A stretch of DNA of 64,000 nt from assembly GCA_029891345.1 (NCBI GenBank), contig CM057002.1:20226295-20290294 (forward strand). The letters are read 5' to 3'. Of the stretch, positions 1 through 64,000 are shown in pieces (position 1 is the stretch's first letter; the number at the start of each line of letters is the position of its first letter). The position numbers and the translations under genes are program-made. This DNA is from Dryococelus australis. Taxonomy: Eukaryota; Arthropoda; Insecta; Phasmatodea; Phasmatidae. A model generated the notes under the pieces. It was not told the DNA's origin. It made no database searches and saw only the letters and a program-made list of their open reading frames with translations.

Positions 1-523
1 ATATTGTGAAGCGCTAAGGGCGGCCCAGACAAGCGCACGACGCATTATCGTAGTCTCTAGGCGCAAATCACTCTAGGCAGAAAAGTATATTGTGAAGCGC
101 TAAGTGCGGCCCAGACAAGCGCACGACGCATTATCGTAGTCTCTAGGCGCAAATCACTCTAGGCAGAAAAGTATATTGTGAAGCGCTAAGGGCGGCCCAG
201 ACAAGCGCACGACGCATTATCGTAGTCTCTAGGCGCAAATCACTCTAGGCAGAAAAGTATACTGTGAAGCGCTAAGGGCGGCCCAGGCAAGCGCACGACG
301 CATTATCGTAGTCTCAAGTAGCAAATCACTCTAGGCAGAAAAGTATATTGTGAAGCGCTAAGGGCGGCCCAGACAAGCGCACGACGTATTATCGTAGTCT
401 CTGGGCGCAAATCACTCTAGGCAGAAAAGTATATTGTGAAGCGCTAAGGGCGGCCCAGACAAGCGCACGACGCATTATCGTAGTCTCTAGGCGCAAATCA
501 CTCTAGGCAGAAAAGTATATTGT
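1..523. repeat. 86-bp satellite array, six copies
   Basis: Six head-to-tail units start at 1, 87, 173, 259, 345 and 431, followed by a few bases of a seventh at 517. Each begins ATATTGTGAAGCGC (ATACTG in copy 4) and includes GCACGACGCATTATCGTAGT. Copies differ at only a few positions, so the array is young or homogenised. It probably continues leftward beyond the window. No coding frame is evident. Confidence 0.97.
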
Positions 524-605
524 AAGTACGATGTGCTAATGCGCTCAGTTAACGTCTAACGGTCTACGCGCGTATACTAGTATTCATAATATTTTTTACA
601 CATCA

Positions 606-1370
606 CACTGAGAGAAAATCGAACAAAATATTTGTTTGTATAGGGCCAAATATATATTTAGTTGCCATAACAAAATATATTGTTCAGCAAACCAAATTTG
701 AAAAACAACAAAAATACTTTTGTTCCTATGACAAAATATAAGTTTGAACAAACGAAATCTCTGCGCTGGGGCGACAAAAATGATACTGTCAACTGAATAT
801 TTTGTTAAATCAACTGTTTATATTTGCTTGGCCACTAGTTTGACTGCCTTCGTTCGAAAATACAGATCGAGAGTTTGTTTATATTTGTTGTGACAATTAG
901 GATAGTAACAATGTTTGTTAGTGCACCTATTGATGCTTAACAATCGTACAAACACATTAATGCAACACTGCAACAAGAAACTGGCAAGTAAAACTGTAAA
1001 GCTCGAAATATTTGTTTGCACACGTTGCACAATATTTGCAGTGTATCTGTTTAAGAGCTTTCTTGCGAAACTGTTGTCACATTAGCTGAGGTTACTAAGG
1101 CGTAGCGCGCGGAGGTAAGTGATCCAGAGGTTCGAAACTAGGTCCAATTGTACAAATTTTTATATCGGCCCAAACCGTTTAATGTACTTGTAGCCAAACA
1201 AATCTTTAGTTGCGCCAAACAAAACTTACAGTTTGGGGAAACCAAATGAGAACTACAAAATAATTCGGTTTCAGCAACAAAATATTTTATTGCCCCTATA
1301 CAAACAAATAATTTGGTTGCACTAAACAAATCTTGTTTGATTTAAAAAAAAACAAACCTTTTTCTCAGTG
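606..1370. mobile_element. Family D TIR element, copy 1
   Basis: The left end CACTGAGAGAAA and the right end TTTTTCTCAGTG are inverted repeats, and the interior is rich in CAAACAAA-type runs. A second copy with the same ends lies at 4365-4865, a right-half copy ends at 23934, and a composite copy spans 40484-42286. The interior holds no transposase, so it is non-autonomous. The CACTG start resembles CACTA/CMC-type ends, but I found no clear target duplication, so the superfamily is open. Confidence 0.75.
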
Positions 1371-1523
1371 CAGTGTCTCTTGAAATACTGTACGACGAAC
1401 ATAAGTTTTGCGTTTATAATCGTGCAAAATTTACAATAATTTCTTGCTGAATTCACAATGTAATTAGTTTCCTAATGAAACCCCCTCTGAACGAGAATTG
1501 TTCAATAGATAATGAGACTACCT

Positions 1524-1799
1524 TCATAAAGTACCGGAAACATGCTTGATTCGCCATCTACCAGCAAAATCATGTACTATTAGGTACCTCTGACTGCCAC
1601 GAGGCACGAGGTTTATCTGAATCCAGTCGTTCTCCTCCAGTATCGATTTGAACGCGATTGCAACTTGAGGAGCCTGTTGACTGCACGATGTTGGAGATGC
1701 GAGGCCGTTACAGCGTTTCAGGGATATTACGCAACCCTCAATAGCACCATTTATTTCAAGGCTAATTTTGTTTCGAATGTAGCATCGAAAGTGGTACAT
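1524..1799 (-). CDS. Possible coding exon, unrecognised
   Basis: On the minus strand a 91-codon frame is open here. Its C-terminal half has a balanced, protein-like composition, including the stretch APQVAIAFKSILEENDWIQI followed by basic and aromatic residues (RYLIVHDFAGRWRIK). A possible splice acceptor (AAAATTAG) precedes the better part of the frame and a GT (GGTAGATGG) follows it, so this may be an internal exon rather than a complete ORF. I recognise no family. It could also be chance or a degraded repeat. No neighbouring exon was found within the window. Confidence 0.25.
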   Translation of the reverse strand: MYHFRCYIRNKISLEINGAIEGCVISLKRCNGLASPTSCSQQAPQVAIAFKSILEENDWIQINLVPRGSQRYLIVHDFAGRWRIKHVSGTL

Positions 1800-2097
1800 T
1801 ATTATAAATCAAATTTAATTTATTACAAGCGAACTTGCTTCATCCTGAAATATGTTTTCCGAAATCAGCCACAATTGACATGGAACTGTCCTACGAATAT
1901 TTTAAAACAGAAATGAAATGCTATAAGAATCGTTTAAAATACTGTTACGTGCTTGCTGTTTTGCATTGCTGCCGTTGCCCGTCCAGCTCGAGCGAACGGA
2001 TCAGCGTGTCAAGGGCGTGCGATAACCCGAGGAGAGCGCGGAGATTTACAAAGGAGCGCCGCCTCGATAAGTCAGCCTGTCGGGACTCGTGTGTGTA

Positions 2098-2275
2098 GTT
2101 GTGTAAAGGGCTTTTTAGCGTCCCCCTGTTTTATGCTTGAAAGCTTAGCAGGGGACGGCTTACAGACTAACTTATAACCTAACTTAAATTAACACCCATG
2201 CCCGGGATTCGAACCCAGAGCCTCCCGCACCCCAGATCGGCGGTGCACCAACCGACTGCGCCACGGGAGGTCGGC
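2098..2275 (-). mobile_element. tRNA-derived SINE family S2, copy 1
   Basis: Read on the minus strand, the right end begins with a tRNA-like head. It has a box A-like GTGGCGCAGTCGGTTGG and a box B-like GGTTCGAATCC, followed by a tail containing the AAGCCGTCCCCTGC-type segment. A second copy in the same orientation is at 8188-8366 with the same head and tail. The promoter boxes mark a Pol III retroposon rather than a working tRNA gene, because the tRNA arms do not fold completely and the tail is shared between copies. Confidence 0.8.
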
Positions 2276-2531
2276 TTAGGGAATCATGCGTTCCCGACCT
2301 TCAGCAGATTAAATTTCTGGGGTTAACGTTGCAAAAATGTTCTCGTCGTCGCCCTGGCCTCTCTCAGCGGGACTCGAGTCGCGGGGAACCTTCTAGATGG
2401 AGTGACGGGGAGGGAGTGAAGTCTGTGGACTGCGAGCATCGGTACAGGGAAGGGTGAAACTGACGAGCAGGACTACCGAACTGGATGCGTGACAGACATT
2501 TGTAATGATGGCAATAGACAGATTGAATAAA
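2276..2531. other. No gene seen
   Basis: Moderately GC-rich unique sequence between the S2 SINE and the next MITE. No frame or repeat recognised. Confidence 0.5.
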
Positions 2532-2948
2532 GGCTGTTCACGTTAAAGTGAGCACTTTAGAAATGAACCTTAGAAAAAAATTAATGTCCCAGCGTGCATA
2601 TATTTTAATGGGTACGCTGAGTGGCATTCACCCAGCAAAATTGGTAACAATCGATGGAAATTAGACATATATCTCAAAGTTGAATAAATAGAGTTAGGTG
2701 ACCATTTGTGATAACTTAAAATAATTTAATTCGATTTCTCTTTTTTCTTTAATGTACAGAAGTGTATTAATTAGCAGATTTGTAAAGCATACCCTTTTTA
2801 TAATAATGTTATGGTTCCACTTGACAGACGCACGAATGAAGTGATGAGGCTCACGGGAATGTTAATTTTACATAAGGCGATGGAATACACAACGTGCATA
2901 CAAGTAGATCTTAATCAGGGTTTTCAAAAGTGCTCATTTTACCGTGTA
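2532..2948. mobile_element. Family A MITE (TA target), about 417 bp
   Basis: Begins GGCTGTTCACGTTAAAGTGA, then carries the family interior (the CCCAGCAAAATTGGTAAC motif, the GCACGAATGAAGTGATGAGG motif) and ends in a degraded copy of the right repeat after TCAAAAGTGCTCATTTTACC. Over a dozen copies in this window share these parts in either orientation. The best-preserved are flanked by TA, as expected for Tc1/mariner-derived MITEs. No coding capacity. Confidence 0.9.
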
Positions 2949-3008
2949 TAATATATGTGTAAGTAATGAGCGTGAATCGACTGGTGCCGTTATAAAGTCA
3001 GTGATAAG

Positions 3009-3302
3009 TAGAGACGTGCAAAATTCGCGTTATTATTTCAAGACAGACTAGACTTCAAACACTTGTGATTTTGTATGGAGTTTGTCATTGGATTACTGTT
3101 TTGTCCAGACACGCCCTGGACGGTTTTGGCCAATAGGAATCCACTAACAAGAGGTTGGCCCAATCACGTTCTACCAAGACAAAAGGAAAATGGGTCCTCA
3201 CTTGTGGAGAAACCAATAAACTAATCGCACTGGCATGAATATGCATAGGACTATGAATTTTAGCGTGCTGCCAGAAAATAACGTGAGTTTCGCAGGTCCC
3301 TA
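3009..3302. mobile_element. Family G TIR element (hAT-like), copy 1
   Basis: The ends are TAGAGACGTGC and, inverted, TAGGGACCTGC, with homology continuing into AAAATTCGCGTTATT. The flanks are GTGATAAG on the left and GTGATAGG on the right, an 8-bp duplication with one mismatch that fits the hAT target pattern (T at 2, A at 7). The second copy is 17354-17614. At 294 bp it is non-autonomous. Confidence 0.8.
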
Positions 3303-3730
3303 GTGATAGGGTCTTGAAATAAAACTGCGATAATGGAAATAGTTTAATTCTGTAAATAATAGCTGTGTGAAAATTAATAGCAGTATAATAATTTGAACAA
3401 ACCAAACTGAGTTCCTTTATATTTATTAAGACCTCTATCCCTCACGAGCTCAGATAATCCACTGGAGTTTTGTAAAAATATCTATTTTATTAAATTATTA
3501 TTGTTTCCTAAATATATGGTTAAATAGAGCCCTCCTCCCATGTCGCAAATGGAAAGTTCAGGCCTGTATTGGCACAACGGGACAATAATCCTCCCGAACC
3601 CAAAGTTTAGATCCACTCCTTACTGGTTTTACCTCAAACTTGAGGAATAAGGGCGAATATAAAGTTCACAATAAGATCATTGCTTATGCCTCATTTCTCA
3701 CGACGCGTTTCAAACAGGAGCGACTGTAGT
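3303..3730. other. No gene seen
   Basis: AT-rich sequence after the duplication that ends family G copy 1. Only short random frames. Confidence 0.5.
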
Positions 3731-4087
3731 TTAAGGCTCGGATTCATCCCTTTTTCAGAAATTCTTCTTTATTTGGGTCATCGTTTCGGTTTCGTAGTAT
3801 TTACTGGAAATGTACAATTATAAAAAAACATATTTTACGAGTTGTTTAATATTTTATGTGCGTAATTTTAATTGTGTGTTATCGGCTTGTTGTAAAAAGT
3901 CGAGAAGATATTTACAAGATCTCGACTTCCTACAACAAACAAATAACGTGTAATTAAAAATCCGCACAAAAATATTAAACAAATTGTAAAATGTAAATTT
4001 TGTATAATTGTGAGTAATTACTATAAATTGGAAATTACGACGCAAAAACGAAGAATTAATGAAAAAGGGGCTAAGCAGAACCTTAAT
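3731..4087. repeat. Long near-palindrome (foldback element)
   Basis: The left arm (about 3731-3906) pairs along almost its whole length with the right arm (about 3920-4087). The tip is GTCGAGA ... TCTCGAC at 3899-3926. Outer pairs include CCCTTTTTCAGAAATTCTTC with the inverted CCCCTTTTTCATTAATTCTT. The whole unit would fold into one hairpin. This architecture suits a foldback or palindromic MITE. The frame open across it on the minus strand is a by-product of the palindrome, not a gene. Confidence 0.8.
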
Positions 4088-4364
4088 ATAATGCAACGAT
4101 TAGTTCTAACTTTCTATCATTTTCACTGCTAGACCCATAACTAAAACAGCCTTGTAGTAAAATGCGGGGTGGGGCAGGGGGGGGGGGTTGTTGGGGGTTG
4201 CGTTATACGCCTGAAACTCTTGATTATATTCGAAGAGCTTATGGTGACTGTAAGATGTCTCGTGCTACGTGTGTTAGTTGTTGACGACATCTGTTATGAC
4301 GTTTGTGGCTCAAAAATGCATCTATGCTTGCCCCCACCACCATTATAGTCCAGATATGGATCCG

Positions 4365-4865
4365 CACTGAGAGAAACGCATACAAAGTATTTATTTGCAT
4401 ATGGTCAAAAATATTTTTAGTTGCCCCAACGAAATATTTTGTTCACTACACAAAACTTAGAGAAACAATAAATTAATTTTGTTCCTCTAACAAAATAAAC
4501 GATTGAATTATCAATACCTTTGTGTTGGGCCGAAATAAATTAGACTCTCAACAAACTTTATGGTTGAATCACCTGTATAAGTTTGTTTGGTTACTCATTT
4601 GATTGCCGTAGTTCGAAAATACAGCTAGAATGTTTGTATTTTCTGTGACAATTAGTATTGTAACAGTGTTTGTTAGTGCATAACGGTATAAACATGCAAA
4701 TAAAACAAGTTAACAGGAAATTAAAAAGAAAAGCTGTAAATCTAAAAACATTTATTTTCGCACGTTGTCTAGTATTTAAAAAAGATTTAACTGCCCCTAT
4801 AAAAACAATTAATTTGGTTACACCAAACAAACTTTGTTTGATTCAACAAAACCTTTTTCTCAGTG
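4365..4865. mobile_element. Family D TIR element, copy 2
   Basis: Starts CACTGAGAGAAACGC and ends CCTTTTTCTCAGTG. The interior matches copy 1 at 606-1370 in stretches such as GTTTGTTAGTGCA and TAACAAAATA. It is shorter than copy 1 (501 bp) and non-coding. No convincing target duplication was found. Confidence 0.78.
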
Positions 4866-5611
4866 CTTGTATTTTATATTTACATCTGTCAAAAAATCTC
4901 GAAGGACAATGATTTCATTCTGAAAATGACGCGGTGAAGGCTTTAGAGGCGATTTTAAAGCGCATATCAAGAAATTAATTCCAAGGCATCTTCCGAAAGT
5001 GCATGAGAAGATGGAGCAAGTGTATTTCTCTTAATGGTATCTATAATGAAAGGGAGGAAATTACTTTTGATTGATTATTTGGTGATAAATGTTTCATAGC
5101 TTTATTCCAAGTACTTAACCAAGCAAATCTTGTATATAGGCAGACATTTGATCGATGTTAAGTTTTAATCAGTTGAATATATTAGTTTTCACACTTGCCG
5201 CAGTATTTTTAAAACAATTTTCAATTAAATATTTCCTCTGAAGGAGGAAATTGTCGATACGGAGCACCCAAACTGCTTGTGCCCCTTCCCCTTATCCTCT
5301 TCCTCTGGCCAATTTCAAATATAATTACCAAAAGCAATTACAAACTCTTTATTTGTGAAGGAGCTATTTGATTAAGGTCATCGTTTGAAACCGCCATTAA
5401 GTCTTTTTTCGTACGGCGTACATTAGTTTAAAATGAAATCCACGTTTACATTCAAGATTTTTTTTCACAAAATAATCATACATGTATAAAAGTGTTGACT
5501 AAATACGCGTGGAAATTACGTCAGCATGATCGTCGCCTTTAATTATTTACAAATATATAGATAACGAGATAACAGACCGGCATTAGGCCTATTTATCCTC
5601 ACGTTATTTTA
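4866..5611. other. No gene seen
   Basis: AT-rich, apparently unique sequence with only short frames. Nothing recognised on either strand. Confidence 0.5.
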
Positions 5612-5864
5612 GCCCTCAGTCATCGCCCGGCTGTTAAGCGGAAGATCCTGTGTTCGATTTCCTGACAAGTAGGATATTTTTAACTTTTTTTAACCGTAGT
5701 CTTGAGTCTGAACTTTTGTACTCCAGAAGGCGAAAAAAACACAGATTTTCTCGGGGGTCTCCCGTTTCCTCCGCCTTTCCATTCCGGCGCTGCTGCATAC
5801 TCACTTCACCTCACCCACTTCGGCTCTCGAGACCTCGATGTTAAGAGTTGCCCAAATCTCTCCA
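5612..5864 (+). mobile_element. tRNA-derived SINE family S1, diverged copy
   Basis: The tRNA-like head is degraded but keeps a box B-like TGTTCGATTTCC. The body has the diagnostic TCTCGGGGGTCTCCCG and the 3' part ATTCCGGCGCTGCTGCATAC, then GACCTCGATGTTAAGAG and a TTGCCCAAATCTCTCC end. Other copies are at 17852, 22241 (minus), 25470/29405 (split) and 35224. Confidence 0.75.
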
Positions 5865-6442
5865 CTACAAGTTGTGTCCTTGTAATATTGCAAAGGATAG
5901 GCTAGTATTACAAGTTACATTATTGAAAAGTGGACACAAAATAATAATTTTTTTCTTCCAGAAAACAAATTTGACGAATTAATAGCAGAGAATAAGGAAA
6001 AAATTATTAAAAAATAGATTTCACGAAGAACAAAACTACACCTAGTGAGCAAGACTCGGCGCTAATAAGCACAAGATCAACTTGACTCTCGATCTTTACA
6101 ATTATTTAAGCACTAAATATAGCAGTAAATACCTACAAAATTTTACTGAGGTTATTTAGTTAAAAAGAATGCATTTATTTCATTTTAAGAGTTCTGCGTA
6201 GATATCGAACATAACATTAACAGTTAATGAGCAATAGGGTCACATGTTTTTAACTTTGCCGTTTTATTATGATTATTAGAGTTATTCTTAAGTGTCCTGC
6301 GTTATTAAAACTTAAAATACACGTAATTTAAGCCCACAATTTCAGCTTACATAACCCCTAGTTTTAGCACAGGCAGCTATATACGGTTATCCGTTGTTGA
6401 CGTGTCCGACATTTTTCTTGAGTTCGTTGATCCAGCTAAGTG
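5865..6442. other. No gene seen
   Basis: AT-rich sequence after the SINE with nothing recognised. Confidence 0.5.
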
Positions 6443-6471
6443 TGGTGAGGTGAGGTGAGGTGAGGTGAGGT
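6443..6471. repeat. GGTGA microsatellite
   Basis: Five or more head-to-tail GAGGT/GGTGA units. They put an apparent frame across 6436-6699 on the minus strand that I do not regard as a gene. Confidence 0.85.
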
Positions 6472-7409
6472 AGTTGGGCCTAGCGTCTCGTCGACAGCCA
6501 GGACATTACCGACAAGATCCAGGTCAGTACAGTACGAATACTTCTTGAGGTCTGTTCCAATCACGGCTCTTGTAGTTTCACAAACTAGTAATTTTTCAAG
6601 AGAAATGTTTGTGCTCTCGCGAAGTGTAGTGGAGAGTAAGGGGCGATGCAATAAACAACTGCTGTGTTGTAATATGATGATAGTGTGAAAACATAACACA
6701 AGAGTGAATGTACAGCTAAATTAAATTATAGCAATTTAAATATGTCAAGGGCGCCTTTCCAGATGAATAGATAATTAATATCACAATCGGTATCGTTTTC
6801 AAGCGGAATAAGTAATGATAAGAACTCATGTTACACAATATATTTAGAACTAGCAGCCATTCATATGTATTATTCTGAAGATCTAGTGCATGTCAACTAA
6901 GAACTCTACATACAAAAAACACCAGACTGTTAAAATATTCTACCATTTTTTTTTTAAATAAGACTAAACAAACTATTTCTATTGAAAAAAAAGGATAGGT
7001 TCCACATTAAAATAATATTCAATCATTAAACGAGCAAAGCGATGATTATGACTGCTGCCAGTTATGTAAAATAAATGAGATGAGTTTAGCTTTAATGACT
7101 TGAAAACGATTACCATCATCCTCATACATATTCATCCGTATACATGGTTGCAAAATCATGTGCAATTGTCAGTTAATTGATCATTCACAGTTTCTTGGAA
7201 ATTGCTAATAAATTAAATATGAAAATGTCCGACCAGACATAGGCCCTAACTCAGTCATTTATAGAATCACGAGATTTTGTCAAATCTCTCTAGCTTCTGG
7301 ATATCTGATTAGCTTGTGATTAAATTTTCAAATATATTCTGGCTTACAACTGATACTGCATTCAGAAAAGGATAACGCTGTCTTACATTAATTTGCGACG
7401 ACTGGTAGA
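6472..7409. other. No gene recognised
   Basis: AT-rich. The last few hundred bases would be the 3' flank of the coding-like block at 7410-7644 if that is a gene on the minus strand. Confidence 0.45.
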
Positions 7410-7644
7410 CTAGACGTTCTCGATGCCTTCGAAGCGCAGGGAACCAGAGCAGTTCTGAATAGGATTCAGGCGGAATCCCCGGTCCATCTCGTCGCCATCT
7501 AAGTAGAAGCCGTTCTCAGCAGTGGAACGGAACTCCAGGCCGATGAGACATCATCCTCTTAATTCGTTTGTAGCTCTTCCAGTCCGTCATGGAAACTACC
7601 TCGTCCAGTCGTCCAGCCATCATCTTCAGAACGTCATAACTTAT
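7410..7644 (-). pseudogene. Host-like coding block, two overlapping frames, unrecognised
   Basis: Two minus-strand frames look protein-coding and abut. The 5' frame (open 7644 to 7519) contains DVLKMMAGRLDEVVSMTDWK followed by SYKRIKRMM. The 3' frame (open 7550 to the TAG at 7410-7412) contains GLEFRSTAENGFYLDGDEMD followed by RGFRLNPIQNCSGSLRFEGIENV. Both have amino-acid usage and GC-rich third positions unlike the AT-rich surroundings. The simplest reading is the 3' end of a host gene with a +1 or -1 shift between about 7519 and 7550, so a pseudogene, an assembly error or a missed intron. I do not recognise the family and assign no function. Confidence 0.4.
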
Positions 7645-8187
7645 TTACTTCTGCAGCCAAAACGTTCGACTCCAAAAAATGTTCCAGACCAACTCAATGA
7701 CAACAGCCCCAGCAACCATTCGTCAGATCTGCATTCTATACAGTCACAAAACTAATCCTCCATGTCAACACGCAGTGTATGAGAAATTTAATATTAATTC
7801 ATAAGTTTGTATGCGCGTTGAAAACAAATCAAACACACGGTAGAGTGTGGATAAACTCTGCAGCATCACATGAACATCTTACAACGAGGTCCTATTCGTG
7901 ATATAGTCTTAATAAAATCAAATTTTAAATAGAAAACATACATGGATGGACATTTTAAGGATACGTTAATCTATGATGAAACAAATGAAATAAATGAATA
8001 ATGAGTGAGATGATAAGTGAGGAACAACTGTAAGGTAACTCCTGATAGAATATTTGTAAACTTATAAACGATTTCTCAGTAAAAATTACAGATATTTTTT
8101 ACAGTGCAATACGAGTTTTGCGGATTCACTCAAAAGGTAGAGTAGGCCCTACATGTTACACGAAAATGTTCATTTTGCATAATGATT
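7645..8187. other. No gene seen
   Basis: AT-rich sequence. It would be upstream (intronic or 5') of the minus-strand coding-like block if that is genuine. Confidence 0.45.
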
Positions 8188-8366
8188 GGATTGTAAAGGG
8201 CTTATTAACGTCCGTCGGTGTTATCCATGAAGACTTATCAGGGAACGGCTTACAAACTAACCTATGACCTCACTTAAACTACTGTACCTTACCTGGGATT
8301 CGAACCCAGAACCTCCCGCACTCCTAACCGGCGGCGCACCAAACGACTGCGCCACCGGAGGTTGGC
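8188..8366 (-). mobile_element. tRNA-derived SINE family S2, copy 2
   Basis: Same head as 2098-2275 on the minus strand (box A-like GTGGCGCAGTCGTTTGG, box B-like GGTTCGAATCC), and the same tail with GGGAACGGCTTACAAACTAA near the left end. The two copies are visibly diverged, so the family is not very recent. Confidence 0.8.
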
Positions 8367-8380
8367 GTTTGTATAATGAC

Positions 8381-8944
8381 TAATGCGCTGTTGCACCATC
8401 CTGGTTCGAAACTCGAACCGAGATCGGATCTAAGATCGACACAGAAAACTGTTGCGCAATTCGAGTTCAGAGCGGGACTGGAGATCGAGATTAAGTTCAT
8501 TTCGAATCGCCGAAATTGGCTGATCCGAGATCAGCAGCCATCGTCGACAAATGTAATTTGAAAATACGCCATCAGATAGAACTACTGTCAATTGTTTTCG
8601 TGGGAAATTAAAACAACATTATACGAACTTGAGTATTATTCAGTAAAATTTGTACAACAATAATTCACTTAAACAGATAGAACATCGCACGTCTCGTTCT
8701 ATCTATAGTGAAAAATACGCCTACTTCAATGACGTCATATATTACGAACCAATAGCAAAATTTGTCTCATACTTAATATCGATCTCTCACTTTAGAACTA
8801 AGATCGACGAATCGGAGATACAGAATCATGAAATGTCGTTGGTGCAACACTTCTACATTGGAACCAGGATCAAACTGGATCCTGGTTCGGAACTATGATC
8901 ATTTGATCTGGGATTGGGGGAGATGTCGGTGCAACTGGCATTAG
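8381..8944. mobile_element. TIR element with TAATGC..GTTGCACC ends
   Basis: The left end TAATGCGCTGTTGCACCATC is matched by the inverted right end TAATGCCAGTTGCACCGACA. Inside the right end there is also a short palindrome, CCAGGATC ... GGATCCTGG, at about 8865-8886. The element is 564 bp and has no transposase, so it is a single-copy MITE in this window. I could not define a target duplication. Confidence 0.65.
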
Positions 8945-8945
8945 A

Positions 8946-9480
8946 GATTCCATTTTTTTAAAAAGGAAATTGTTTGTTTTTCCTGACTATGACACCCTCT
9001 TGGTTTTCCCGTACCGAGCCCTTCATGTAAATCCACTTGTGAGCTCGTACGCCGTACGTGCCTTCCCCTGCCCCGGGGCCGTCGACAGCCGGAAAGCCTT
9101 GAACGAAAGGCGGCTATCGAGCGAGAATGAATAATTATAATAATGGCTAGCTCTCCGCAAGCATGCCGGCGCGTGGTTAATTGACGCGCTTCCATAACAC
9201 GCCCGAGTAGCTTCTCATCAGTATGCTAATAAATTCCGCGGCGCCCTGGGATGCACACCACCTCGCCACACTGCTAAAGTGGCGATGGAAGCGGATCGTG
9301 GTAATTCACAGCGTGGCCTCGCTACCAGAGAGCAGGAAGTTTCTCACGCGCCAGGAAGTACGTGCCGCGGAGGAGAAAAAAAACAATCCGCCCTTGTTAT
9401 ACACTGTTCACGGTGTTGCGGTTTTATATCTCACTACCTGTTCCCGCGACTTCGTTATCGTCCTGTGGTAAATTCTTAGC
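8946..9480. other. GC-rich patch without a recognised gene
   Basis: GC and CpG content rise sharply here compared with both sides. TAATTA/TTAATT homeodomain-type motifs occur (AATAATTATAATAATGGCTA, GGTTAATTGACGCG). Short frames exist on both strands, but none has a recognisable protein. A conserved non-coding or promoter-type island is possible. Similar patches are at 25240-25440 and 49540-49920. Confidence 0.35.
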
Positions 9481-9692
9481 AAGAGTACTGTACTAGTTAT
9501 ATAAAATAATAACCTATTAATTTCTGAAATTAGGCTGAACTATTTAATTAACACTGTTGTTTAAATACATGACAGGAGGAGTGGACACAGAGGTAGGTAA
9601 TGTCTGACTTGTAGAAACTCACAGGAAATAATTACCTTTACAGCGGATGTAGTATATATAAGCAGTGCGGGTGAAGCAGTTAGCCGCTTATA

Positions 9693-10255
9693 CTCCATTC
9701 ACGGTAACTTCCAACTTTTCTGAAGCCCTGCTGAAGTTCTACTTCCAGGATATTTCTCCGCCTCATATTAACAAAGCTTAGAAAATTTCACCAGATGACC
9801 AGCGCACCATATCCAGACGCTTTTAGTGTAGTCATATTTTACATAAGAACTTTTTCTTACCAGGTATTACCAACACACCTATTTTGTCACTGTATTTACG
9901 TATTAGATATTAATGAAAAAAAACATGTAATTTAGATAGAATATATATGTTAAATAAAATTTTACCAGAAATAAAGCACTTTTATGCATTTTGTATTAGA
10001 ACTATTTCTCACTAGGCGCTACCAACACGCATGTTTTCTAGCTGTTTTTATTCGAATTATTTATAAAGGAAGCATTATAATTTAGAGATAAAATATGAAT
10101 AACATTTCATTTTAACAGAAAAAAAGTAACTGTTATGAACACAAGTATAAAACGCATGTGATACATGGCATATGTTGGAGATAACTAAACACGTCATACG
10201 TGGGAAGATTTTTCAAAGGTTCGATTCAAAAAGGGTGAAGAAACCGCGAATGGAC
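9693..10255. mobile_element. Family B MITE (TA target), copy 1
   Basis: Begins CTCCATTCACGGTAACTTCC and ends in the inverted partner (inverted reading GTCCATTCGCGGTTTCTTC). TA lies immediately outside each end (9691-9692, 10256-10257). The interior matches copies at 11680, 35798 and 49985 (for example CTACTTCCAGGATATT and the TTCTCACTAGGC/ACCAACACGC segment). Non-coding, 563 bp. Confidence 0.85.
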
Positions 10256-10657
10256 TATAGAAAGAACGTTGCAACGTACACCGTTCCCCTAACACCCCTG
10301 CACAAAGTCACTGGCGGACAAAAAACCAACTACCCTTTCGCGCCCACACTCCCATGTCGGGGGGGGGGGGGGGGAACTTTTAAATATTTGCCAGGCGCCT
10401 TCGCGCCGCAGTCATTGTCTGAGACGACGAGTTGCTAATTACATTCCCGGCACTTCTTGCGGACATATCCCCCCACCCCCTTCTTATTAACAACCTTGAC
10501 CCCAACCTCCCCCCCCCCCCCCGACTCAAGACTCTACACGTTACAAGCCGCTTCATTAAAAAGTCCGGAGACATACATCCTCGGTCCGTCCGCACCACGA
10601 GGGCCGCGTCGTCGAATGGTTTTTCCCTCACGAAAAAAAAAAAAAAACCCTTGTATA
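10256..10657. other. CpG-rich stretch with G/C/A homopolymers
   Basis: Contains a poly-G run near 10357-10376, a poly-C run near 10507-10522 and a poly-A run near 10634. The overlapping frames on both strands are produced by this composition. No gene recognised. Confidence 0.5.
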
Positions 10658-10995
10658 GGATATTCACGGTAAAATGACCACTTTTGAAAGCCCTGCTTAA
10701 GACGTACTCGTATGCACCTTGTGTATTCTTCCGCATTGTGTGAAATTAACATTGCCGTGGGCCTCGTCACGTTGTTCATGCAGATGTCAAGTGGAACTGT
10801 GAAATTTTTATGAAAGTAAATATTTTACAAATGTGTTCATTTTTTTTTACTTCGATGCATTAAATAGTCGTAAAGCGAAATAAATAATTTTAAGTTATCA
10901 CAAATGGTTACATGATACTTCTTATTAGACATTAAGACACGGAACTACTTCCCATCCATCGTTACCAACTTTACTGGGCGCTGTCACTCGGTGCG

Positions 10996-11602
10996 AATTT
11001 TTTTTTTTTTTTTGCACTTTGCTCAAAGTAGCGACAGCGATGTGTGTCGGTTTCACTGATGCGTTTGTTTTGGAAGATTCTTATAATGTAGGTGGATAAT
11101 TAAGCGAACTATTTTGGACATACGCCATCGCATCAATGGTGTAAGTCCGAAATATTTCGCTTAATTATTCACTGGCGCAGGTATAAAAGGTTATCTACTA
11201 TTTCCGTTCCTGGCTGTATGATCAAATGCAAAGGCCAAGGCCATTATTGAAAAGAACCTTTTCCAATAATTGCCGTTTTTACGCATGCAATCCGAATTTG
11301 GCGACTGCGTTTGGCGTTTGGCAATTATATCACAATGGTGAGGAAATGAAAATTATCGCAGATGCAGTCGTAAAAACGAAAGTATAAGCGTGATTCGAGA
11401 AAAGAATTAACATGGCTTGCACATTCCAAACCGAAATAACTACATAAAATATGTAAACGTCTTTCAAATCTCGTTCTTATCTGTTATTTTCAATTTGTTT
11501 AATTCCAAGGATTTTACAGGATTTGACCCAATGATTCCAAGATTTTACAAGATTTTTATACACAGGAACTTGGATTTTAGCTTGATGGCTGGTGGCAGCC
11601 CT
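10996..11602. other. About 607-bp insertion in a family A MITE
   Basis: Starts with AA plus a long T run and GCACTTTGCTC, and ends before GGGCAGTGAC. The leading T run would be a poly-A tail if this is a retroposon on the minus strand. It contains a strong hairpin at 11091-11171. No coding frame or clear terminal repeats, and the origin is unknown. Confidence 0.55.
11091..11171. repeat. Hairpin with about 37-base arms
   Basis: GGATAATTAAGCGAACTATT pairs with the inverted GTGAATAATTAAGCGAAATA, and pairing continues through GGAC.TAC..CCAT to a loop around CGCATC. The arms are nearly perfect, so an RNA from here would fold strongly. It could be a miniature foldback element. Confidence 0.8.
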
Positions 11603-11679
11603 GGGCAGTGACTTTTACCTAAGATTGGTTTCAAAAGTGCTCGCTTTATCGTGAACAGCCTTTACCAGAGCTACACATA

Positions 11680-12106
11680 GTCCACTCATGGTTAATCTGA
11701 TCCTTTCTGAAGTCTCGCTAAAGTCCTACTTCCAGGCTGTTCCACCGCCTGCTGCAAACACGGCCTAACCAATTCTAGAAAATTACAGCAAAGGTACAAC
11801 ACAATGCACCGCATTCGTGTGCGCTTAGTTTAATAATATTTTTCATGAGAACTATTTCTTGCTGGGCACTACCAACACAATTATTTTCTCTCTATTTTAT
11901 TAATATTAATTATAAATCAAATATTATAATTTAAAGTAAAATACAAGTAGAACAACAATTTAACCAAAATTAAGATTTTTTATGTTTGCAGAAGTATAGA
12001 ACGTTTGTGGTACAAGACATATTTAGGAAACAGCCAGACACACCATACATTGGGCGAATTTTTTCAAAGGCCTGATTCAGAAAGTGTGAAGTTACCATGA
12101 ACAGAC
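11680..12106. mobile_element. Family B MITE (TA target), copy 2
   Basis: Begins GTCCACTCATGGTTAATCTG, ends (inverted) GTCTGTTCATGGTAACTTCA, and is flanked by TA at 11678-11679 and 12107-12108. It lies only 19 bases from the end of the family A copy. Length 427 bp, interior homologous to copy 1. Confidence 0.87.
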
Positions 12107-13360
12107 TATACCTACATTTCGTTCCGCACAAAGCTTGAAACCCTTGACTGTTAAACATTTCCGTACATTTGGGTAAATTTGTATTTAAACGTAGGCGCTT
12201 ACAGTTGATAGATTGAAACGCGACCTGTAATGACGAAAAACAAAACGGGTTTCCGCAAGCGTCTCCGTATTTTCTATACTTCCGGGCTTCCGGAACGAAC
12301 AGTGTTGCACTATATAGACAGACTCTACTACTCATAATAATGGAAATAAAAACTAAAATAACTTTGTTTTCAATCTAATTAAAAATCGCCAGATTACAGC
12401 ACTACATAGAATACAACTATATCAGTGGTTGTATTACTATGTGTGTTGATGTGTGTGTATGTAAGAATGAATTTCTGTATATGTGTAATCTTAATATATA
12501 TATATATATATAAGCTGAGGGTTTCAGTAAACCTCATCAGCCACTATACATAAATAATAATAATCCGCTGGCTTTGTGCGCATGGATTGCTCAAAATTTA
12601 ATTGGTTTCAAAAATCTTGGTATCTAGATTGTTAAGTTTAACCGACAGAACACCAAATTCTGCTGAATATCAGCTCTTAAGTTTGTGGTAAGAATCATCT
12701 CTATAAATTTGGATGATAAATTGCGATTATTTTACAGTATAATTCGCACGGGGCGTTAGTAATTTGTAGTTTAATATAAAACCTAGAAATCAGGCACACT
12801 GCAACGCAGAACAACTTAAGAATTTTCTGAAAATATTTCCAATGAAAGATGTTTCTGAGACATATTGCCATTTTGTTAAATAATAACGTTTAGGACAATC
12901 ATGGCGGTTTACGTGTGTGTTTCAAAAAACGAACTTGGAAACTTAACACAAGTAGATATGTGATAGCACATAATAAAAATACTTCAATCGAAGCAAGAGG
13001 AAATTACCTTTGTGAACCTTTGGATATACCCCAGAGGTGTACATCCTAGCAAATATTTTATTTTTCTGCTTCCTCTTGTACTCACGTGTAGATAGTTGGC
13101 TTGTGGCAAATGTATTTGGTACAGTGGTTTAAGTGGGTGCACATGAATTTCATACTGCTACACTGGGCAAGAAAAGAGTCTAGAACATTTTAGTTTTGTT
13201 CTGCTGAATTTAAAGGAATATTTTGGGGAGTGTTGCTGTTATTATTTCCAATTTTTTAGTTTACGAAATCTCATTCTGTCCTGTTGTGGGTTCTAAACAG
13301 TGTCTTAAATGTGACGTATAAGTAAGGCTTAGCATGTACGTTGTAAATCATTATATATAA
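12107..13360. other. No gene seen
   Basis: AT-rich. A (TA)n run sits at 12493-12512. A minus-strand frame open across 11970-12335 overlaps the end of the family B copy and has no recognisable protein. Confidence 0.5.
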
Positions 13361-13775
13361 GCTCTTCGCGGCTAATAAAGCACATTTGAAATAAACCTTT
13401 GAAAAATGTCACTGCCCCTACCTGCTTGTATTTTAATGCACACACTGAATGACATGCACCCAGTAAAGTTGGTAGTAACAGGGGAAAGTAGTTCTATGTC
13501 TGAACGTTTAATTAGGAGTGTTAGGTAAACATTTACGAATACTGACATTTTTTCTTTTGCTGTCTATTTCGTAAATGCTAATGTGCGTAATAATGAGCTA
13601 ATTTCTAATACATTTACTTGTCTAATAGTTTCACAGTTTCACTTGACCGACGCAGGAATAAAGTGATCAGGTCCACAACAATGCTAATTTTACTAGCGGT
13701 GGAAGCATACATAGTGTGCATACAAGCATATCTTAAGCGGGGCTTTTAAAAGTGCTCAGTTTACCATGAAAAGCC
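13361..13775. mobile_element. Family A MITE, diverged
   Basis: Left end GCTCTTCGCGGCTAATAAAG, interior with GCACCCAGTAAAGTTGGTA and CACTTGACCGACGCAGGAAT, and right end TTACCATGAAAAGCC followed by TA. It is more diverged than the 22997 copy, so it is probably an older insertion. Confidence 0.85.
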
Positions 13776-14671
13776 TATATTGAAGACGCTTTCCAGACAA
13801 TAGTTCGTTCTGGGCATGATGCAATGGCCAAAGATAACAGAGAAGTAGGCTATTAGAACTAAGATTGAGTTAGTGAGAACAGTATAATAGGTTGACCATA
13901 TTATTCATTAGATGAAGCGGGGCACTGAAGCCTATAAGAAATGTGATTTGCTATGATAAAATGAATGTGGTTAAATTCCAGGCATGACAATAGTTCTCTA
14001 AATAAAAACAAATATATATTTAAAGATTCTAACTACACACCCAATAAATACTTGGAATTAAATCAAAATCATTAAATATACTAACAGTATCAGAACAGTT
14101 TAACATTTATGTTTATGTGAAACATATTTTTCATTTGAATGAATGGCAGGCAGCAAAGTGTTATTTTGTCAAATTAATTCATTAAACGTACTACATGTGT
14201 ACTCAATTGTGTACTTTTCGTGGTCGTTTATGGGTAAAACACGTTACTTTTCGCAGGACACGTAGCTAAAAGAGGACATTTAATGACTTTATTTGACCTT
14301 TCGCATCCGCAGGATAACTTCCCTGAGTAAAGCAGGACGTCTGGTCTCCCTTCAGTATAAGTTAGTTCAGAAAGCGTGTTTGTGTGTTTATCGGAGCAGC
14401 CATTTCTCCATCGCCATCGCCACTGCACATGATGTGCTACAATTTGTCTCTGAACGTCAGTTTTTCGCATTCTGTATTTCTGCGCTCTTTCTTCTACCGA
14501 CTCGGCAGCTATTTTAATGAAATACTTCTACCCGCCTTCCCGCGTGCAAGTTTCGAAGAAATAAATTCCTTCTCGTCCTTCAAATAATAATCTGTGCGGT
14601 ATTTCAAAAATGTGTAAAAGATCGAAACTTTGGCGAGCAACCGTATATAATACGACGGGAAGATTGAAACA

Positions 14672-14840
14672 CAGCATCTCTTTTAAATGCATCTCTCCAA
14701 GGATAAAAGACGTAGAGAGGGAAATATATTAAAATACGCCTGGGACGTTTTAGTCTGTTCTTGGAACAGCATCTCTTTAAAAATAAAAATAAAAAAATAG
14801 AAAGGAAAATGTATTAAAATACGCAAGGGACATGTTAATC
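14672..14840. repeat. Imperfect tandem duplication, two units
   Basis: Both units contain ACAGCATCTCTTT and then a run ending TATTAAAATACGC..GGGAC. Unit 1 is about 94 bp and unit 2 is shorter, with an A-rich stretch. Confidence 0.7.
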
Positions 14841-15189
14841 ATGCAAAACACATTACAGGAATAAGTTTAGTCTGCTCTGCCTCAAGATATGTCATGTTAC
14901 TCGTGCTCAGCTACTTGCTGTTATTTTTTTTTTTTGCCTGTATCTAGGGAACATTAAAAAAAAATCGCTTCTCTGTAATACTTACACAGTATGGTAGGTT
15001 CGTTCGCATCGCCAATGTACACTATAACAAATTTTCTGGTAAACTTACGTAACTGAAATGGAAGATTTTAAACTATACACTGCATAGTAATAATACCACA
15101 CATCATGCTGCAGACATAGGAATGTTTAGCATCGCTACCATACAAAGTTGGGAACTTCCCTACTCATTTGACTGTTTCCTGAGAAAATG

Positions 15190-15214
15190 CCCCTATACAA
15201 TGAATGTATAGGGG
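15190..15214. repeat. Short perfect hairpin
   Basis: CCCCTATAC and GTATAGGGG are perfect 9-base arms around AATGAAT. Confidence 0.8.
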
Positions 15215-15266
15215 GAAAAATTACCATTCCCGCTTTCTCACTAAGCCTAGGCATACACTGGTATGG

Positions 15267-15338
15267 TCCATTTCCGAATAGTTTCTTATAGTGTAGACAT
15301 GTCCACATCTCGGTATGCTACACAGTATAAGAAATGAT
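15267..15338. repeat. Hairpin, about 24-base arms
   Basis: TCCGAATAGTTTCTTATAGT pairs with the inverted TCCGATCATTTCTTATACTG, and pairing extends to GTAG/CTAC. A loop of about 20 bases lies between. Confidence 0.7.
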
Positions 15339-17353
15339 CGGAATGTTAAACACACACAATTCATACGAGATGTTAAAGCCCCGACGTTGGGACAGACAAT
15401 TATTTCTGTAATGAAATGTGCTAGGAAACTGATTTAACTTTACAGAAAATTCTATATATATATATATATAGTATAACTCGATTAATATAAATATATGTAG
15501 TCAAATTAGATAGCGTGCGTGTGGAAATCAGCACAAATCATAACAGTATGTACCACTTCTTCCCCATGTTATGAGCAGGATAATTGATTAATATACACAT
15601 ACTATTATAGATTGCAGAAAAAGAAATACTTACTACTAAAATAATACAAGGAAACACTTTGTAGAAATCATAGAAAAATACAATTAAAGAAATAATGGAA
15701 AATCTTATTTTATACTCACATGCAACATCTTAAGTTCCTTTTCAACCGAATAAACATAATATTTAAAGATACTGCTGTCAGTTGTCAAAGAAAAATTAGT
15801 TATTAAAAAAAATTAATCTGTGACAAAATAAACAATTCATTTCCCTAAAATAATCATACGATAGTTCTGATAAATTACCAAACATATTATGTGACTGCTA
15901 AAATTAACTGAAGAACATTCAGAATATTCTTATGTGGGCAACGAGTCTTAGTTTATCAGTAGAGCTTAAGAATCAAAGTCGTTCATGGTAATTTAATACC
16001 ACACACTCGGACCACTGGACTTGCCATATTATTACATTCCACGTACAACTTCACAGAAATGTGTTGAATGATTAAATAGTAAAGAAAAACCTTACTTGAA
16101 GAGTTCTGCAGATATTAAGGTACAATAGCTGGTATGACAGACTGCCCCAGAACACCAACCGGGAAATGCATAATGAATAATCCTCCTGCAGGTAGATATT
16201 CTCCGGTGTGTTTAGCAGTGATACTTAATACTGCTTAGCCTCAATACTGAAACCTGTATAAATTTCATTTAACATCAGACACATTAGTCACACATGCTAC
16301 TTATGCATGGAGACCATTTGTTCCTTCTTTAGAATATTTTTTATACGACATAAAATTTTCACTCAAGTCCTTCCAAACAAGCAAAACACGTCTGCGTTAT
16401 CACATTCCAAAACCACTAAATTTGTTTTCTGCTGGGTACACTTTCATATATCTCTTACCAATGAGAAACAGATAACACAGTATTTAAAAATTAATTTCCA
16501 TCATTAAATATTATGTAACTAAACTGTCAATCTAGTAGTGTGCGGATAAAAGTTGCAGTATTGTTTTTGACATAGTTAAGATTGACCGATTAAAATAAAT
16601 TACAACATGTGAAAATATCTGTTAATTTATGACATGTAAAAGAATTTTGATTAAGTCATTCAAATGAAGTTAATAGTGTAATTTCAAAATATTTAAATAA
16701 CCATAAATGGTGTGTGTAGAAGTTTAGAAATAATAAAGTGTCATGTGGAGACTACATTTTAGGAAACTCCTTACAACAGCTGGGCTTTTTTTATAGACAG
16801 GTTTTTTTTATAGAAGGTTTCACCAACCACTGATATAATTTTTCTATTGTTTATTTAACAGAAGTGGAAAGTTTGTGTAGTGTCCAGGACGGGTCCTTGA
16901 AATTTTTCGATTATTTGAATGCGAGCAATTTTTTGGCGCCCCTTCCCACCGACATAAAAATATGATCAAACTGTTTTGCAGGTGAGGTTCCTACTTTGTG
17001 GGATGTTCGTACGGGCCAGCAACTGAATACAGTAACGGGAGTTTCCGTTCTTACACCTTAAACTTAGGATATTAAAATTAGAATAACATGAAACTGTCAC
17101 GAAACTCGATAATTACATAGGAGCATAGCATACATTTCCTTCCATGGCGCACAGCACACTGCGAGTTTGACGAAGAACTGGAGGTGGGCGGGTACTCGTC
17201 GTGGTGGCGTTTTACGCAAATCCAAGCGAGTCCATTAGTTAACTTCTGAAAGGGATGTCATCTGCTTCTCACGATGTGGGTGGGTGAAGGAGATAGGAGT
17301 ATTCCCTTCCTCCGCGCAACTTTATTTCATCACAAGACAACAAAGAGTATTGC

Positions 17354-17614
17354 TAAAGACCTGCAAAATTCGCGTAATTTTTTTTTTCATCAAGCTAAAA
17401 TTCACAGTACTGTAGATACTCGAGCCGGCGTCGTTTCTCCACTGGCTGCTGCCTTGACGGCAAGTCTCTCCCTTTTTGAGTGGAGCGTTCATATATTGGC
17501 GCAGCGTTACCAGGGGCGTGTCAAATAAAGACTGGTCCAATGACAAACGTATTGCAAAGGAAAAGTGAATTTTAACATGTCCTCGAATAATAATGCCAAT
17601 TTTGCAGGTCTCTA
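17354..17614. mobile_element. Family G TIR element (hAT-like), copy 2
   Basis: Begins TAAAGACCTGCAAAATTCGC and ends TTTTGCAGGTCTCTA (inverted TAGAGACCTGC). The flanks are AGTATTGC on the left and GGTATTGC on the right, a 7-of-8 match for an 8-bp duplication. Same family as 3009-3302, 261 bp, non-coding. Confidence 0.8.
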
Positions 17615-17851
17615 GGTATTGCTAATTATTAGCAATGCAATTTTAAATGTTTAGAGCCTGTATTTTATTAAAATTTTTATTTTAATATTGTTTGTAATTA
17701 TAATTTAAGTCTTCTCAGTAAAATTTATTCCACTGTTTCTTTACATGTTCGCCCTGTGTACTGAAACTTTTTCCCGGCGCCCTGCACGGATGCTTACTTG
17801 ACTTACGTCAATTACCGGCCCTGTTAGTGTTTCATTTAAGTCAATTCCGTA

Positions 17852-18068
17852 TTCCACCCAGGTGAACCGGGTTCGGTTCCCGGCGGGGTCGCTCTCGGAT
17901 ACTCTCACGTGGGAATCTTGCCGGACGTCGCCGCTAGTCGGCGGGTTTTCTCGGGGATCTCCTGTATCCCCCAGCCCTTGCATTCCGGCGCTACTCCATA
18001 CTCACCTCACTTCACCCTTGCAGGCTCTCAAGACCCCGATGTTAAGAGCCTCCAAAATTTCTTCATCC
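17852..18068 (+). mobile_element. tRNA-derived SINE family S1, 5'-shortened
   Basis: The copy starts near the B box (GGGTTCGGTTCCC) without a clear A box. It continues with CGTGGGAATCTTGCCGGACG, GGGTTTTCTCGGGGATCTCC, GCTCTCAAGACCCCGATGTT and the CTCCAAAATTTCTTCATCCC end. Confidence 0.85.
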
Positions 18069-18475
18069 CAGTAATAATCAATACACACATTTTCTGCCTC
18101 AGGTGTTGGACACTGTGACAGTAAGGATTAAATTATAATTGACACGTGTTATACAAATTGCTTATCGAAATAAACATTTTGCATGTCCACGCAAATTATT
18201 ACAGCACCTGTATCCGATTTGTTTCAGAATGTGGGCGGCCAAAGCGAAACACAACCTCCCCCGCTAGAAGCTGCGCATTTTCGGTAAGTGTTTTACACAG
18301 TAATTTTTTTTAACGATTTGGTTTCTTCTTTAGAGTTAAAGTTTAATTAAATTTGGTGATTTTTGAGCAATGCTCGTATACTTGTAGATAATTAGTGGGG
18401 CAGAACTGACGAAGTCAATACAGCGTCTGCAGTGCCAGAGAAGTTTTAGGAGTTGGGCGGACCCCCGTGGGAACC
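18069..18475. other. No gene seen
   Basis: Short frames only and no repeats recognised. Confidence 0.5.
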
Positions 18476-18596
18476 CCGCGTCCAAGGTCAAGAAGCGAGG
18501 GAGCGATACGGGCGACACTAATACGCATGCCTAGTGTCTCATCGCTCCTACGCGCCAGGCGTGCAGTGTTTTCGTCGTGGCGCTGTACTGTGTAAA
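18476..18596 (-). repeat. Family H GC-rich repeat, copy 1
   Basis: On the minus strand, TACACAGTACAGCGCCACGA through TCTTGACCTTGGACGCGG aligns with the plus strand at 24894-25020, including CACTGCACGCC, GATGC/ATGCG and GTGTCGCCC. Two copies in opposite orientation show it is repetitive. SINE or LINE origin is unresolved. Confidence 0.55.
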
Positions 18597-20039
18597 CTAG
18601 ATCTGTAACATAGAGTTTCATTACACGCGATGAAAGTACGCAGATCAAACTACGCCTGTATATTTATACTTTTCTCTTGCCGCGTAAGGAAACTGTATAG
18701 ACAAGCTTTAAAAATGCGATATTTGACCATTTTCACGATTTTTTTTCTCCAAGAATACACTTCATATGTCAAAAGTAAAAAAATAGGAGCATGTATAATT
18801 GATTTTTATTTTTTTCTGACAAACATTAGTATTTGCAGAACATTTATTTACCGAGATACGCGTATTGCGCAAACGGCTATTCCGCAAAAAATGCGGGGTC
18901 CATCCCTCCCTTAACTTGCGTAAGCGATCGGCTTGACCTCTCACAGAAAACTGACCTGAACCATTAGCTCTGGTAGATTTAAATCTGTTCCTTTGGAGAC
19001 GTTCGCAACTTCAATCTATGCGTGAAAAATATTTATCTAAACCAGTCTTTTCCTAGTCATTTTCGCACTAATGCGCAAAATGATGAAATTTTATAATGTA
19101 ATGTATTTGCATGGTACGAGCAAAACAAAATAAAAATAAACAAATCATTGTCGAATCACAGTACGGCGGTCAAGCTACAATTTTTCGGTTTTAAAAAAAA
19201 ACTTTTTAATGATGACTGCAAAATTGTTTCGCTACCGATTACAAGAACATACTTTTTTCTGTAACGATAATTTAAAAAATTACTTTAGTCACCGAAATAA
19301 TACAATACATAACCCACATAAAACAAGTTCGACGGGGTTTTCGGGAGAAAACTTTTGACGTGAATATGTATTTATATTGGTAATCCAGAAAATCCGATGA
19401 TAACAAAATCGGGAGATACAGTTTGGCATTGCAGCCCCGAATCTATCGTCTACATTCATAATTCAATTACACCACTGGACTGCCAGATGATCAAAGAATA
19501 TGTTACGTTGAGTGAGATGACTGTGAAGCATCGCGAGGCGGAGGGGGGGGGGGGTCAATTTTGAGTTCGTTTCGCAGCATCTCATAACTTCCTCGTAATA
19601 TAACTTTTGACTAGGAGAAGCTACGACGCTCGTTTATGTTTCAATCGACAACTCTCGTCAAGATAAATAGATCGCGTCTATAAAAGCGTTTGTGTGGCCG
19701 GGTTATGGTTAGATTGTATGCGTTTAATGTAAAAATTAAGAAAACTTAATACAATGTCGGCCTATATCGTCAAAAAAACCAAGTCGAAATACAGAAACCG
19801 TATACGGTTGGAAAGAGCATCTCAAAAAAAAATCCAGTGATACCCTTAAAACCACATATGACCCTTGGCGACAGAGAAGTAAAAACTCAAAAATTTTTGC
19901 TTGCATTAAATCTAATTAATTTAAATATAATGCTACAGGAGACAGAGTGTTTGGAAAACATGCTCTTGGTTAGTAGAGTTGGAAAGACTTGTAGAGAGGG
20001 GGCGGGAGCTTTGTTTATTCTTAACTTGATGCCGGCAGT

Positions 20040-20069
20040 AACCAGAGAGGTGTTTGGGCGCCTCTCTGG
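20040..20069. repeat. Perfect 10-base hairpin
   Basis: ACCAGAGAGG and CCTCTCTGGT are perfect inverted arms around TGTTTGGGCG. Confidence 0.85.
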
Positions 20070-21240
20070 TGGGATAAGTGGCGCTATTGGGCCTCCCCCC
20101 CCCAAAACCCTCCTATGAACCCGAAAACTAAAGGAGGGAAAGTGAGCTGCCAGTAAGTGTCAACAGGGCTGGCTCTTACTAGCTTTTACTAGAACATGAA
20201 AATACGGTAAGGACCGGTGGAAGAAAGAGCAGATTAATCTAGCCTAATTGACTTACAATACTATCCTAAATATAACAAATAGTAGCATATGTCCTCGGGG
20301 ACATGCGTACCTAAAATAATGCTGTGCTACCTCGCAGCGGCCAGTCTCGGCAGCCATAGGATATCTACGGCCGTAATGTTGACACCGCCCGCTATCAGAA
20401 CTCGGAACTACCTGCGTGCACTTTCAGTCCGGGCTTTGAGCCGGGCTAAGTTTGGAGCGACCAGCGACGCCCACAAAGGAGCGTTCGCGAACCGTTAATA
20501 GTAGGCGTGTTCGCGTGGTTTGCTATCCCCCTAGTTTAGTGCTATTTTTGCTAGTTTCCGTTCGTGTTACCGGAAGCACTTTTTTTTTTTTGCACGCTGC
20601 TCGGGTGGCGGCAGCAGTTGATATTTGTGCTATTAAAAGCAGCTATTTATGCTCTTGCTCGCCGAGGTACAGCAGAAATATCAAAACGGGCAAAGTTGAA
20701 AAAAAAATGGCTGCCAAAATAAAATTACGAACATCGAAGAGTCTTGAGAGAGACAATTGCGAAATAGTAATTTGCTTTTACGCAGAATTGATGAAGATAA
20801 TATGTCTGGGTATCCTGTAAGAAGTGCAGAGAGAAATAAAAATCACTAAGGCACACTTATTCTCGAAAGTAAGTTACCTTGAGTAGCCAACATTTTTAAT
20901 ACACGTAAATTACACAGAGACAATAACGATTATATACATTTTTTTTTTAAATAACATTTTGTTTATTTACTATTGACGTGTTAGTTCTCTGCTGTTAGTC
21001 GTTCGTGTCGTCCTGCCGAGAGAGAGAGGAGTAACTACTGTTTTTGCTCATTTGCTGCTCGTGAAAAATATCACTTGCTCTCAGATAGTAGAACAAGCAT
21101 ACCACGCGAACAAACCTAGTATGTCCGCCGGTTGATTTATACTTAAACCGACAGCGCGCTCTATTTTTTTCTCCTCTGCGGTCCGAGCGCCAATGCGGAA
21201 GCGGTATTGCGCGTTGACATTTATGCGTTATAAATATTAA

Positions 21241-21260
21241 GCGGCTTTCACGAGAGCCGC
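21241..21260. repeat. Short hairpin in a CpG-rich patch
   Basis: GCGGCT and AGCCGC are perfect arms with an 8-base loop. Confidence 0.6.
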
Positions 21261-21433
21261 TGGGGAGAAAGAGAGTTGATGGAGCTGTGAAGTCCGCGGG
21301 CGACGGAATATGACCGCAGGACGTTTAGAAACTCGCGCCAACATTTTTGGCTCTTTGTTCTTTTCACTCGGGTATGTAAGGGGTGCACAGGGGGAAATAA
21401 ATATTCCGGAATATTTTTTTACGGATAGAGGCC

Positions 21434-21958
21434 GTGTCCGAATTCAGGTATATGCTTGCTTACTTGCATCCTTGCTTTTCACTTGCTCTTGGACCAAACT
21501 TGATGAATTCGGACAGGCAGTCATGTTGGCTTCGGTAGCACTTATTAGCCAGCTAACCACTTTCAATGTACCTGTATTACGACTAAAAATATGATAATTG
21601 CCGAAAGTTTTAGGGGTTAAATCAAGTATTAAAATTTAATACATAAATTTTATTTCCATTAATATTTATTATCTTGCATCATCGTAAGTGCAATTTGGAT
21701 TGTTTTTTTTTAACCTTAACCTCTATAGGTTAGGGACATAGGTTGCATTTATTGTTTAGACCTTTTTTAAAGGTGAACCTAGCGATAATTATTTACTCAG
21801 TTCAAAACTCTATGTCTACGAAGTAGTAATGTTGCCCTATTACACTTTGTAAAATAATTATGTCGGAACTCAATTGTAACCTACAAATTGCTTCTCAAAA
21901 TGGCAGCACGTATTGCGCAAGTACGCCTGGTATAGTTTACTTTCAATTCGGACAGCAC
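21434..21958. mobile_element. Family F TIR element, 525 bp
   Basis: The left end GTGTCCGAATTCAGGTATAT is matched by the inverted right end GTGCTGTCCGAATTGAAAGT. Further inside, a second match (CTTGCTTACTTGC with GCGTACTTGCGC, inverted) extends the similarity. Only one copy in this window. No transposase, and the target duplication is not clear. Confidence 0.6.
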
Positions 21959-22128
21959 CTAATACATCACTTCCGGGGACAGTTACACACAAGTATGTAC
22001 TTAAGGCGAATTCGGGTACAGCCTTAGGTTCGGTCGCACGGCGGTATGCCTCGCTCGTATTGGTAATTCGTTCATCAATAACCAACAACTTATATGCAGC
22101 CTACTACGCACATGCGAGTGGAAACTAC

Positions 22129-22697
22129 CCACATACGCACCAACTAGAAATGATAACTTTTCAAATCAACATGAAAAAATATCACTGCCCGTACCTGGAT
22201 ATATTTTAACGTGTACGCTGACTTGCATGTGCCGAGTAAAGATGCGAGTGAAGAGATTTGGGCGGCTCTTAACAGCGAGGTCTTGAGAGCCGATGAGGGT
22301 GATTGAGGTGAGTGTGGAGCGGCACCGTCCGGCACGATTCCCACTTGCGAAAATCCTGTGACCCGGCCGGGGAATGAACCCGCATCGCCTTGGTGGGAGT
22401 CGAGCGGTCTAACCACTCAGCCACCACGACTTTCAATTAAAAGAGTGTTAGTTAAACATTCATGAGTACTGAATTTGTTTATTTTGCTCTCTGTATTTCT
22501 AACGCATATAATGAGAAAATTTCGAAGAGTATTTATTTTTCTAGGAATTAAGCAGTTTCCCTTGACCGATGCATGAATGAAGTTATCAGGTACGTGGCAA
22601 TGTTAATATTACACATAATGTAAGAATACACAATGCGCATGAAAGTAGTAGATCTTAAGCAGGGCTTTCAAAAGTGCTCCGTTTAACGTAAACAACC
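22129..22697. mobile_element. Family A MITE carrying an S1 SINE
   Basis: The left part resembles the family start (CTTTTCAAATCAAC, ATCACTGCCCGTACCTG). The right part has CTTGACCGATGCATGAATGA and GATCTTAAGCAGGGCTTTCA. Between them, at 22241-22430, lies a reverse-oriented S1 SINE. A short stretch of the usual MITE interior is absent at the junction. The left boundary is approximate. Confidence 0.75.
22241..22430 (-). mobile_element. tRNA-derived SINE family S1, intact head
   Basis: On the minus strand it opens GTCGTGGTGGCTGAGTGG (box A-like) and has the B box-like GGGTTCATTCCCC. It then continues AAGTGGGAATCGTGCCGGAC, GGCTCTCAAGACCTCGCTGT and ends near CTCTTCACTCGCATC. This is the clearest tRNA-like head of the family. 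The usual middle part with TCTCGGGG is shorter here. Confidence 0.88.
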
Positions 22698-22996
22698 CTC
22701 GGGTTAGTTTAAACTGCAAAAGCACTCATTCGACACATTTTAGGCTAATTTATGTTAATGTTAAACTCTAAAAACATGTATTCGCCCACTACCCTAGGTT
22801 AGGTCCCGATATAGGCTGATACCGTAAACAGGTAAAAATTCTAAAGACCTGCTTACGTGATCTACTTCTCGGGTTACATCGTATGTTTTCTCGGATTACA
22901 TCGTATCTTTCCACCATACGCGAATTTAACAATGTAATGTACGTGATCACTTTATTGATGTGGCGGTCACGCAAAAACTGTGACATTATTGGTATA
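22698..22996. other. No gene seen
   Basis: Unremarkable sequence between two family A copies. Confidence 0.5.
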
Positions 22997-23414
22997 GGCT
23001 GTTCACGGTAAAATGAGCACTTTTGAAAGCCCTGCTTAAGATCTACTTGTATGCACATCGTGTATTCTTCCGCCTTATGTAAAATTAACATTGCCATGGG
23101 CCTTGTCACTTTATTCGTGCGTCATTCAAGTGCAAATGTGAAGTTATTACAAAACAAAATGTGCAAAATCTGCTCATTTTCACACTTCGATTCATTAAAA
23201 TGTACAGAAAGTGAAAAAATAATTCGAGCCATCACAAATAGTTACCTGACACTTTTTATTCGACGTTAAGATAGGAACTACTTTCCATTCACGGTTACCA
23301 ACTTTACTGGGAGCATGTAACTCAAAATGAGTCCGTTAAAATATATGCAGGTATAGGGCCAGTGACATTTTCCTAAGGTTGATTTCAAAAGTGCTCACTT
23401 TATCGTGAACAGCC
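22997..23414. mobile_element. Family A MITE, near-complete reference copy
   Basis: Begins GGCTGTTCACGGTAAAATGA, preceded by TA, and ends CTTTATCGTGAACAGCC. The roughly 30-base terminal repeats extend to GCACTTTTGAAA on both sides. The interior order is the best guide for the other copies: TTAAGATCTACTTGTATGCA, GGCCTTGTCACTTTATTCGT, TTCGACGTTAAGATAGGAAC, TACCAACTTTACTGGG. 418 bp, no coding capacity. Confidence 0.95.
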
Positions 23415-23422
23415 TTTAATGT

Positions 23423-23684
23423 AATTGTTTTACAAATTTTCTAATCCTTACACTTAAAAATAAAATAAAAAAATGAAATAGAGGAACTAAAATCATTTTA
23501 GTATCAACAAATGTCAGACTAACACTTTTTATTCGACGTAAATACATGGAACTTCCTTCCCTCTGACGTTGCCAACCTATCCGTGCGCGTGACAGCCGTT
23601 GCCCGTTAAAAGATATATGCAGGCGGAGGCAGCGGCGTTTCTCGAAGATTGATTTCAAAACTGGTCACTTTACCGTGGGCAGCC
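23423..23684. mobile_element. Family A MITE, right part, tandem to the last
   Basis: Starts inside the family at TTTTACAAATTTTCTAATCC and runs through TTCGACGTAAATACATGGAA to the right end TTTACCGTGGGCAGCC plus TA. It directly follows the reference copy in the same orientation, so this is a tandem partial copy. Confidence 0.85.
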
Positions 23685-23699
23685 TATGGTCCCTTTTAA

Positions 23700-23934
23700 A
23701 TGACGTTGCTAGAGCGCAGCGCTCTGACGCAAGCGATCTTGATTTGAATCTCGTCCACGGAAACTGTTTAATGTACGTACATAAAAACAAACAATTCTTT
23801 AGTTGCACTAACCAAATCCTACAGTCTGCGTTAGCGAATTAAGGACGACACAACAACTAGGCTTCAGTAACTAACAATCAAACTGGTAGTACCAAACGAA
23901 ATTTATTTTATTCAGCAAAACATTTTTTTCAGTG
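23700..23934. mobile_element. Family D TIR element, right half
   Basis: Aligns with the right half of 606-1370 (TTTAATGTAC, TTTAGTTGCACTAACCAAAT) and ends ACATTTTTTTCAGTG. No left terminus present. Confidence 0.7.
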
Positions 23935-24571
23935 CATAGTTTAGGTACAGAAATGAGCTTTCTTGCTTATTAACTATGGAATTTGTCTCAGAGATAAAAT
24001 TATTAGCGGGAGTTCTGTGTTATATCAACTACTGAACTATGGAAAGGCGCTACTCATTAACTAAACTCGTGAGGAGAAATTCGAAATTGGGATTACATTT
24101 TCACCAGCTTTTGTTATGATATCTCTGGGCTAGACTACAGCTATTAGTAGAAGACGAGGCCCCCGGTATAAAGTATTGAATGAGTAGCTGTCAAATATGC
24201 AATTAACACTCTACTCTTCAAGATCGCCAAAGAATAAGTATAACATGTGTGATAGTTAACAAAATCGGGTCGAAACTTGAAGGAATTCTCTCTTGGCAAC
24301 ATAAAGTAAACATTATACCTCTGTAGAAACATCGGGCCTGTAGCCGGCACATGTCGAAGCAGCTTGGAGTCTTGAGGCATACTTGAAAAAAAAACTTGAG
24401 GTAAAATTCCCTTAAATGTAAGGGAAGCTAATTACCTCTACATGTGAGTTAAAATTACATAGCAAGTAATGTACTGTTCCCTAATTGTACGGGAAAAGTA
24501 CATGACAAAAGTGGTGGGAGAATCCCAGACATGAAAGGGAAAATTAACTATAATCTAGGATAAAATTATAT
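23935..24571. other. No gene seen
   Basis: AT-rich, with a minus-strand frame at 24144-24380 that I do not recognise. Confidence 0.45.
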
Positions 24572-24891
24572 CGCCCAGTAAAGTTGTTAACGATGGATGG
24601 GAAGTAGTTCCTTATTTTAACGTCGAATAAAAAGCGTTAGCTAATCATTTACGATAACTTAAATTATTTCTTTGGCTTTCTGTTGTTTTAATGCACCGAA
24701 GCGTACAAATGAACATATTTGTAAAACATTTACTTTTCTAATAATTTCACAGTTTTTCTTGACCGACACATGAATAAAATGATGAGGTCCATGGCAATGT
24801 TAGTTTCACACAAGGCGGAATAATACACAACGTGCATACAAGTCGATCTTAAGCAGCGATTTCAAAAGTGCTCATTTTACCGTGAATAGCC
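24572..24891. mobile_element. Family A MITE, left end missing
   Basis: Starts inside the family at GCCCAGTAAAGTTGTTAACG and ends TTTTACCGTGAATAGCC followed by TATA. The interior includes TTAACGTCGAATAAAAAGCG and GACCGACACATGAATAAAAT. Confidence 0.9.
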
Positions 24892-24893
24892 TA

Positions 24894-25020
24894 TACACGC
24901 AGTGCAACCAGAACACGGCACGCCAGTTCAGAGCCTTGCGCCTAGCGGCGATGGCGTACTTGATGCGCATTGCAGTGTCGCCCTTATCGCGTCCGTGCTT
25001 CTCGACCTCAAACGCGGAAA
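24894..25020 (+). repeat. Family H GC-rich repeat, copy 2
   Basis: Aligns with the minus strand of 18476-18596. It begins three bases after the end of a family A MITE. The plus-strand frame through it is uninterrupted but short, and no protein family is recognised. Confidence 0.5.
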
Positions 25021-25469
25021 AAAAATTTCACGGTTCGTATTCAGCATCCGCCCGTGGCCGGCCGAACATACTGATGACGGTGATTTTGGCCAACCTCGGA
25101 GGAGGTGTTGAGTGCCACCCCCACCCCCCCCCTCCTACCAACCCCTTCATTCGCAAGGCAAACACACGCCCCCTCGATAACAGCTAGTGTCAGCAGCTTT
25201 GGGGGTTATTTTAACACTTGTACCCCTCACACCCCCTGCCATCACCTAGTGTTTCTCTCCTTCGCCCCTCGCGGCCACTAATCGCCGCTAATTACTTCGC
25301 CGGCCATTAGTCAACGAGCGCGCACACACGCCTGTGGCCTGTTTATTCGACCGCCCCGCGTCACTAATAACAGGCGGGGGAAATCCATTAATCTCGCGGC
25401 TTCTGCCTCTTACCCCCCCCCCCCGCGGCCATCCATCACACACTCTTAATCAACTACTGTGGTCTGTGA
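25021..25469. other. GC-rich patch without a recognised gene
   Basis: Includes poly-C runs and TAATCGCCGCTAATTACTTC-type homeodomain motifs in a CpG-rich context. It resembles the patches at 8946-9480 and 49540-49920. Confidence 0.35.
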
Positions 25470-25523
25470 GGGGCCTCAGTAGCACAGCGGCCAAGGCGCT
25501 CGCTTCCCACCGAGGCGTACCGG
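25470..25523 (+). mobile_element. S1 SINE, 5' part (split by an insertion)
   Basis: GGGCCTCAGTAGCACAGCGG through CACCGAGGCGTACCGG corresponds to the tRNA-like head of S1. It stops exactly where a Polinton-like element begins at 25524, and the rest of the SINE resumes at 29405. Confidence 0.75.
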
Positions 25524-26269
25524 AGTAGATAGAGATAGTAGGTTCCAGGACGAGGGTTGGGGGCTGAGGTTTGGAGGATTTGCCACCACCTTGGATCCGC
25601 AACATTTTTACGGCCGCCATATTGTTTCTGGTCGCCATCTTGTTTCCGTCGGTCATTTTGTTTCCGAGTGTTGGCTTGTTTCCGTTCGCCATTTTGTTTT
25701 TCCATTTTATGCTTTATCATTCCGCATTGTTTTTTCATGCACTATCTTTCCATCTTGTTTTTCACGCTCCATCATTCCAGCTTGAGTGTCATTCCATCTT
25801 GTTTCTTCATGCTCTGTCATTCCATGTTTTCTTTCCCTCGTTCCATCTTGTCTCTTTCCTTTATCCCCCTGTTCACTCTCTTGTTGCCTTCTTTGCCTAC
25901 CATCAACATAGATCTCTCGCCACCCACTAGGGACACTGGTGTATGTCCACCATCTTGTTTGCAGTAGTTCCTTCATTGCCTGCTAGGAGGCACTGGTGTG
26001 TGCCACCGGCATCCACCATCTTGTTTACATTAGTTTAAGTCGCCGAGCGACAACCAGGAGTGCTGTTATTTTTTCGCAGAGCTCAAAAGTTCTGTGGAGG
26101 GATGCAGAATCGAACTGCTGGACCTTGTGGTCGCCAACATGGTTGACTCCCTAGCCAATATAGCTACAGGGCATGTGTTGGAGCAAGGGATTTAAAAGAA
26201 GTAATAGGATCTGTGTGCAGTGAACGAATAAATATTGTGTCATGACTATTCTATATTAAATATGCATAG

Positions 26270-26490
26270 TAATAATTTTATATATGTTTTTCTTAAGTCC
26301 TTATGACTATCAGAGGCACAGACGAGCAAGAAAATTTTTTTTCATATAGTCATAGACATTCAATAAAAATTTTTTATTTAAGTTTTTCGAAGCAGTTATG
26401 ACAATCCGAAACTTATATATACCAGCAATAAGATGATTTTTTTCATATAGTCATAGAGATGCAATAAGAATTTTGATATAGTCATAGGGG
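26270..26490. repeat. Diverged repeats with TCATATAGTCATAG
   Basis: Three degenerate units share CATATAGTCATAG and a following CAATAA. The same motif occurs inverted near 29175, so these are probably sub-terminal repeats of fossil 1. Confidence 0.65.
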
Positions 26491-26511
26491 AATTTTTTTT
26501 CTGTTTTAGTT

Positions 26512-26630
<119 letters not shown>

Positions 26631-26636
<6 letters not shown>

Positions 26637-27230
26637 ACGACCATTGCCAGTGGATATTCCTACTTCTTCAGGAAACAATTCTGAAAAAATACCAATTCTC
26701 CAGTGTATTTCTTCCCTATATCTGCTGCTTTTAGGATTATTATTTTCTAAATGAGTACTCATATCTATGAACAGTTGTCTATATTGGTGTAATGACTCGC
26801 GCGAATATTCGGCAGGATTGCATTTGAAAATTAATTTGTATAGTCCTGGCGCAGCTTGTATAACTATGTCACCGACTTGTATTTTATCGTAGGGTAAGAA
26901 AAATATTTGTTTATTTCCCATTAACCACTTTTTATTTCATCTGCTCACTCCATAAGTCGTATCATTAAACTGAGCTGTGTATATTTACAAAGTCATATAA
27001 TTGCGAATGTTTTTTATTCGAGTATTTGACTTCTCCTTTTTACGTTTCAAATCAGATAATGGCAAATCATCTTCATCTTGTTCTTTTTCTAACAATATTT
27101 TACATTTTCTCTTGGCCCTGGGTTTGGTAACTGGTTCTTTCTTCATTTCAATAGAGGGAATAGATTTTTGTAAATTATCTAGTCTTGAGATAATGTGTTT
27201 TTTAACGCTACCTCCAACATAGTGTCACAG
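26631..27230 (-). pseudogene. Virus-like element protein remnant (DUF8207-type?)
   Basis: The minus-strand frame 26631-26921 starts MGNKQIFFLPYDKIQVGDIV and continues with AAPGLYKLIFKCNPAEYSRE. This pattern (a short phosphate-loop-free N-part, then P-G-L-Y-x-L-x-F) is common in uncharacterised arthropod proteins linked to Polinton-like elements, which I tentatively place with DUF8207-type proteins. Next to it on the same strand lies a charged stretch with GGSVKKHIISRLDNLQKSIP, typical of the same proteins. The function is unknown, and it acts as part of the element, not the host. Treated as a broken fossil. Family name from memory, moderate confidence. Confidence 0.5.
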
Positions 27231-27327
27231 TCCAGATGGGCCCGCTTAGCAGTTAGATATTTCGCACACAAATTTTCGATATGTTCAGAACACAAATTCT
27301 GAGAAGCTTAAAATTCTGTGAAATATG

Positions 27328-27462
27328 GTGGGCTCAGTCTCCACTAAATTAAACACAGTCCGCGCAGATTTTGCTAATTTGCTGGAAAAGAAACATGAGA
27401 TTACGAAAAACCATCTAATAGAAAAACTTAAAAGTACATTACTATCACCATTCGCTGAATGA
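27328..27462 (+). other. Short plus-strand frame, unrecognised
   Basis: A 44-codon frame with a charged, helix-like composition (TVRADFANLLEKKHEITKNH). It lies between two gene remnants of fossil 1. It may be part of one of the element's genes or chance. Confidence 0.25.
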
Positions 27463-27631
27463 GAAGATGCTGTTGAACCAAAAACAAACTATCTACCTGC
27501 TCCAGCCTCGAACAGTAATTTTTCAATTTCGCCAATGTGCATGATTTTTACCGACGTGACCGAATTTTGACACTTGATATATGTTATTCATGATATAACA
27601 ATTCACACTGAAACTATAATGTGAGCAGACT

Positions 27632-28193
27632 ATGCTTAAATACATGCATCCCTGCTTAAATATTATTTTTGCGTGGTGGCAAATTAGGCTTCGGTATCAC
27701 ATGTTTATGCACGACAAGTTGACACATTTGAGGAAGACTTTGCAGCCAGCCAGAATTGCTTTTCTGCTTCGCGGCAACTCCAATGCTCTGAAAAGCGAAT
27801 TATTCTGTTCTGAAAATACTGATTTTACGAAAAACGATTCTCTAGCTCGCATGCTCGGATTTGAAAATAAATCTTATGAAATGGACAAATTACACGAGTC
27901 TATGCTCCCTGTAATCATCTTGTCCATAAATGTAATAAGAATTATGTGCAACCTAATTGGTGACTCATATCTCCACACGAAACATAGTCAGACATTTCAC
28001 GATTTCTCGGCCTTGTTTCCGCCCAGTTTTAAGCTCGTCGAGGTTCCTAAAAACGCTCATTTACACACCAGTCATGACCAAGAGAGTACAAGAAGTTGTG
28101 AGAATCGTAGATCAAGATATTTGTTTAATATATTTTAGAGGTGAAGAAATTACATTACATTTACATTTGAAGAAAGTTGAGGTTGAATTTTAA
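27632..28193 (+). pseudogene. Capsid-type gene remnant of fossil 1
   Basis: The plus strand encodes SLARMLGFENKSYEMDKLHE, then a segment with INVIRIMCNLIGDSY and PPSFKLVEVPKN, and further on VRIVDQDICLIYFRGEEITL. This order of motifs (a short LGF motif, an INxIRxxCN segment, a PP.xK..EVP segment and a closing VDQDG.LI.FRGE-like segment) is what I recall from capsid or penton-like proteins encoded by Polinton-like elements and adintoviruses in arthropods. The assignment rests on recall, not a search. The gene is a fossil, broken at least once. Confidence 0.5.
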
Positions 28194-28369
28194 AAAATAG
28201 TATAAAAAAGGTCCCTTGCAGAAAATGCAAGCCCAGTAAGTGCCAGACTCTCAGTGTGTAAATACGTTAAAAATTCATGTTATCTTAAACTGTAGAGTTT
28301 TTTTCATTTGAAAGATGTATAGATGCTAAATACTTAACATAGACGACCAAGTCAGCTACGAAGGTAGAA

Positions 28370-28621
28370 TCACAAAGATGGACTGCCATATTTATGTTCC
28401 ATATATTCCAGGTCCATATACGTTATCGTCTGAGATTCGCATAATGGTACAAAACCATGTAACTCGTATTTAAACTTCTGTGGCTCCATTACAAATCCTA
28501 ATGGCGCAACACCTACAACCACCAAAATAATCAGAAATGGCGTACTCGAAATGATAAATAAAATTTCTATGAGCTGAATGGAAGTGAAGAGCTGTAGGGT
28601 CATAGGTTTGAAATATACCAT
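28370..28621 (-). other. Hydrophobic frame inside fossil 1
   Basis: The minus-strand frame has one strongly hydrophobic segment at about residues 18-45 (IEILFIISSTPFLIILVVVG and onward), so it would be membrane-spanning if made. It belongs to no family I know and could be a remnant of an element gene or chance. Confidence 0.25.
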
Positions 28622-28670
28622 AAGAAACTGAAATATACCATAAGAAACTGAAATATACCATAAGAAACTC
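28609..28670. repeat. 20-bp tandem repeat, three copies
   Basis: GAAATATACCATAAGAAACT occurs three times in tandem, followed by a short (TC)n run. Confidence 0.95.
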
Positions 28671-29221
28671 TCTCTCTCTCATGTGCAATCAACTGCCTGT
28701 AGCAAAAATGGTCGGGTGGGGGATCGAAGCCGAATACGAAGTACCAATTTACGATGGGGGAAAATTGGAAATTTTGCTTTCCGTTATCGATGTTGCTCTG
28801 TTTCGAAGAAGATTACAAACACATAATTAATTCAAAGCACGAGTAGGTCATACTTTTAGCAAACACGAGAATGAATGCCACCCGAGATGTGAGCATGAGT
28901 TTCATTTATACAAATATTACCCAAAAGATAACTGGTTGTAGGTTCTCCTGCAGCAACTTTCCGTTGCTCTAAGCAACCTCATGATGACATTCTGCATTTT
29001 ATTTCTAAGGTAAACATTTTCATAATATTTTTAAACAGGAAAGATAATACTTTAAAAATACTTTAAAAGACAATAATACTTAAAAGTAAATAATCACCTT
29101 AAAAAATTTACCCATGACTATAACAAAAAATCTAGAAAGAAAAATACTTAACAAACAGTTATGACTATATGAAACACTGTTATTGTATGTCTATGTCTTG
29201 TGGAAAAAAATTCTTGTTATG

Positions 29222-29311
29222 GTGTATACAGGAAGTTGCAAAATTACAAGGCAATACTTCGATGAAACATTCCTCACATCTGGAGGATGAAAAAAATGTT
29301 ATATGCACATT
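29222..29311. mobile_element. Solo end of the mariner-type element
   Basis: GGAAGTTGCAAAATTACAAG, GAAACATTCCTCACATCTGG and AAAAATGTTATATG match the terminal repeat of the element at 35878-36590 almost base for base. Only one arm is present. It lies just inside the right end of fossil 1. Confidence 0.8.
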
Positions 29312-29404
29312 GGATGGAAACAAGACATCAAATCCAAGGAGACGGCAAATCCTCCAATCCTCATCCCTCAGTCCTCGTCCCGGAACATAGTATTTATATC
29401 TACT

Positions 29405-29620
29405 AGCTCGGTTAGATTTCCGGCGGTGCCGCTCCTAGATTTTCGCACGTGGGGATCGTGCCGGACGATGCCGCTGATCGTGGTTTTCTCGGGTATTTCC
29501 CATTTCCCCCCGTCCTTGGATTCCGACGCTGCTCCATACTCGCCTCGCTTCACCCTGATCGGTTCTCAAGACCTCGATGTTAAGGGTTGCCCAAAACTCT
29601 TCACTCACTCAGTCAAGTGT
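29405..29620 (+). mobile_element. S1 SINE, 3' part (split by an insertion)
   Basis: Resumes at CTCGGTTAGATTTCCGGCGG, then CGTGGGGATCGTGCCGGACG, GGTTTTCTCGGGTATTTCCC and GACCTCGATGTTAAGGGTTG. Together with 25470-25523 it makes one S1 copy of normal order and length. Confidence 0.85.
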
Positions 29621-29923
29621 TACCACAAATTAATTTCATGCACGTCTTGTATTTGTATCTGCATAAAGTAGCTACACAACTTTCTATTTATTTTTTTTTG
29701 CTGCTCGTAGTGACCTGGGAATTTTGCAAGTTCTAGTGTTGCCAAGCTAAACTTCAAACACTTATGCTTGCCACTCATAGGCTTGCTGAAGTTTTATATG
29801 ACGCAAAGCCAGGTAAGGGCTCTTTCGAGCGCAACCAGCATCTCAACGTAAGGGGAGTTTGGAGGGTGAAGTCTTGTAGCATGAAACTACATCACCATTT
29901 GTCTAGAAAATCCTTATAACCCC
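29621..29923. other. No gene seen
   Basis: Short unique stretch between the SINE and the family E MITE. Confidence 0.5.
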
Positions 29924-30174
29924 GTCTCACACTGTCAAATTTTTGTCTTCAAATATATTTCACAATTAAATTTGAAGACGAAAAATGGCCGTCAAATTTT
30001 TCCTTCTAACAGACGGTATCAAATAATATTGCATGTGTTTGAAAATGTGTCACACTGTCCAATTTTTTATTAAGGTTATCTAATATGAATTTTTTAGACT
30101 ATTTTTTAAAAGTTAGATATTGATGATGTGTTTCCATGCAGTAAATTACAGGAAGAAATGAAACGTATGTTGTG

Positions 30175-31395
30175 AGTAGTAGGATTTAGAGAAGTTGGTG
30201 ACAAGGGGATCGGTGATAGGATTAAGATTCGGGAAGCCGCCATCTTGTTACGTCAACCGACCGCCATATTGGATGTCACTGACCTTGACCGTTAATCTTG
30301 ACCCCGAGGAACTCTGACCTCAAAAAACACTAAAAAACCTTAGAAGATTCAAAAAAATTCCGAAAAAAAATTAATACTAAAAATTATTTTTAAAATATTT
30401 ATTACAACATTTGAAAAGTATACTCAGAAATGACTCCCCCCCCTATATGGTAGAAACCCCCCCTCGTGCAAAAAATAAGCCCCTAGAATCCAATATTCGT
30501 CAATTTAATTAATTTGGGGGGCTTCCTTCGGACCTACAGAGCAGTGGCGGCCATATTTGTTTTATAGGCATACCCTATGCCAAATATATACTAGGTATAG
30601 AGGATAGGACTCAGAAATCTTGTGTACATATTGTATGCAGATGACCTTTGACCCCGAACATGACCCTTGACCTTGGAAATGCAAAAATACATTTTTTAAA
30701 TCACAAAAAATTTAAAAATCGATAAAAAATTGATAATAACATCTTTGTTAAGAAAATTAATTTAAAAACATTTTAAAAATTTAAAAAAATCATTTTAAAA
30801 AATATTTTTATAAAATTTATTTAAAAATTTGCCAAATTAAAAAATTCTTTACCTCCAGTGGCCATTTTTACCTTTTCCCCTCGGGATTTCCCTTTTTCCC
30901 TACAAAAAATTCCATAGAAAATTATAAAAAATTTAATTTAAAAACTTAAATTTCATGAGATCTCCCCCTCCACCACACCTCCAATTACTCACCTCTGTTC
31001 AAATCCAGCAGACAACTGACTCCATCGCACCCACTCCCCTCACCTATATTCATTCTGCAATCTTTTATTTTCGTTCGCCATTTGTTTACATGCTACTAGA
31101 TACAACCATATATGTTTATATGTTACTGGAGGCCGCCATCTTTGTGTATATGTTACTGGAGGTGGCCATCTTGATTTTGTCGTTCATCATTTGTTGACAT
31201 GCTTCTGGAGGCAGCCATATTGTGTTTATATGTTACCGGAGGCCACCATATTTGGTTATTCATTCATCATTTGTTTTTACATTACTGGAGACCGCCATCT
31301 TGGTAGGTATCATCCTTCCTCTATATTGAAAGACAATGACATGATATTGACCACATGACCTTGAATGACCTTGAAAACAAAAGCTCGAAAATAAA
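30175..31395. repeat. Left long terminal inverted repeat of fossil 2
   Basis: Pairs with 33735-34904. It carries repeated GGCCGCCATCTT-type motifs, many AAGGTCA/GACCTTGACC motifs and poly-A/T tracts. The shared GACCTTGACC strings read as nuclear-receptor half-sites, which may be coincidence of the repeat. Confidence 0.85.
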
Positions 31396-31859
31396 TTCGT
31401 AAAAATTCACATACTGGATGCCAAGCAAGGTGTCAGCCCTTATATTTATAGGCAAAAAAATACATGAAAATTTCCACCCTATTTAAACCAGATGTTTCCG
31501 ATCAGCAGTATATCTACAAGCATAATGCGAGATATATAAATATTTATTTCGTATTAAAAACTTAAAGCTATTTAATTTAAACAAACCTTTTTTTATTTAA
31601 TTATATATTTGTTCATACAGTACAATACTTTTTAATAAAATTTATTTCTTTACCTCTTTAATTTTGATTGTATTCCAACTAAGTAGGAGAACATGAAATA
31701 AAACACAATTTTATTCACAGGCATTTCTTTATTCAATTAAATAATTACAGTCACTAACACCCTCAAAAAATTACAATATTCTTTAATATGTCTAAGTAAA
31801 CTGTTTCTACGGCTGATCTGCTTACCGCACCTGTCACACTAATATGACATCCAACAGAG

Positions 31860-32262
31860 ATTGTTTAGTATAATTAGAGCGCTCATGTCGCTGAGCATTG
31901 CTGCTGTGTGTGAAGATCTTTTCACAGAAGTGACACTCATAATGTCGCAATGGTTCGGCAGATGCTGCTGGAACAGAGGTCGATGGTCAAGTTGGCGATG
32001 CCAATGGATCTGCCGTAGGTAACCCGCTCATAGAAGTCATTGGCACTGTCGACGCCATGCCTGAAGACGTCGATGGCTGAACTGCTGTAGGTGACCCACC
32101 CGAAGACGTCGACGGTGCTGTCAGCACCATGCCTGAAGAAGTCGATGATACTGCACTGGTGGAAGTAGATGCTGCTAGTGACGTGGTCATCGCAGCTGAA
32201 GAAGTCGGTGGTGAGAAACCATTGGTGGCCAATACCCACTCAACTTTAACGTAACTAGCCAT
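31860..32262 (-). pseudogene. Zinc-finger / Ser-Thr-rich protein remnant
   Basis: The minus-strand frame 31937-32262 starts MASYVKVEWVLATNGFSPPT and continues as a Ser/Thr/Pro-rich low-complexity tract. Immediately downstream a C2H2-type finger pattern is visible: HYECHFCEKIFTHSSNAQRH. A near-identical start (MASYVKVEWILATNGFSPPT) occurs on the plus strand at 33517, in an inverted copy. It is a remnant of a gene of fossil 2, probably a DNA-binding protein. Broken at least once. Confidence 0.5.
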
Positions 32263-32370
32263 GGATGAACGTAACTAGCCATGGATGACCTTGCGTGTAA
32301 GCTAGCCGAGACGATCCACCTTTCACGACAGCCGCTGTCAAAGTAAGACTCTCAGTTTACCTCCCAACTG
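32055..32370. repeat. Inner inverted repeat of fossil 2, left
   Basis: Pairs with 33411-33718, including GACGATCCACCTTTCACGAC inverted on the right. The two arms enclose the central single-copy part. Confidence 0.85.
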
Positions 32371-32529
32371 CTTATATACGAGTAAGCAAACCCATGAATT
32401 CATATTAGGGTTGAACCAATCTTATTGCGAAAGCCAACCAGCCAATCACCAACTAGTCAATCACCAACCAGTCAATCATCGAGTTGTCACGTGATTGCAG
32501 CTGGCCAGTCATGTAAAAGCACTGAGACA

Positions 32530-33410
32530 TCATGTGCATGAGTCGGTCTCTAGGTTTTGAGGAGGTTGAGGAATGAGGAAGAGAAGGAGTATGAGGAGGA
32601 TGAGGATGAGGCAGAGGAGGCAGTCTGAAGGAGAAATTAGTACAGATTCTCCGCGGAGGGATACAAGGAAAATACTTCCAAAAATCTGATATAAGCTAGA
32701 AACGCGCCTCCTTTGTTCCATTCTGCATTGCGAATTTGCTGTGTATGATTCCGAGTGCCTCTCCTCTACTGTCGTCTCAAGTTTATCAACAAGTATATTC
32801 GAGTTTTCGGTAAACATGTAGCCGGCGTTCTCGACATATTCTACCTTCTTCACATCACTTGTCGAAGGAAACTCGTTGGTGAAATGTGTGGAAACGTCAA
32901 GAGGATCATCATCGTCTTCAACACTATCACTATCGTCATAGTCATCATCAATGCTGTCTTCATGATCTTCACTTCCTGCTTCATCCTCATTATCAAGTTT
33001 ACTTTTCTTTGTACAAGGAGTTGTATGTTCATCAGTATTTAGAGCTGATGGTCGTTTATTTCAAACTTGTCGACTTCACCCGAACGTTTTGTAATGTACG
33101 TTCCGCACGAACCGATCGTGCTGAACTCATTTTGTCTTTAGCATTAACTGTTTCCTCATAATCGTCTGCGGAAACAGTGCCCATCTATGTAGCAGGAAGT
33201 ATTGATGAAACCATTTGCTGGCTCCCAGTAGACGAACCTTTGCTGCTCTTGGTACGTTCCTTCATTGTATCGCCATCACAACCGCATGGGACCAATGTAA
33301 TGCTTCATCGTGCGAAAATGACTCTTCGTGCAGGTCGTTCTCTCATGTCGGCGAGCATTTTGACCATAGGCGAGATCTCGATCGCAGTATCGGCACTGAC
33401 GGCAAGCAGT
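32530..33410 (-). pseudogene. Zinc-finger and acidic-tail gene remnant
   Basis: On the minus strand a C2H2-like pattern (CRYCDRDLAYGQNARRHERT) is followed by a segment homologous to the plus strand at 55440-55900 and 58960-59480. That segment includes a run of Asp/Glu codons (EDHEDSIDDDYDDSDSVEDD-like) and a FPSTSDVKK-like motif. Three copies in the window show that this is one gene of the element family. Its acidic tail suggests a DNA- or chromatin-associated role, but that is inference. Broken in several places. Confidence 0.6.
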
Positions 33411-33718
33411 TGGGAGAAGTAAACTGAGAGTCTTACTTTGACAGCGGCTGTCGTGAAAGGTGGATCGTCTCGGCTAGCTTACACGCTAGGTCATCCATGG
33501 CTAGTTACGTTCATCCATGGCTAGTTACGTTAAAGTTGAGTGGATATTGGCCACCAATGGTTTCTCACCACCGACTTCTTCAGCTGCGATGACCACGTCA
33601 CTAGCAGTATCTACTTCCACCAGTGCAGTATCATCGACTTCTTTAGGCATGGTGCTGACAGCACCGTCGACTTCTTCGGGTGGGTCACCTACAGCAGTTC
33701 AGCCATCGACGTCTTCAT
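33411..33718. repeat. Inner inverted repeat of fossil 2, right
   Basis: Inverted partner of 32055-32370. It carries the MASYVKVEWILATNGF frame on the plus strand and a doubled CATCCATGGCTAGTTACGTT motif. Confidence 0.85.
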
Positions 33719-33734
33719 TTTAACTTGTTTTACA

Positions 33735-34904
33735 TTTTTATTGTTGAGCTTTTGTTTTCAATGTCATTCAAGGTCATGGGTTCAAGGTCATGGTCATTGT
33801 CTTTCAATATAGAGGATGGATGATACCTACCAAGATGGCGATCTCCAGTAATGTATAAACAAATGACGAATGAAAAAACAAATATGGTGGCCTCCAGTAA
33901 TTTATAAACAAAGATGGCTGCCTCCAGTAGCATGTAAACAAATGGCGAACGAAAATAAAAGATTGCAGAATGAATATAGGTGAGGGGAGTGGGTGCGAGT
34001 TCGTCAGTCGTCTGCTGGATTCGAATAGACGGGAGTGACTGGTTGTTTTTTTTTTTTTGGGTGGGGGGGGGGAGACCTCAGGAAATATAAGTTTTTTAAT
34101 TACATTTTTATAAATTTTTCAAGGGGATTTTTTTTTGGGAAAAAACGGAAATTCCGAAAGGGAAAAAGGGAAAAATGGCCACTGGAAGTAAAGACTTTTT
34201 AATTAGGAAATTTTTAAAATAACATTTTATAGAAATAAATTTGCTAACGATTTTTTTAATTTTTAAAATCGTTTTAATATTTAATTTTTAATAAGATTTT
34301 TTTTAGTTTTTTTAATAGATTATTTTATTTTTTGTGATTTTTTTCTAGATTTTTTGAATATATGCATTTTTAAGGTCAAAGGTCAAAGGTCAAAGATCAA
34401 GCGTCAAAGGTCATGGTCGGAGTCAACGTCATCTGCATACTATATGGATGCAAGATGGCTGAGGCTAATATCTGAGGCCTATCCTCTATATCTTATATCG
34501 ATTAGGCATAGGGTAATCCTACAAAACCAATATTATTGCCACTACTCTGTATATCTTTAGGAAGGGCCCCCCCCCCCCAAATTTATTAAAGTGATGAAAA
34601 TTTATTCCGTGGGTTTTTTTTTTGCACGAGGAGTGCTTCTACCATTCAAGGAGGGGGAGGGAATGGGTCATTTCTGAGTATCCTTTTAATAATTTTTAAT
34701 AATTTTTTCCGAATTTTTTTAGAATTTTTAAAGATTTTTAAAAGTATTTTTTGAGGTCAAAGGTCCTCAGGGTCAAGGTCAAGGTTAAATGAAAGGTCAA
34801 TGTCATACAATATGCCTTTCGGGTGACGTAACAAGATGGCGGCTCCCCGAATCCTAATCCTATCCCCGATCCCCTGGTCCTCAACTTCCCTAAATCCTAC
34901 TACT
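33735..34904. repeat. Right long terminal inverted repeat of fossil 2
   Basis: Inverted partner of 30175-31395. A poly-T/poly-G stretch near 34047-34070 is specific to this arm. Confidence 0.85.
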
Positions 34905-35223
34905 GTTGTGATTTACCACCCGCCTTTTTCAGACAAAAATGACGGTATTTATGACGTTTCGATGATGTCACAACTGCCAAACTTTATTTCACCAAACGTA
35001 TTGAAAGCAGGTTGACAAAAATTTGATAGTGTGACGTAGGCTTAAGGAATTATATAATTCTTAATTACCACCCTTTTTATACCGATTAACCAATCGAGTA
35101 TCTATTGTATAATAAGATAACCTAACTTTTAAGCTAAACATGACGTTGCCACCTCGTAGGCCTGATCTAACGAATTGCCGGTTCATGTCACAGCAGTCGG
35201 TGAATCACGAGGTATAGGGGGGG

Positions 35224-35482
35224 GGGGCGCAGTGGTGTAGTGGTTAGACTACTCGACTGCCACCTAGGCGAACTGGACTCGATTCCTGGCGGGGTCGCTC
35301 CCGTATTTTCGCATGTGGGAATCGTGCCGGACGATGCCGCTGGTGGGCGGGTTTTCTCGGGGATCGCCCTTTCTCCCCCGCCCTTCATCTCGGTGATGCT
35401 CCAACCTTACCTTGCTTCACCCTCATCGGCTCTCAAGACCTCGATGTTAAGAGCCGCCCAAATATCTTTACTCACTCCCAAG
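35224..35482 (+). mobile_element. tRNA-derived SINE family S1, full-length
   Basis: The head GGCGCAGTGGTGTAGTGG (box A-like) and GACTCGATTCCTGG (box B-like) are followed by the complete S1 body: CATGTGGGAATCGTGCCGGA, GGCGGGTTTTCTCGGGGATC, GGCTCTCAAGACCTCGATGT, GCCGCCCAAATATCTTTACT. The best reference copy for the family here. It is preceded by a G run. Confidence 0.92.
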
Positions 35483-35797
35483 GTATAGGCTAAGCCACTG
35501 TATTGTCACTCGCATCCAGACAGGCATTGAACACGTGACATCCTGAATGAGAAGTTAGGTACAGTATGCTGCTTCATGGCCAAACTTGCTTCAACCAACA
35601 TATATGGCAGCGTTCTACAGCATACAAATTTCCTTCAACGTAAGAACGTAGACAGAATACATAGTCAAGTGTTAACACTTTGAAGGCTCGGTCTAACTAA
35701 ACAGCTTCAAATATAACGCCCATAAAAAACTGAACGAATTATACATACTTTAAAATGGTAGGTCTTCTGTCCCTCACCCTAAAGAAAGACTACTATA
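35483..35797. other. No gene seen
   Basis: Unique AT-rich sequence between the SINE and a family B MITE. Confidence 0.5.
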
Positions 35798-35877
35798 GTC
35801 TATTCGTCGTTGTTCACACTTTTTAAATCAAACATTTGAAAATCCCACCGTATGACGTGTTTGGTTGTTTCCTAGTA

Positions 35878-36590
35878 CGGGATGTTGCAAAATTGCAAGA
35901 AAATACGTCGGGGAAACATTCCTCACATTTAGAGGTTGAAAAATGTTGTATGAAAATAGATCCGCAAACGTTTCGTTTCTTTACTACATCACGTTATACA
36001 TAACATACATTGTATGGCCCGCAGGCTGGATCATGTTACTGTGGAATGCCATCGCAACGTTAGTTTGCATGATACGCGACACCTCACACTACGAGACTAC
36101 ACCTAGAACAGTAGGAACTGCACAGGAAGTAGTTACACATGTGTGGAAGCTTATCGTCAGTACTAGAGGACATGTTCGAAATGTCCTCCATCAGCACGAA
36201 CCCGCAGTTGCATGGACACTCGGATGCGTTGACGAATCCCTAGAAAATTTCTTATTGCTTCGCAACCCGCCTCAATACTTTTACGGAGGGTGCCGGCATC
36301 GTCCACTGGGGCTGCATCCACAAGTGCCTTTATATGTCCCCGGAAATAACAGTCTAGTGGATTCAAATCAGGACTCCTCGGAGGTTGTTATGTGGCTGCC
36401 AGTTAGAGCTGCGATGGCATTCCACAGTAACATGATACAGCCCGCGGACTATACACTGTATGTTATGTATTATGTACGATAGTAAATAAACGAAGCGTTT
36501 GCGGATCTATGTTCATATAACATTTTTTAATCCTCTAAATGCGAGGAATGTTTCCCCCTAAGTATTTTCATGGAATTTGGCAACATCCTG
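35878..36590. mobile_element. Mariner-type element with inverted ends, TA duplicated
   Basis: The left end CGGGATGTTGCAAAATTGCA and the right end (inverted CAGGATGTTGCCAAATTCCA) are extended inverted repeats. They continue through GGGGAAACATTCCTC and AAAAATGTT.TATGAA to ATAGATCCGCAAACG, roughly 80 bp or more per arm. TA flanks both sides (35876-35877, 36591-36592) and interrupts a family B MITE at exactly one TA. It encloses the C-terminal part of a transposase on the minus strand. Total 713 bp, so it is an internally shortened, non-autonomous copy. A solo arm of the same family is at 29222-29311. Confidence 0.9.
36163..36399 (-). pseudogene. Mariner/Tc1-type transposase C-terminal remnant
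   Basis: The minus-strand frame reads RSPDLNPLDCYFRGHIKALV, then DAAPVDDAGTLRKSIEAGCE, and ends GGHFEHVL followed by a stop. The SPDLNPxD..xxG..K motif holds the last catalytic acidic residue of the DDE/D domain of IS630-Tc1-mariner transposases. The closing GGHFEHxL is typical of the insect family whose proteins end in this way. Only about 75 residues of an expected 300 or more remain, so it cannot catalyse transposition. The longer frame on the opposite strand (35943-36482) is a shadow of this and of the inverted repeats. Confidence 0.82.
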
Positions 36591-36933
36591 TATATCAAGC
36601 ATCACAAGCGTTTTATAATTATGTTAACATAAAAATACCCTATTTTCGATTAAATTAAACATGGACTTATATTTTATCTATAAATGGTTATATCTAATTT
36701 ATAATTAATGTTAATAAAACCAGAGACAAACTAAGTATGTGGCCAGTGCCTTGTTATAAATAGTTTTTATGCAAAATACTATTACGCTGAGTGCGCCCGA
36801 AAGCAGTGCGTTATCCCTTTGAAGTAATATAGCAGACTGGGTTAAGACTTTGTTTGCATGAGGCGGAGGAATATCTTGGAAGTACAACTTTAGCACGGCT
36901 TCAGAAAAGTTGGAAGTAACCGTGAATTGACTA

Positions 36934-37429
36934 TATACTAAGTTGAAAATTTCACTACGCATTTTACTCGCATAAATGTACGGAAGGAAAATCTATCTAC
37001 GATTCGTGCTTTCTCAATGTGTGTTTAAATTATTTGGTTGAGTTTTCGAACAACTTAGAGTGCTGGCTGCACATGGTTTGGAGTACGCTAAAATCAGGAT
37101 CTCCCATCGTCTATAGCCTTACTGCGCATGACCTTGCGCCGCCAACACACAAACGGTAAAAAAAAAAAACATTATCTTCCATTTTTCCTAGTTCCAGAAC
37201 CTTAAAGAGAAATAATCGAAGTCATTAAATAGTCATAATTTAATATAGGAGGTTACTGGACGAAAGGGAAGTTCGTAGAAGTGGTGGGAAACCAAGTTTG
37301 CGAAAGTTGGCAAGGGGCTGGAGAAGATAGGGGGCGAGCGCCACGTCCTGAATGCAAAAGCAAACCGTAGAGTGTGATTAAATGGGGGAAATACCTCTCT
37401 TTCTTCCCAGCAAAGAGTTACACCTGGTT
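36934..37429. other. No gene seen
   Basis: Unique sequence with short frames and an A run near 37160. Confidence 0.5.
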
Positions 37430-37437
37430 ACACCTAC

Positions 37438-37796
37438 CATAGACTAAAGATGAGTAGACCGCTTCTTTGTCTTCTGCGCGTGTACTCACTATTGACGTAC
37501 CCCAAAATAACACAATTGTCTAAGTCACATGGTCAACACTGATGAATGTGTTTGTTTATATCTCAATTTTAAAATGACAAGCACTGTTTGAGTGTAATCA
37601 AAAAGCATTACAAATTTATTAGAGGAAGTTTATAAAGACATCTTTAAAGCACTTGTTTACTAAACAGTGTTCTAACCTCAAACCTAATCCATGCCATTTT
37701 TGCTAGACGTGTTGGCAGAAAAGCAGTTCAATGTTGGGACACGGAGATTGGTTGTGCGCAGCCAGCGAGATCGGTCCACCTCATATTTAGTCTATG
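37438..37796. mobile_element. Family C element, copy 1, perfect 8-bp duplication
   Basis: Begins CATAGACTAAAGATGAGTAG and ends (inverted) CATAGACTAAATATGAGGTG. ACACCTAC lies directly outside both ends (37430-37437 and 37797-37804). Copy 2 at 41853-42230 also has a perfect 8-bp duplication. The CA start, 8-bp duplication and inner AAATATGAGGTGGACCG, which resembles the end of the Drosophila P element (ATAAGGTGGTCCCG), suggest a P-element-like family. hAT is the alternative. 359 bp, non-autonomous. Confidence 0.9.
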
Positions 37797-37804
37797 ACAC
37801 CTAC

Positions 37805-38279
37805 GCACCAGGGAAGAAATCATCTACACTATGATGAGCACAGCATGTGTTAGACTGGAGGCATGTATCGTGTTGCTACTACGATAAAGTTGGAACTACT
37901 CTATTAAGCTTCAGGGAAACATCCACTAGGGTTACTAATAGAAAAAATGAAAATGTAATTCAAGCGACCACGCACCAAATGACGGGACAGACACTTCACT
38001 AAACACACTTTTGTTGCCAAGAGCTCTGTTAATGCCCTAATTGACTAGATTGGCACTACATGAATATTTTTTAACTTGAAACAACAAAAGGCGATAATAG
38101 TTCATTTCTAACGTGATCAGATGAGCTATTTTTAATCTTTACACAAACCAGAACAATTCCAAAAATCACAACATTAATGGTGCTGTGAGTTTTATTTTTA
38201 AACCCGGTATTTAATTCCCGCATTTAGAATTTCTGCAGTATGCTCCCTGTATTTATAATAATCATATAAAAACTGGTTT
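37805..38279. other. No gene seen
   Basis: AT-rich unique sequence. Confidence 0.5.
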
Positions 38280-38745
38280 GTTCGTCTTTTGTTTTGTCTC
38301 TTTGCTGCAACTGCCATAGCGTTATCCCCCTTTTCGTGCCTTGGTGTCGTCTTGTACTTCATCTGTAGTTTCTTCCACTACAACCGTGATAACTGTATCC
38401 CAGAAGAATTTTGTACCATCTTATATGGCCACTCAGGTTTTATCTTCACTCCAGAATATGTTTTCCCAATGTATTTCCATATTTTTTTATCTTTGCTTTG
38501 ACCTAGAACATCCTCATTTGTCGCTTGATCGACCGACTGCATCTTCAGCATTCGTCGGCAGCACCACACTTCGAATGCTTATATTTTCTGTAAAACCTCG
38601 CTGGCGAACATCTACGCTTCACGCCCATATGACGCTTTACATCGTACTTGTACGTTTCCAGAAATTTCGTCCCGCATCTAGGACAACGTCACAGACGAGT
38701 GACCTGACAGACCTGATAATTTGCGAATTTATTTGGGGGTAATGT
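38280..38745 (-). pseudogene. LINE ORF2 C-terminal fragment
   Basis: The minus strand contains AFEVWCCRRMLKMQSVDQAT followed by NEDVL. The motif F-E-x-W-C-x-R-R-M-L-K ... D..TNE.VL is the conserved region after the reverse transcriptase domain of many non-LTR retrotransposons. One stop (TAA, codon before AFEVWC) interrupts the frame upstream, and the sequence after GQSKDKKIWKYIGKTYSG is no longer recognisable. A decayed fragment, without a detectable poly-A end. Confidence 0.7.
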
Positions 38746-39229
38746 AGACCTTAGATATTTGTACGTTTGCGTTGGTCTGCGACTTAATCTGTCGAAACTC
38801 CATAGACACTCAATTACCGCACAAATATCATATTGTAACAATGGATATAACAACACAGAAATGCTCGTATTTTCGCTTAATTATTCGATTTAACACGTCA
38901 AACAGAATAAATTGGGAATAAAGACTCGTAACAGAACTCGCACATCACAATCCTCCCCACAGTAAAATACAATCCGCGCATTACTACATATGCCGGACAA
39001 CTAACCTACTGTAACGTCTACACATCCATAGCAGACAGGTGACTGTCGATTCGCATTTGTTTTGGTTTTGTTTTATTGCATCCGTAAGATCTTTTTTCAA
39101 TGCATAGCTGTACAAAGATATTGGATAAGCCAGTTACAGTACCCAAAGTGTTACGTTAGACCCTCGTGTAGTCGATTCCAGTACCGATAGGTACTCTCGC
39201 CACGACACAAGGATGATACACGTGAAAGG
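38746..39229. other. No gene seen
   Basis: Between two LINE fragments. Nothing recognised. Confidence 0.45.
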
Positions 39230-40155
39230 GTGTATAATTGTTTACTTAGGTCTTGTCTCCTTTCTTGAACAATGGTGTTACCATAGCCCAGTTGGGTCTG
39301 TCTGGAAACAATCCTATATTGAAGATATCATTACAAATATGGCTTAATGGAACACTGAATTCAAAAGCGCATTGCTTTAATAACCTACAGCTAATGCCAT
39401 CATAGCTGCTAGATAATTTTGGTTACAAAGAATTGATTGTTTTCTCCACTTCTTTTGAAGTTGTATTTGTAAGAGATATAGCAGGGTAATCTGTACCCTG
39501 TAGCGTAGTAATGTGGTTTATATCTTGTTTAATGTTTTGTTTAATCATGTTTTCTACGACAGTTAAGTAGTATGAGTTAAATGTATCTGCGACTAATTCA
39601 GGGTCTGAGGATATGCAGTCATTTACTTTTAGCTTTACAACTGGACATTGCTATGTTGTTCTTCCTGTTGTGTTTTTTACAATAGTCCATGTAATTTTTA
39701 TTTAGTTTTAAGAATTCTTAACGAGGTTGCAGAAAAAAATCCTTTTTTGCAGATTATATGATCTTACTCAAAATTTTGCAGTATTTCCTTAAGTGATTCT
39801 TTGTGTTAGGGTCGCTGCTGGTTCTGGCGGCCTTGTGTAGTTTTCTTTTGTTTTCGCAGGAAATTTTTATTCCTTTGGTGAGCCATAAATTTTTCTTTGG
39901 ATTTGTATTACTGTGGGTCAGTCGGGATGGGAATTTTTTTTCATAATAATGGAGAACTTGGTTAAGAAAAGAGTCAAATTTTTCATGTGCTTCGGTACAA
40001 GTATACAAGTTTGAACATTGCTCCCTGCTGAGCTCACTTTTGAATCGTAAGACATTTTCCAACGAAAAATTTTGTATTTTCTTATACGAAATGCTTTTGG
40101 ATGGCATTTTTATGGAAGGCATAGCTAATATTTGTGCGTCATGATCTGATATGCT
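39230..40155 (-). pseudogene. LINE fragment: end of endonuclease to start of RT
   Basis: The minus strand reads SISDHDAQILAMPSIKMPSK (the SDHDAQ motif closes the apurinic endonuclease domain in Jockey/CR1-type LINEs). It continues through a linker (LTKGIKISCENKRKLHKAAR) to SSSYDGISCRLLKQCAFEFS, NIGLFPDRPNWAMVTPLFKK and GDKT, which are the first blocks of the reverse transcriptase. Stops are present (for example after KTINSL and after KKGDKT), so it is dead. The catalytic YADD part is missing. It may belong to the same insertion as 38280-38745, with the middle lost, but the two pieces are not contiguous. Confidence 0.85.
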
Positions 40156-40483
40156 ATTTACTTACTACAGCTTTACAGAACTGTACAACATGGCGCTCGA
40201 CGAAAACAAAGCGACAGAACTCCTCATATTTCATCTATTTTATTTTCTACATTCTTGTTAATTTATCATCACGCCCCCGTAAATATAGAACAAGTAAGCC
40301 ATGCAAAAGCCATCATATAAATTCATTTCGTGGGTCTACCACGCCTCCTTCGGGAAAGCCGCTATTCTTAACTATCACCTTGATACCTCCTGGAGGACAC
40401 CTAGCCAATAGTAAACGAGCAACAAAATGCAGTCTGGAAGTCGCGAAGAAAACGTAGTGTTGGTAGTTTTACGAATATATCTG
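40156..40483. other. No gene seen
   Basis: Short stretch upstream of the LINE fragment. The plus-strand frame at 40134-40457 overlaps the LINE and is unconvincing. Confidence 0.45.
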
Positions 40484-40690
40484 CACTGAGAAAAAAAAAA
40501 TGGTTGTAGGAACCATCTACACTGTTAAAATATGGACAGCCATATGACGGGTTGATAGTACCATCTAAATATTGTTAACATAGCTAGTAATATTAACAGA
40601 ATTGTTTCTTGTATCCTTCCTGTGACTGTATTTGCTACTGTACATTTGGTTGCTACAGTATACCACTGTGTTCCTACTACAGAACAGGTA

Positions 40691-41108
40691 AAGGCTGTTC
40701 ACGATAAACTGAGCACTTGGAAATCAACCAAAAAAAAAAAAATTCATTGGCGTTGCCTGCATATATTTTAACGGGCGCACTGATTGGCATGCGCCCAGTA
40801 AAGTTGGTAACGAAGGATTGAAAGTAGTTCATCATTATGTCGAATAAAAAGTGTTAGGTAACCATTTGTAATAACTTAAATTATTTATTTCCCTTTCCGC
40901 ATTTCCAACGCACAGAAATGTAAAAATGAGCAGATTGTCAAAATATTTACTTTCCTAATAATTTGTAATTTTCATCTCACTGACGCGTGAATAAAGTGTT
41001 CAGGCCCATGGCAATGTTAATTTTTCATACGGCGGAATTATACACAATATGCATACAAGTATATCTTAAGCAGGGCTTTCAAAAGTGCTCATTTTACCGT
41101 GAACAGCT
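40691..41108. mobile_element. Family A MITE in the family D element, first
   Basis: Begins AAGGCTGTTCACGATAAACT after TA and ends TTTACCGTGAACAGCT before TA. It has the complete family interior, including TTAGGTAACCATTTGTAATA and GGCCCATGGCAATGTTAATT. Confidence 0.93.
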
Positions 41109-41409
41109 TACCTCCAACAGAACAAAGTCAACAATATTTGGATTTTCCCAACAGCAATCAGATTTGTAATAACGTAACAGAAAGTTCTTGTTACTAGTAC
41201 TGAACAGTTCTGCAATCGGGTTTGATGGCAACAGAAGCAGAAAATTCCATTAGGCTATTACAGCACTGATTGTTGTGAGAACAATGCAAATATTGTTGAA
41301 GTTGTTTAGTTGTAGTTGGAACACAGTGCTTTGATGCGGCAACCAAATGTGCAGTAGCAAATACAACCACAGAAACCTTTCTGTTTGTATTACTCATGTC
41401 AACAATATA

Positions 41410-41829
41410 GGCTGCCCACGGTAAAACGAGAACTTTGAAAGTCCTGCTTGTGATCTACTTGTATGCACGTTACGTAACCTGCTGCCTTTGTTCAATTATC
41501 ATTGCCATGGGCCTCTTCACTTTATTCACGCGTCGGTCAAGTAGAATTGTCAAATTTATAGGAAAGTAAATATGATAAAAATCTGCTCGTTTTTACACTT
41601 CGATGCAAAAAAATAATAATACAGAAAGCGAAGGAAATAATTTAAGTTAGCACAAATGGTTACCTAACACTTTTTATTGTACGTCAAGATATGGAACTGT
41701 TTCCCATCCAGCGTTACCAACTTTACTCGGCAAATGTCACTCAGTGCGCCCATGAAAATATGTGTGTCCACGGGCAGTGACTTTTTTCTAAAGTTAATTT
41801 CAAAAGTGCTCACTTTATTGTGAACAGCT
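41410..41829. mobile_element. Family A MITE in the family D element, second
   Basis: Begins GGCTGCCCACGGTAAAACGA after TA and ends CTTTATTGTGAACAGCT. It is in the opposite orientation to the first copy: its interior starts with the TGTATGCACG part and ends with the CCAACTTTACTCGGC part. Confidence 0.92.
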
Positions 41830-41852
41830 CACGTGGCTGTCCCTATTTTAAT

Positions 41853-42230
41853 AATAGACTAAATATGAGAGAGACCGCTTTTTCGTCTTCTGCGCATGTA
41901 CCCAACTTTGACCTACCTCAATCCTACACAACTGTCAAAGTCACATTTATGAACGTGTTTGTTTACATCTTAATTTTTAAACGACAAGCACTATTATGTT
42001 ATTAAAATACTTTTGCCAGTTTGAATTTAAACAAAAAGCATTACAAATTGATTAGAGGAAATATAAAAACATCTCAAAAGCACTTGTTTACTACACAGTG
42101 TTCTAACCTCAAACCCAATCGACGCCATTTTTGCTAGGCGTGTAGACAAAAAAAAACAGTGCAATGTCGGGACACGGTAGATTGGTTGGGCGCAGCCAGC
42201 GATATCGGTCTACCTCATCTTTAGTCTATG
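41853..42230. mobile_element. Family C element, copy 2, perfect 8-bp duplication
   Basis: Begins AATAGACTAAATATGAGAGA and ends (inverted) CATAGACTAAAGATGAGGTA. ATTTTAAT flanks both sides exactly (41845-41852 and 42231-42238). The interior is collinear with 37438-37796 (CAAAAAGCATTACAAATT, GTTCTAACCTCAAACCCAAT). Confidence 0.93.
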
Positions 42231-42286
42231 ATTTTAATAGTCTAGGAAAATGATTCCCACGACCATATGTTTTTTTTTTCTCAGTG

Positions 42287-42718
42287 TTGATAACTTTTTT
42301 TTCACCAGAGCTTTCTCCGTAATTTTGCGGGGACTTTGGTTTTAAACGGTGTATCGCAGCTGGCCGAAGAAGAGGCGCTGGCACCAGGTGGCGCCTGAGC
42401 GTTAGGAAGCCACCACGCGTCGTAAAACTGCTCGAGACTGTCCTGTTGCGCGATCCCTATTACAAACAGCCGCGTTCGCCTCGCTAATGCGATACGGCGT
42501 TTTTTTTTTTTCCCCCCCCTCGGCCGTAAAAGTCGTTCCCACGTTTTATTTCCGCGCACGTGACGCCGAAAATGAGGCCGCGGGAGGGGGTGTGGGGACG
42601 GCCCTTCAGAAGAGGAGCCGTGGTTAAGGGTATTACACGAAAATAAAATCATTGTTTCAAATTTGTGCCAGGTACCGTTGAACTTCGGATGTGCCTTCGA
42701 TAGACGATACTTAACGGG
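42287..42718. other. GC-rich stretch with a long minus-strand frame
   Basis: The minus strand is open for 153 codons (42302-42763), rich in Arg, Pro and Lys with a GC-biased composition. A frame this long in GC-rich DNA is expected by chance more often than in the AT-rich surroundings, its 5' end runs into the next repeat, and I recognise no domain. I do not call it a gene. Confidence 0.35.
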
Positions 42719-42926
42719 CCTATCTACTAAGCCGGCAGCCGCGAACTTCAAATGGGGTATCAATGTTAAACGAAATTCCTTCTCATGGCGCCAATTTTAA
42801 AGATAACTATTTTAAACAAAAAGTATTCTACGTGAAATTTCTTAAGGGATACCACGTTTATTTAATGTGTTATTTTTATAAAATGTAAATATTAAATTTA
42901 CATATAACGAAAAAAAAGATGGATAG

Positions 42927-42969
<43 letters not shown>

Positions 42970-43083
42970 CGTCAACGTGTTTTCTGTTTGAAATAGTTAT
43001 CTTTAAAATTGGCGCAATGAGAAGGAATTTCGTTTAACATAGATATCTCATTTGAAGTTCGCGATTGCCGGCTTCGTAGGCAG
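42719..43083. repeat. Inverted repeat with a (TA)n centre
   Basis: The left arm (to about 42830) contains GCGAACTTCAAATG, TAAACGAAATTCCTTCTCAT and CCAATTTTAAAGATAACTAT. The right arm, read inverted, contains the same strings. The arms are about 110 bases with few mismatches, and the loop holds a (TA)n run at 42929-42968. Likely a MITE with long terminal repeats, non-coding. Confidence 0.88.
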
Positions 43084-43107
43084 TCCAGTTAAATCAATTT
43101 TGCTATT

Positions 43108-43341
43108 GGCTATTCACGATAAAGTGAGCACCTTTTAAGGCCCTTCCGAAAGACATTAACCTGTAATAAATATATCGTATTGCAGACTCAGGCATTACAT
43201 TTTGGTGGAGGTAAAATGTATACACTGTGTTTATTGGTCGCATTGCAATGTTATTAGTAAAAATCAGCAGGAAGATGGAAATTGGATGAAAGGAAAAATT
43301 TATAAGGGCCTTAAAAAGTGCTCACTTTACCGTGAACAGCC
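43108..43341. mobile_element. Short relative of family A (A'), 234 bp
   Basis: The ends GGCTATTCACGATAAAGTGA and (inverted) GGCTGTTCACGGTAAAGTGA are those of family A, but the interior is different (AACCTGTAATAAATATATCG, TTATTGGTCGCATTGCAATG). TA follows the right end. The left start at 62508 begins a second element of this type. Confidence 0.85.
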
Positions 43342-43908
43342 TATATCAACTTTAAAATATAAGTGTGTATTGAATTAACATGATTTTAGGTATTACACAT
43401 TTTGGTTCGGCACTATGATCTAAAATATAACTTAATTATTTATCCATTATTGTAATAGGTTTTGGATGGAGATTGTTTTTTATTGGGTGCCAATGTTACA
43501 CTCTGTGTGGGAAAACTTTGACTGCACATGAAAACACACAAGATTCAAGTGTTGCTAGTCAATGTAGCCACATCAGGTGGTTTCAATAACCGTCAAAATT
43601 GCAAAAATTATGCAGTCAAATTTATTTAAGATATTAATGTTGTCATCAGTGGAATTTTTCTTTTTTTCCATTTAAAATGTACTTAATAAAATAAGGTCAA
43701 AATATGAGTGCACTACAAACATTCGAAGAAGTCCTGCCATATTTGTTTAATTTTTGGTCAGAGTTAACCAAATAGTCAAAGTTGCCCCCATTTGACGGTA
43801 CGCCATTGTAGAAATATGTCGGCAAGGAAGAAACTGAGGAATCACTTCTAAAAACATACATTTTGCCTGAAGACGGGGACAGGCGCAAGTTTGCAAAACG
43901 TCGCTGTA
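43342..43908. other. No gene seen
   Basis: AT-rich unique sequence. Confidence 0.5.
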
Positions 43909-44259
43909 GGCTGTTCACGGTAAAGCGAGCACTTTTGAAACCCCTTCTTAAGATCTGCTTGTATGCACGCTGCGTATTCTTCCGCCTTGTGTAAAATTAA
44001 TATTCCCACGGGCCTCATAACTTTATTCATGAGTCTTACGGTAAAGTGGAACTCTCAAACTATTACAAAAGTAAACGGTTTACAAATCTGCTCATTGTTA
44101 CTCTTCGACGTATAAAGAAAAAACAGAAAAAGAACGAAATAATTTAAGTTATCATAAATGGTTGCCTAAAACTTTTTATTCGAGGTTAATATATGGAACT
44201 AATTTCCCTCTATCGTTATCAATTTTACTCTGCGCATGTCACTCAGTGCGCCCGTTAAA

Positions 44260-44331
<72 letters not shown>

Positions 44332-44392
44332 TTAGGGGCAGTGGCATTTTGCTAAGGTTGATTTCAAAAGTGCTCACTTTATCATTACAGTC
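43909..44392. mobile_element. Family A MITE with (TA)n expansion
   Basis: Begins GGCTGTTCACGGTAAAGCGA, has the family interior and ends GTGCTCACTTTATCATTACA. A (TA)n run at about 44261-44329 sits where other copies have the short ATATATGCAGG part, so a short TATATA in the element has expanded. Confidence 0.9.
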
Positions 44393-44898
44393 TTTACTGG
44401 TTCGCTAAGAGAATTGGGCACGTTTTTCTGTACTCTCTTCTTTGTGTTATGTCTTGAGCTTACGTATTTGTCTCCCCTCTGTGTTCGTCTCCATTGTCTT
44501 GTGTCGGGCATATAGAGTTTATATGCCTGTGTTAATACAAAGTGTATATAAATTGTACCGACAAACTTCAGAAGCAGGTTTATCATGAAACAAAGTACTC
44601 CGAGATATTTACAGATATCAATAAGGTGCCGTTATCAAATACAGAATAGACCCGATTGAAATTCTTGATAAAGGCAATAGAAAAATAAACTCAAACCAGA
44701 ATTATTTTTTTTTATAAAAGTTTGTTTTCTTCAGTTAACCAAGTATCAGAAATTTTTTTTCTAAGTAGTCAATTAATTCAAGATAAATAAAAACGTTAGA
44801 TACTTACACCCATCATTTAATCCCCTTTATTTAGTTTTAATGAATACGCTGGCGAGAGTTCCGAAACTTCAAACTAGCTTACGAACTAAATATGTATA
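44393..44898. other. No gene seen
   Basis: Minus-strand frame at 44374-44586 without a recognised protein. AT-rich. Confidence 0.45.
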
Positions 44899-46739
44899 GG
44901 CTGTTCATGATATAGTGAGCACTTTTGAAATCAACGTTAGAAAAAAGTCACTGCCCCTACATTCATATATTTTAACGGGCGCACTGAGTGACATGCACCC
45001 AGTAAAGTTGGCAAACGATGGATGGGAAGCAATTACATATCTTAACATCGAATAAAAAGTGTTGGGTTGAGACAGGTGGTCTTCATTTTCCCGTATATTT
45101 CTGGCAGCCCCTCCCCCCCTCCCCACTTCCCCCATTTTTCGATGGCTTCATTTCGCCTGGGCTCGACTAGCTACCAAGCCGTGCTACGCAATATTCAACT
45201 AGCATGGACAAGTTACTGTGGGAAACGATTATTTTTTTCCGGATGTGACGACTATCTCTGCACATCGAACGAAAGGCAAACCGACGGTGCCATATGAAGT
45301 GAGAAAGTGTTGGCCGTTTGGGACGGCTTACGTTCGCTGCTACGGGGGTGTGTTTGACGAGCTCCACGCCTCACGTCCGCTGGACGGGCCTGCTGGTCTG
45401 CAAGTATGGGCGCCGCAGGTCCGCTACCCCCCCACGAAAACTATTACTTCCTTCCCCTCCCTCGTACGTCACCTTGACCACGTGACGCCAGCTAGCCAGT
45501 CACGCACCACCAGGGTACCCTTCCAGGGCTTCAGATATCTACGGAGTGAAGATCATTGTGTAATGTTCTAGATGATTCCAAATAAAATATAAATACAGGT
45601 GTCTCGCCTGGTTTCGTGAAGACAGCACAGAGTTTTCACTTGGGCAGGAACTGCTGTTCCGTCAACATTTTATAGAAGAGGGAAGGGGGGGGGGGCTTGC
45701 TGCCATCTTAGTTAAGTATGGTTTAAAGCAAAATAATTATATGTAACCTGCATATAGCTGGAAAGAGATATAATTTTGTAAAAATGTAAATTTTGGGGGA
45801 AGTTTTAAACAGAATTATATTTTATACATTTTTATACTAAATGTAATCAGTGGGAAAACTATTTTTTTTTATATAACGTTTATTGACTGTAAAATTTTGG
45901 GTGAAAACTATATAAATGGTTATATTTTGATATAAAAACCAGGGCAACGATTATTTTTTAAACCTTTTCACTGGAACCAACCCAAATCCCTTTTTGACAA
46001 CATTGGGGGGCTCTGAGCTGTTTTCTGACTTAAAACACCTACATTCAGGAAGCAGTTGAGTGAAGGACCTCGTCCTGTATGTGTTGGCAAACACTGTCAC
46101 ACTGTTGTTCTACACATGAAATCACCGAAAAACTTAAACACGGTTATGCCTAAACACTAACCTGGAACTCCTGAGAACCCTGGAAGGTATGTGTTGGGAC
46201 TCTGTAAAGACAAAGTGGACAAACGATGCAGCAGCAAGACAATGACACGGCCGCCATCGCGCCTGGGTCTTTCTCGACTAGAGCTTCTGCGGGTGGCCGG
46301 TAGAGGCGCGCGTGATGACGTTGGCCGCCCGCGTGGTTCCAGTGGCCAGAAGAATGTGGCGTCTGATCCGCCGCTAAAGTCTTTTAGCTTATGGAAGGAC
46401 ATTACCGACTGTTCGACGGCCTGTGATTGGCTGGTCATTGTAAGGTATCCCTCCAGGATACAATTGTCGATTTCTCCTGTATTTAAGCCCTGGCCGCAGG
46501 CTCATCGGAGAGCACTGCATCCTGGGAGCTTCACTTGAGTTAAGTATTAAAAATTGAAAAAATGATGAGAAATATTTTCGTAATTCTTAAAATTCCTGAA
46601 AATGTCGGTTCTTAAAACAATACCAGAATTTTATTGAAAACTTGGGCGCAGGTTGTTCGCCAATAGTTCTGGTATAGGGATTTTAAATGAAATCAATGTG
46701 CAAATTTGTAAGAACATATTAGAGTAACTGTGATAAAGT

Positions 46740-47100
46740 TAAATGTGATCTGGCTTATGAGTTGTTTTATACAGCCAGTAAATTAATTCCGATGAATGAA
46801 ATAATTTTGTAATTTTCGCACTATTTAGCAGAATGCAAATACTGTTTAGAAATTGCTTAATGACTTTTGTCAAGGGTAAAAATTAGTTTATTTTTGAAAA
46901 ATAAACTAATTTTGTAATTTTGCATGAATATAGCAAAAGGCAAATACAGTTTTAGAAAATTGCTTCATAAAAATAAAGGTTAAATGGCTTATATTTTGCT
47001 TTATACAGCCAGTAAATTAATTCTGATGAAACAACTAGTTTTGTAATTTTGCACGATTATAGTAAAAGCAAATATTGATTAGGAATTTCATAGGAGGTAA
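46740..47100. repeat. Imperfect repeats of about 100-130 bp
   Basis: Three diverged units share ACAGCCAGTAAATTAATTC, TTTTGTAATTTT.GCA and GCAAATA. They lie in the 2.9-kb insertion. Confidence 0.7.
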
Positions 47101-47807
47101 ATTCCTACAGTATCTTTATGTGGGAATTAAAAATTGATCGTTGTTATTTTCACTTAGGAAGAAAATAAATCCTCATTGTATTTTGAGATTTTCAAACGAT
47201 GTAACAGTATTTTATGGCCTTATGTGTTTAGCCAAAAATCGTATTATTTTTCCAATTGTGGGGAAAATAAACAAAACTAAAACTTTATAATTGTATGTGA
47301 AAAGGTGCAAATTTAGAAAAAAAAGTTTTTAAGCCTCGCTTTTGCTTGTTTAGCAAGAAACGGTTATTTTCAGACTGTAAGGGAATCATAGGAAGGGCAG
47401 ATATAATATTCTAGAGAATGCTCTAAAAATCAGTATTGCCAAAATTGTACTGCGCTTAATATAACATTTTGTACAATTTTATAGATTTATGTAGAAAAGT
47501 AAAATTTATCAGTATTGTAAAAGTTATACTTATCAGTATTACCTAGATGATATTGCGCCTTTTATATCATTTTGCGCTTAACTTTTATATTGTGTGTGTA
47601 TTGGAAAAGAAAGTCTTTGCAGAAAATTTATATATATTCGAACAAAGAAAAAAAACAGAAACTTAATATTTTGCAAATAAAAGAAAGTTACAGTTTCTCA
47701 TGTGTTTCGCTGTTGGGTTTTTTGGGGTATGCTTTTTACACCTTGTCTTGAAGGGATTGTTTTGGATTTTTCCAACGTTTCTAATATTTTATTTGTGATG
47801 CTGGGCT

Positions 47808-47957
47808 GGTTTGAATGCCCCTGTTGCCACGCCCTATAGCTAGGGGTTTGAATGCCCCTGTTGCCACGCCCTATAGCTAGGGGTTTGAATGCCCCTGTCG
47901 CCACGCCCTATAGCTAGGGGTTTGAATGCCCCTGTCGCCACGCCCTATAGCTAGGGC
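47808..47957. repeat. 37-bp minisatellite, four units
   Basis: Units read TTTGAATGCCCCTGTTGCCA then CGCCCTATAGCTAGGGG. The first two have TTGCC, the last two TCGCC, so the array grew by duplication of neighbours. Each unit contains the near-palindrome CCCTATAGCTAGGG. Confidence 0.95.
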
Positions 47958-48014
47958 CCTATGGATAGGGCGTCGCAACGTAACAATTTGTGATAACTGA
48001 AATTATTTCTTTCG

Positions 48015-48017
<3 letters not shown>

Positions 48018-48056
<39 letters not shown>
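48018..48056. repeat. Poly-T tract
   Basis: About 40 Ts within the right part of a family A MITE. Length may be unreliable in the assembly. Confidence 0.9.
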
Positions 48057-48059
<3 letters not shown>

Positions 48060-48337
48060 CCATCGAAGTGTAAAAATGAGCAGTTTTGTAAATTATTTAC
48101 GTTTCTAATAATTTCACAGTTTCACTTGACCGGCACATGAATATAGTAATGTGGCCCATGAGAATGTTCATCTTACACAAGGCGGGAGAATACACAACGT
48201 GCATACAAATAGACCTTAAGCAGGGCTGTCAAAAGTGCTCATTTTATCGTGAATAGCCTATAATGCTCACTGCTGGCTGTCCTCGTACATCTAACGAACA
48301 TAAACGAACCATTAGTGATTCCAGGGTGATTCTAAGT

Positions 48338-49530
48338 TATTCGTTTCATTTCATCTCGAAAAAAATATTCGTGATTACTCGAATTTTCGTTTACTAACGA
48401 AAGGTTCTATTCTAAGCGCATTCTAGTGTTCGTTTGACGTCACTATGTTCGCTAAGAAACTCGAAACGAAAATGAAGCCGTTCGAGCCTTCGTTACCGAG
48501 TTTTGCTAGAAAAACTCGGCTTGTGTTTGTAACAGATTGTTTTTTGGGACTGTGAAAGAAGAGAATCGGGACGTAATGTGCCTTCATGCATTACAGGAAC
48601 ATAGAGAAACTATTTTAAAGCACAAAATAACCTTTCTGTTTTAATTTGTGTGTGTAGGCTGGCTATTGTGAGGAAATTTACTATATTATTACAGTTGTTT
48701 ATAACAAAATAAGAGATCATAAACACTGATTTATTCAAAAAATGCGCGTGAGCAACGTTGTTCGTAAACCAAATGATAGGTAGCGCTAAACTGTAAATAA
48801 GTTTTGGTGGTTTACAACCAAAATACTTTCTTTTGAAAATAATTGAGTAAAAATTCATATATTGATATTAATGAAGACCACAAGAAACACCACAGCGTCT
48901 AGTTTATTGTACATCGCTTAATTTATAATCTTGGTATTATAAATAACAGAGGAAACGTCTTGTTCGTAAATAGATTGCAGCCAAACGGCAAAATGGTCAT
49001 TGAGAAAAATCTTCGGGCGTGTAACAACCAAAGTTCTGTCTGCTCTATCTTATCGGCGTACATGCGACTCTATTTCAACTCAGTGTAAACGATATTAAAG
49101 CATATTTATGTGTAATACATCACACGTCAAGCTGAGTTAAAAAAAAAGAATGATATCGTCAGCAAATTTGACACACCTGACGAACGAAATATACCTTTTT
49201 CCTATAACGCGTAATGTATTTAATAGCTACTGATATTTAAAACACACCTAAAGCAAACAAAATATTTTAAGGGCTTTGCTGCTTTGGTATATTAATGTTT
49301 TCAATCTTAGTTATTCATATTTTACAAATAAAGCCACACAAAACAGCTAAAGTTCGTGTGCATAGTGTTGCCACCCTGGATTCGCTAACGAAAATCCGAG
49401 CATTGCCGAATCTCGGAGGGCTGTAACGAACCATGACTTACAATACCAAAAATGACTTTCTCGAAGATTTTATTCGTTTCGAGAGGCTTCGGAACTTAAC
49501 GAAAACGAACATTTAACTAATAACTTATAA
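48338..49530. mobile_element. Possible 1.2-kb TIR element rich in TTCGTT
   Basis: The left part (ATTCTAAGTTATTCGTTT, TCTCGAAA, GAAACTCGAAACGAAAATGA) and the right part read inverted (ATTATAAGTTATTAGTTAAA, GTTCGTTTTCGTTAAG, CTCGAAACGAATAAAAT) share several strings in roughly the same order. The middle is AT-rich and non-coding. Boundaries uncertain. Confidence 0.35.
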
Positions 49531-49539
49531 TAAGCCCCC

Positions 49540-49920
49540 TGTGCGCGCCAGCAATAACCGAAGCTCCAGCCGCGAACCTTGCAATTCCGGCTGGAAGCTC
49601 ATTCCGGCGGCCAACCACACACCCTTCATACCGAGGCCTAACCTTTAACCTTATCTCCTTATCATGCCTGCATAATTTGGGCGCCCCAGCTGTCGTAAGA
49701 GGGGTGGGGGGAGGGGGCTCAGCGCCGGATTAGATTTCCAGATAATCACGTCTGGCGGTGCTGCCAGCTTCAAATTGCCTGTTGAAAACTCGCGCGGGAG
49801 GCGAGCTTGCTTCAGCCGCGCCATTCTCGCGGCGCGGTTAAGGCGGACCACTCCCCGCCATCTTGGACTTGTGCAATTTGCGCTGTTAATTAGCGACACA
49901 GGTTTTATATTTTATCTCGG
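49540..49920. other. GC-rich patch without a recognised gene
   Basis: CpG-rich, with a G run near 49701 and CTGTTAATTAGCGACAC (homeodomain-type TTAATTA). Frames open on both strands are due to composition. Confidence 0.35.
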
Positions 49921-49984
49921 GCGTCGACAAGGCATAGGCGATTGCTTGGCACATGTTCTAATATATGCAGGACTGTTATTGTTG

Positions 49985-50240
49985 GTCCATTCGCGGCTAC
50001 TTCAAACTTTTCCGAAGCCCTGTATAGGTTCTACTTTCAGGATATTCCTCCACCTCGTCCATGCCAAGCTTAACTAAGTATGGAAAATTACGCCAAAGGA
50101 CAACACACCACATTCGTGCGCACTCGCCTGTAATAATATTCTGCACGAGAACCATTTCTTACGAGGCCTTACCAACCTACCTATTTTCTTACTGTTTTGA
50201 ATCCATATTAATTGTGAATGAAATATTGATATTTAAACTA
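49985..50240. mobile_element. Family B MITE, left part
   Basis: Begins GTCCATTCGCGGCTACTTCA and follows the family (TTCTACTTTCAGGATATTCC, AACCATTTCTTACGAGGCCT). It loses homology at about 50240, and no right terminus is present. Confidence 0.8.
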
Positions 50241-50809
50241 ACGCCAATTCAGCATATAAAAGTGCTGATTCATGCCATGATTATAACATACTCATGCATG
50301 TGTTCGCTACTAGCGTGATGGGCTTGATTTAGTCACATAAACATTTAAAAAAATACCATGAAGCAATCTTATACCTACAAAACAATCGAGGTAATGAATA
50401 TGAGACTTCTAGAGAGGAGACCTGGAATGTAAGTGAGAGATTTCTGTATGGTTGCACAATACTTGATGTACAATTTCAGCACAACTTAAAATAAATAAAA
50501 GTTAAATTAAAAAAAATACTATTTAAAATGTAATAATAAATACAGATTTACGTTTTTACATACCCTATCCCTATTAAACCAATATGGCTACCAGAAACAA
50601 ACACACATGCTTAAAGAAAATTAGTGGGAGTCACTGTCGAGCACCTTCGGGATGTTCGACAAACCCGAGTCAACGGCTTCCGAACACCAGTTGAGTCGAG
50701 CCGAAGGTTGCCGAGCTCGTACGAGTCGAGCCGAAGACCGTCAGCCGCACAAGCCGCTGCGGCTGCCATTTAAAATACTTTGTCCCAGACTAATCTATAT
50801 TACACTAAA
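50241..50809. other. No gene seen
   Basis: AT-rich, then a CpG-rich part at 50640-50770 with a repeated GAGTCGAGCCGAAG motif (twice). No gene recognised. Confidence 0.5.
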
Positions 50810-51207
50810 GGCTGTTCGCAATAAAGTTAGCACTTTTGAAATCAACCTTAGAAAAAAGTCACTGTCAATGCCTGCAAGTACTTTAACTGAGGGGCATGCG
50901 CCCCGTAAAGTTGGTAATGATGTATGGGAAAATAGTCCCATAGCTTAACGTCAAATAAATAGGGTTAGGTAACCATTTGTGCCAACTGAAATTATTTGTT
51001 TTCCTCTCCGTTTTTTTAATGCGTCTAAGTATAAAAATGAGCAGATTTGTAACATACTTACTTATCTAATAATTCCACAGTTTCACTTGACTGATGCATG
51101 AATAAAGTGATGAGGCCCATGGTAATGTTAATTTTACATAAGGCGGAGGAATACACAACGTGCTTACAAGTAGATCTTAAGAAGGCTTTCAAAAGTGCTC
51201 GTTTTAA
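50810..51207. mobile_element. Family A MITE, right tip degraded
   Basis: Begins GGCTGTTCGCAATAAAGTTA and has the full interior (GCCCCGTAAAGTTGGTAATG, CTTGACTGATGCATGAATAA, AAGTAGATCTTAAG). It ends at TCAAAAGTGCTCGTTTTAAC without the last bases of the terminal repeat. Confidence 0.9.
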
Positions 51208-51894
51208 CTACTGCAGTGCTGTTTTAATTGGCTGGTAAGTGAATTGATATTCAGTAATCCACATGTCATACTGTGTCCTTGCATCGAAAGTGTATCATTT
51301 TGCAGTGTTGATGTTCCTGTGTTCCTGCTGCTCCTCGAAATATTACAGGACTATAAACTGTCGCCAACAAAAATTTATTCACAATTTTTTCAATATCAAC
51401 TACAGCATCAAGCAGTATTGATGGATTCCATTACACACTTTCTTTACCTTTTCTTAGATTTTACTTATTAGCTTCTGGAAATCCGTATACTTGAATAGAT
51501 TTATTTATTGTTTGTTTATTTTCCACACGCTCACACCCAGCATTGACATCAAATCCCTAAATGTATTAGAGGTTAATCTCTTAACCTCTTTTTAAAGGTG
51601 CAAAGTTTGAGTGAGCGGCAACCGAATTCGTATTCTCTTTGTTGTATGCATATTTCTGCTAGAGTAATAACATTCGTATTTGTCAAGATGTCACAGTGTC
51701 AACTGACGGACGCGTTGATAGGATATTTTTCGGTAGGTTTACAGAAATTTTAATTTTTACACTTGGCTGATTGGTACATGCTGGCAAGGAAAAAAAAACT
51801 AATGAAGGCTTTCAAAAGTCTTTACCTAACCGCGAGCTAGCTTTACCACTTAACAATCGTAATACTTAAACCTAAACACCTTCGGAGCGTGTCA
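51208..51894. other. No gene seen
   Basis: The part at about 51690-51835 faintly resembles the right half of family A (GTCAACTGACGGACGCGTTG, GGCTTTCAAAAGTCTTTACC), possibly a very old copy. Confidence 0.35.
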
Positions 51895-52040
51895 CTTGGA
51901 CTAAAGTCACTTGGCGTAAACTGACTTGGCGTAGAATTAATTTGGCCCAAAAATCACTTGGCCTTAAAGTAATTTGGCTTAAAATTCACTTGACTTAATA
52001 GTCATTTGGCTTAAAAGGCCTAATGACTTTTAGGCCAAAT
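51895..52040. repeat. Degenerate tandem repeat, about 17-22 bp
   Basis: Seven or so units of the form CACTTGGCxTAAAA (CACTTGGCGTAAACTGA, CACTTGGCCTTAAAGTAA, CATTTGGCTTAAAA). The end is inverted (GGCCTAATGACTTTTAGGCC), making a short palindrome. Confidence 0.8.
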
Positions 52041-52658
52041 CACTTCTACCTTACAGCTTGAAATCCTGAACTTAATAAACAAATGCATAAGTTTTGAATG
52101 CTGTCCCGAACAAGTTTTAGAGTACACTTAGTTAATTCTTTCTGACCGACTGGCGTGTTCTGTCTCACGTGTTTCAAGTAAGATAATTTTTTTATGCGTG
52201 ATTTACGTATAAGCCAACGCAGAACTTAATTTGTTACCACAGCAAAATAAGTAGGTTTCGTGTTCAGCTATAGTGTTACGAACAAATCATAACCTAGAAC
52301 ATGAGAACGGGTTACGAATCAGTAACACACAGTGAAGATTTTCAGTCTCTAAACTCCCTGTGTGTCATGTATTGGGTATGGATAAGCTACATTTTAATGA
52401 AAAATTCGAAGAAAGTACATGCGCTTGACAGTACACGCATTAACTTAAATTTTTCTTAATGTAAACCCAGTACATTTTAAAGGAAATCAACAAAATAATT
52501 TCGATGTAATAAAATTTATTTGAAGTGTAATGTTGAAATTCGTAAACAGTGAAGCCGATTTCTTTTTATTTTATACCCATTTGTGTAATGATGCGCTCGA
52601 TAGTAACATGTATGCTTGTATATCAGTTTCATAGTCTCACGTCATACATACAGGTATA
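52041..52658. other. No gene seen
   Basis: AT-rich unique sequence. Confidence 0.5.
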
Positions 52659-53076
52659 GGCTGTTCGCGGCAAAATTATCACTTTTGAAAGTCCTGCTTA
52701 AGATCTACTTGAATGTACGCTTGTGTATTATTCCACCTTTTGTAAAATTGACATTGTCATGGGCTTCATCACTTTATTCATGCGTCGGTCAAGTGGAACT
52801 GTGAAATTACTAGAAAAGTAAACATTATATAAATCGTATAATTTTTACACACTGAGGCATTAAAAAAACAGAAAGCATAAGAAGTAATTTAAATTATCAC
52901 AAATGTTTACCTAACACTTTTTATTTGACGTTAACGTATGGAACTACTTTCCATCCGTCGTTACCAACTTTGTCGGGCGCATGTCATTAAGTGCGCTCGT
53001 TAAAATATATGCAGGCAGGGGCAGTGACATTTTTCTAAGGTTGGTTTCTAAATTGCTCTCTTTAACGTGAGCAGCC
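52659..53076. mobile_element. Family A MITE, complete
   Basis: Begins GGCTGTTCGCGGCAAAATTA after TA and ends CTCTTTAACGTGAGCAGCC. Full interior in the same orientation as 22997-23414 (TTAAGATCTACTTGAATGTA, TTGACGTTAACGTATGGAAC, GCAGGCAGGGGCAGTGACAT). Confidence 0.93.
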
Positions 53077-54331
53077 TTTATTCAAATACTTAGTCAGGGC
53101 CAATGTTAATTTGTGCACTTGGCTAAGGATGTACAGTTGAGGCAGTGGGAACATCAAAAGTGATTAAATTAACTGTGATCTAACATATTTTTTGTTGTAA
53201 TAAGAAACATAAAATTTAATCGCGAGTCTACGTGGAAAATGAGGACAAGAACAAACATTACGCACTAATGAGGTCATTATTTCTCCTTTTCACTCCGCGA
53301 GTTTATAAACTTTCTTCCGTAATAAAATATTTGGTATTCAAATTTTAACTCATATAAAATGCAGCGCTATTAAAATTTTGAAACATTTAGTATATTTAAG
53401 GAAACTGGAAGCATCATCAAAAATGTTTAATTTTATCAGAGTTTTCGAATTTAAACAGAGTCAGAGGTCTTCGCGTATTCTGCATCTGTACACACAATTT
53501 GGAAGTTAAGAAACTGTTCTCTCCTAATTTTGTCTTGTCGTTATTACGTGCAGCTAACAACTCTTCTGTGGCGAATATTTACATACAGGCTATGCTCAGC
53601 TGCATAAATTTTCAGTAATGTCCTGACGTGGCTTTTAATAATTACTACGCGATCAAAAAACCTTCTAAAGAAACATTTACTATAAGACATTTTTTATTGT
53701 AACTATTGTAACTATATTTCATGATTTTCATTAATTTCGATGCTCGACAATGAATTATGATAATTATCTTTTAATATTTTGATAGTATTTTCTAACACCC
53801 GTAAACACTTGAGATTGTATTATCTTTCAACTAACTGCAAATTTACTAGCGGTACTAAAATTTTTAAGGAATATTGGTATAAAACTGTTGTATACATTTT
53901 TCCGAGAACTTGTGATGTAATATCTGTATATAGCCGTCACCTTTTCATTTTAGTTGTTTTGTGTATGTGTCGATCATGTGTTACACAATAATTCATAGTA
54001 GCTTTGTGTACTGATAAAATGTAAAATTGTAAATTATAACACAGCTCTGTACAACTTTTTCTAGACATTGTTACAAAGTCATAAATTCAATGCAATAAAA
54101 TTTTATGATCACGTGTTTATTTAATTATTGTTATTAGAATCTCAAAGAGGATAAAATTAATTTAAACATGCTGTGCGAGGATTTTACCTTCACTGCAACG
54201 AATGATACTGCGATATGTTGTAAGCGATTTACGATATGATCTGTCTCTCGACGGTTCGGTCCGACAACAGAAGTTAGTTGTCAAATAATTTTTTAAATCT
54301 CACTGACGAAACATGTTAGTAATTTGATATG

Positions 54332-54334
<3 letters not shown>
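53077..54334. other. No gene seen
   Basis: AT-rich sequence with short frames only. Confidence 0.5.

Positions 54335-54366
<32 letters not shown>
54335..54366. repeat. (GA)n microsatellite
   Basis: About 16 GA units. Confidence 0.95.
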
Positions 54367-54367
<1 letters not shown>

Positions 54368-54402
54368 AGTAGTTAGGCAAAATAGATACGCATTTCGCCA
54401 CT

Positions 54403-54651
54403 GTGGGAAAGACTTTGATTTTTTCCATCAATACGATGCAAGCCAATGATTGTACGATGTCTGTTGTAGATCTTGCCTCTACATATGTACCTTCTCCCAC
54501 TGCTGGAAATTTGCACGGAAAACAGTGTTGCTACTGTGGGAAAATCTTCAGAAACAGCTGCCATGCCCGTCGACGTGAGAGAACGACCTGCGGAATGAAA
54601 AGTTCGAGTGTGACTTTTGAATGCCAATTCTGCCATAGACACTTTTTATAA
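54403..54651 (+). pseudogene. Zinc-finger region of fossil 3
   Basis: GKQCCYCGKIFRNSCHARRR then ERTTC, and later FECQFCHRHF: two CxxC half-fingers. The first matches the RRHERTTC and RRRERTAC patterns of fossils 2 and 4, so this is the same element gene. DNA-binding is likely but not shown. Confidence 0.55.
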
Positions 54652-54789
54652 GAGTGATGCGTTAAAGAAACATTCTAAGACTTGTAGCGATGGTTCTCTG
54701 CGAGTACAATCGGCTCCATCTGCTCCAGAAGATCGTAGTGGTAACATACGGATAGACAAGCAAGATGTTACTCTACCCGTACGCATCCA

Positions 54790-55400
54790 TGCTTAAGATG
54801 AAGCTATCTCGCACGGATCGCGACATGGAAGCCTATTTCAGAATACTGTGAGCTGCATCATCGCGGGATCATCGGGTCGTGGCAAGACATGCGTCCTACT
54901 GAGCCTGCTGGAAGAATAGAACAGTCTTCGGTTCGAGAACGTGTACCTGTACTCAAAATCACTTCAGCAACTGAAATACCAGCGACTGGCACGAGTACTG
55001 CAAGCCGTGGAAGGCTTGGGTTATTTCCCATGCAGTGATAACGAAGCCGTCGTGCCTCCGGGCGAAGCACTGCAAAACTCGATATTTGTCTTCGACGACA
55101 TTGCCTGCGAGAGACAAACTTGCATTCAAGCATACTTCAGCGTGGGTCGACACGCGAACGTTGACTGTGTGTACCTCGGCCAGACTTATTCGCGAAAATG
55201 CAAACATGTTGGTGCTGTTTCGCATGGACGATACGAATTTACGTCATGTTTACGATGATCATATTAATACGGACATACCTATATCAGATTTTGAAGATGT
55301 GTGTGCCTTGTGCTGGAAAGAGAAATATGGATTTTTGACGATCGTTAAGGACTGTCTGCTACATAAGGGAAGGTACAGGCGTGGTTTCGATCAGTTCATC
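54790..55400 (+). pseudogene. Packaging-ATPase-like region of fossil 3
   Basis: A P-loop GSSGRGKT is encoded at 54865-54888 after hydrophobic SCIIA. A Walker B-like IFVFDDI is at 55082-55102. Further along are FRMDDTNLRHVYDDHINTDI and DCLLHKGRYRRGFDQFI. The order P-loop, FDD, then a C-terminal DDTNL..VY.DH and KGRYR.GFD segment is what I recall for the FtsK/HerA-type (A32-like) DNA-packaging ATPases of Polinton-like elements and related arthropod viruses. Such ATPases drive the genome into the capsid. A fossil, broken at least once. Family assignment from memory. Confidence 0.65.
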
Positions 55401-55916
55401 GCTTTCTGTCGAGAGGGTTCGTCTACTGGGAACCAGCAAGTGATGTCATCAATACTTCCTGCTACATCTATGGGTACCGTTTCCGCGGACGACAATGACG
55501 CCACAGTTAATGGTAGAGTCGGAGTGAGTGCAGTCCAGTCGGTTTGTGCGGAAGGTACACTTGCAAGATGTTCGTGTGAAGTCGAAAAACTTCAAAATAT
55601 ACGGTCATCAGTTCTAAATACTGGTGAACATACAATTCCTGCTACACAGAAAAGTAAACTTGATATTGAGGATGCAGCAGGAAGTGAAGACGATCATGAA
55701 GATAGCATTTATGATGACTATGACGATAGTGATAGTGTTGAAGACGATGATTATTCCCTCGATGGTCCCACACATTTCCCCGACGAGTTTCCTTCGACAA
55801 GTGATGTGAAGAAGACAGAAGACATCGCGTATACTGACGATATGTTTACCGAAGATCCCAACAAACTTGTAGACACACTAAAATATTTACTTGTTAAGCA
55901 ACAGCGTGGGGATTAA
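55400..55916 (+). pseudogene. Acidic C-terminal region of fossil 3
   Basis: Part of the 293-codon frame ending at 55916. It contains SSTGNQQVMSSILPATSMGT and an Asp/Glu-rich tract (DDHEDSIYDDYDDSDSVEDD), then FPSTSDVKKTEDIAYTDDMF and a closing EDPNKLVDTLKYLLVKQ. It is homologous to minus-strand 32530-33190 and plus-strand 58960-59590. In those two copies this region follows the zinc-finger part directly, without the ATPase-like region. Confidence 0.6.
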
Positions 55917-57168
55917 TCGACCATGAAAGAGGTGGTTTCGATCATAAGAGCACTTAAGGATCGAGGTTATATCAAATGTTGGGGTGAAGTGCTTTCCTCT
56001 GAAAATGTATTTACAAAATAATAATAAGGTATTATAAAATTATTTGTTTTTCTTAATTTTTGAGTGCCGTATCCTGCTATCGGCCTTTAAGTTTTTAATA
56101 ACAACAATATGTATTAAAAATATTTAATAAATTAAGCTTGCAGTCATTCATGCGTTATACTTGTAGTTATACCATTTATTCGAGAAAAAAAACATAGAAT
56201 GGAAAACAGCAATAGTCATCACCTACTAAAATGGTGGACGTCTACCAAGATGGTGGCCTCCATTAATGTATAGACAAATGACGAACGAAAAAAAATGGTT
56301 GCCTCCTGTAACATATAAACAAAGATGGCTGCCCCCAGTAACATATAAACAAATTACGAATGAAAAAATCAATATGGAAGAATGAGTATATGTGAGGGGA
56401 GAGGAGGCGAGGGAGTCAGTCGTCTGCTGGCTTCGAACGGAGGTGAGTAATTGGCGGTGTGAGGGAGACCTCAGGAAATTTAAGTTTATTTAAAATTTTA
56501 TAAATTATGTTTAAAGGAACATTTTTAGGGAAAGGGGGAATTCAAGGGAAAATGGGAATAATGGCCGCTGGGTGTAAAGAGTTTTTAATTTAAAGAATTC
56601 TAAAAGGAAATTTTACAAAAATAAATTTTTATGAATTTTTTTAAAAACAATTTTAATAAGAATTTTTAAATAAATTTTTAAATTGATTTTTATTTTTTTG
56701 TGAATTTTTGTGATTTTCTAGATTTTTTTTAGATTTGTTTGATTTTTGCATTTTCAAGGTCAAAGGTCATAGGTACTGATCCTTGTCTCCTGATCACCTG
56801 GGCCTGACCCTGGGTCGCTGATCTCTATTAGCATTTCTGAAAAAATGGGTAATTTCTGTAGAACCTTTTAATAATTTCTTAGACAATTTTTAAATAATTT
56901 TTGATAATAAATTTTTTCGTAATTTTTTTACAATTTTTTGGTATTTTTCTGAAGATTTTTTTTAGAATTTTTGAATGTTTTTAGTGTTTTCGAGGTTAAA
57001 AGTTCTTGGGGTCAAGATCAAGGTCAAGGTAAAAGGTCACACGGGTTGGGGGTGAAAATTCATTGACTTCCAAGATGGCGGTCGAGCGACGTCACAATAT
57101 GGCGGCTCCCCCGACTCCGGCTCCGATGCCCGATGCTTTTGTCCCCAAGATCCCTAAATCCTAATACT

Positions 57169-58726
57169 TATATACAATGATCCGAGTTCCAGTCCCGCGC
57201 TAGCCGCATAGAAGAATGCTTTAGATTATTTTTTATTTATAAATGCGCGCAGCAATGAATTAGAAGATTTAATAAGCACAAGAAAATAAATAATTAACGT
57301 ACATTGATTATTAACATATATAAAGAACTAAAATACCTGCAATTGACGTTCAGAGGAAATGAAAATTGGCCATGTAACACTTTTTTCTCAAGCCACACTT
57401 TGCAGTTCAATAAAAGAAATTATATTCTGCAAAATTGCCAGATACAGCTCAGAATTCCTGAAAATCAGGCGGCTGTTGTGCTTTCCTTTAACGTACCAGG
57501 CTTTAGAAATAAAGGCGCAATAAAAAAAGTACCCCACGAGAAAATAAAATTGAAAAGCTTTCGTGAGTAAAGGGCTATCGGGTGCAAAAAGAAGAGAGAG
57601 AAAGATTTGACAGTACCACGTTTCGCATCACACTTTAGGAATGTCAAAAGTGATAGATACGGTTGACGTAGCAATGCGTTGTATCGGATAACAAAGGGAA
57701 CGCTCTGGTATCCCGTGTCGAGGTGCGAAGGCCTCCAAATTCAAACGCGATAAAAGGAAGTGCCCTGAGCGTGCTTGAGTGATGCAGGAGTGGCGCCAGA
57801 TATTTCAGGCCCTCCACATGTCCTGTCTCTCAGAAATGACTACACAAGACTTCATATACAACTGGCCACACCCGAGGTGCCCACCACGACTCATTAACAC
57901 ATTCGGAATCACTAGGGACATGTGCTTCTCGCTAAAAAAAAAAATTCAAGACCAGTTGTTCTCCAAAAAGACTCTTGTTCATATGCACTTTCGTGGTTGG
58001 ATGATTTAAAAAATCACGTGCCTCAAGTGTCTGTCCATGAGCCATGGACGTTCGGTATCGGAGTACTTTATTGCGATTGGCCCAGTCAGATAAGTACATG
58101 TGTTCTCACGTAGGATATTGAAGTCTAGCATGACCATAAATATTTTCGCGAAAAACACCTGTCCCTATTAATCACTGTCTACAATTTAGATGTCCAAAGA
58201 AAAGCTTTCGTAAAACTGCCATTTGAAATCAGTAAATACAACAATTTGAACGTCATTCTACTCTTATATTGTTTCAATTATTTCCTTATAAAATTTTAGT
58301 TATTTAATAGATTTACGTGCGATCCATGCAATACGATATTTAAATATACTTTCAGGCATATGTGTATATAAATATATAAATTAAAAATAATATTGTATTC
58401 CCATATTTTTGTATATATACACAATTACTTATAAAACTAATTCGAATTATTTTATATTTACTAATTTATATACCTATACATAATTATGTATAAATTAATT
58501 TAAACAATTTTATATTACTATATTTATGTAGGCATGTTCATAATTATCTGATTATTTTCTTGTGGCGCGAACGAGTATGTGGGTTTTCTCAGAATGCTCC
58601 CATATTTTTTTTCCTTATAATTTTTATAATGGGAGTACTTTTGTGAGCACAAGCTATGCTCTTTACTGCAAAAAGAATCATATTTATATAGAAAAAAAAT
58701 TACTGTTGACGTTCTGACACCGTGAG
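57169..58726. other. No gene recognised
   Basis: After the end of fossil 3. AT-rich from about 58140 with long A/T runs. Frames at 57304-57570 and 57779-58113 have no recognised domain. Confidence 0.45.
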
Positions 58727-59590
58727 ATGAACATCGATTTGGAAGCAATCTCTCGTCATTACGCGAGAATGAATGGTGAATACGAAGGCCCGCCTTCAAC
58801 GATCATGGAGTCGCGACCTGCAAAATCGTTAACTGGTCGTCCCCAGTGCCGATTCTGCGATCGAGATTTCGCCTTTGGTCAAAATCCTCGTCGGCGTGAG
58901 AGAACGGCCTGTACCGGGAGTCCTTTTCGCGCGATGAAGCATCACGACACTGGTCCCATGCAGTTTGGGCAAGGAGATAAATTGAAGGAACATACCGAGA
59001 TCTGCAAGGATTGGTCTACTGGGAGTCAGCAAGTGTTGCCGGCAATACCTCTTGCTGCGTCGATGAGCAACGATTGGACAAGTGATATTGTGATGAGCAA
59101 GTTAATTCTAAAGACAGAATGAGTGCAGTAGAGTCGGTCTACGCTGTACACTTCTCAGACGTTCGTGTGAAGTAGACGAACTTCAAAATAAACCGTCGTT
59201 GGCTCTTAATACTGATGAACCTATAACTCCTGCTGCAAAGGAAAGCAAATTTAATATTGAGGATGAAAGAGGAAGTGAAGACGATCATGAAGACAGCATA
59301 GGTGGAAATGAACATTAAGTCAGTGTGATAATGTTGAAGACGATGATGGGTTTTTATCGATGTGACACCCCTCTCCAACACATTTGCTGCAATGAACGAT
59401 AAGAAGAAGACGGAAGACGCCAAGAATACTGGCTACCTATCTCCCGAAGACCCGAATGAACTTGTTGATAGACTCAGATATTTGATTGGTCTTCAAAAAC
59501 ATGGATATTTCTCGCGCATTGTTGACATATCTTCGATTATTAGTAAAAGTAAACTGAAGGGACAGGGATATTTCGCTCTGAAATTTTAAT
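58727..59590 (+). pseudogene. Zinc-finger and acidic-tail remnant of fossil 4
   Basis: The 131-codon frame from 58727 reads CRFCDRDFAFGQNPRRRERT then AC..SPFRAMKHH, followed by KDWSTGSQQVLPAIPLAASM. Downstream, frames with an acidic tract and EDPNELVDRLRYLIGLQKHG match the C-terminal end of the fossil 3 gene (EDPNKLVDTLKYLLVKQQRG). Same element gene as in fossils 2 and 3. Broken in several places. Confidence 0.6.
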
Positions 59591-61241
59591 TACAATATAG
59601 TGATAAATTGTTATATAATAATTGTTTTTATTTTATTTTTGTGTGTCGTATCTTCACATCCCTCACAACATTAAAGTGGCGATATGAGCACACGACATTA
59701 ACGGAAAGATCTGCATATAGAATGATAAAAAAGACTCAAGTATAAAAATGCATGGATAGTTGACTACATACGAAAAATTCATTCTGTCGACATGTACAAA
59801 TTAGGAGACAGTTGTACGAACGAAATTTCTATACATTTGGGTGGGGAACGAACTAGAAGATTTATCGAATGATCTATCGTAGGATTAGGATGATCGGAGA
59901 GTTGGGATTGATCCAAAGACCAAAGATTGGGATTGATCGAAGGATTGGGATTGTGGTGCCGATTGCGGTGCTGACTGCGGTGCTAAGTGCGGTGCTGATT
60001 ACGTTGTTGATTGATCAAATTCTGAAAGTTTGATCATAAGATTGATATAAAAATACGTCTATAATTAAGTTTTAATTGTTTATAATTTTTTGGGAATTTT
60101 TTTAATGTTATAAAAGTCTTTACATTTTATTTATGAGTGCCTGGTTATCCAAGGTCATGGTCACGGGGTCAAGGTCACAGATGTGAGTTCAAGGTGAAGG
60201 TCACAGATGTGAGTTCAAGTTGAAGGTAATCCAGATCTAATATGTTGATTGGAGTCATCAGTATCACATAGGTTTTGAAAATGTAAGCAAATGACAAACG
60301 AAAAAACCAGTATATTGGGTGGAGTGCACTCGTCAGAACGAGCAAATTTGAGTGGGTAGGGCAGGGTAATGTCATCTAATGGACGTGGGGCATGCCCGAA
60401 ACCTCCGAAAATTTAAGTTTTTAAGAATTAAAAAAAATTATGAAAATAATATTTTTATTAATTTTTTATAAATCCTCAAGAAATTTTTGGGATTTTGACG
60501 AATTTTTGGGTTCAAGGTTAAAAGTTGTTCAGGTTAAGGTCAAAGGTCGAGGTTTCCCTGATTAAAGATGGCGGTAGTAGTCAGTAACGTAATATGCTCG
60601 CTGTCTTTAATGAATTTATTCAGTTTTTACCATTTTCCTCGAGTTTTTGTTTTCAAGATCATCCGAGGTCACGGTTATAAGGTCATGGATAAGGTCACCT
60701 GGGTCCAACAGTGGGGGTGGGTGACGTCATAATATGGTGGCTGGTCGGTTCCAGTCCGTCATCCACTGTACCGAACATTTAAAGTTTTAATTTTAGAATT
60801 TTTTCAAATGAATTTTAAATAATTTTTTGTAAATATTAGGGGATTTTTGGAATTTTTTGCGTCCAAGGTCATTTAAGGTAATGGGTTAAAGGTCACCGAC
60901 ATCTAACATGGCGGACAAGATGGCTGATTGTCAGGTTTGACTCCAGACCATGGACCCTGTGTATCGATTTGGCATACCTATGCCTATAAAACCAATCCTT
61001 CCGATGGGATGAAAAGTGCCCTTTAGGTGATCGTTTTGCAACTGGGGGGAAGGGGAATATAGGTGCTTTTTGAGCGACAAAAGGGCATTTTCTAGGAAAG
61101 AAGGGAAATTTTCAGGGAACAGGAAAATTTTTATGGGGAAAAAAAAAAAAAAAGGAATTTTAGGGAAAATGACAGAACATGAACAACTCCGAACTCTTAC
61201 TCACCATCCCCTTGTCCCAATCTTCTCCATTTCTTACTACT
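58727..61241 (+). mobile_element. Polinton-like element fossil 4, right part
   Basis: The right end TTTCTTACTACT (inverted AGTAGTAAGAAATGGAGAAG, then GGGACAAGGGGATGG) matches the left end of fossil 2 (AGTAGTAGGATTTAGAGAAG, GACAAGGGGATCGG). The stretch from about 60100 shows the same composition as the long terminal repeats: repeated AAGGTCA/AGGTCAAGGTCA motifs, GACGTCATAATATGGTGGCT and AACATGGCGGACAAGATGGC. Zinc-finger and acidic-tail remnants lie to the left. No left terminus. A diverged fossil, several breaks. Confidence 0.68.
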
Positions 61242-61954
61242 TTTATCCTAGTTCGTTTATGTATATGTTCCAGGTTTGTGTTTTGTTTTTTGCCCCGTGA
61301 AAACAGACGTATAAATTAAATTACCTTCCATCATAGGACACAGTTCAGGGCAGAAACCCAGAATTGGTGAATGTTTGTCGTATGAGACAGCCTGTCTGAA
61401 GGCACGAGTAATTCGCAGAGTGGCGTGACGTCAGCGGATTATTGTCCCAGGGCATGTCTTAGGATAGCGCATTTGTGGCCGGGCGCTACATTTACAATCT
61501 CATAACGTGCCTACTGCGAAGAAAGAATTAAACAATGCCGTAGAACGCAATGACCTCACAAAACATAACCATAGTAAAAATAAAATCTCGGGCAAATGAG
61601 GACAAGCTGCCCGTATGGATAGGATCACCGAACTTTCACTGCAACTATGCGGGCTGGATGCCTGGCGAAGCCATACTCGGCTTTGCACGTGTGGCAAACA
61701 AGTAGGGTACTTTAATTTCGCCTCTCCATCGTACGACCATATTATACGGTACCAGATTTCGTACAAGCATGTGCAATATCCTCCACAGTAACCGCTATAC
61801 CATCTACTACGGCAGCAATTACGGCATTTTTCGCCTCGTGTGGCCGGATTCTCCCCTACTACCTCAACTTTGTACGACAGGATTTCGTGAATATTCCATG
61901 GCAGCTCGTAAAGCGGCTCGTATACTGGCTCGTGCGCCAGACCAAAAAAAAAAA
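61242..61954. other. No gene recognised
   Basis: The minus strand is open for 154 codons (61500-61964) but shows no domain, and its 5' end runs through an A run into a MITE. The plus strand has GCTCGTAAAGCGGCTCGTAT-type short repeats at about 61905-61935. Confidence 0.4.
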
Positions 61955-62355
61955 GGCTGTTCACTATAAAGTGAGCACTTAGAAATTAACCTTAGAAAAA
62001 AATCACTGCCCCTTCATGCATATATTTTAATGGGCGCACCGAGCGACATTCGCCCAGCAAAGTTGGTAACGATGGAGGAGAAAGTAGTTCCATACATTAA
62101 CGTCGAATAAAAAGTGCTAGGCAACCATTTGTGATAACTGAAATCATTTCTCTCGCTTTCTGATTTTTTTTAATGCACCGAGGTGTAAAAATGAGCAGAT
62201 TTCCACAATATTAACTTTTTCTAATAATTTCACAGTTTCACTTGACCTACGTATGAATGAAGTGACGAGGTCCTTGGCGAAGCTAATTCTACCCAAGGCG
62301 GAAAAAAACGCACAATGTCGGGGCTTTCACAAGTGATCATTTTACCGTGAGCAAC
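61955..62355. mobile_element. Family A MITE
   Basis: Begins GGCTGTTCACTATAAAGTGA and ends TTTTACCGTGAGCAACT. Interior as in 40691-41108 (GCCCAGCAAAGTTGGTAACG, TTAACGTCGAATAAAAAGTG, GACCTACGTATGAATGAAGT). Slightly shortened near the right end. Confidence 0.93.
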
Positions 62356-62507
62356 TTATGTGGACTAGTACGGAACAGGCCTCCTTCCGTCACACCCATC
62401 GGTATTATGAACGCTTACGAATCTCAGTTCTGAAGATCGCCTCTCGGAGGTTTACCCCCACCCTCTACCCCCCTAAGACACGTCTCTCCATACGCATTGT
62501 TACTATA

Positions 62508-62640
62508 GCCTGTTCACTGTAAAGTGAGCATTTTTGAAAGCCCTCTCATTTGCAATAATAGGCAATAAATATATTTTATTTTACCCTTGCACGTTAACTT
62601 CCAAGTGAGGTGTAATATATGCCTACACACCGTGTTCATT
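62508..62640. mobile_element. Left end of a family A' element
   Basis: Starts GCCTGTTCACTGTAAAGTGA and resembles the interior of 43108-43341 (GGCAATAAATATATTTTATT, CACCGTGTTCATTACTTAAA). The inverted right end is not seen before the window ends, so it is truncated or very long. Confidence 0.6.
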
Positions 62641-64000
62641 ACTTAAATGGCAATATTTATTTTTAAATGTGGTTAAAGAATAAAAAATGGCTGAAAAGAA
62701 AAGAGTAACTACTGTAGTGCCTCAAAAGTTTTCAATAAATTTAAATAAAAAGTATTTCACGGCCGTATTTTACCCATGTGCCGAATTTAAGAAGGAAATT
62801 CATCCAAAAATGGATTTGTACATACATTTATTTATAAATTTCATTTCTAACTTTATTTTACGGTTGGCCAACGTGGTAATCTGTGACCACAAATTTATAA
62901 ATTTAGTTTGTATAATTCTTTTATGAATGTATTTTGTAAATATGTGTGAATTTATTCTTTGTAAATTTATATAAGTAAAGATATTGTTTTAAAAATAATT
63001 TCTTGTTTTTTTTCGGAAAATAAAAAAAATTGATAACACAGTTTTATACGTTGATTTTCTGGTAAATATTTTAATTATATAAAAAGTGGCCCAGAGTTCA
63101 GTTTATTAGTCGCCGCTTAATATTCTGAGGAAACAAAATATATGCGAAGCTTGTTAATGCTATTTTTCATTGCCGGATGTAGTGCTTCCTTATGTGACCT
63201 TGAAGCGTTTAATATTGTTTACTAGGGATTCCCCGTAAAATTTCTTGACTAACCGAGAACCAACCTTTGTGTTCTGTGTAGCTGAGATTTCTGAGAAGCA
63301 AAGAACTTTCGTGCAATCTCTCTTCCTCTGCTGCACGCCTTTCGTTTACAATTCATGCTGCGTGTTAAACCCATCCGGTTGCCGTATTGCCTGACACGCA
63401 GGCGCACCTGCTAACTTTCCTTGTCGTTTACCGACGTTTTCCGTGGATATGGCACTGCAATGACTTTATGGCCAGGGTAATAGCCTCATTTAGCTCAATT
63501 AGAAGAACCTCAAAACTGTAGCAAAATTATCCTGAAAAATAAAATATACGACAGACGAAGTTGTGCGAAATACATTCTTCTAAATACTCCTCTAAATCTT
63601 CTTACACAATAGAAAACTTTAGCATTTGACTTTACATTTCCTTTCCTCCGACGAAACCATCAAATACACAATACAATTGTAAAGTCAGACTTCAGACAAC
63701 TGAACATCGGTTCTACGAGTTTCGTAAAAATGTGTTTCTTGTTATGAAAATAATGATAATATTATCCAGGAATGCATTTTACGTACATTAAAAAAAAAAA
63801 GGCTTCATATTTATATTAAAAGTTTATTTCAAAACAAAAAGCTCAATTGTTTACTTTATGAAAATATGCCAATTCGTATATTTCCAATACACATAATATT
63901 TGTTTGCCATTTATTTTAATTTAATATGAGCTTTGTTTAACATACTGAGATTTAAATCGCCCTACAATATAATAACGCACTTTTCACATAACCTGTGTCA
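62641..64000. other. No gene recognised
   Basis: The plus strand has a 79-codon frame at 62687-62926 starting MAEKKRVTTVVPQKFSINLN. It is adjacent to the A' left end and could be either chance or a remnant of a mobile-element gene. The remainder is AT-rich. Confidence 0.4.

Follow-up and report, generated by a model that had tools for sequence, protein, structure and literature searches.

An element within the 64,000-nucleotide stretch of Dryococelus australis DNA analyzed here (the window) raises the question of whether a short sequence with Polinton-like ends and no visible polymerase, integrase or capsid gene is a one-off remnant or belongs to a class that moves at this length. Polintons, or Mavericks, are regarded as large, virus-like and self-synthesizing elements that vary rather little in size and mostly have few copies in a vertebrate genome (PMC8097293). 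The parts of that account drawn on here give a length near 17 kb that varies by about 10%, an (AGT)2//(ACT)2 end motif with a "jumping-back" role, a 6-bp duplication, particle formation inferred from strong purifying selection and, as the largest Maverick number named, 287 loci in axolotl (PMC8097293). We read the element as a member of an internally deleted, non-autonomous Polinton/Maverick class that would be mobilized in trans, with ends corrected or swapped during replication, and give this reading a probability of about 0.83. Its support consists of a common junction, common ends, duplications particular to each copy, the lack of a third-position excess, and the presence elsewhere in this genome of elements that have such ends and carry genes. 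A literature search, conducted outside most subscription journals and the transposon databases, returned no paper that describes a non-autonomous Polinton/Maverick class in its title or the opening of its abstract.

A 4.7-kb element with Polinton ends

The element has the AG/CT ends and (AGT)n repeat of Polinton/Mavericks, a perfect 6-bp duplication (for which the chance at a given position is 1/4096) and long terminal inverted repeats. The arms pair at E = 2.5e-179 when the window is compared with itself, far above chance. These coordinates confirm the ends, the GTTGTG on both sides and the inverted arms of more than 1 kb described in the initial annotation, and the arms make up 2,408 of 4,730 bp, or about half of the element, as it had also stated. 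In size, the element falls well short of the about 15-20 kb of a Polinton/Maverick. Open-frame pieces of five genome loci, used as queries for the protein-primed family B polymerase, gave no window match at 1e-5, and no double-jelly-roll capsid match was found inside 30175-34904, in agreement with the earlier statement that neither gene is visible; in place of a packaging ATPase, the element retains flanking parts of an ATPase-like gene, the ATPase-like domain between them being missing.

Table 1. Features of the element and its flanks, in window coordinates
Feature	Position	Strand	Details
Left target duplication copy, 6-bp GTTGTG	30169-30174	.	Matching site in uninterrupted repeat relative: single GTTGTA
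Element body	30175-34904		4,730 bp; start AGTAGTAGGATTTAG, finish CTAAATCCTACTACT
Left terminal inverted arm	30175-31405	+	1.23 kb; opens with AGTAGTAGG; corrected, approximate limits of original arm
Second, weak zinc-finger remnant	31864-31938	-	E 4e-4
Partner of inner inverted copy	32062-32373	.	98% to 33404-33717
Core common to short class	32380-33400	-	1021 bases
Acidic tail remnant	32737-33220	-	Same zinc-finger/ATPase-like/tail gene; broken frame
Deletion junction	33232-33241	-	Zinc-finger stub fused to acidic tail, ATPase-like domain missing
Zinc-finger stub	33279-33416	-	N-terminal remnant of zinc-finger/ATPase-like/tail gene
Inner inverted copy	33404-33717	.	Replaces sequence present here in sister copies
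Right terminal inverted arm	33728-34904	-	1.18 kb; closes with CCTACTACT; corrected, approximate limits of original arm
Right target duplication copy, 6-bp GTTGTG	34905-34910	.

Separate from the terminal arms lies an inner inverted pair of 312 bp with a K2P divergence of 0.016. In nine core relatives (L024 and L034-L041), homology to the window element runs uninterrupted only as far as the edge of the inner copy; the pair is therefore private to the window copy and much younger. The window copy is probably an old fossil in which the inner inverted copy originated much later.

Copies sharing ends, core and deletion junction

Family copies were sampled from the genome. Out of 2,053 candidate places, 40 were scored as matching the first part of the left arm, two of them the window element's own ends. 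Among the sampled copies, 14 elements of 0.57-8.4 kb carry such ends on both sides; their 6-bp duplications are perfect in 11, match at 5/6 bases in two and fail in one. L012 has no good duplication, and that of L028 sits within a TA repeat. Four copies combine both ends with the same core at 3.7-4.7 kb, and their duplications differ: GTTGTG in the window, AGTGCA in L024, AGTGAT in L040 and GATGGC/GATGGT in L035. Some family members are palindromic. The 568-bp L014 (GTGACA duplication) was considered as the founder of a miniature class, which is not supported: of 4,262 candidate places 40 were scored, and none besides L014 matched it over its full length.

Across the 14 both-ended elements, identity over the terminal 30 bp averages 0.877 within an element and 0.619 between elements, a within-element value reached by 0 of 100,000 permutations. 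Each copy thus has two terminal 30-mers that resemble each other but are unlike those of sisters sharing its core, which suggests that ends are repaired and exchanged as the elements replicate. Over 210 bp, the nearest neighbor of 10 of the 28 ends is an end of another element, which we count against the preferred reading. The ends of a copy could also have come to match once it was inserted, by gene conversion of its arms in the host rather than by replication, and the inner 312-bp inverted copy shows that recent chromosomal exchange between arms is possible, but we consider this explanation unlikely. The window arms, the only ones dated, differ by a K2P of 0.153 (1,072 aligned sites, gaps excluded), close to the mean of 0.171 between the cores of different copies (10 copies), the outcome predicted for arms that started out identical when inserted and later drifted without conversion.

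The core itself is widespread: 27 of 40 scored genome places cover at least bases 1-1019 of its 1021, one being the window itself and the rest 80-85% identical. Where the core joins the zinc-finger stub to the acidic tail, coding copies carry the ATPase-like domain. A 30-nt probe allowing up to 3 mismatches located this deletion junction at 1,781 genome places (control 0), a count of junctions that is blind to length and does not number complete short elements. The intact junction occurs at 807 places (control 0), a ratio of roughly 2:1 that is approximate given that the probes differ. All nine core copies fetched besides the window contain the deletion junction, as do a site at 58.7 kb in the window and two relics adjoining the element of L010. 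Direct repeats were considered as the origin of the deletion but not demonstrated. Mismatches between short copies at the three codon positions are 0.170/0.180/0.158 in the zinc finger, 0.184/0.117/0.096 in the middle part and 0.122/0.085/0.091 in the tail; with no excess at the third position, a coding function for the retained core is not supported. Most of this neutrality is attributable to decay of the copies once inserted.

Ends are recognized on both sides in only four of the ten core copies (window, L024 and L034-L041), and five (L034 and L036-L039) have lost homology to the right arm of the window, so the 1,781 junctions may include longer or truncated elements. A left end is present in L034, L037 and L041, weak in L036 and absent from L039, and in L038 the distance from end to core is shorter than elsewhere. 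The lost right arms and a junction count that does not measure length would fit an ATPase-like deletion carried by a lineage of otherwise long mobile Polintons, whose copies were later shortened individually and independently. This account is improbable: the window element, L024, L035 and L040, all of 3.7-4.7 kb, have ends, arms and core in common, and none of the eight core slices (L034-L041) gave a match to capsid or polymerase.

The insertion of a full-length Polinton at this site, its middle removed by host deletions, is very improbable. The private 312-bp rearrangement and the stop codons in most polymerase matches of the genome favor such a one-off remnant, but it would hardly account for one deletion junction recurring in every fetched core copy and at 1,781 genome places, or for four both-ended short copies with differing duplications. 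Between the mobile short class and the one-off remnant that had been proposed as alternatives, these results support the former, and the count of copies sharing ends and length proposed to separate them stands, in the sample, at 14 both-ended elements and four with the same core.

Gene-bearing relatives and a proposed mode of replication

Outside the window, the left end is matched best, at 77%, in L009, an 8,379-bp element with an AGCCAG duplication. L009 carries double-jelly-roll capsid genes (PF21738, 1.8e-54 and 5.1e-25), a phospholipase (PF08398, 2.4e-7) and ATPase-like homology; no polymerase match was found in it, and five of its proteins had no match in PHROGs. A capsid protein piece used as a single-protein query, which reaches close relatives only, found no relative among viral contigs, and only two matches to solved structures (E 0.14 and 0.15). 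The ATPase-like gene is also carried by L013, L015 and L025, which have such ends, the last with capsid homology as well; the ATPase label rests on weak P-loop matches in L025 (AAA_22 3e-4, Pox_A32 0.004), below curated cut-offs. A cut-and-paste or foldback family with look-alike ends and no Polinton ancestry is scarcely credible: long arms and palindromes do occur in foldback-type elements too, but genes for capsid, phospholipase and ATPase-like proteins are flanked by ends of this kind, the core is itself part of an ATPase-like gene, and the end motif and 6-bp duplication are as described for Mavericks in the parts consulted of PMC8097293.

The genome contains 54 matches to the polymerase family PF03175, most polymerase matches having stop codons. 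L027 resembles polymerase loci (best E 6e-38) at 6.6-8.4 kb from its one end; the two could belong to separate elements, and three pieces of L027 had no Pfam match. The polymerase match C9, near a family end, was rejected as a link to a helper, since that end belongs to a separate short element, L042 (3,049 bp, duplication GACTTA). We infer the existence of a helper; no full-length element that combines both ends with polymerase and integrase was followed over its whole length.

In the preferred reading, an ancestral coding Polinton would have lost its ATPase-like domain while keeping both terminal repeats, and in the copies seen would also have lost polymerase, capsid and other genes. Mobilization in trans by full-length relatives, to which the shared ends and the absence of genes point, would then supply a protein-primed polymerase that starts on the AGT repeats and copies by strand displacement, and an integrase that cuts targets 6 bp apart. 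Within a replicating molecule, one end may be corrected from the other, and ends may occasionally be exchanged with co-replicating molecules; together these processes would explain why the ends of a copy match each other but differ from those of its sisters. Palindromic members would be products of fold-back replication.

Known systems and empty target sites

MITEs and other non-autonomous derivatives of cut-and-paste transposons are short, lack an intact gene, keep their ends, reach high copy number and are presumed to be mobilized in trans, all of which the present class resembles. Its parent, however, would be self-synthesizing and virus-like, and its ends match within a copy while differing between sister copies. 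Protein-primed linear replicons such as adenoviruses produce defective genomes with internal deletions and one-end palindromes and undergo end correction. The present copies are alike in internal deletion, in duplication of an end into a palindrome and in probable end correction, but are integrated in chromosomes and flanked by duplications. A tentative extension would cast them as satellites: gene-stripped linear Polintons replicating on a helper's polymerase, swapping ends with the helper and folding back into palindromes, perhaps as defective interfering genomes.

With vertebrate Polinton/Mavericks, as far as PMC8097293 was consulted, the element shares the end motif, 6-bp duplication and inverted repeats, and kinship is further indicated by the resemblance of the short copies' ends and residual gene to gene-bearing copies of the same genome. 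It differs in its length (4.7 kb versus about 17 kb) and in lacking a capsid, ATPase-like or polymerase match; in abundance, with 1,781 places, junctions rather than whole elements, against 287 axolotl loci; and in scraps without third-position excess, against strong purifying selection (PMC8097293). Fragmented Mavericks of Mayetiola destructor are similarly short, with consensuses of 600-4500 bp and accumulated deletions, but the portion of PMC8504770 consulted describes no both-ended class with a common junction.

If the short class, whose junction has about 1,800 copies, is mobile, Polinton replication and integration would be open to parasitism, and particle-sized DNA would probably be unnecessary for spread within a genome. 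Replication would have left testable marks, namely matched ends within copies, unlike ends on the same core and one-end palindromes. Should the satellite extension also hold, end repair, end exchange and jumping-back slips could be read from integrated copies.

The insertion would have been called into question had its flanks proved non-contiguous in a relative lacking it; the element withstood this test in paralogous form, with repeat copies of the same genome. For the element of L010, further copies of the sequence it interrupts have the two flanks joined without a break. One relative of the host repeat that the window element interrupts likewise has the target once and unbroken; compared with this relative, the window's repeat is missing about 310 bp, starting about 5 bp to the right of the insertion.

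Short elements and their target sites

We think it probable (about 0.83) that the short elements form a non-autonomous class of Polinton mobilised in trans, for which we infer the identity of the helper, the kinship of the integrase and the mode of end exchange. The initial annotation had described an element with GTTGTG on both sides and inverted arms, and this element is real: its duplication, its termini (5'-AGTAGTAGGATTTAG and CTAAATCCTACTACT-3') and the alignment of its arms to each other as inverted repeats define its span (table). The original arms differ by a K2P distance of 0.153 (1,072 aligned sites), similar to the divergence between copies of the core, the stretch common to the short class (mean 0.171), a likeness to be expected had the arms been identical at insertion and the sister copies spread in one period. 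The inner inverted pair differs by 0.016; because the continuous match of nine core relatives ends at the edge of the inner inverted copy, that copy is a later change private to the window element.

We searched 3.4 Gb of genome in 646 contigs. The left 332 bp of the window element matched at least 40 scored places in 42 stretches (2,053 first-look candidates), two of these places being its own ends. We fetched 20 regions around family ends, eight around the core and, later, single regions. Both ends lay in 10 of the 20 end regions (one end within the slice in the other 10) and in two of the eight core regions (L035 and L040), which with L042 and the window element makes 14 both-ended elements of 568 to 8,379 bp. 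Many copies sharing both ends and length, with different 6-bp duplications, had been proposed as the mark of a mobile short class; of the 14 both-ended elements, 11 have perfect duplications, which differ in sequence. In L016, L019 and L020 the duplication matches only if one end is allowed an additional AGT-like unit or two, as a jumping-back start that slipped would produce. Passages of PMC8097293 give for vertebrate Mavericks the end motif (AGT)2//(ACT)2, 6-bp duplications and a jumping-back role, a size of ~17 kb with ~10% variation, and 287 loci in the axolotl; a passage of PMC8504770 reports Maverick consensuses of 600–4500 bp as fragments. By exact phrase, we found no literature description of non-autonomous Polintons or Mavericks.

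The initial annotation had also raised the case of flanks that are not contiguous in a relative lacking the insertion; in uninterrupted copies of the target sequences in the same genome, the targets of the L010 and window elements look contiguous. The joined flanks of L010 match uninterrupted sequence across the joint, end to end, at window 58737–59712, are likewise uninterrupted in L013, L015 and L023, and match nine core copies to 34–36 bp beyond the joint. The left flank of the window element is an abundant repeat. In an uninterrupted relative, L044, it runs into a single GTTGTA and then ATTTA, as the window does after one GTTGTG; compared with L044, the window lacks some 310 bp, starting ~5 bp farther to the right. 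In eight of the 38 relatives listed, a gap of ~230–320 bp separates the left flank from the right flank, which keeps its order and strand; no right-flank match was reported for the other 30. These comparisons suggest a contiguous target and, close to it, a distinct difference in length.

A shared deletion and gene-bearing relatives

Coding copies carry one gene ordered zinc finger, ATPase-like domain, acidic tail, with all three parts at window 54472–55976, the last two in L013 and L015, and the first two in L025. In the window element and its sisters (L024, L034–L041), the tail follows the zinc-finger stub without a break, at a position common to all of them, and alignment of coding to short copies starts only there. 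This deletion junction recurs at window 58718–59571 and in two relics beside the L010 element. A 30-nt probe of it (≤3 mismatches) matched 940 + 841 = 1,781 places (reversed control, 0) and a degenerate 31-nt probe of the intact junction 394 + 413 = 807 (control, 0), a rough ratio because the probes are of unequal degeneracy. A tandem array bearing the intact junction lies at C2:4263554–4266982, with spacings in multiples of ~68 bp and 13 exact matches in 3.4 kb among the 100 matches listed.

The 1,021-bp core was found at no fewer than 40 scored places (8,433 candidates), and 27 of 40, window included, cover at least bases 1–1019. Both ends are present in four of the ten core copies examined (window element, L024, L035, L040). 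The left end is present in L034, L037 and L041 and weak in L036; in L038 the distance between end and core is shorter than elsewhere, and the L039 slice yielded no family end. Homology to the window element's right arm fades ~120–240 bp from the core in L034, L036, L037 and L039, and earlier in L038, possibly through truncation, nested insertions or longer forms. Ends and arms being partial, the 1,781 junctions therefore do not measure how many complete short elements there are.

Outside the window, the left end of the window element is matched best by L009 (8,379 bp, perfect duplication). L009 encodes a double-jelly-roll capsid protein, split between two open pieces (PF21738, 1.8e-54 and 5.1e-25), and has a phospholipase A2 domain (PF08398, 2.4e-7), a weak adenovirus core-protein match under the curated cut-off (PF05829, 0.0039) and an ATPase-like gene recognised via homology to L025 and others; a search for a polymerase in L009 gave no match. 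The ATPase label derives from P-loop matches of the L025 piece (AAA_22, 3e-4; Pox_A32, 0.004), both under curated cut-offs. Among single-ended regions, L013, L015 and L025 hold the ATPase-like gene inside the family end (L025 also with capsid homology), L023 has the tail alone of the three-part gene, and L027 is homologous to polymerase loci and weakly matches the ATPase-like query, three of its pieces searched on their own giving no Pfam match. None of the gene queries used matched the slices of L017, L018, L021, L022 and L026. Genome-wide, PF03175 has 54 matches and the ATPase-like piece at least 150 scored matches (22,499 candidates).

ATPase-like matches of equal score pair on opposite strands ~23–25 kb apart at C3:107700739/107724089 and C6:137286864/137311660, possibly as large inverted duplications. 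Frames in L021 (617–2459) and L026 (1960–2715), both single-ended, resemble retrotransposon polyprotein pieces by eye. The middle of L019 (1921–3226) holds two inverted pieces homologous to a reading frame that neighbours the polymerase in L031 and L033, so this both-ended 5-kb copy is a short element that is built differently.

Element ends, palindromes and coding remnants

Terminal 30-bp identity is 0.877 within an element versus 0.619 between elements (14 elements; 0 of 100,000 permutations as high), and over the full 210 bp the nearest neighbour is an end's own partner for 18 of 28 ends and not for 10. The four both-ended sisters have core K2P distances of 0.147 to 0.186, yet their terminal 30-mers are only 0.34 to 0.70 identical. 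Across seven sisters, identity drops from ~0.88 in the core to 0.56–0.65 at 201–600 bp from the left end, a gap-rich stretch of less certain alignment, and is ~0.7 in the outermost 200 bp. Rapid change of the ends is an alternative source of the terminal pattern. Because ends are matched within an element, unlike between sisters with close cores, we favour a process in which one end would be corrected from the other within a replicating molecule and ends could be exchanged between such molecules.

Long self-inverted stretches occur in L010, L011, L016 and L019, 60–83% alike in the longest ones. Among the 100 intact-junction matches listed are six opposite-strand pairs 1.3–2.0 kb apart, all minus then plus. 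In one such pair, L043, ~2.1-kb arms at 85% mirror the tail and ATPase-like parts around a zinc-finger centre; a family end lies at 5158, and the left end falls beyond the slice. Palindromes of this layout would be expected from fold-back copying of a single end.

In passages of PMC8097293, particle formation is deduced from purifying selection. Across the ten short copies, the zinc-finger part shows mismatch rates of 0.170, 0.180 and 0.158 at codon positions 1, 2 and 3, the middle part (same frame) 0.184, 0.117 and 0.096, and the tail 0.122, 0.085 and 0.091; short against coding copies, the tail gives 0.190, 0.162 and 0.240, a mild third-position excess. By these mismatch rates, the gene scraps of short copies behave as passengers, not under selection, although most of the divergence is decay that followed insertion.

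Both-ended elements and features of the window
Feature	Window position	Target sequence	Observation
Window element	30175–34904	GTTGTG (30169–30174, 34905–34910)	perfect
Original arms	30175–31405 / 33728–34904
Inner inverted pair	32062–32373 / 33404–33717
L009		AGCCAG	perfect
L010		CTTGTT	perfect
L011		AGCACG	perfect
L014		GTGACA	perfect
L016		TAGGCC	perfect
L019		AATATA	perfect
L020		CGGCTG	perfect
L024		AGTGCA	perfect
L040		AGTGAT	perfect
L042		GACTTA	perfect
L028		TATATC/TATATA	five of six bases; within TA repeat
L035		GATGGC/GATGGT	five of six bases
L012		CCCGTT/TCCTTT	fails
Open piece	27620–28138		no Pfam match
Capsid relic, in pieces	27725–28879 (+)		homologous to L009 double-jelly-roll capsid gene and adjoining unnamed gene; 1.3 kb left of window element
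End of another Polinton relic	54472–57168 (+)		family end at 57168; zinc finger, ATPase-like part and tail, all in broken frames
Further deletion-junction core copy	58718–61241		core 58718–59571; weak family end at 61241
Tandem repeat	1–523		period ~86 bp
Dispersed ~430-bp repeat	2528, 10652, 13379, 22993, 24572, 40689, 41406, 43907, 50799, 52653, 61949		at least 11 copies in window
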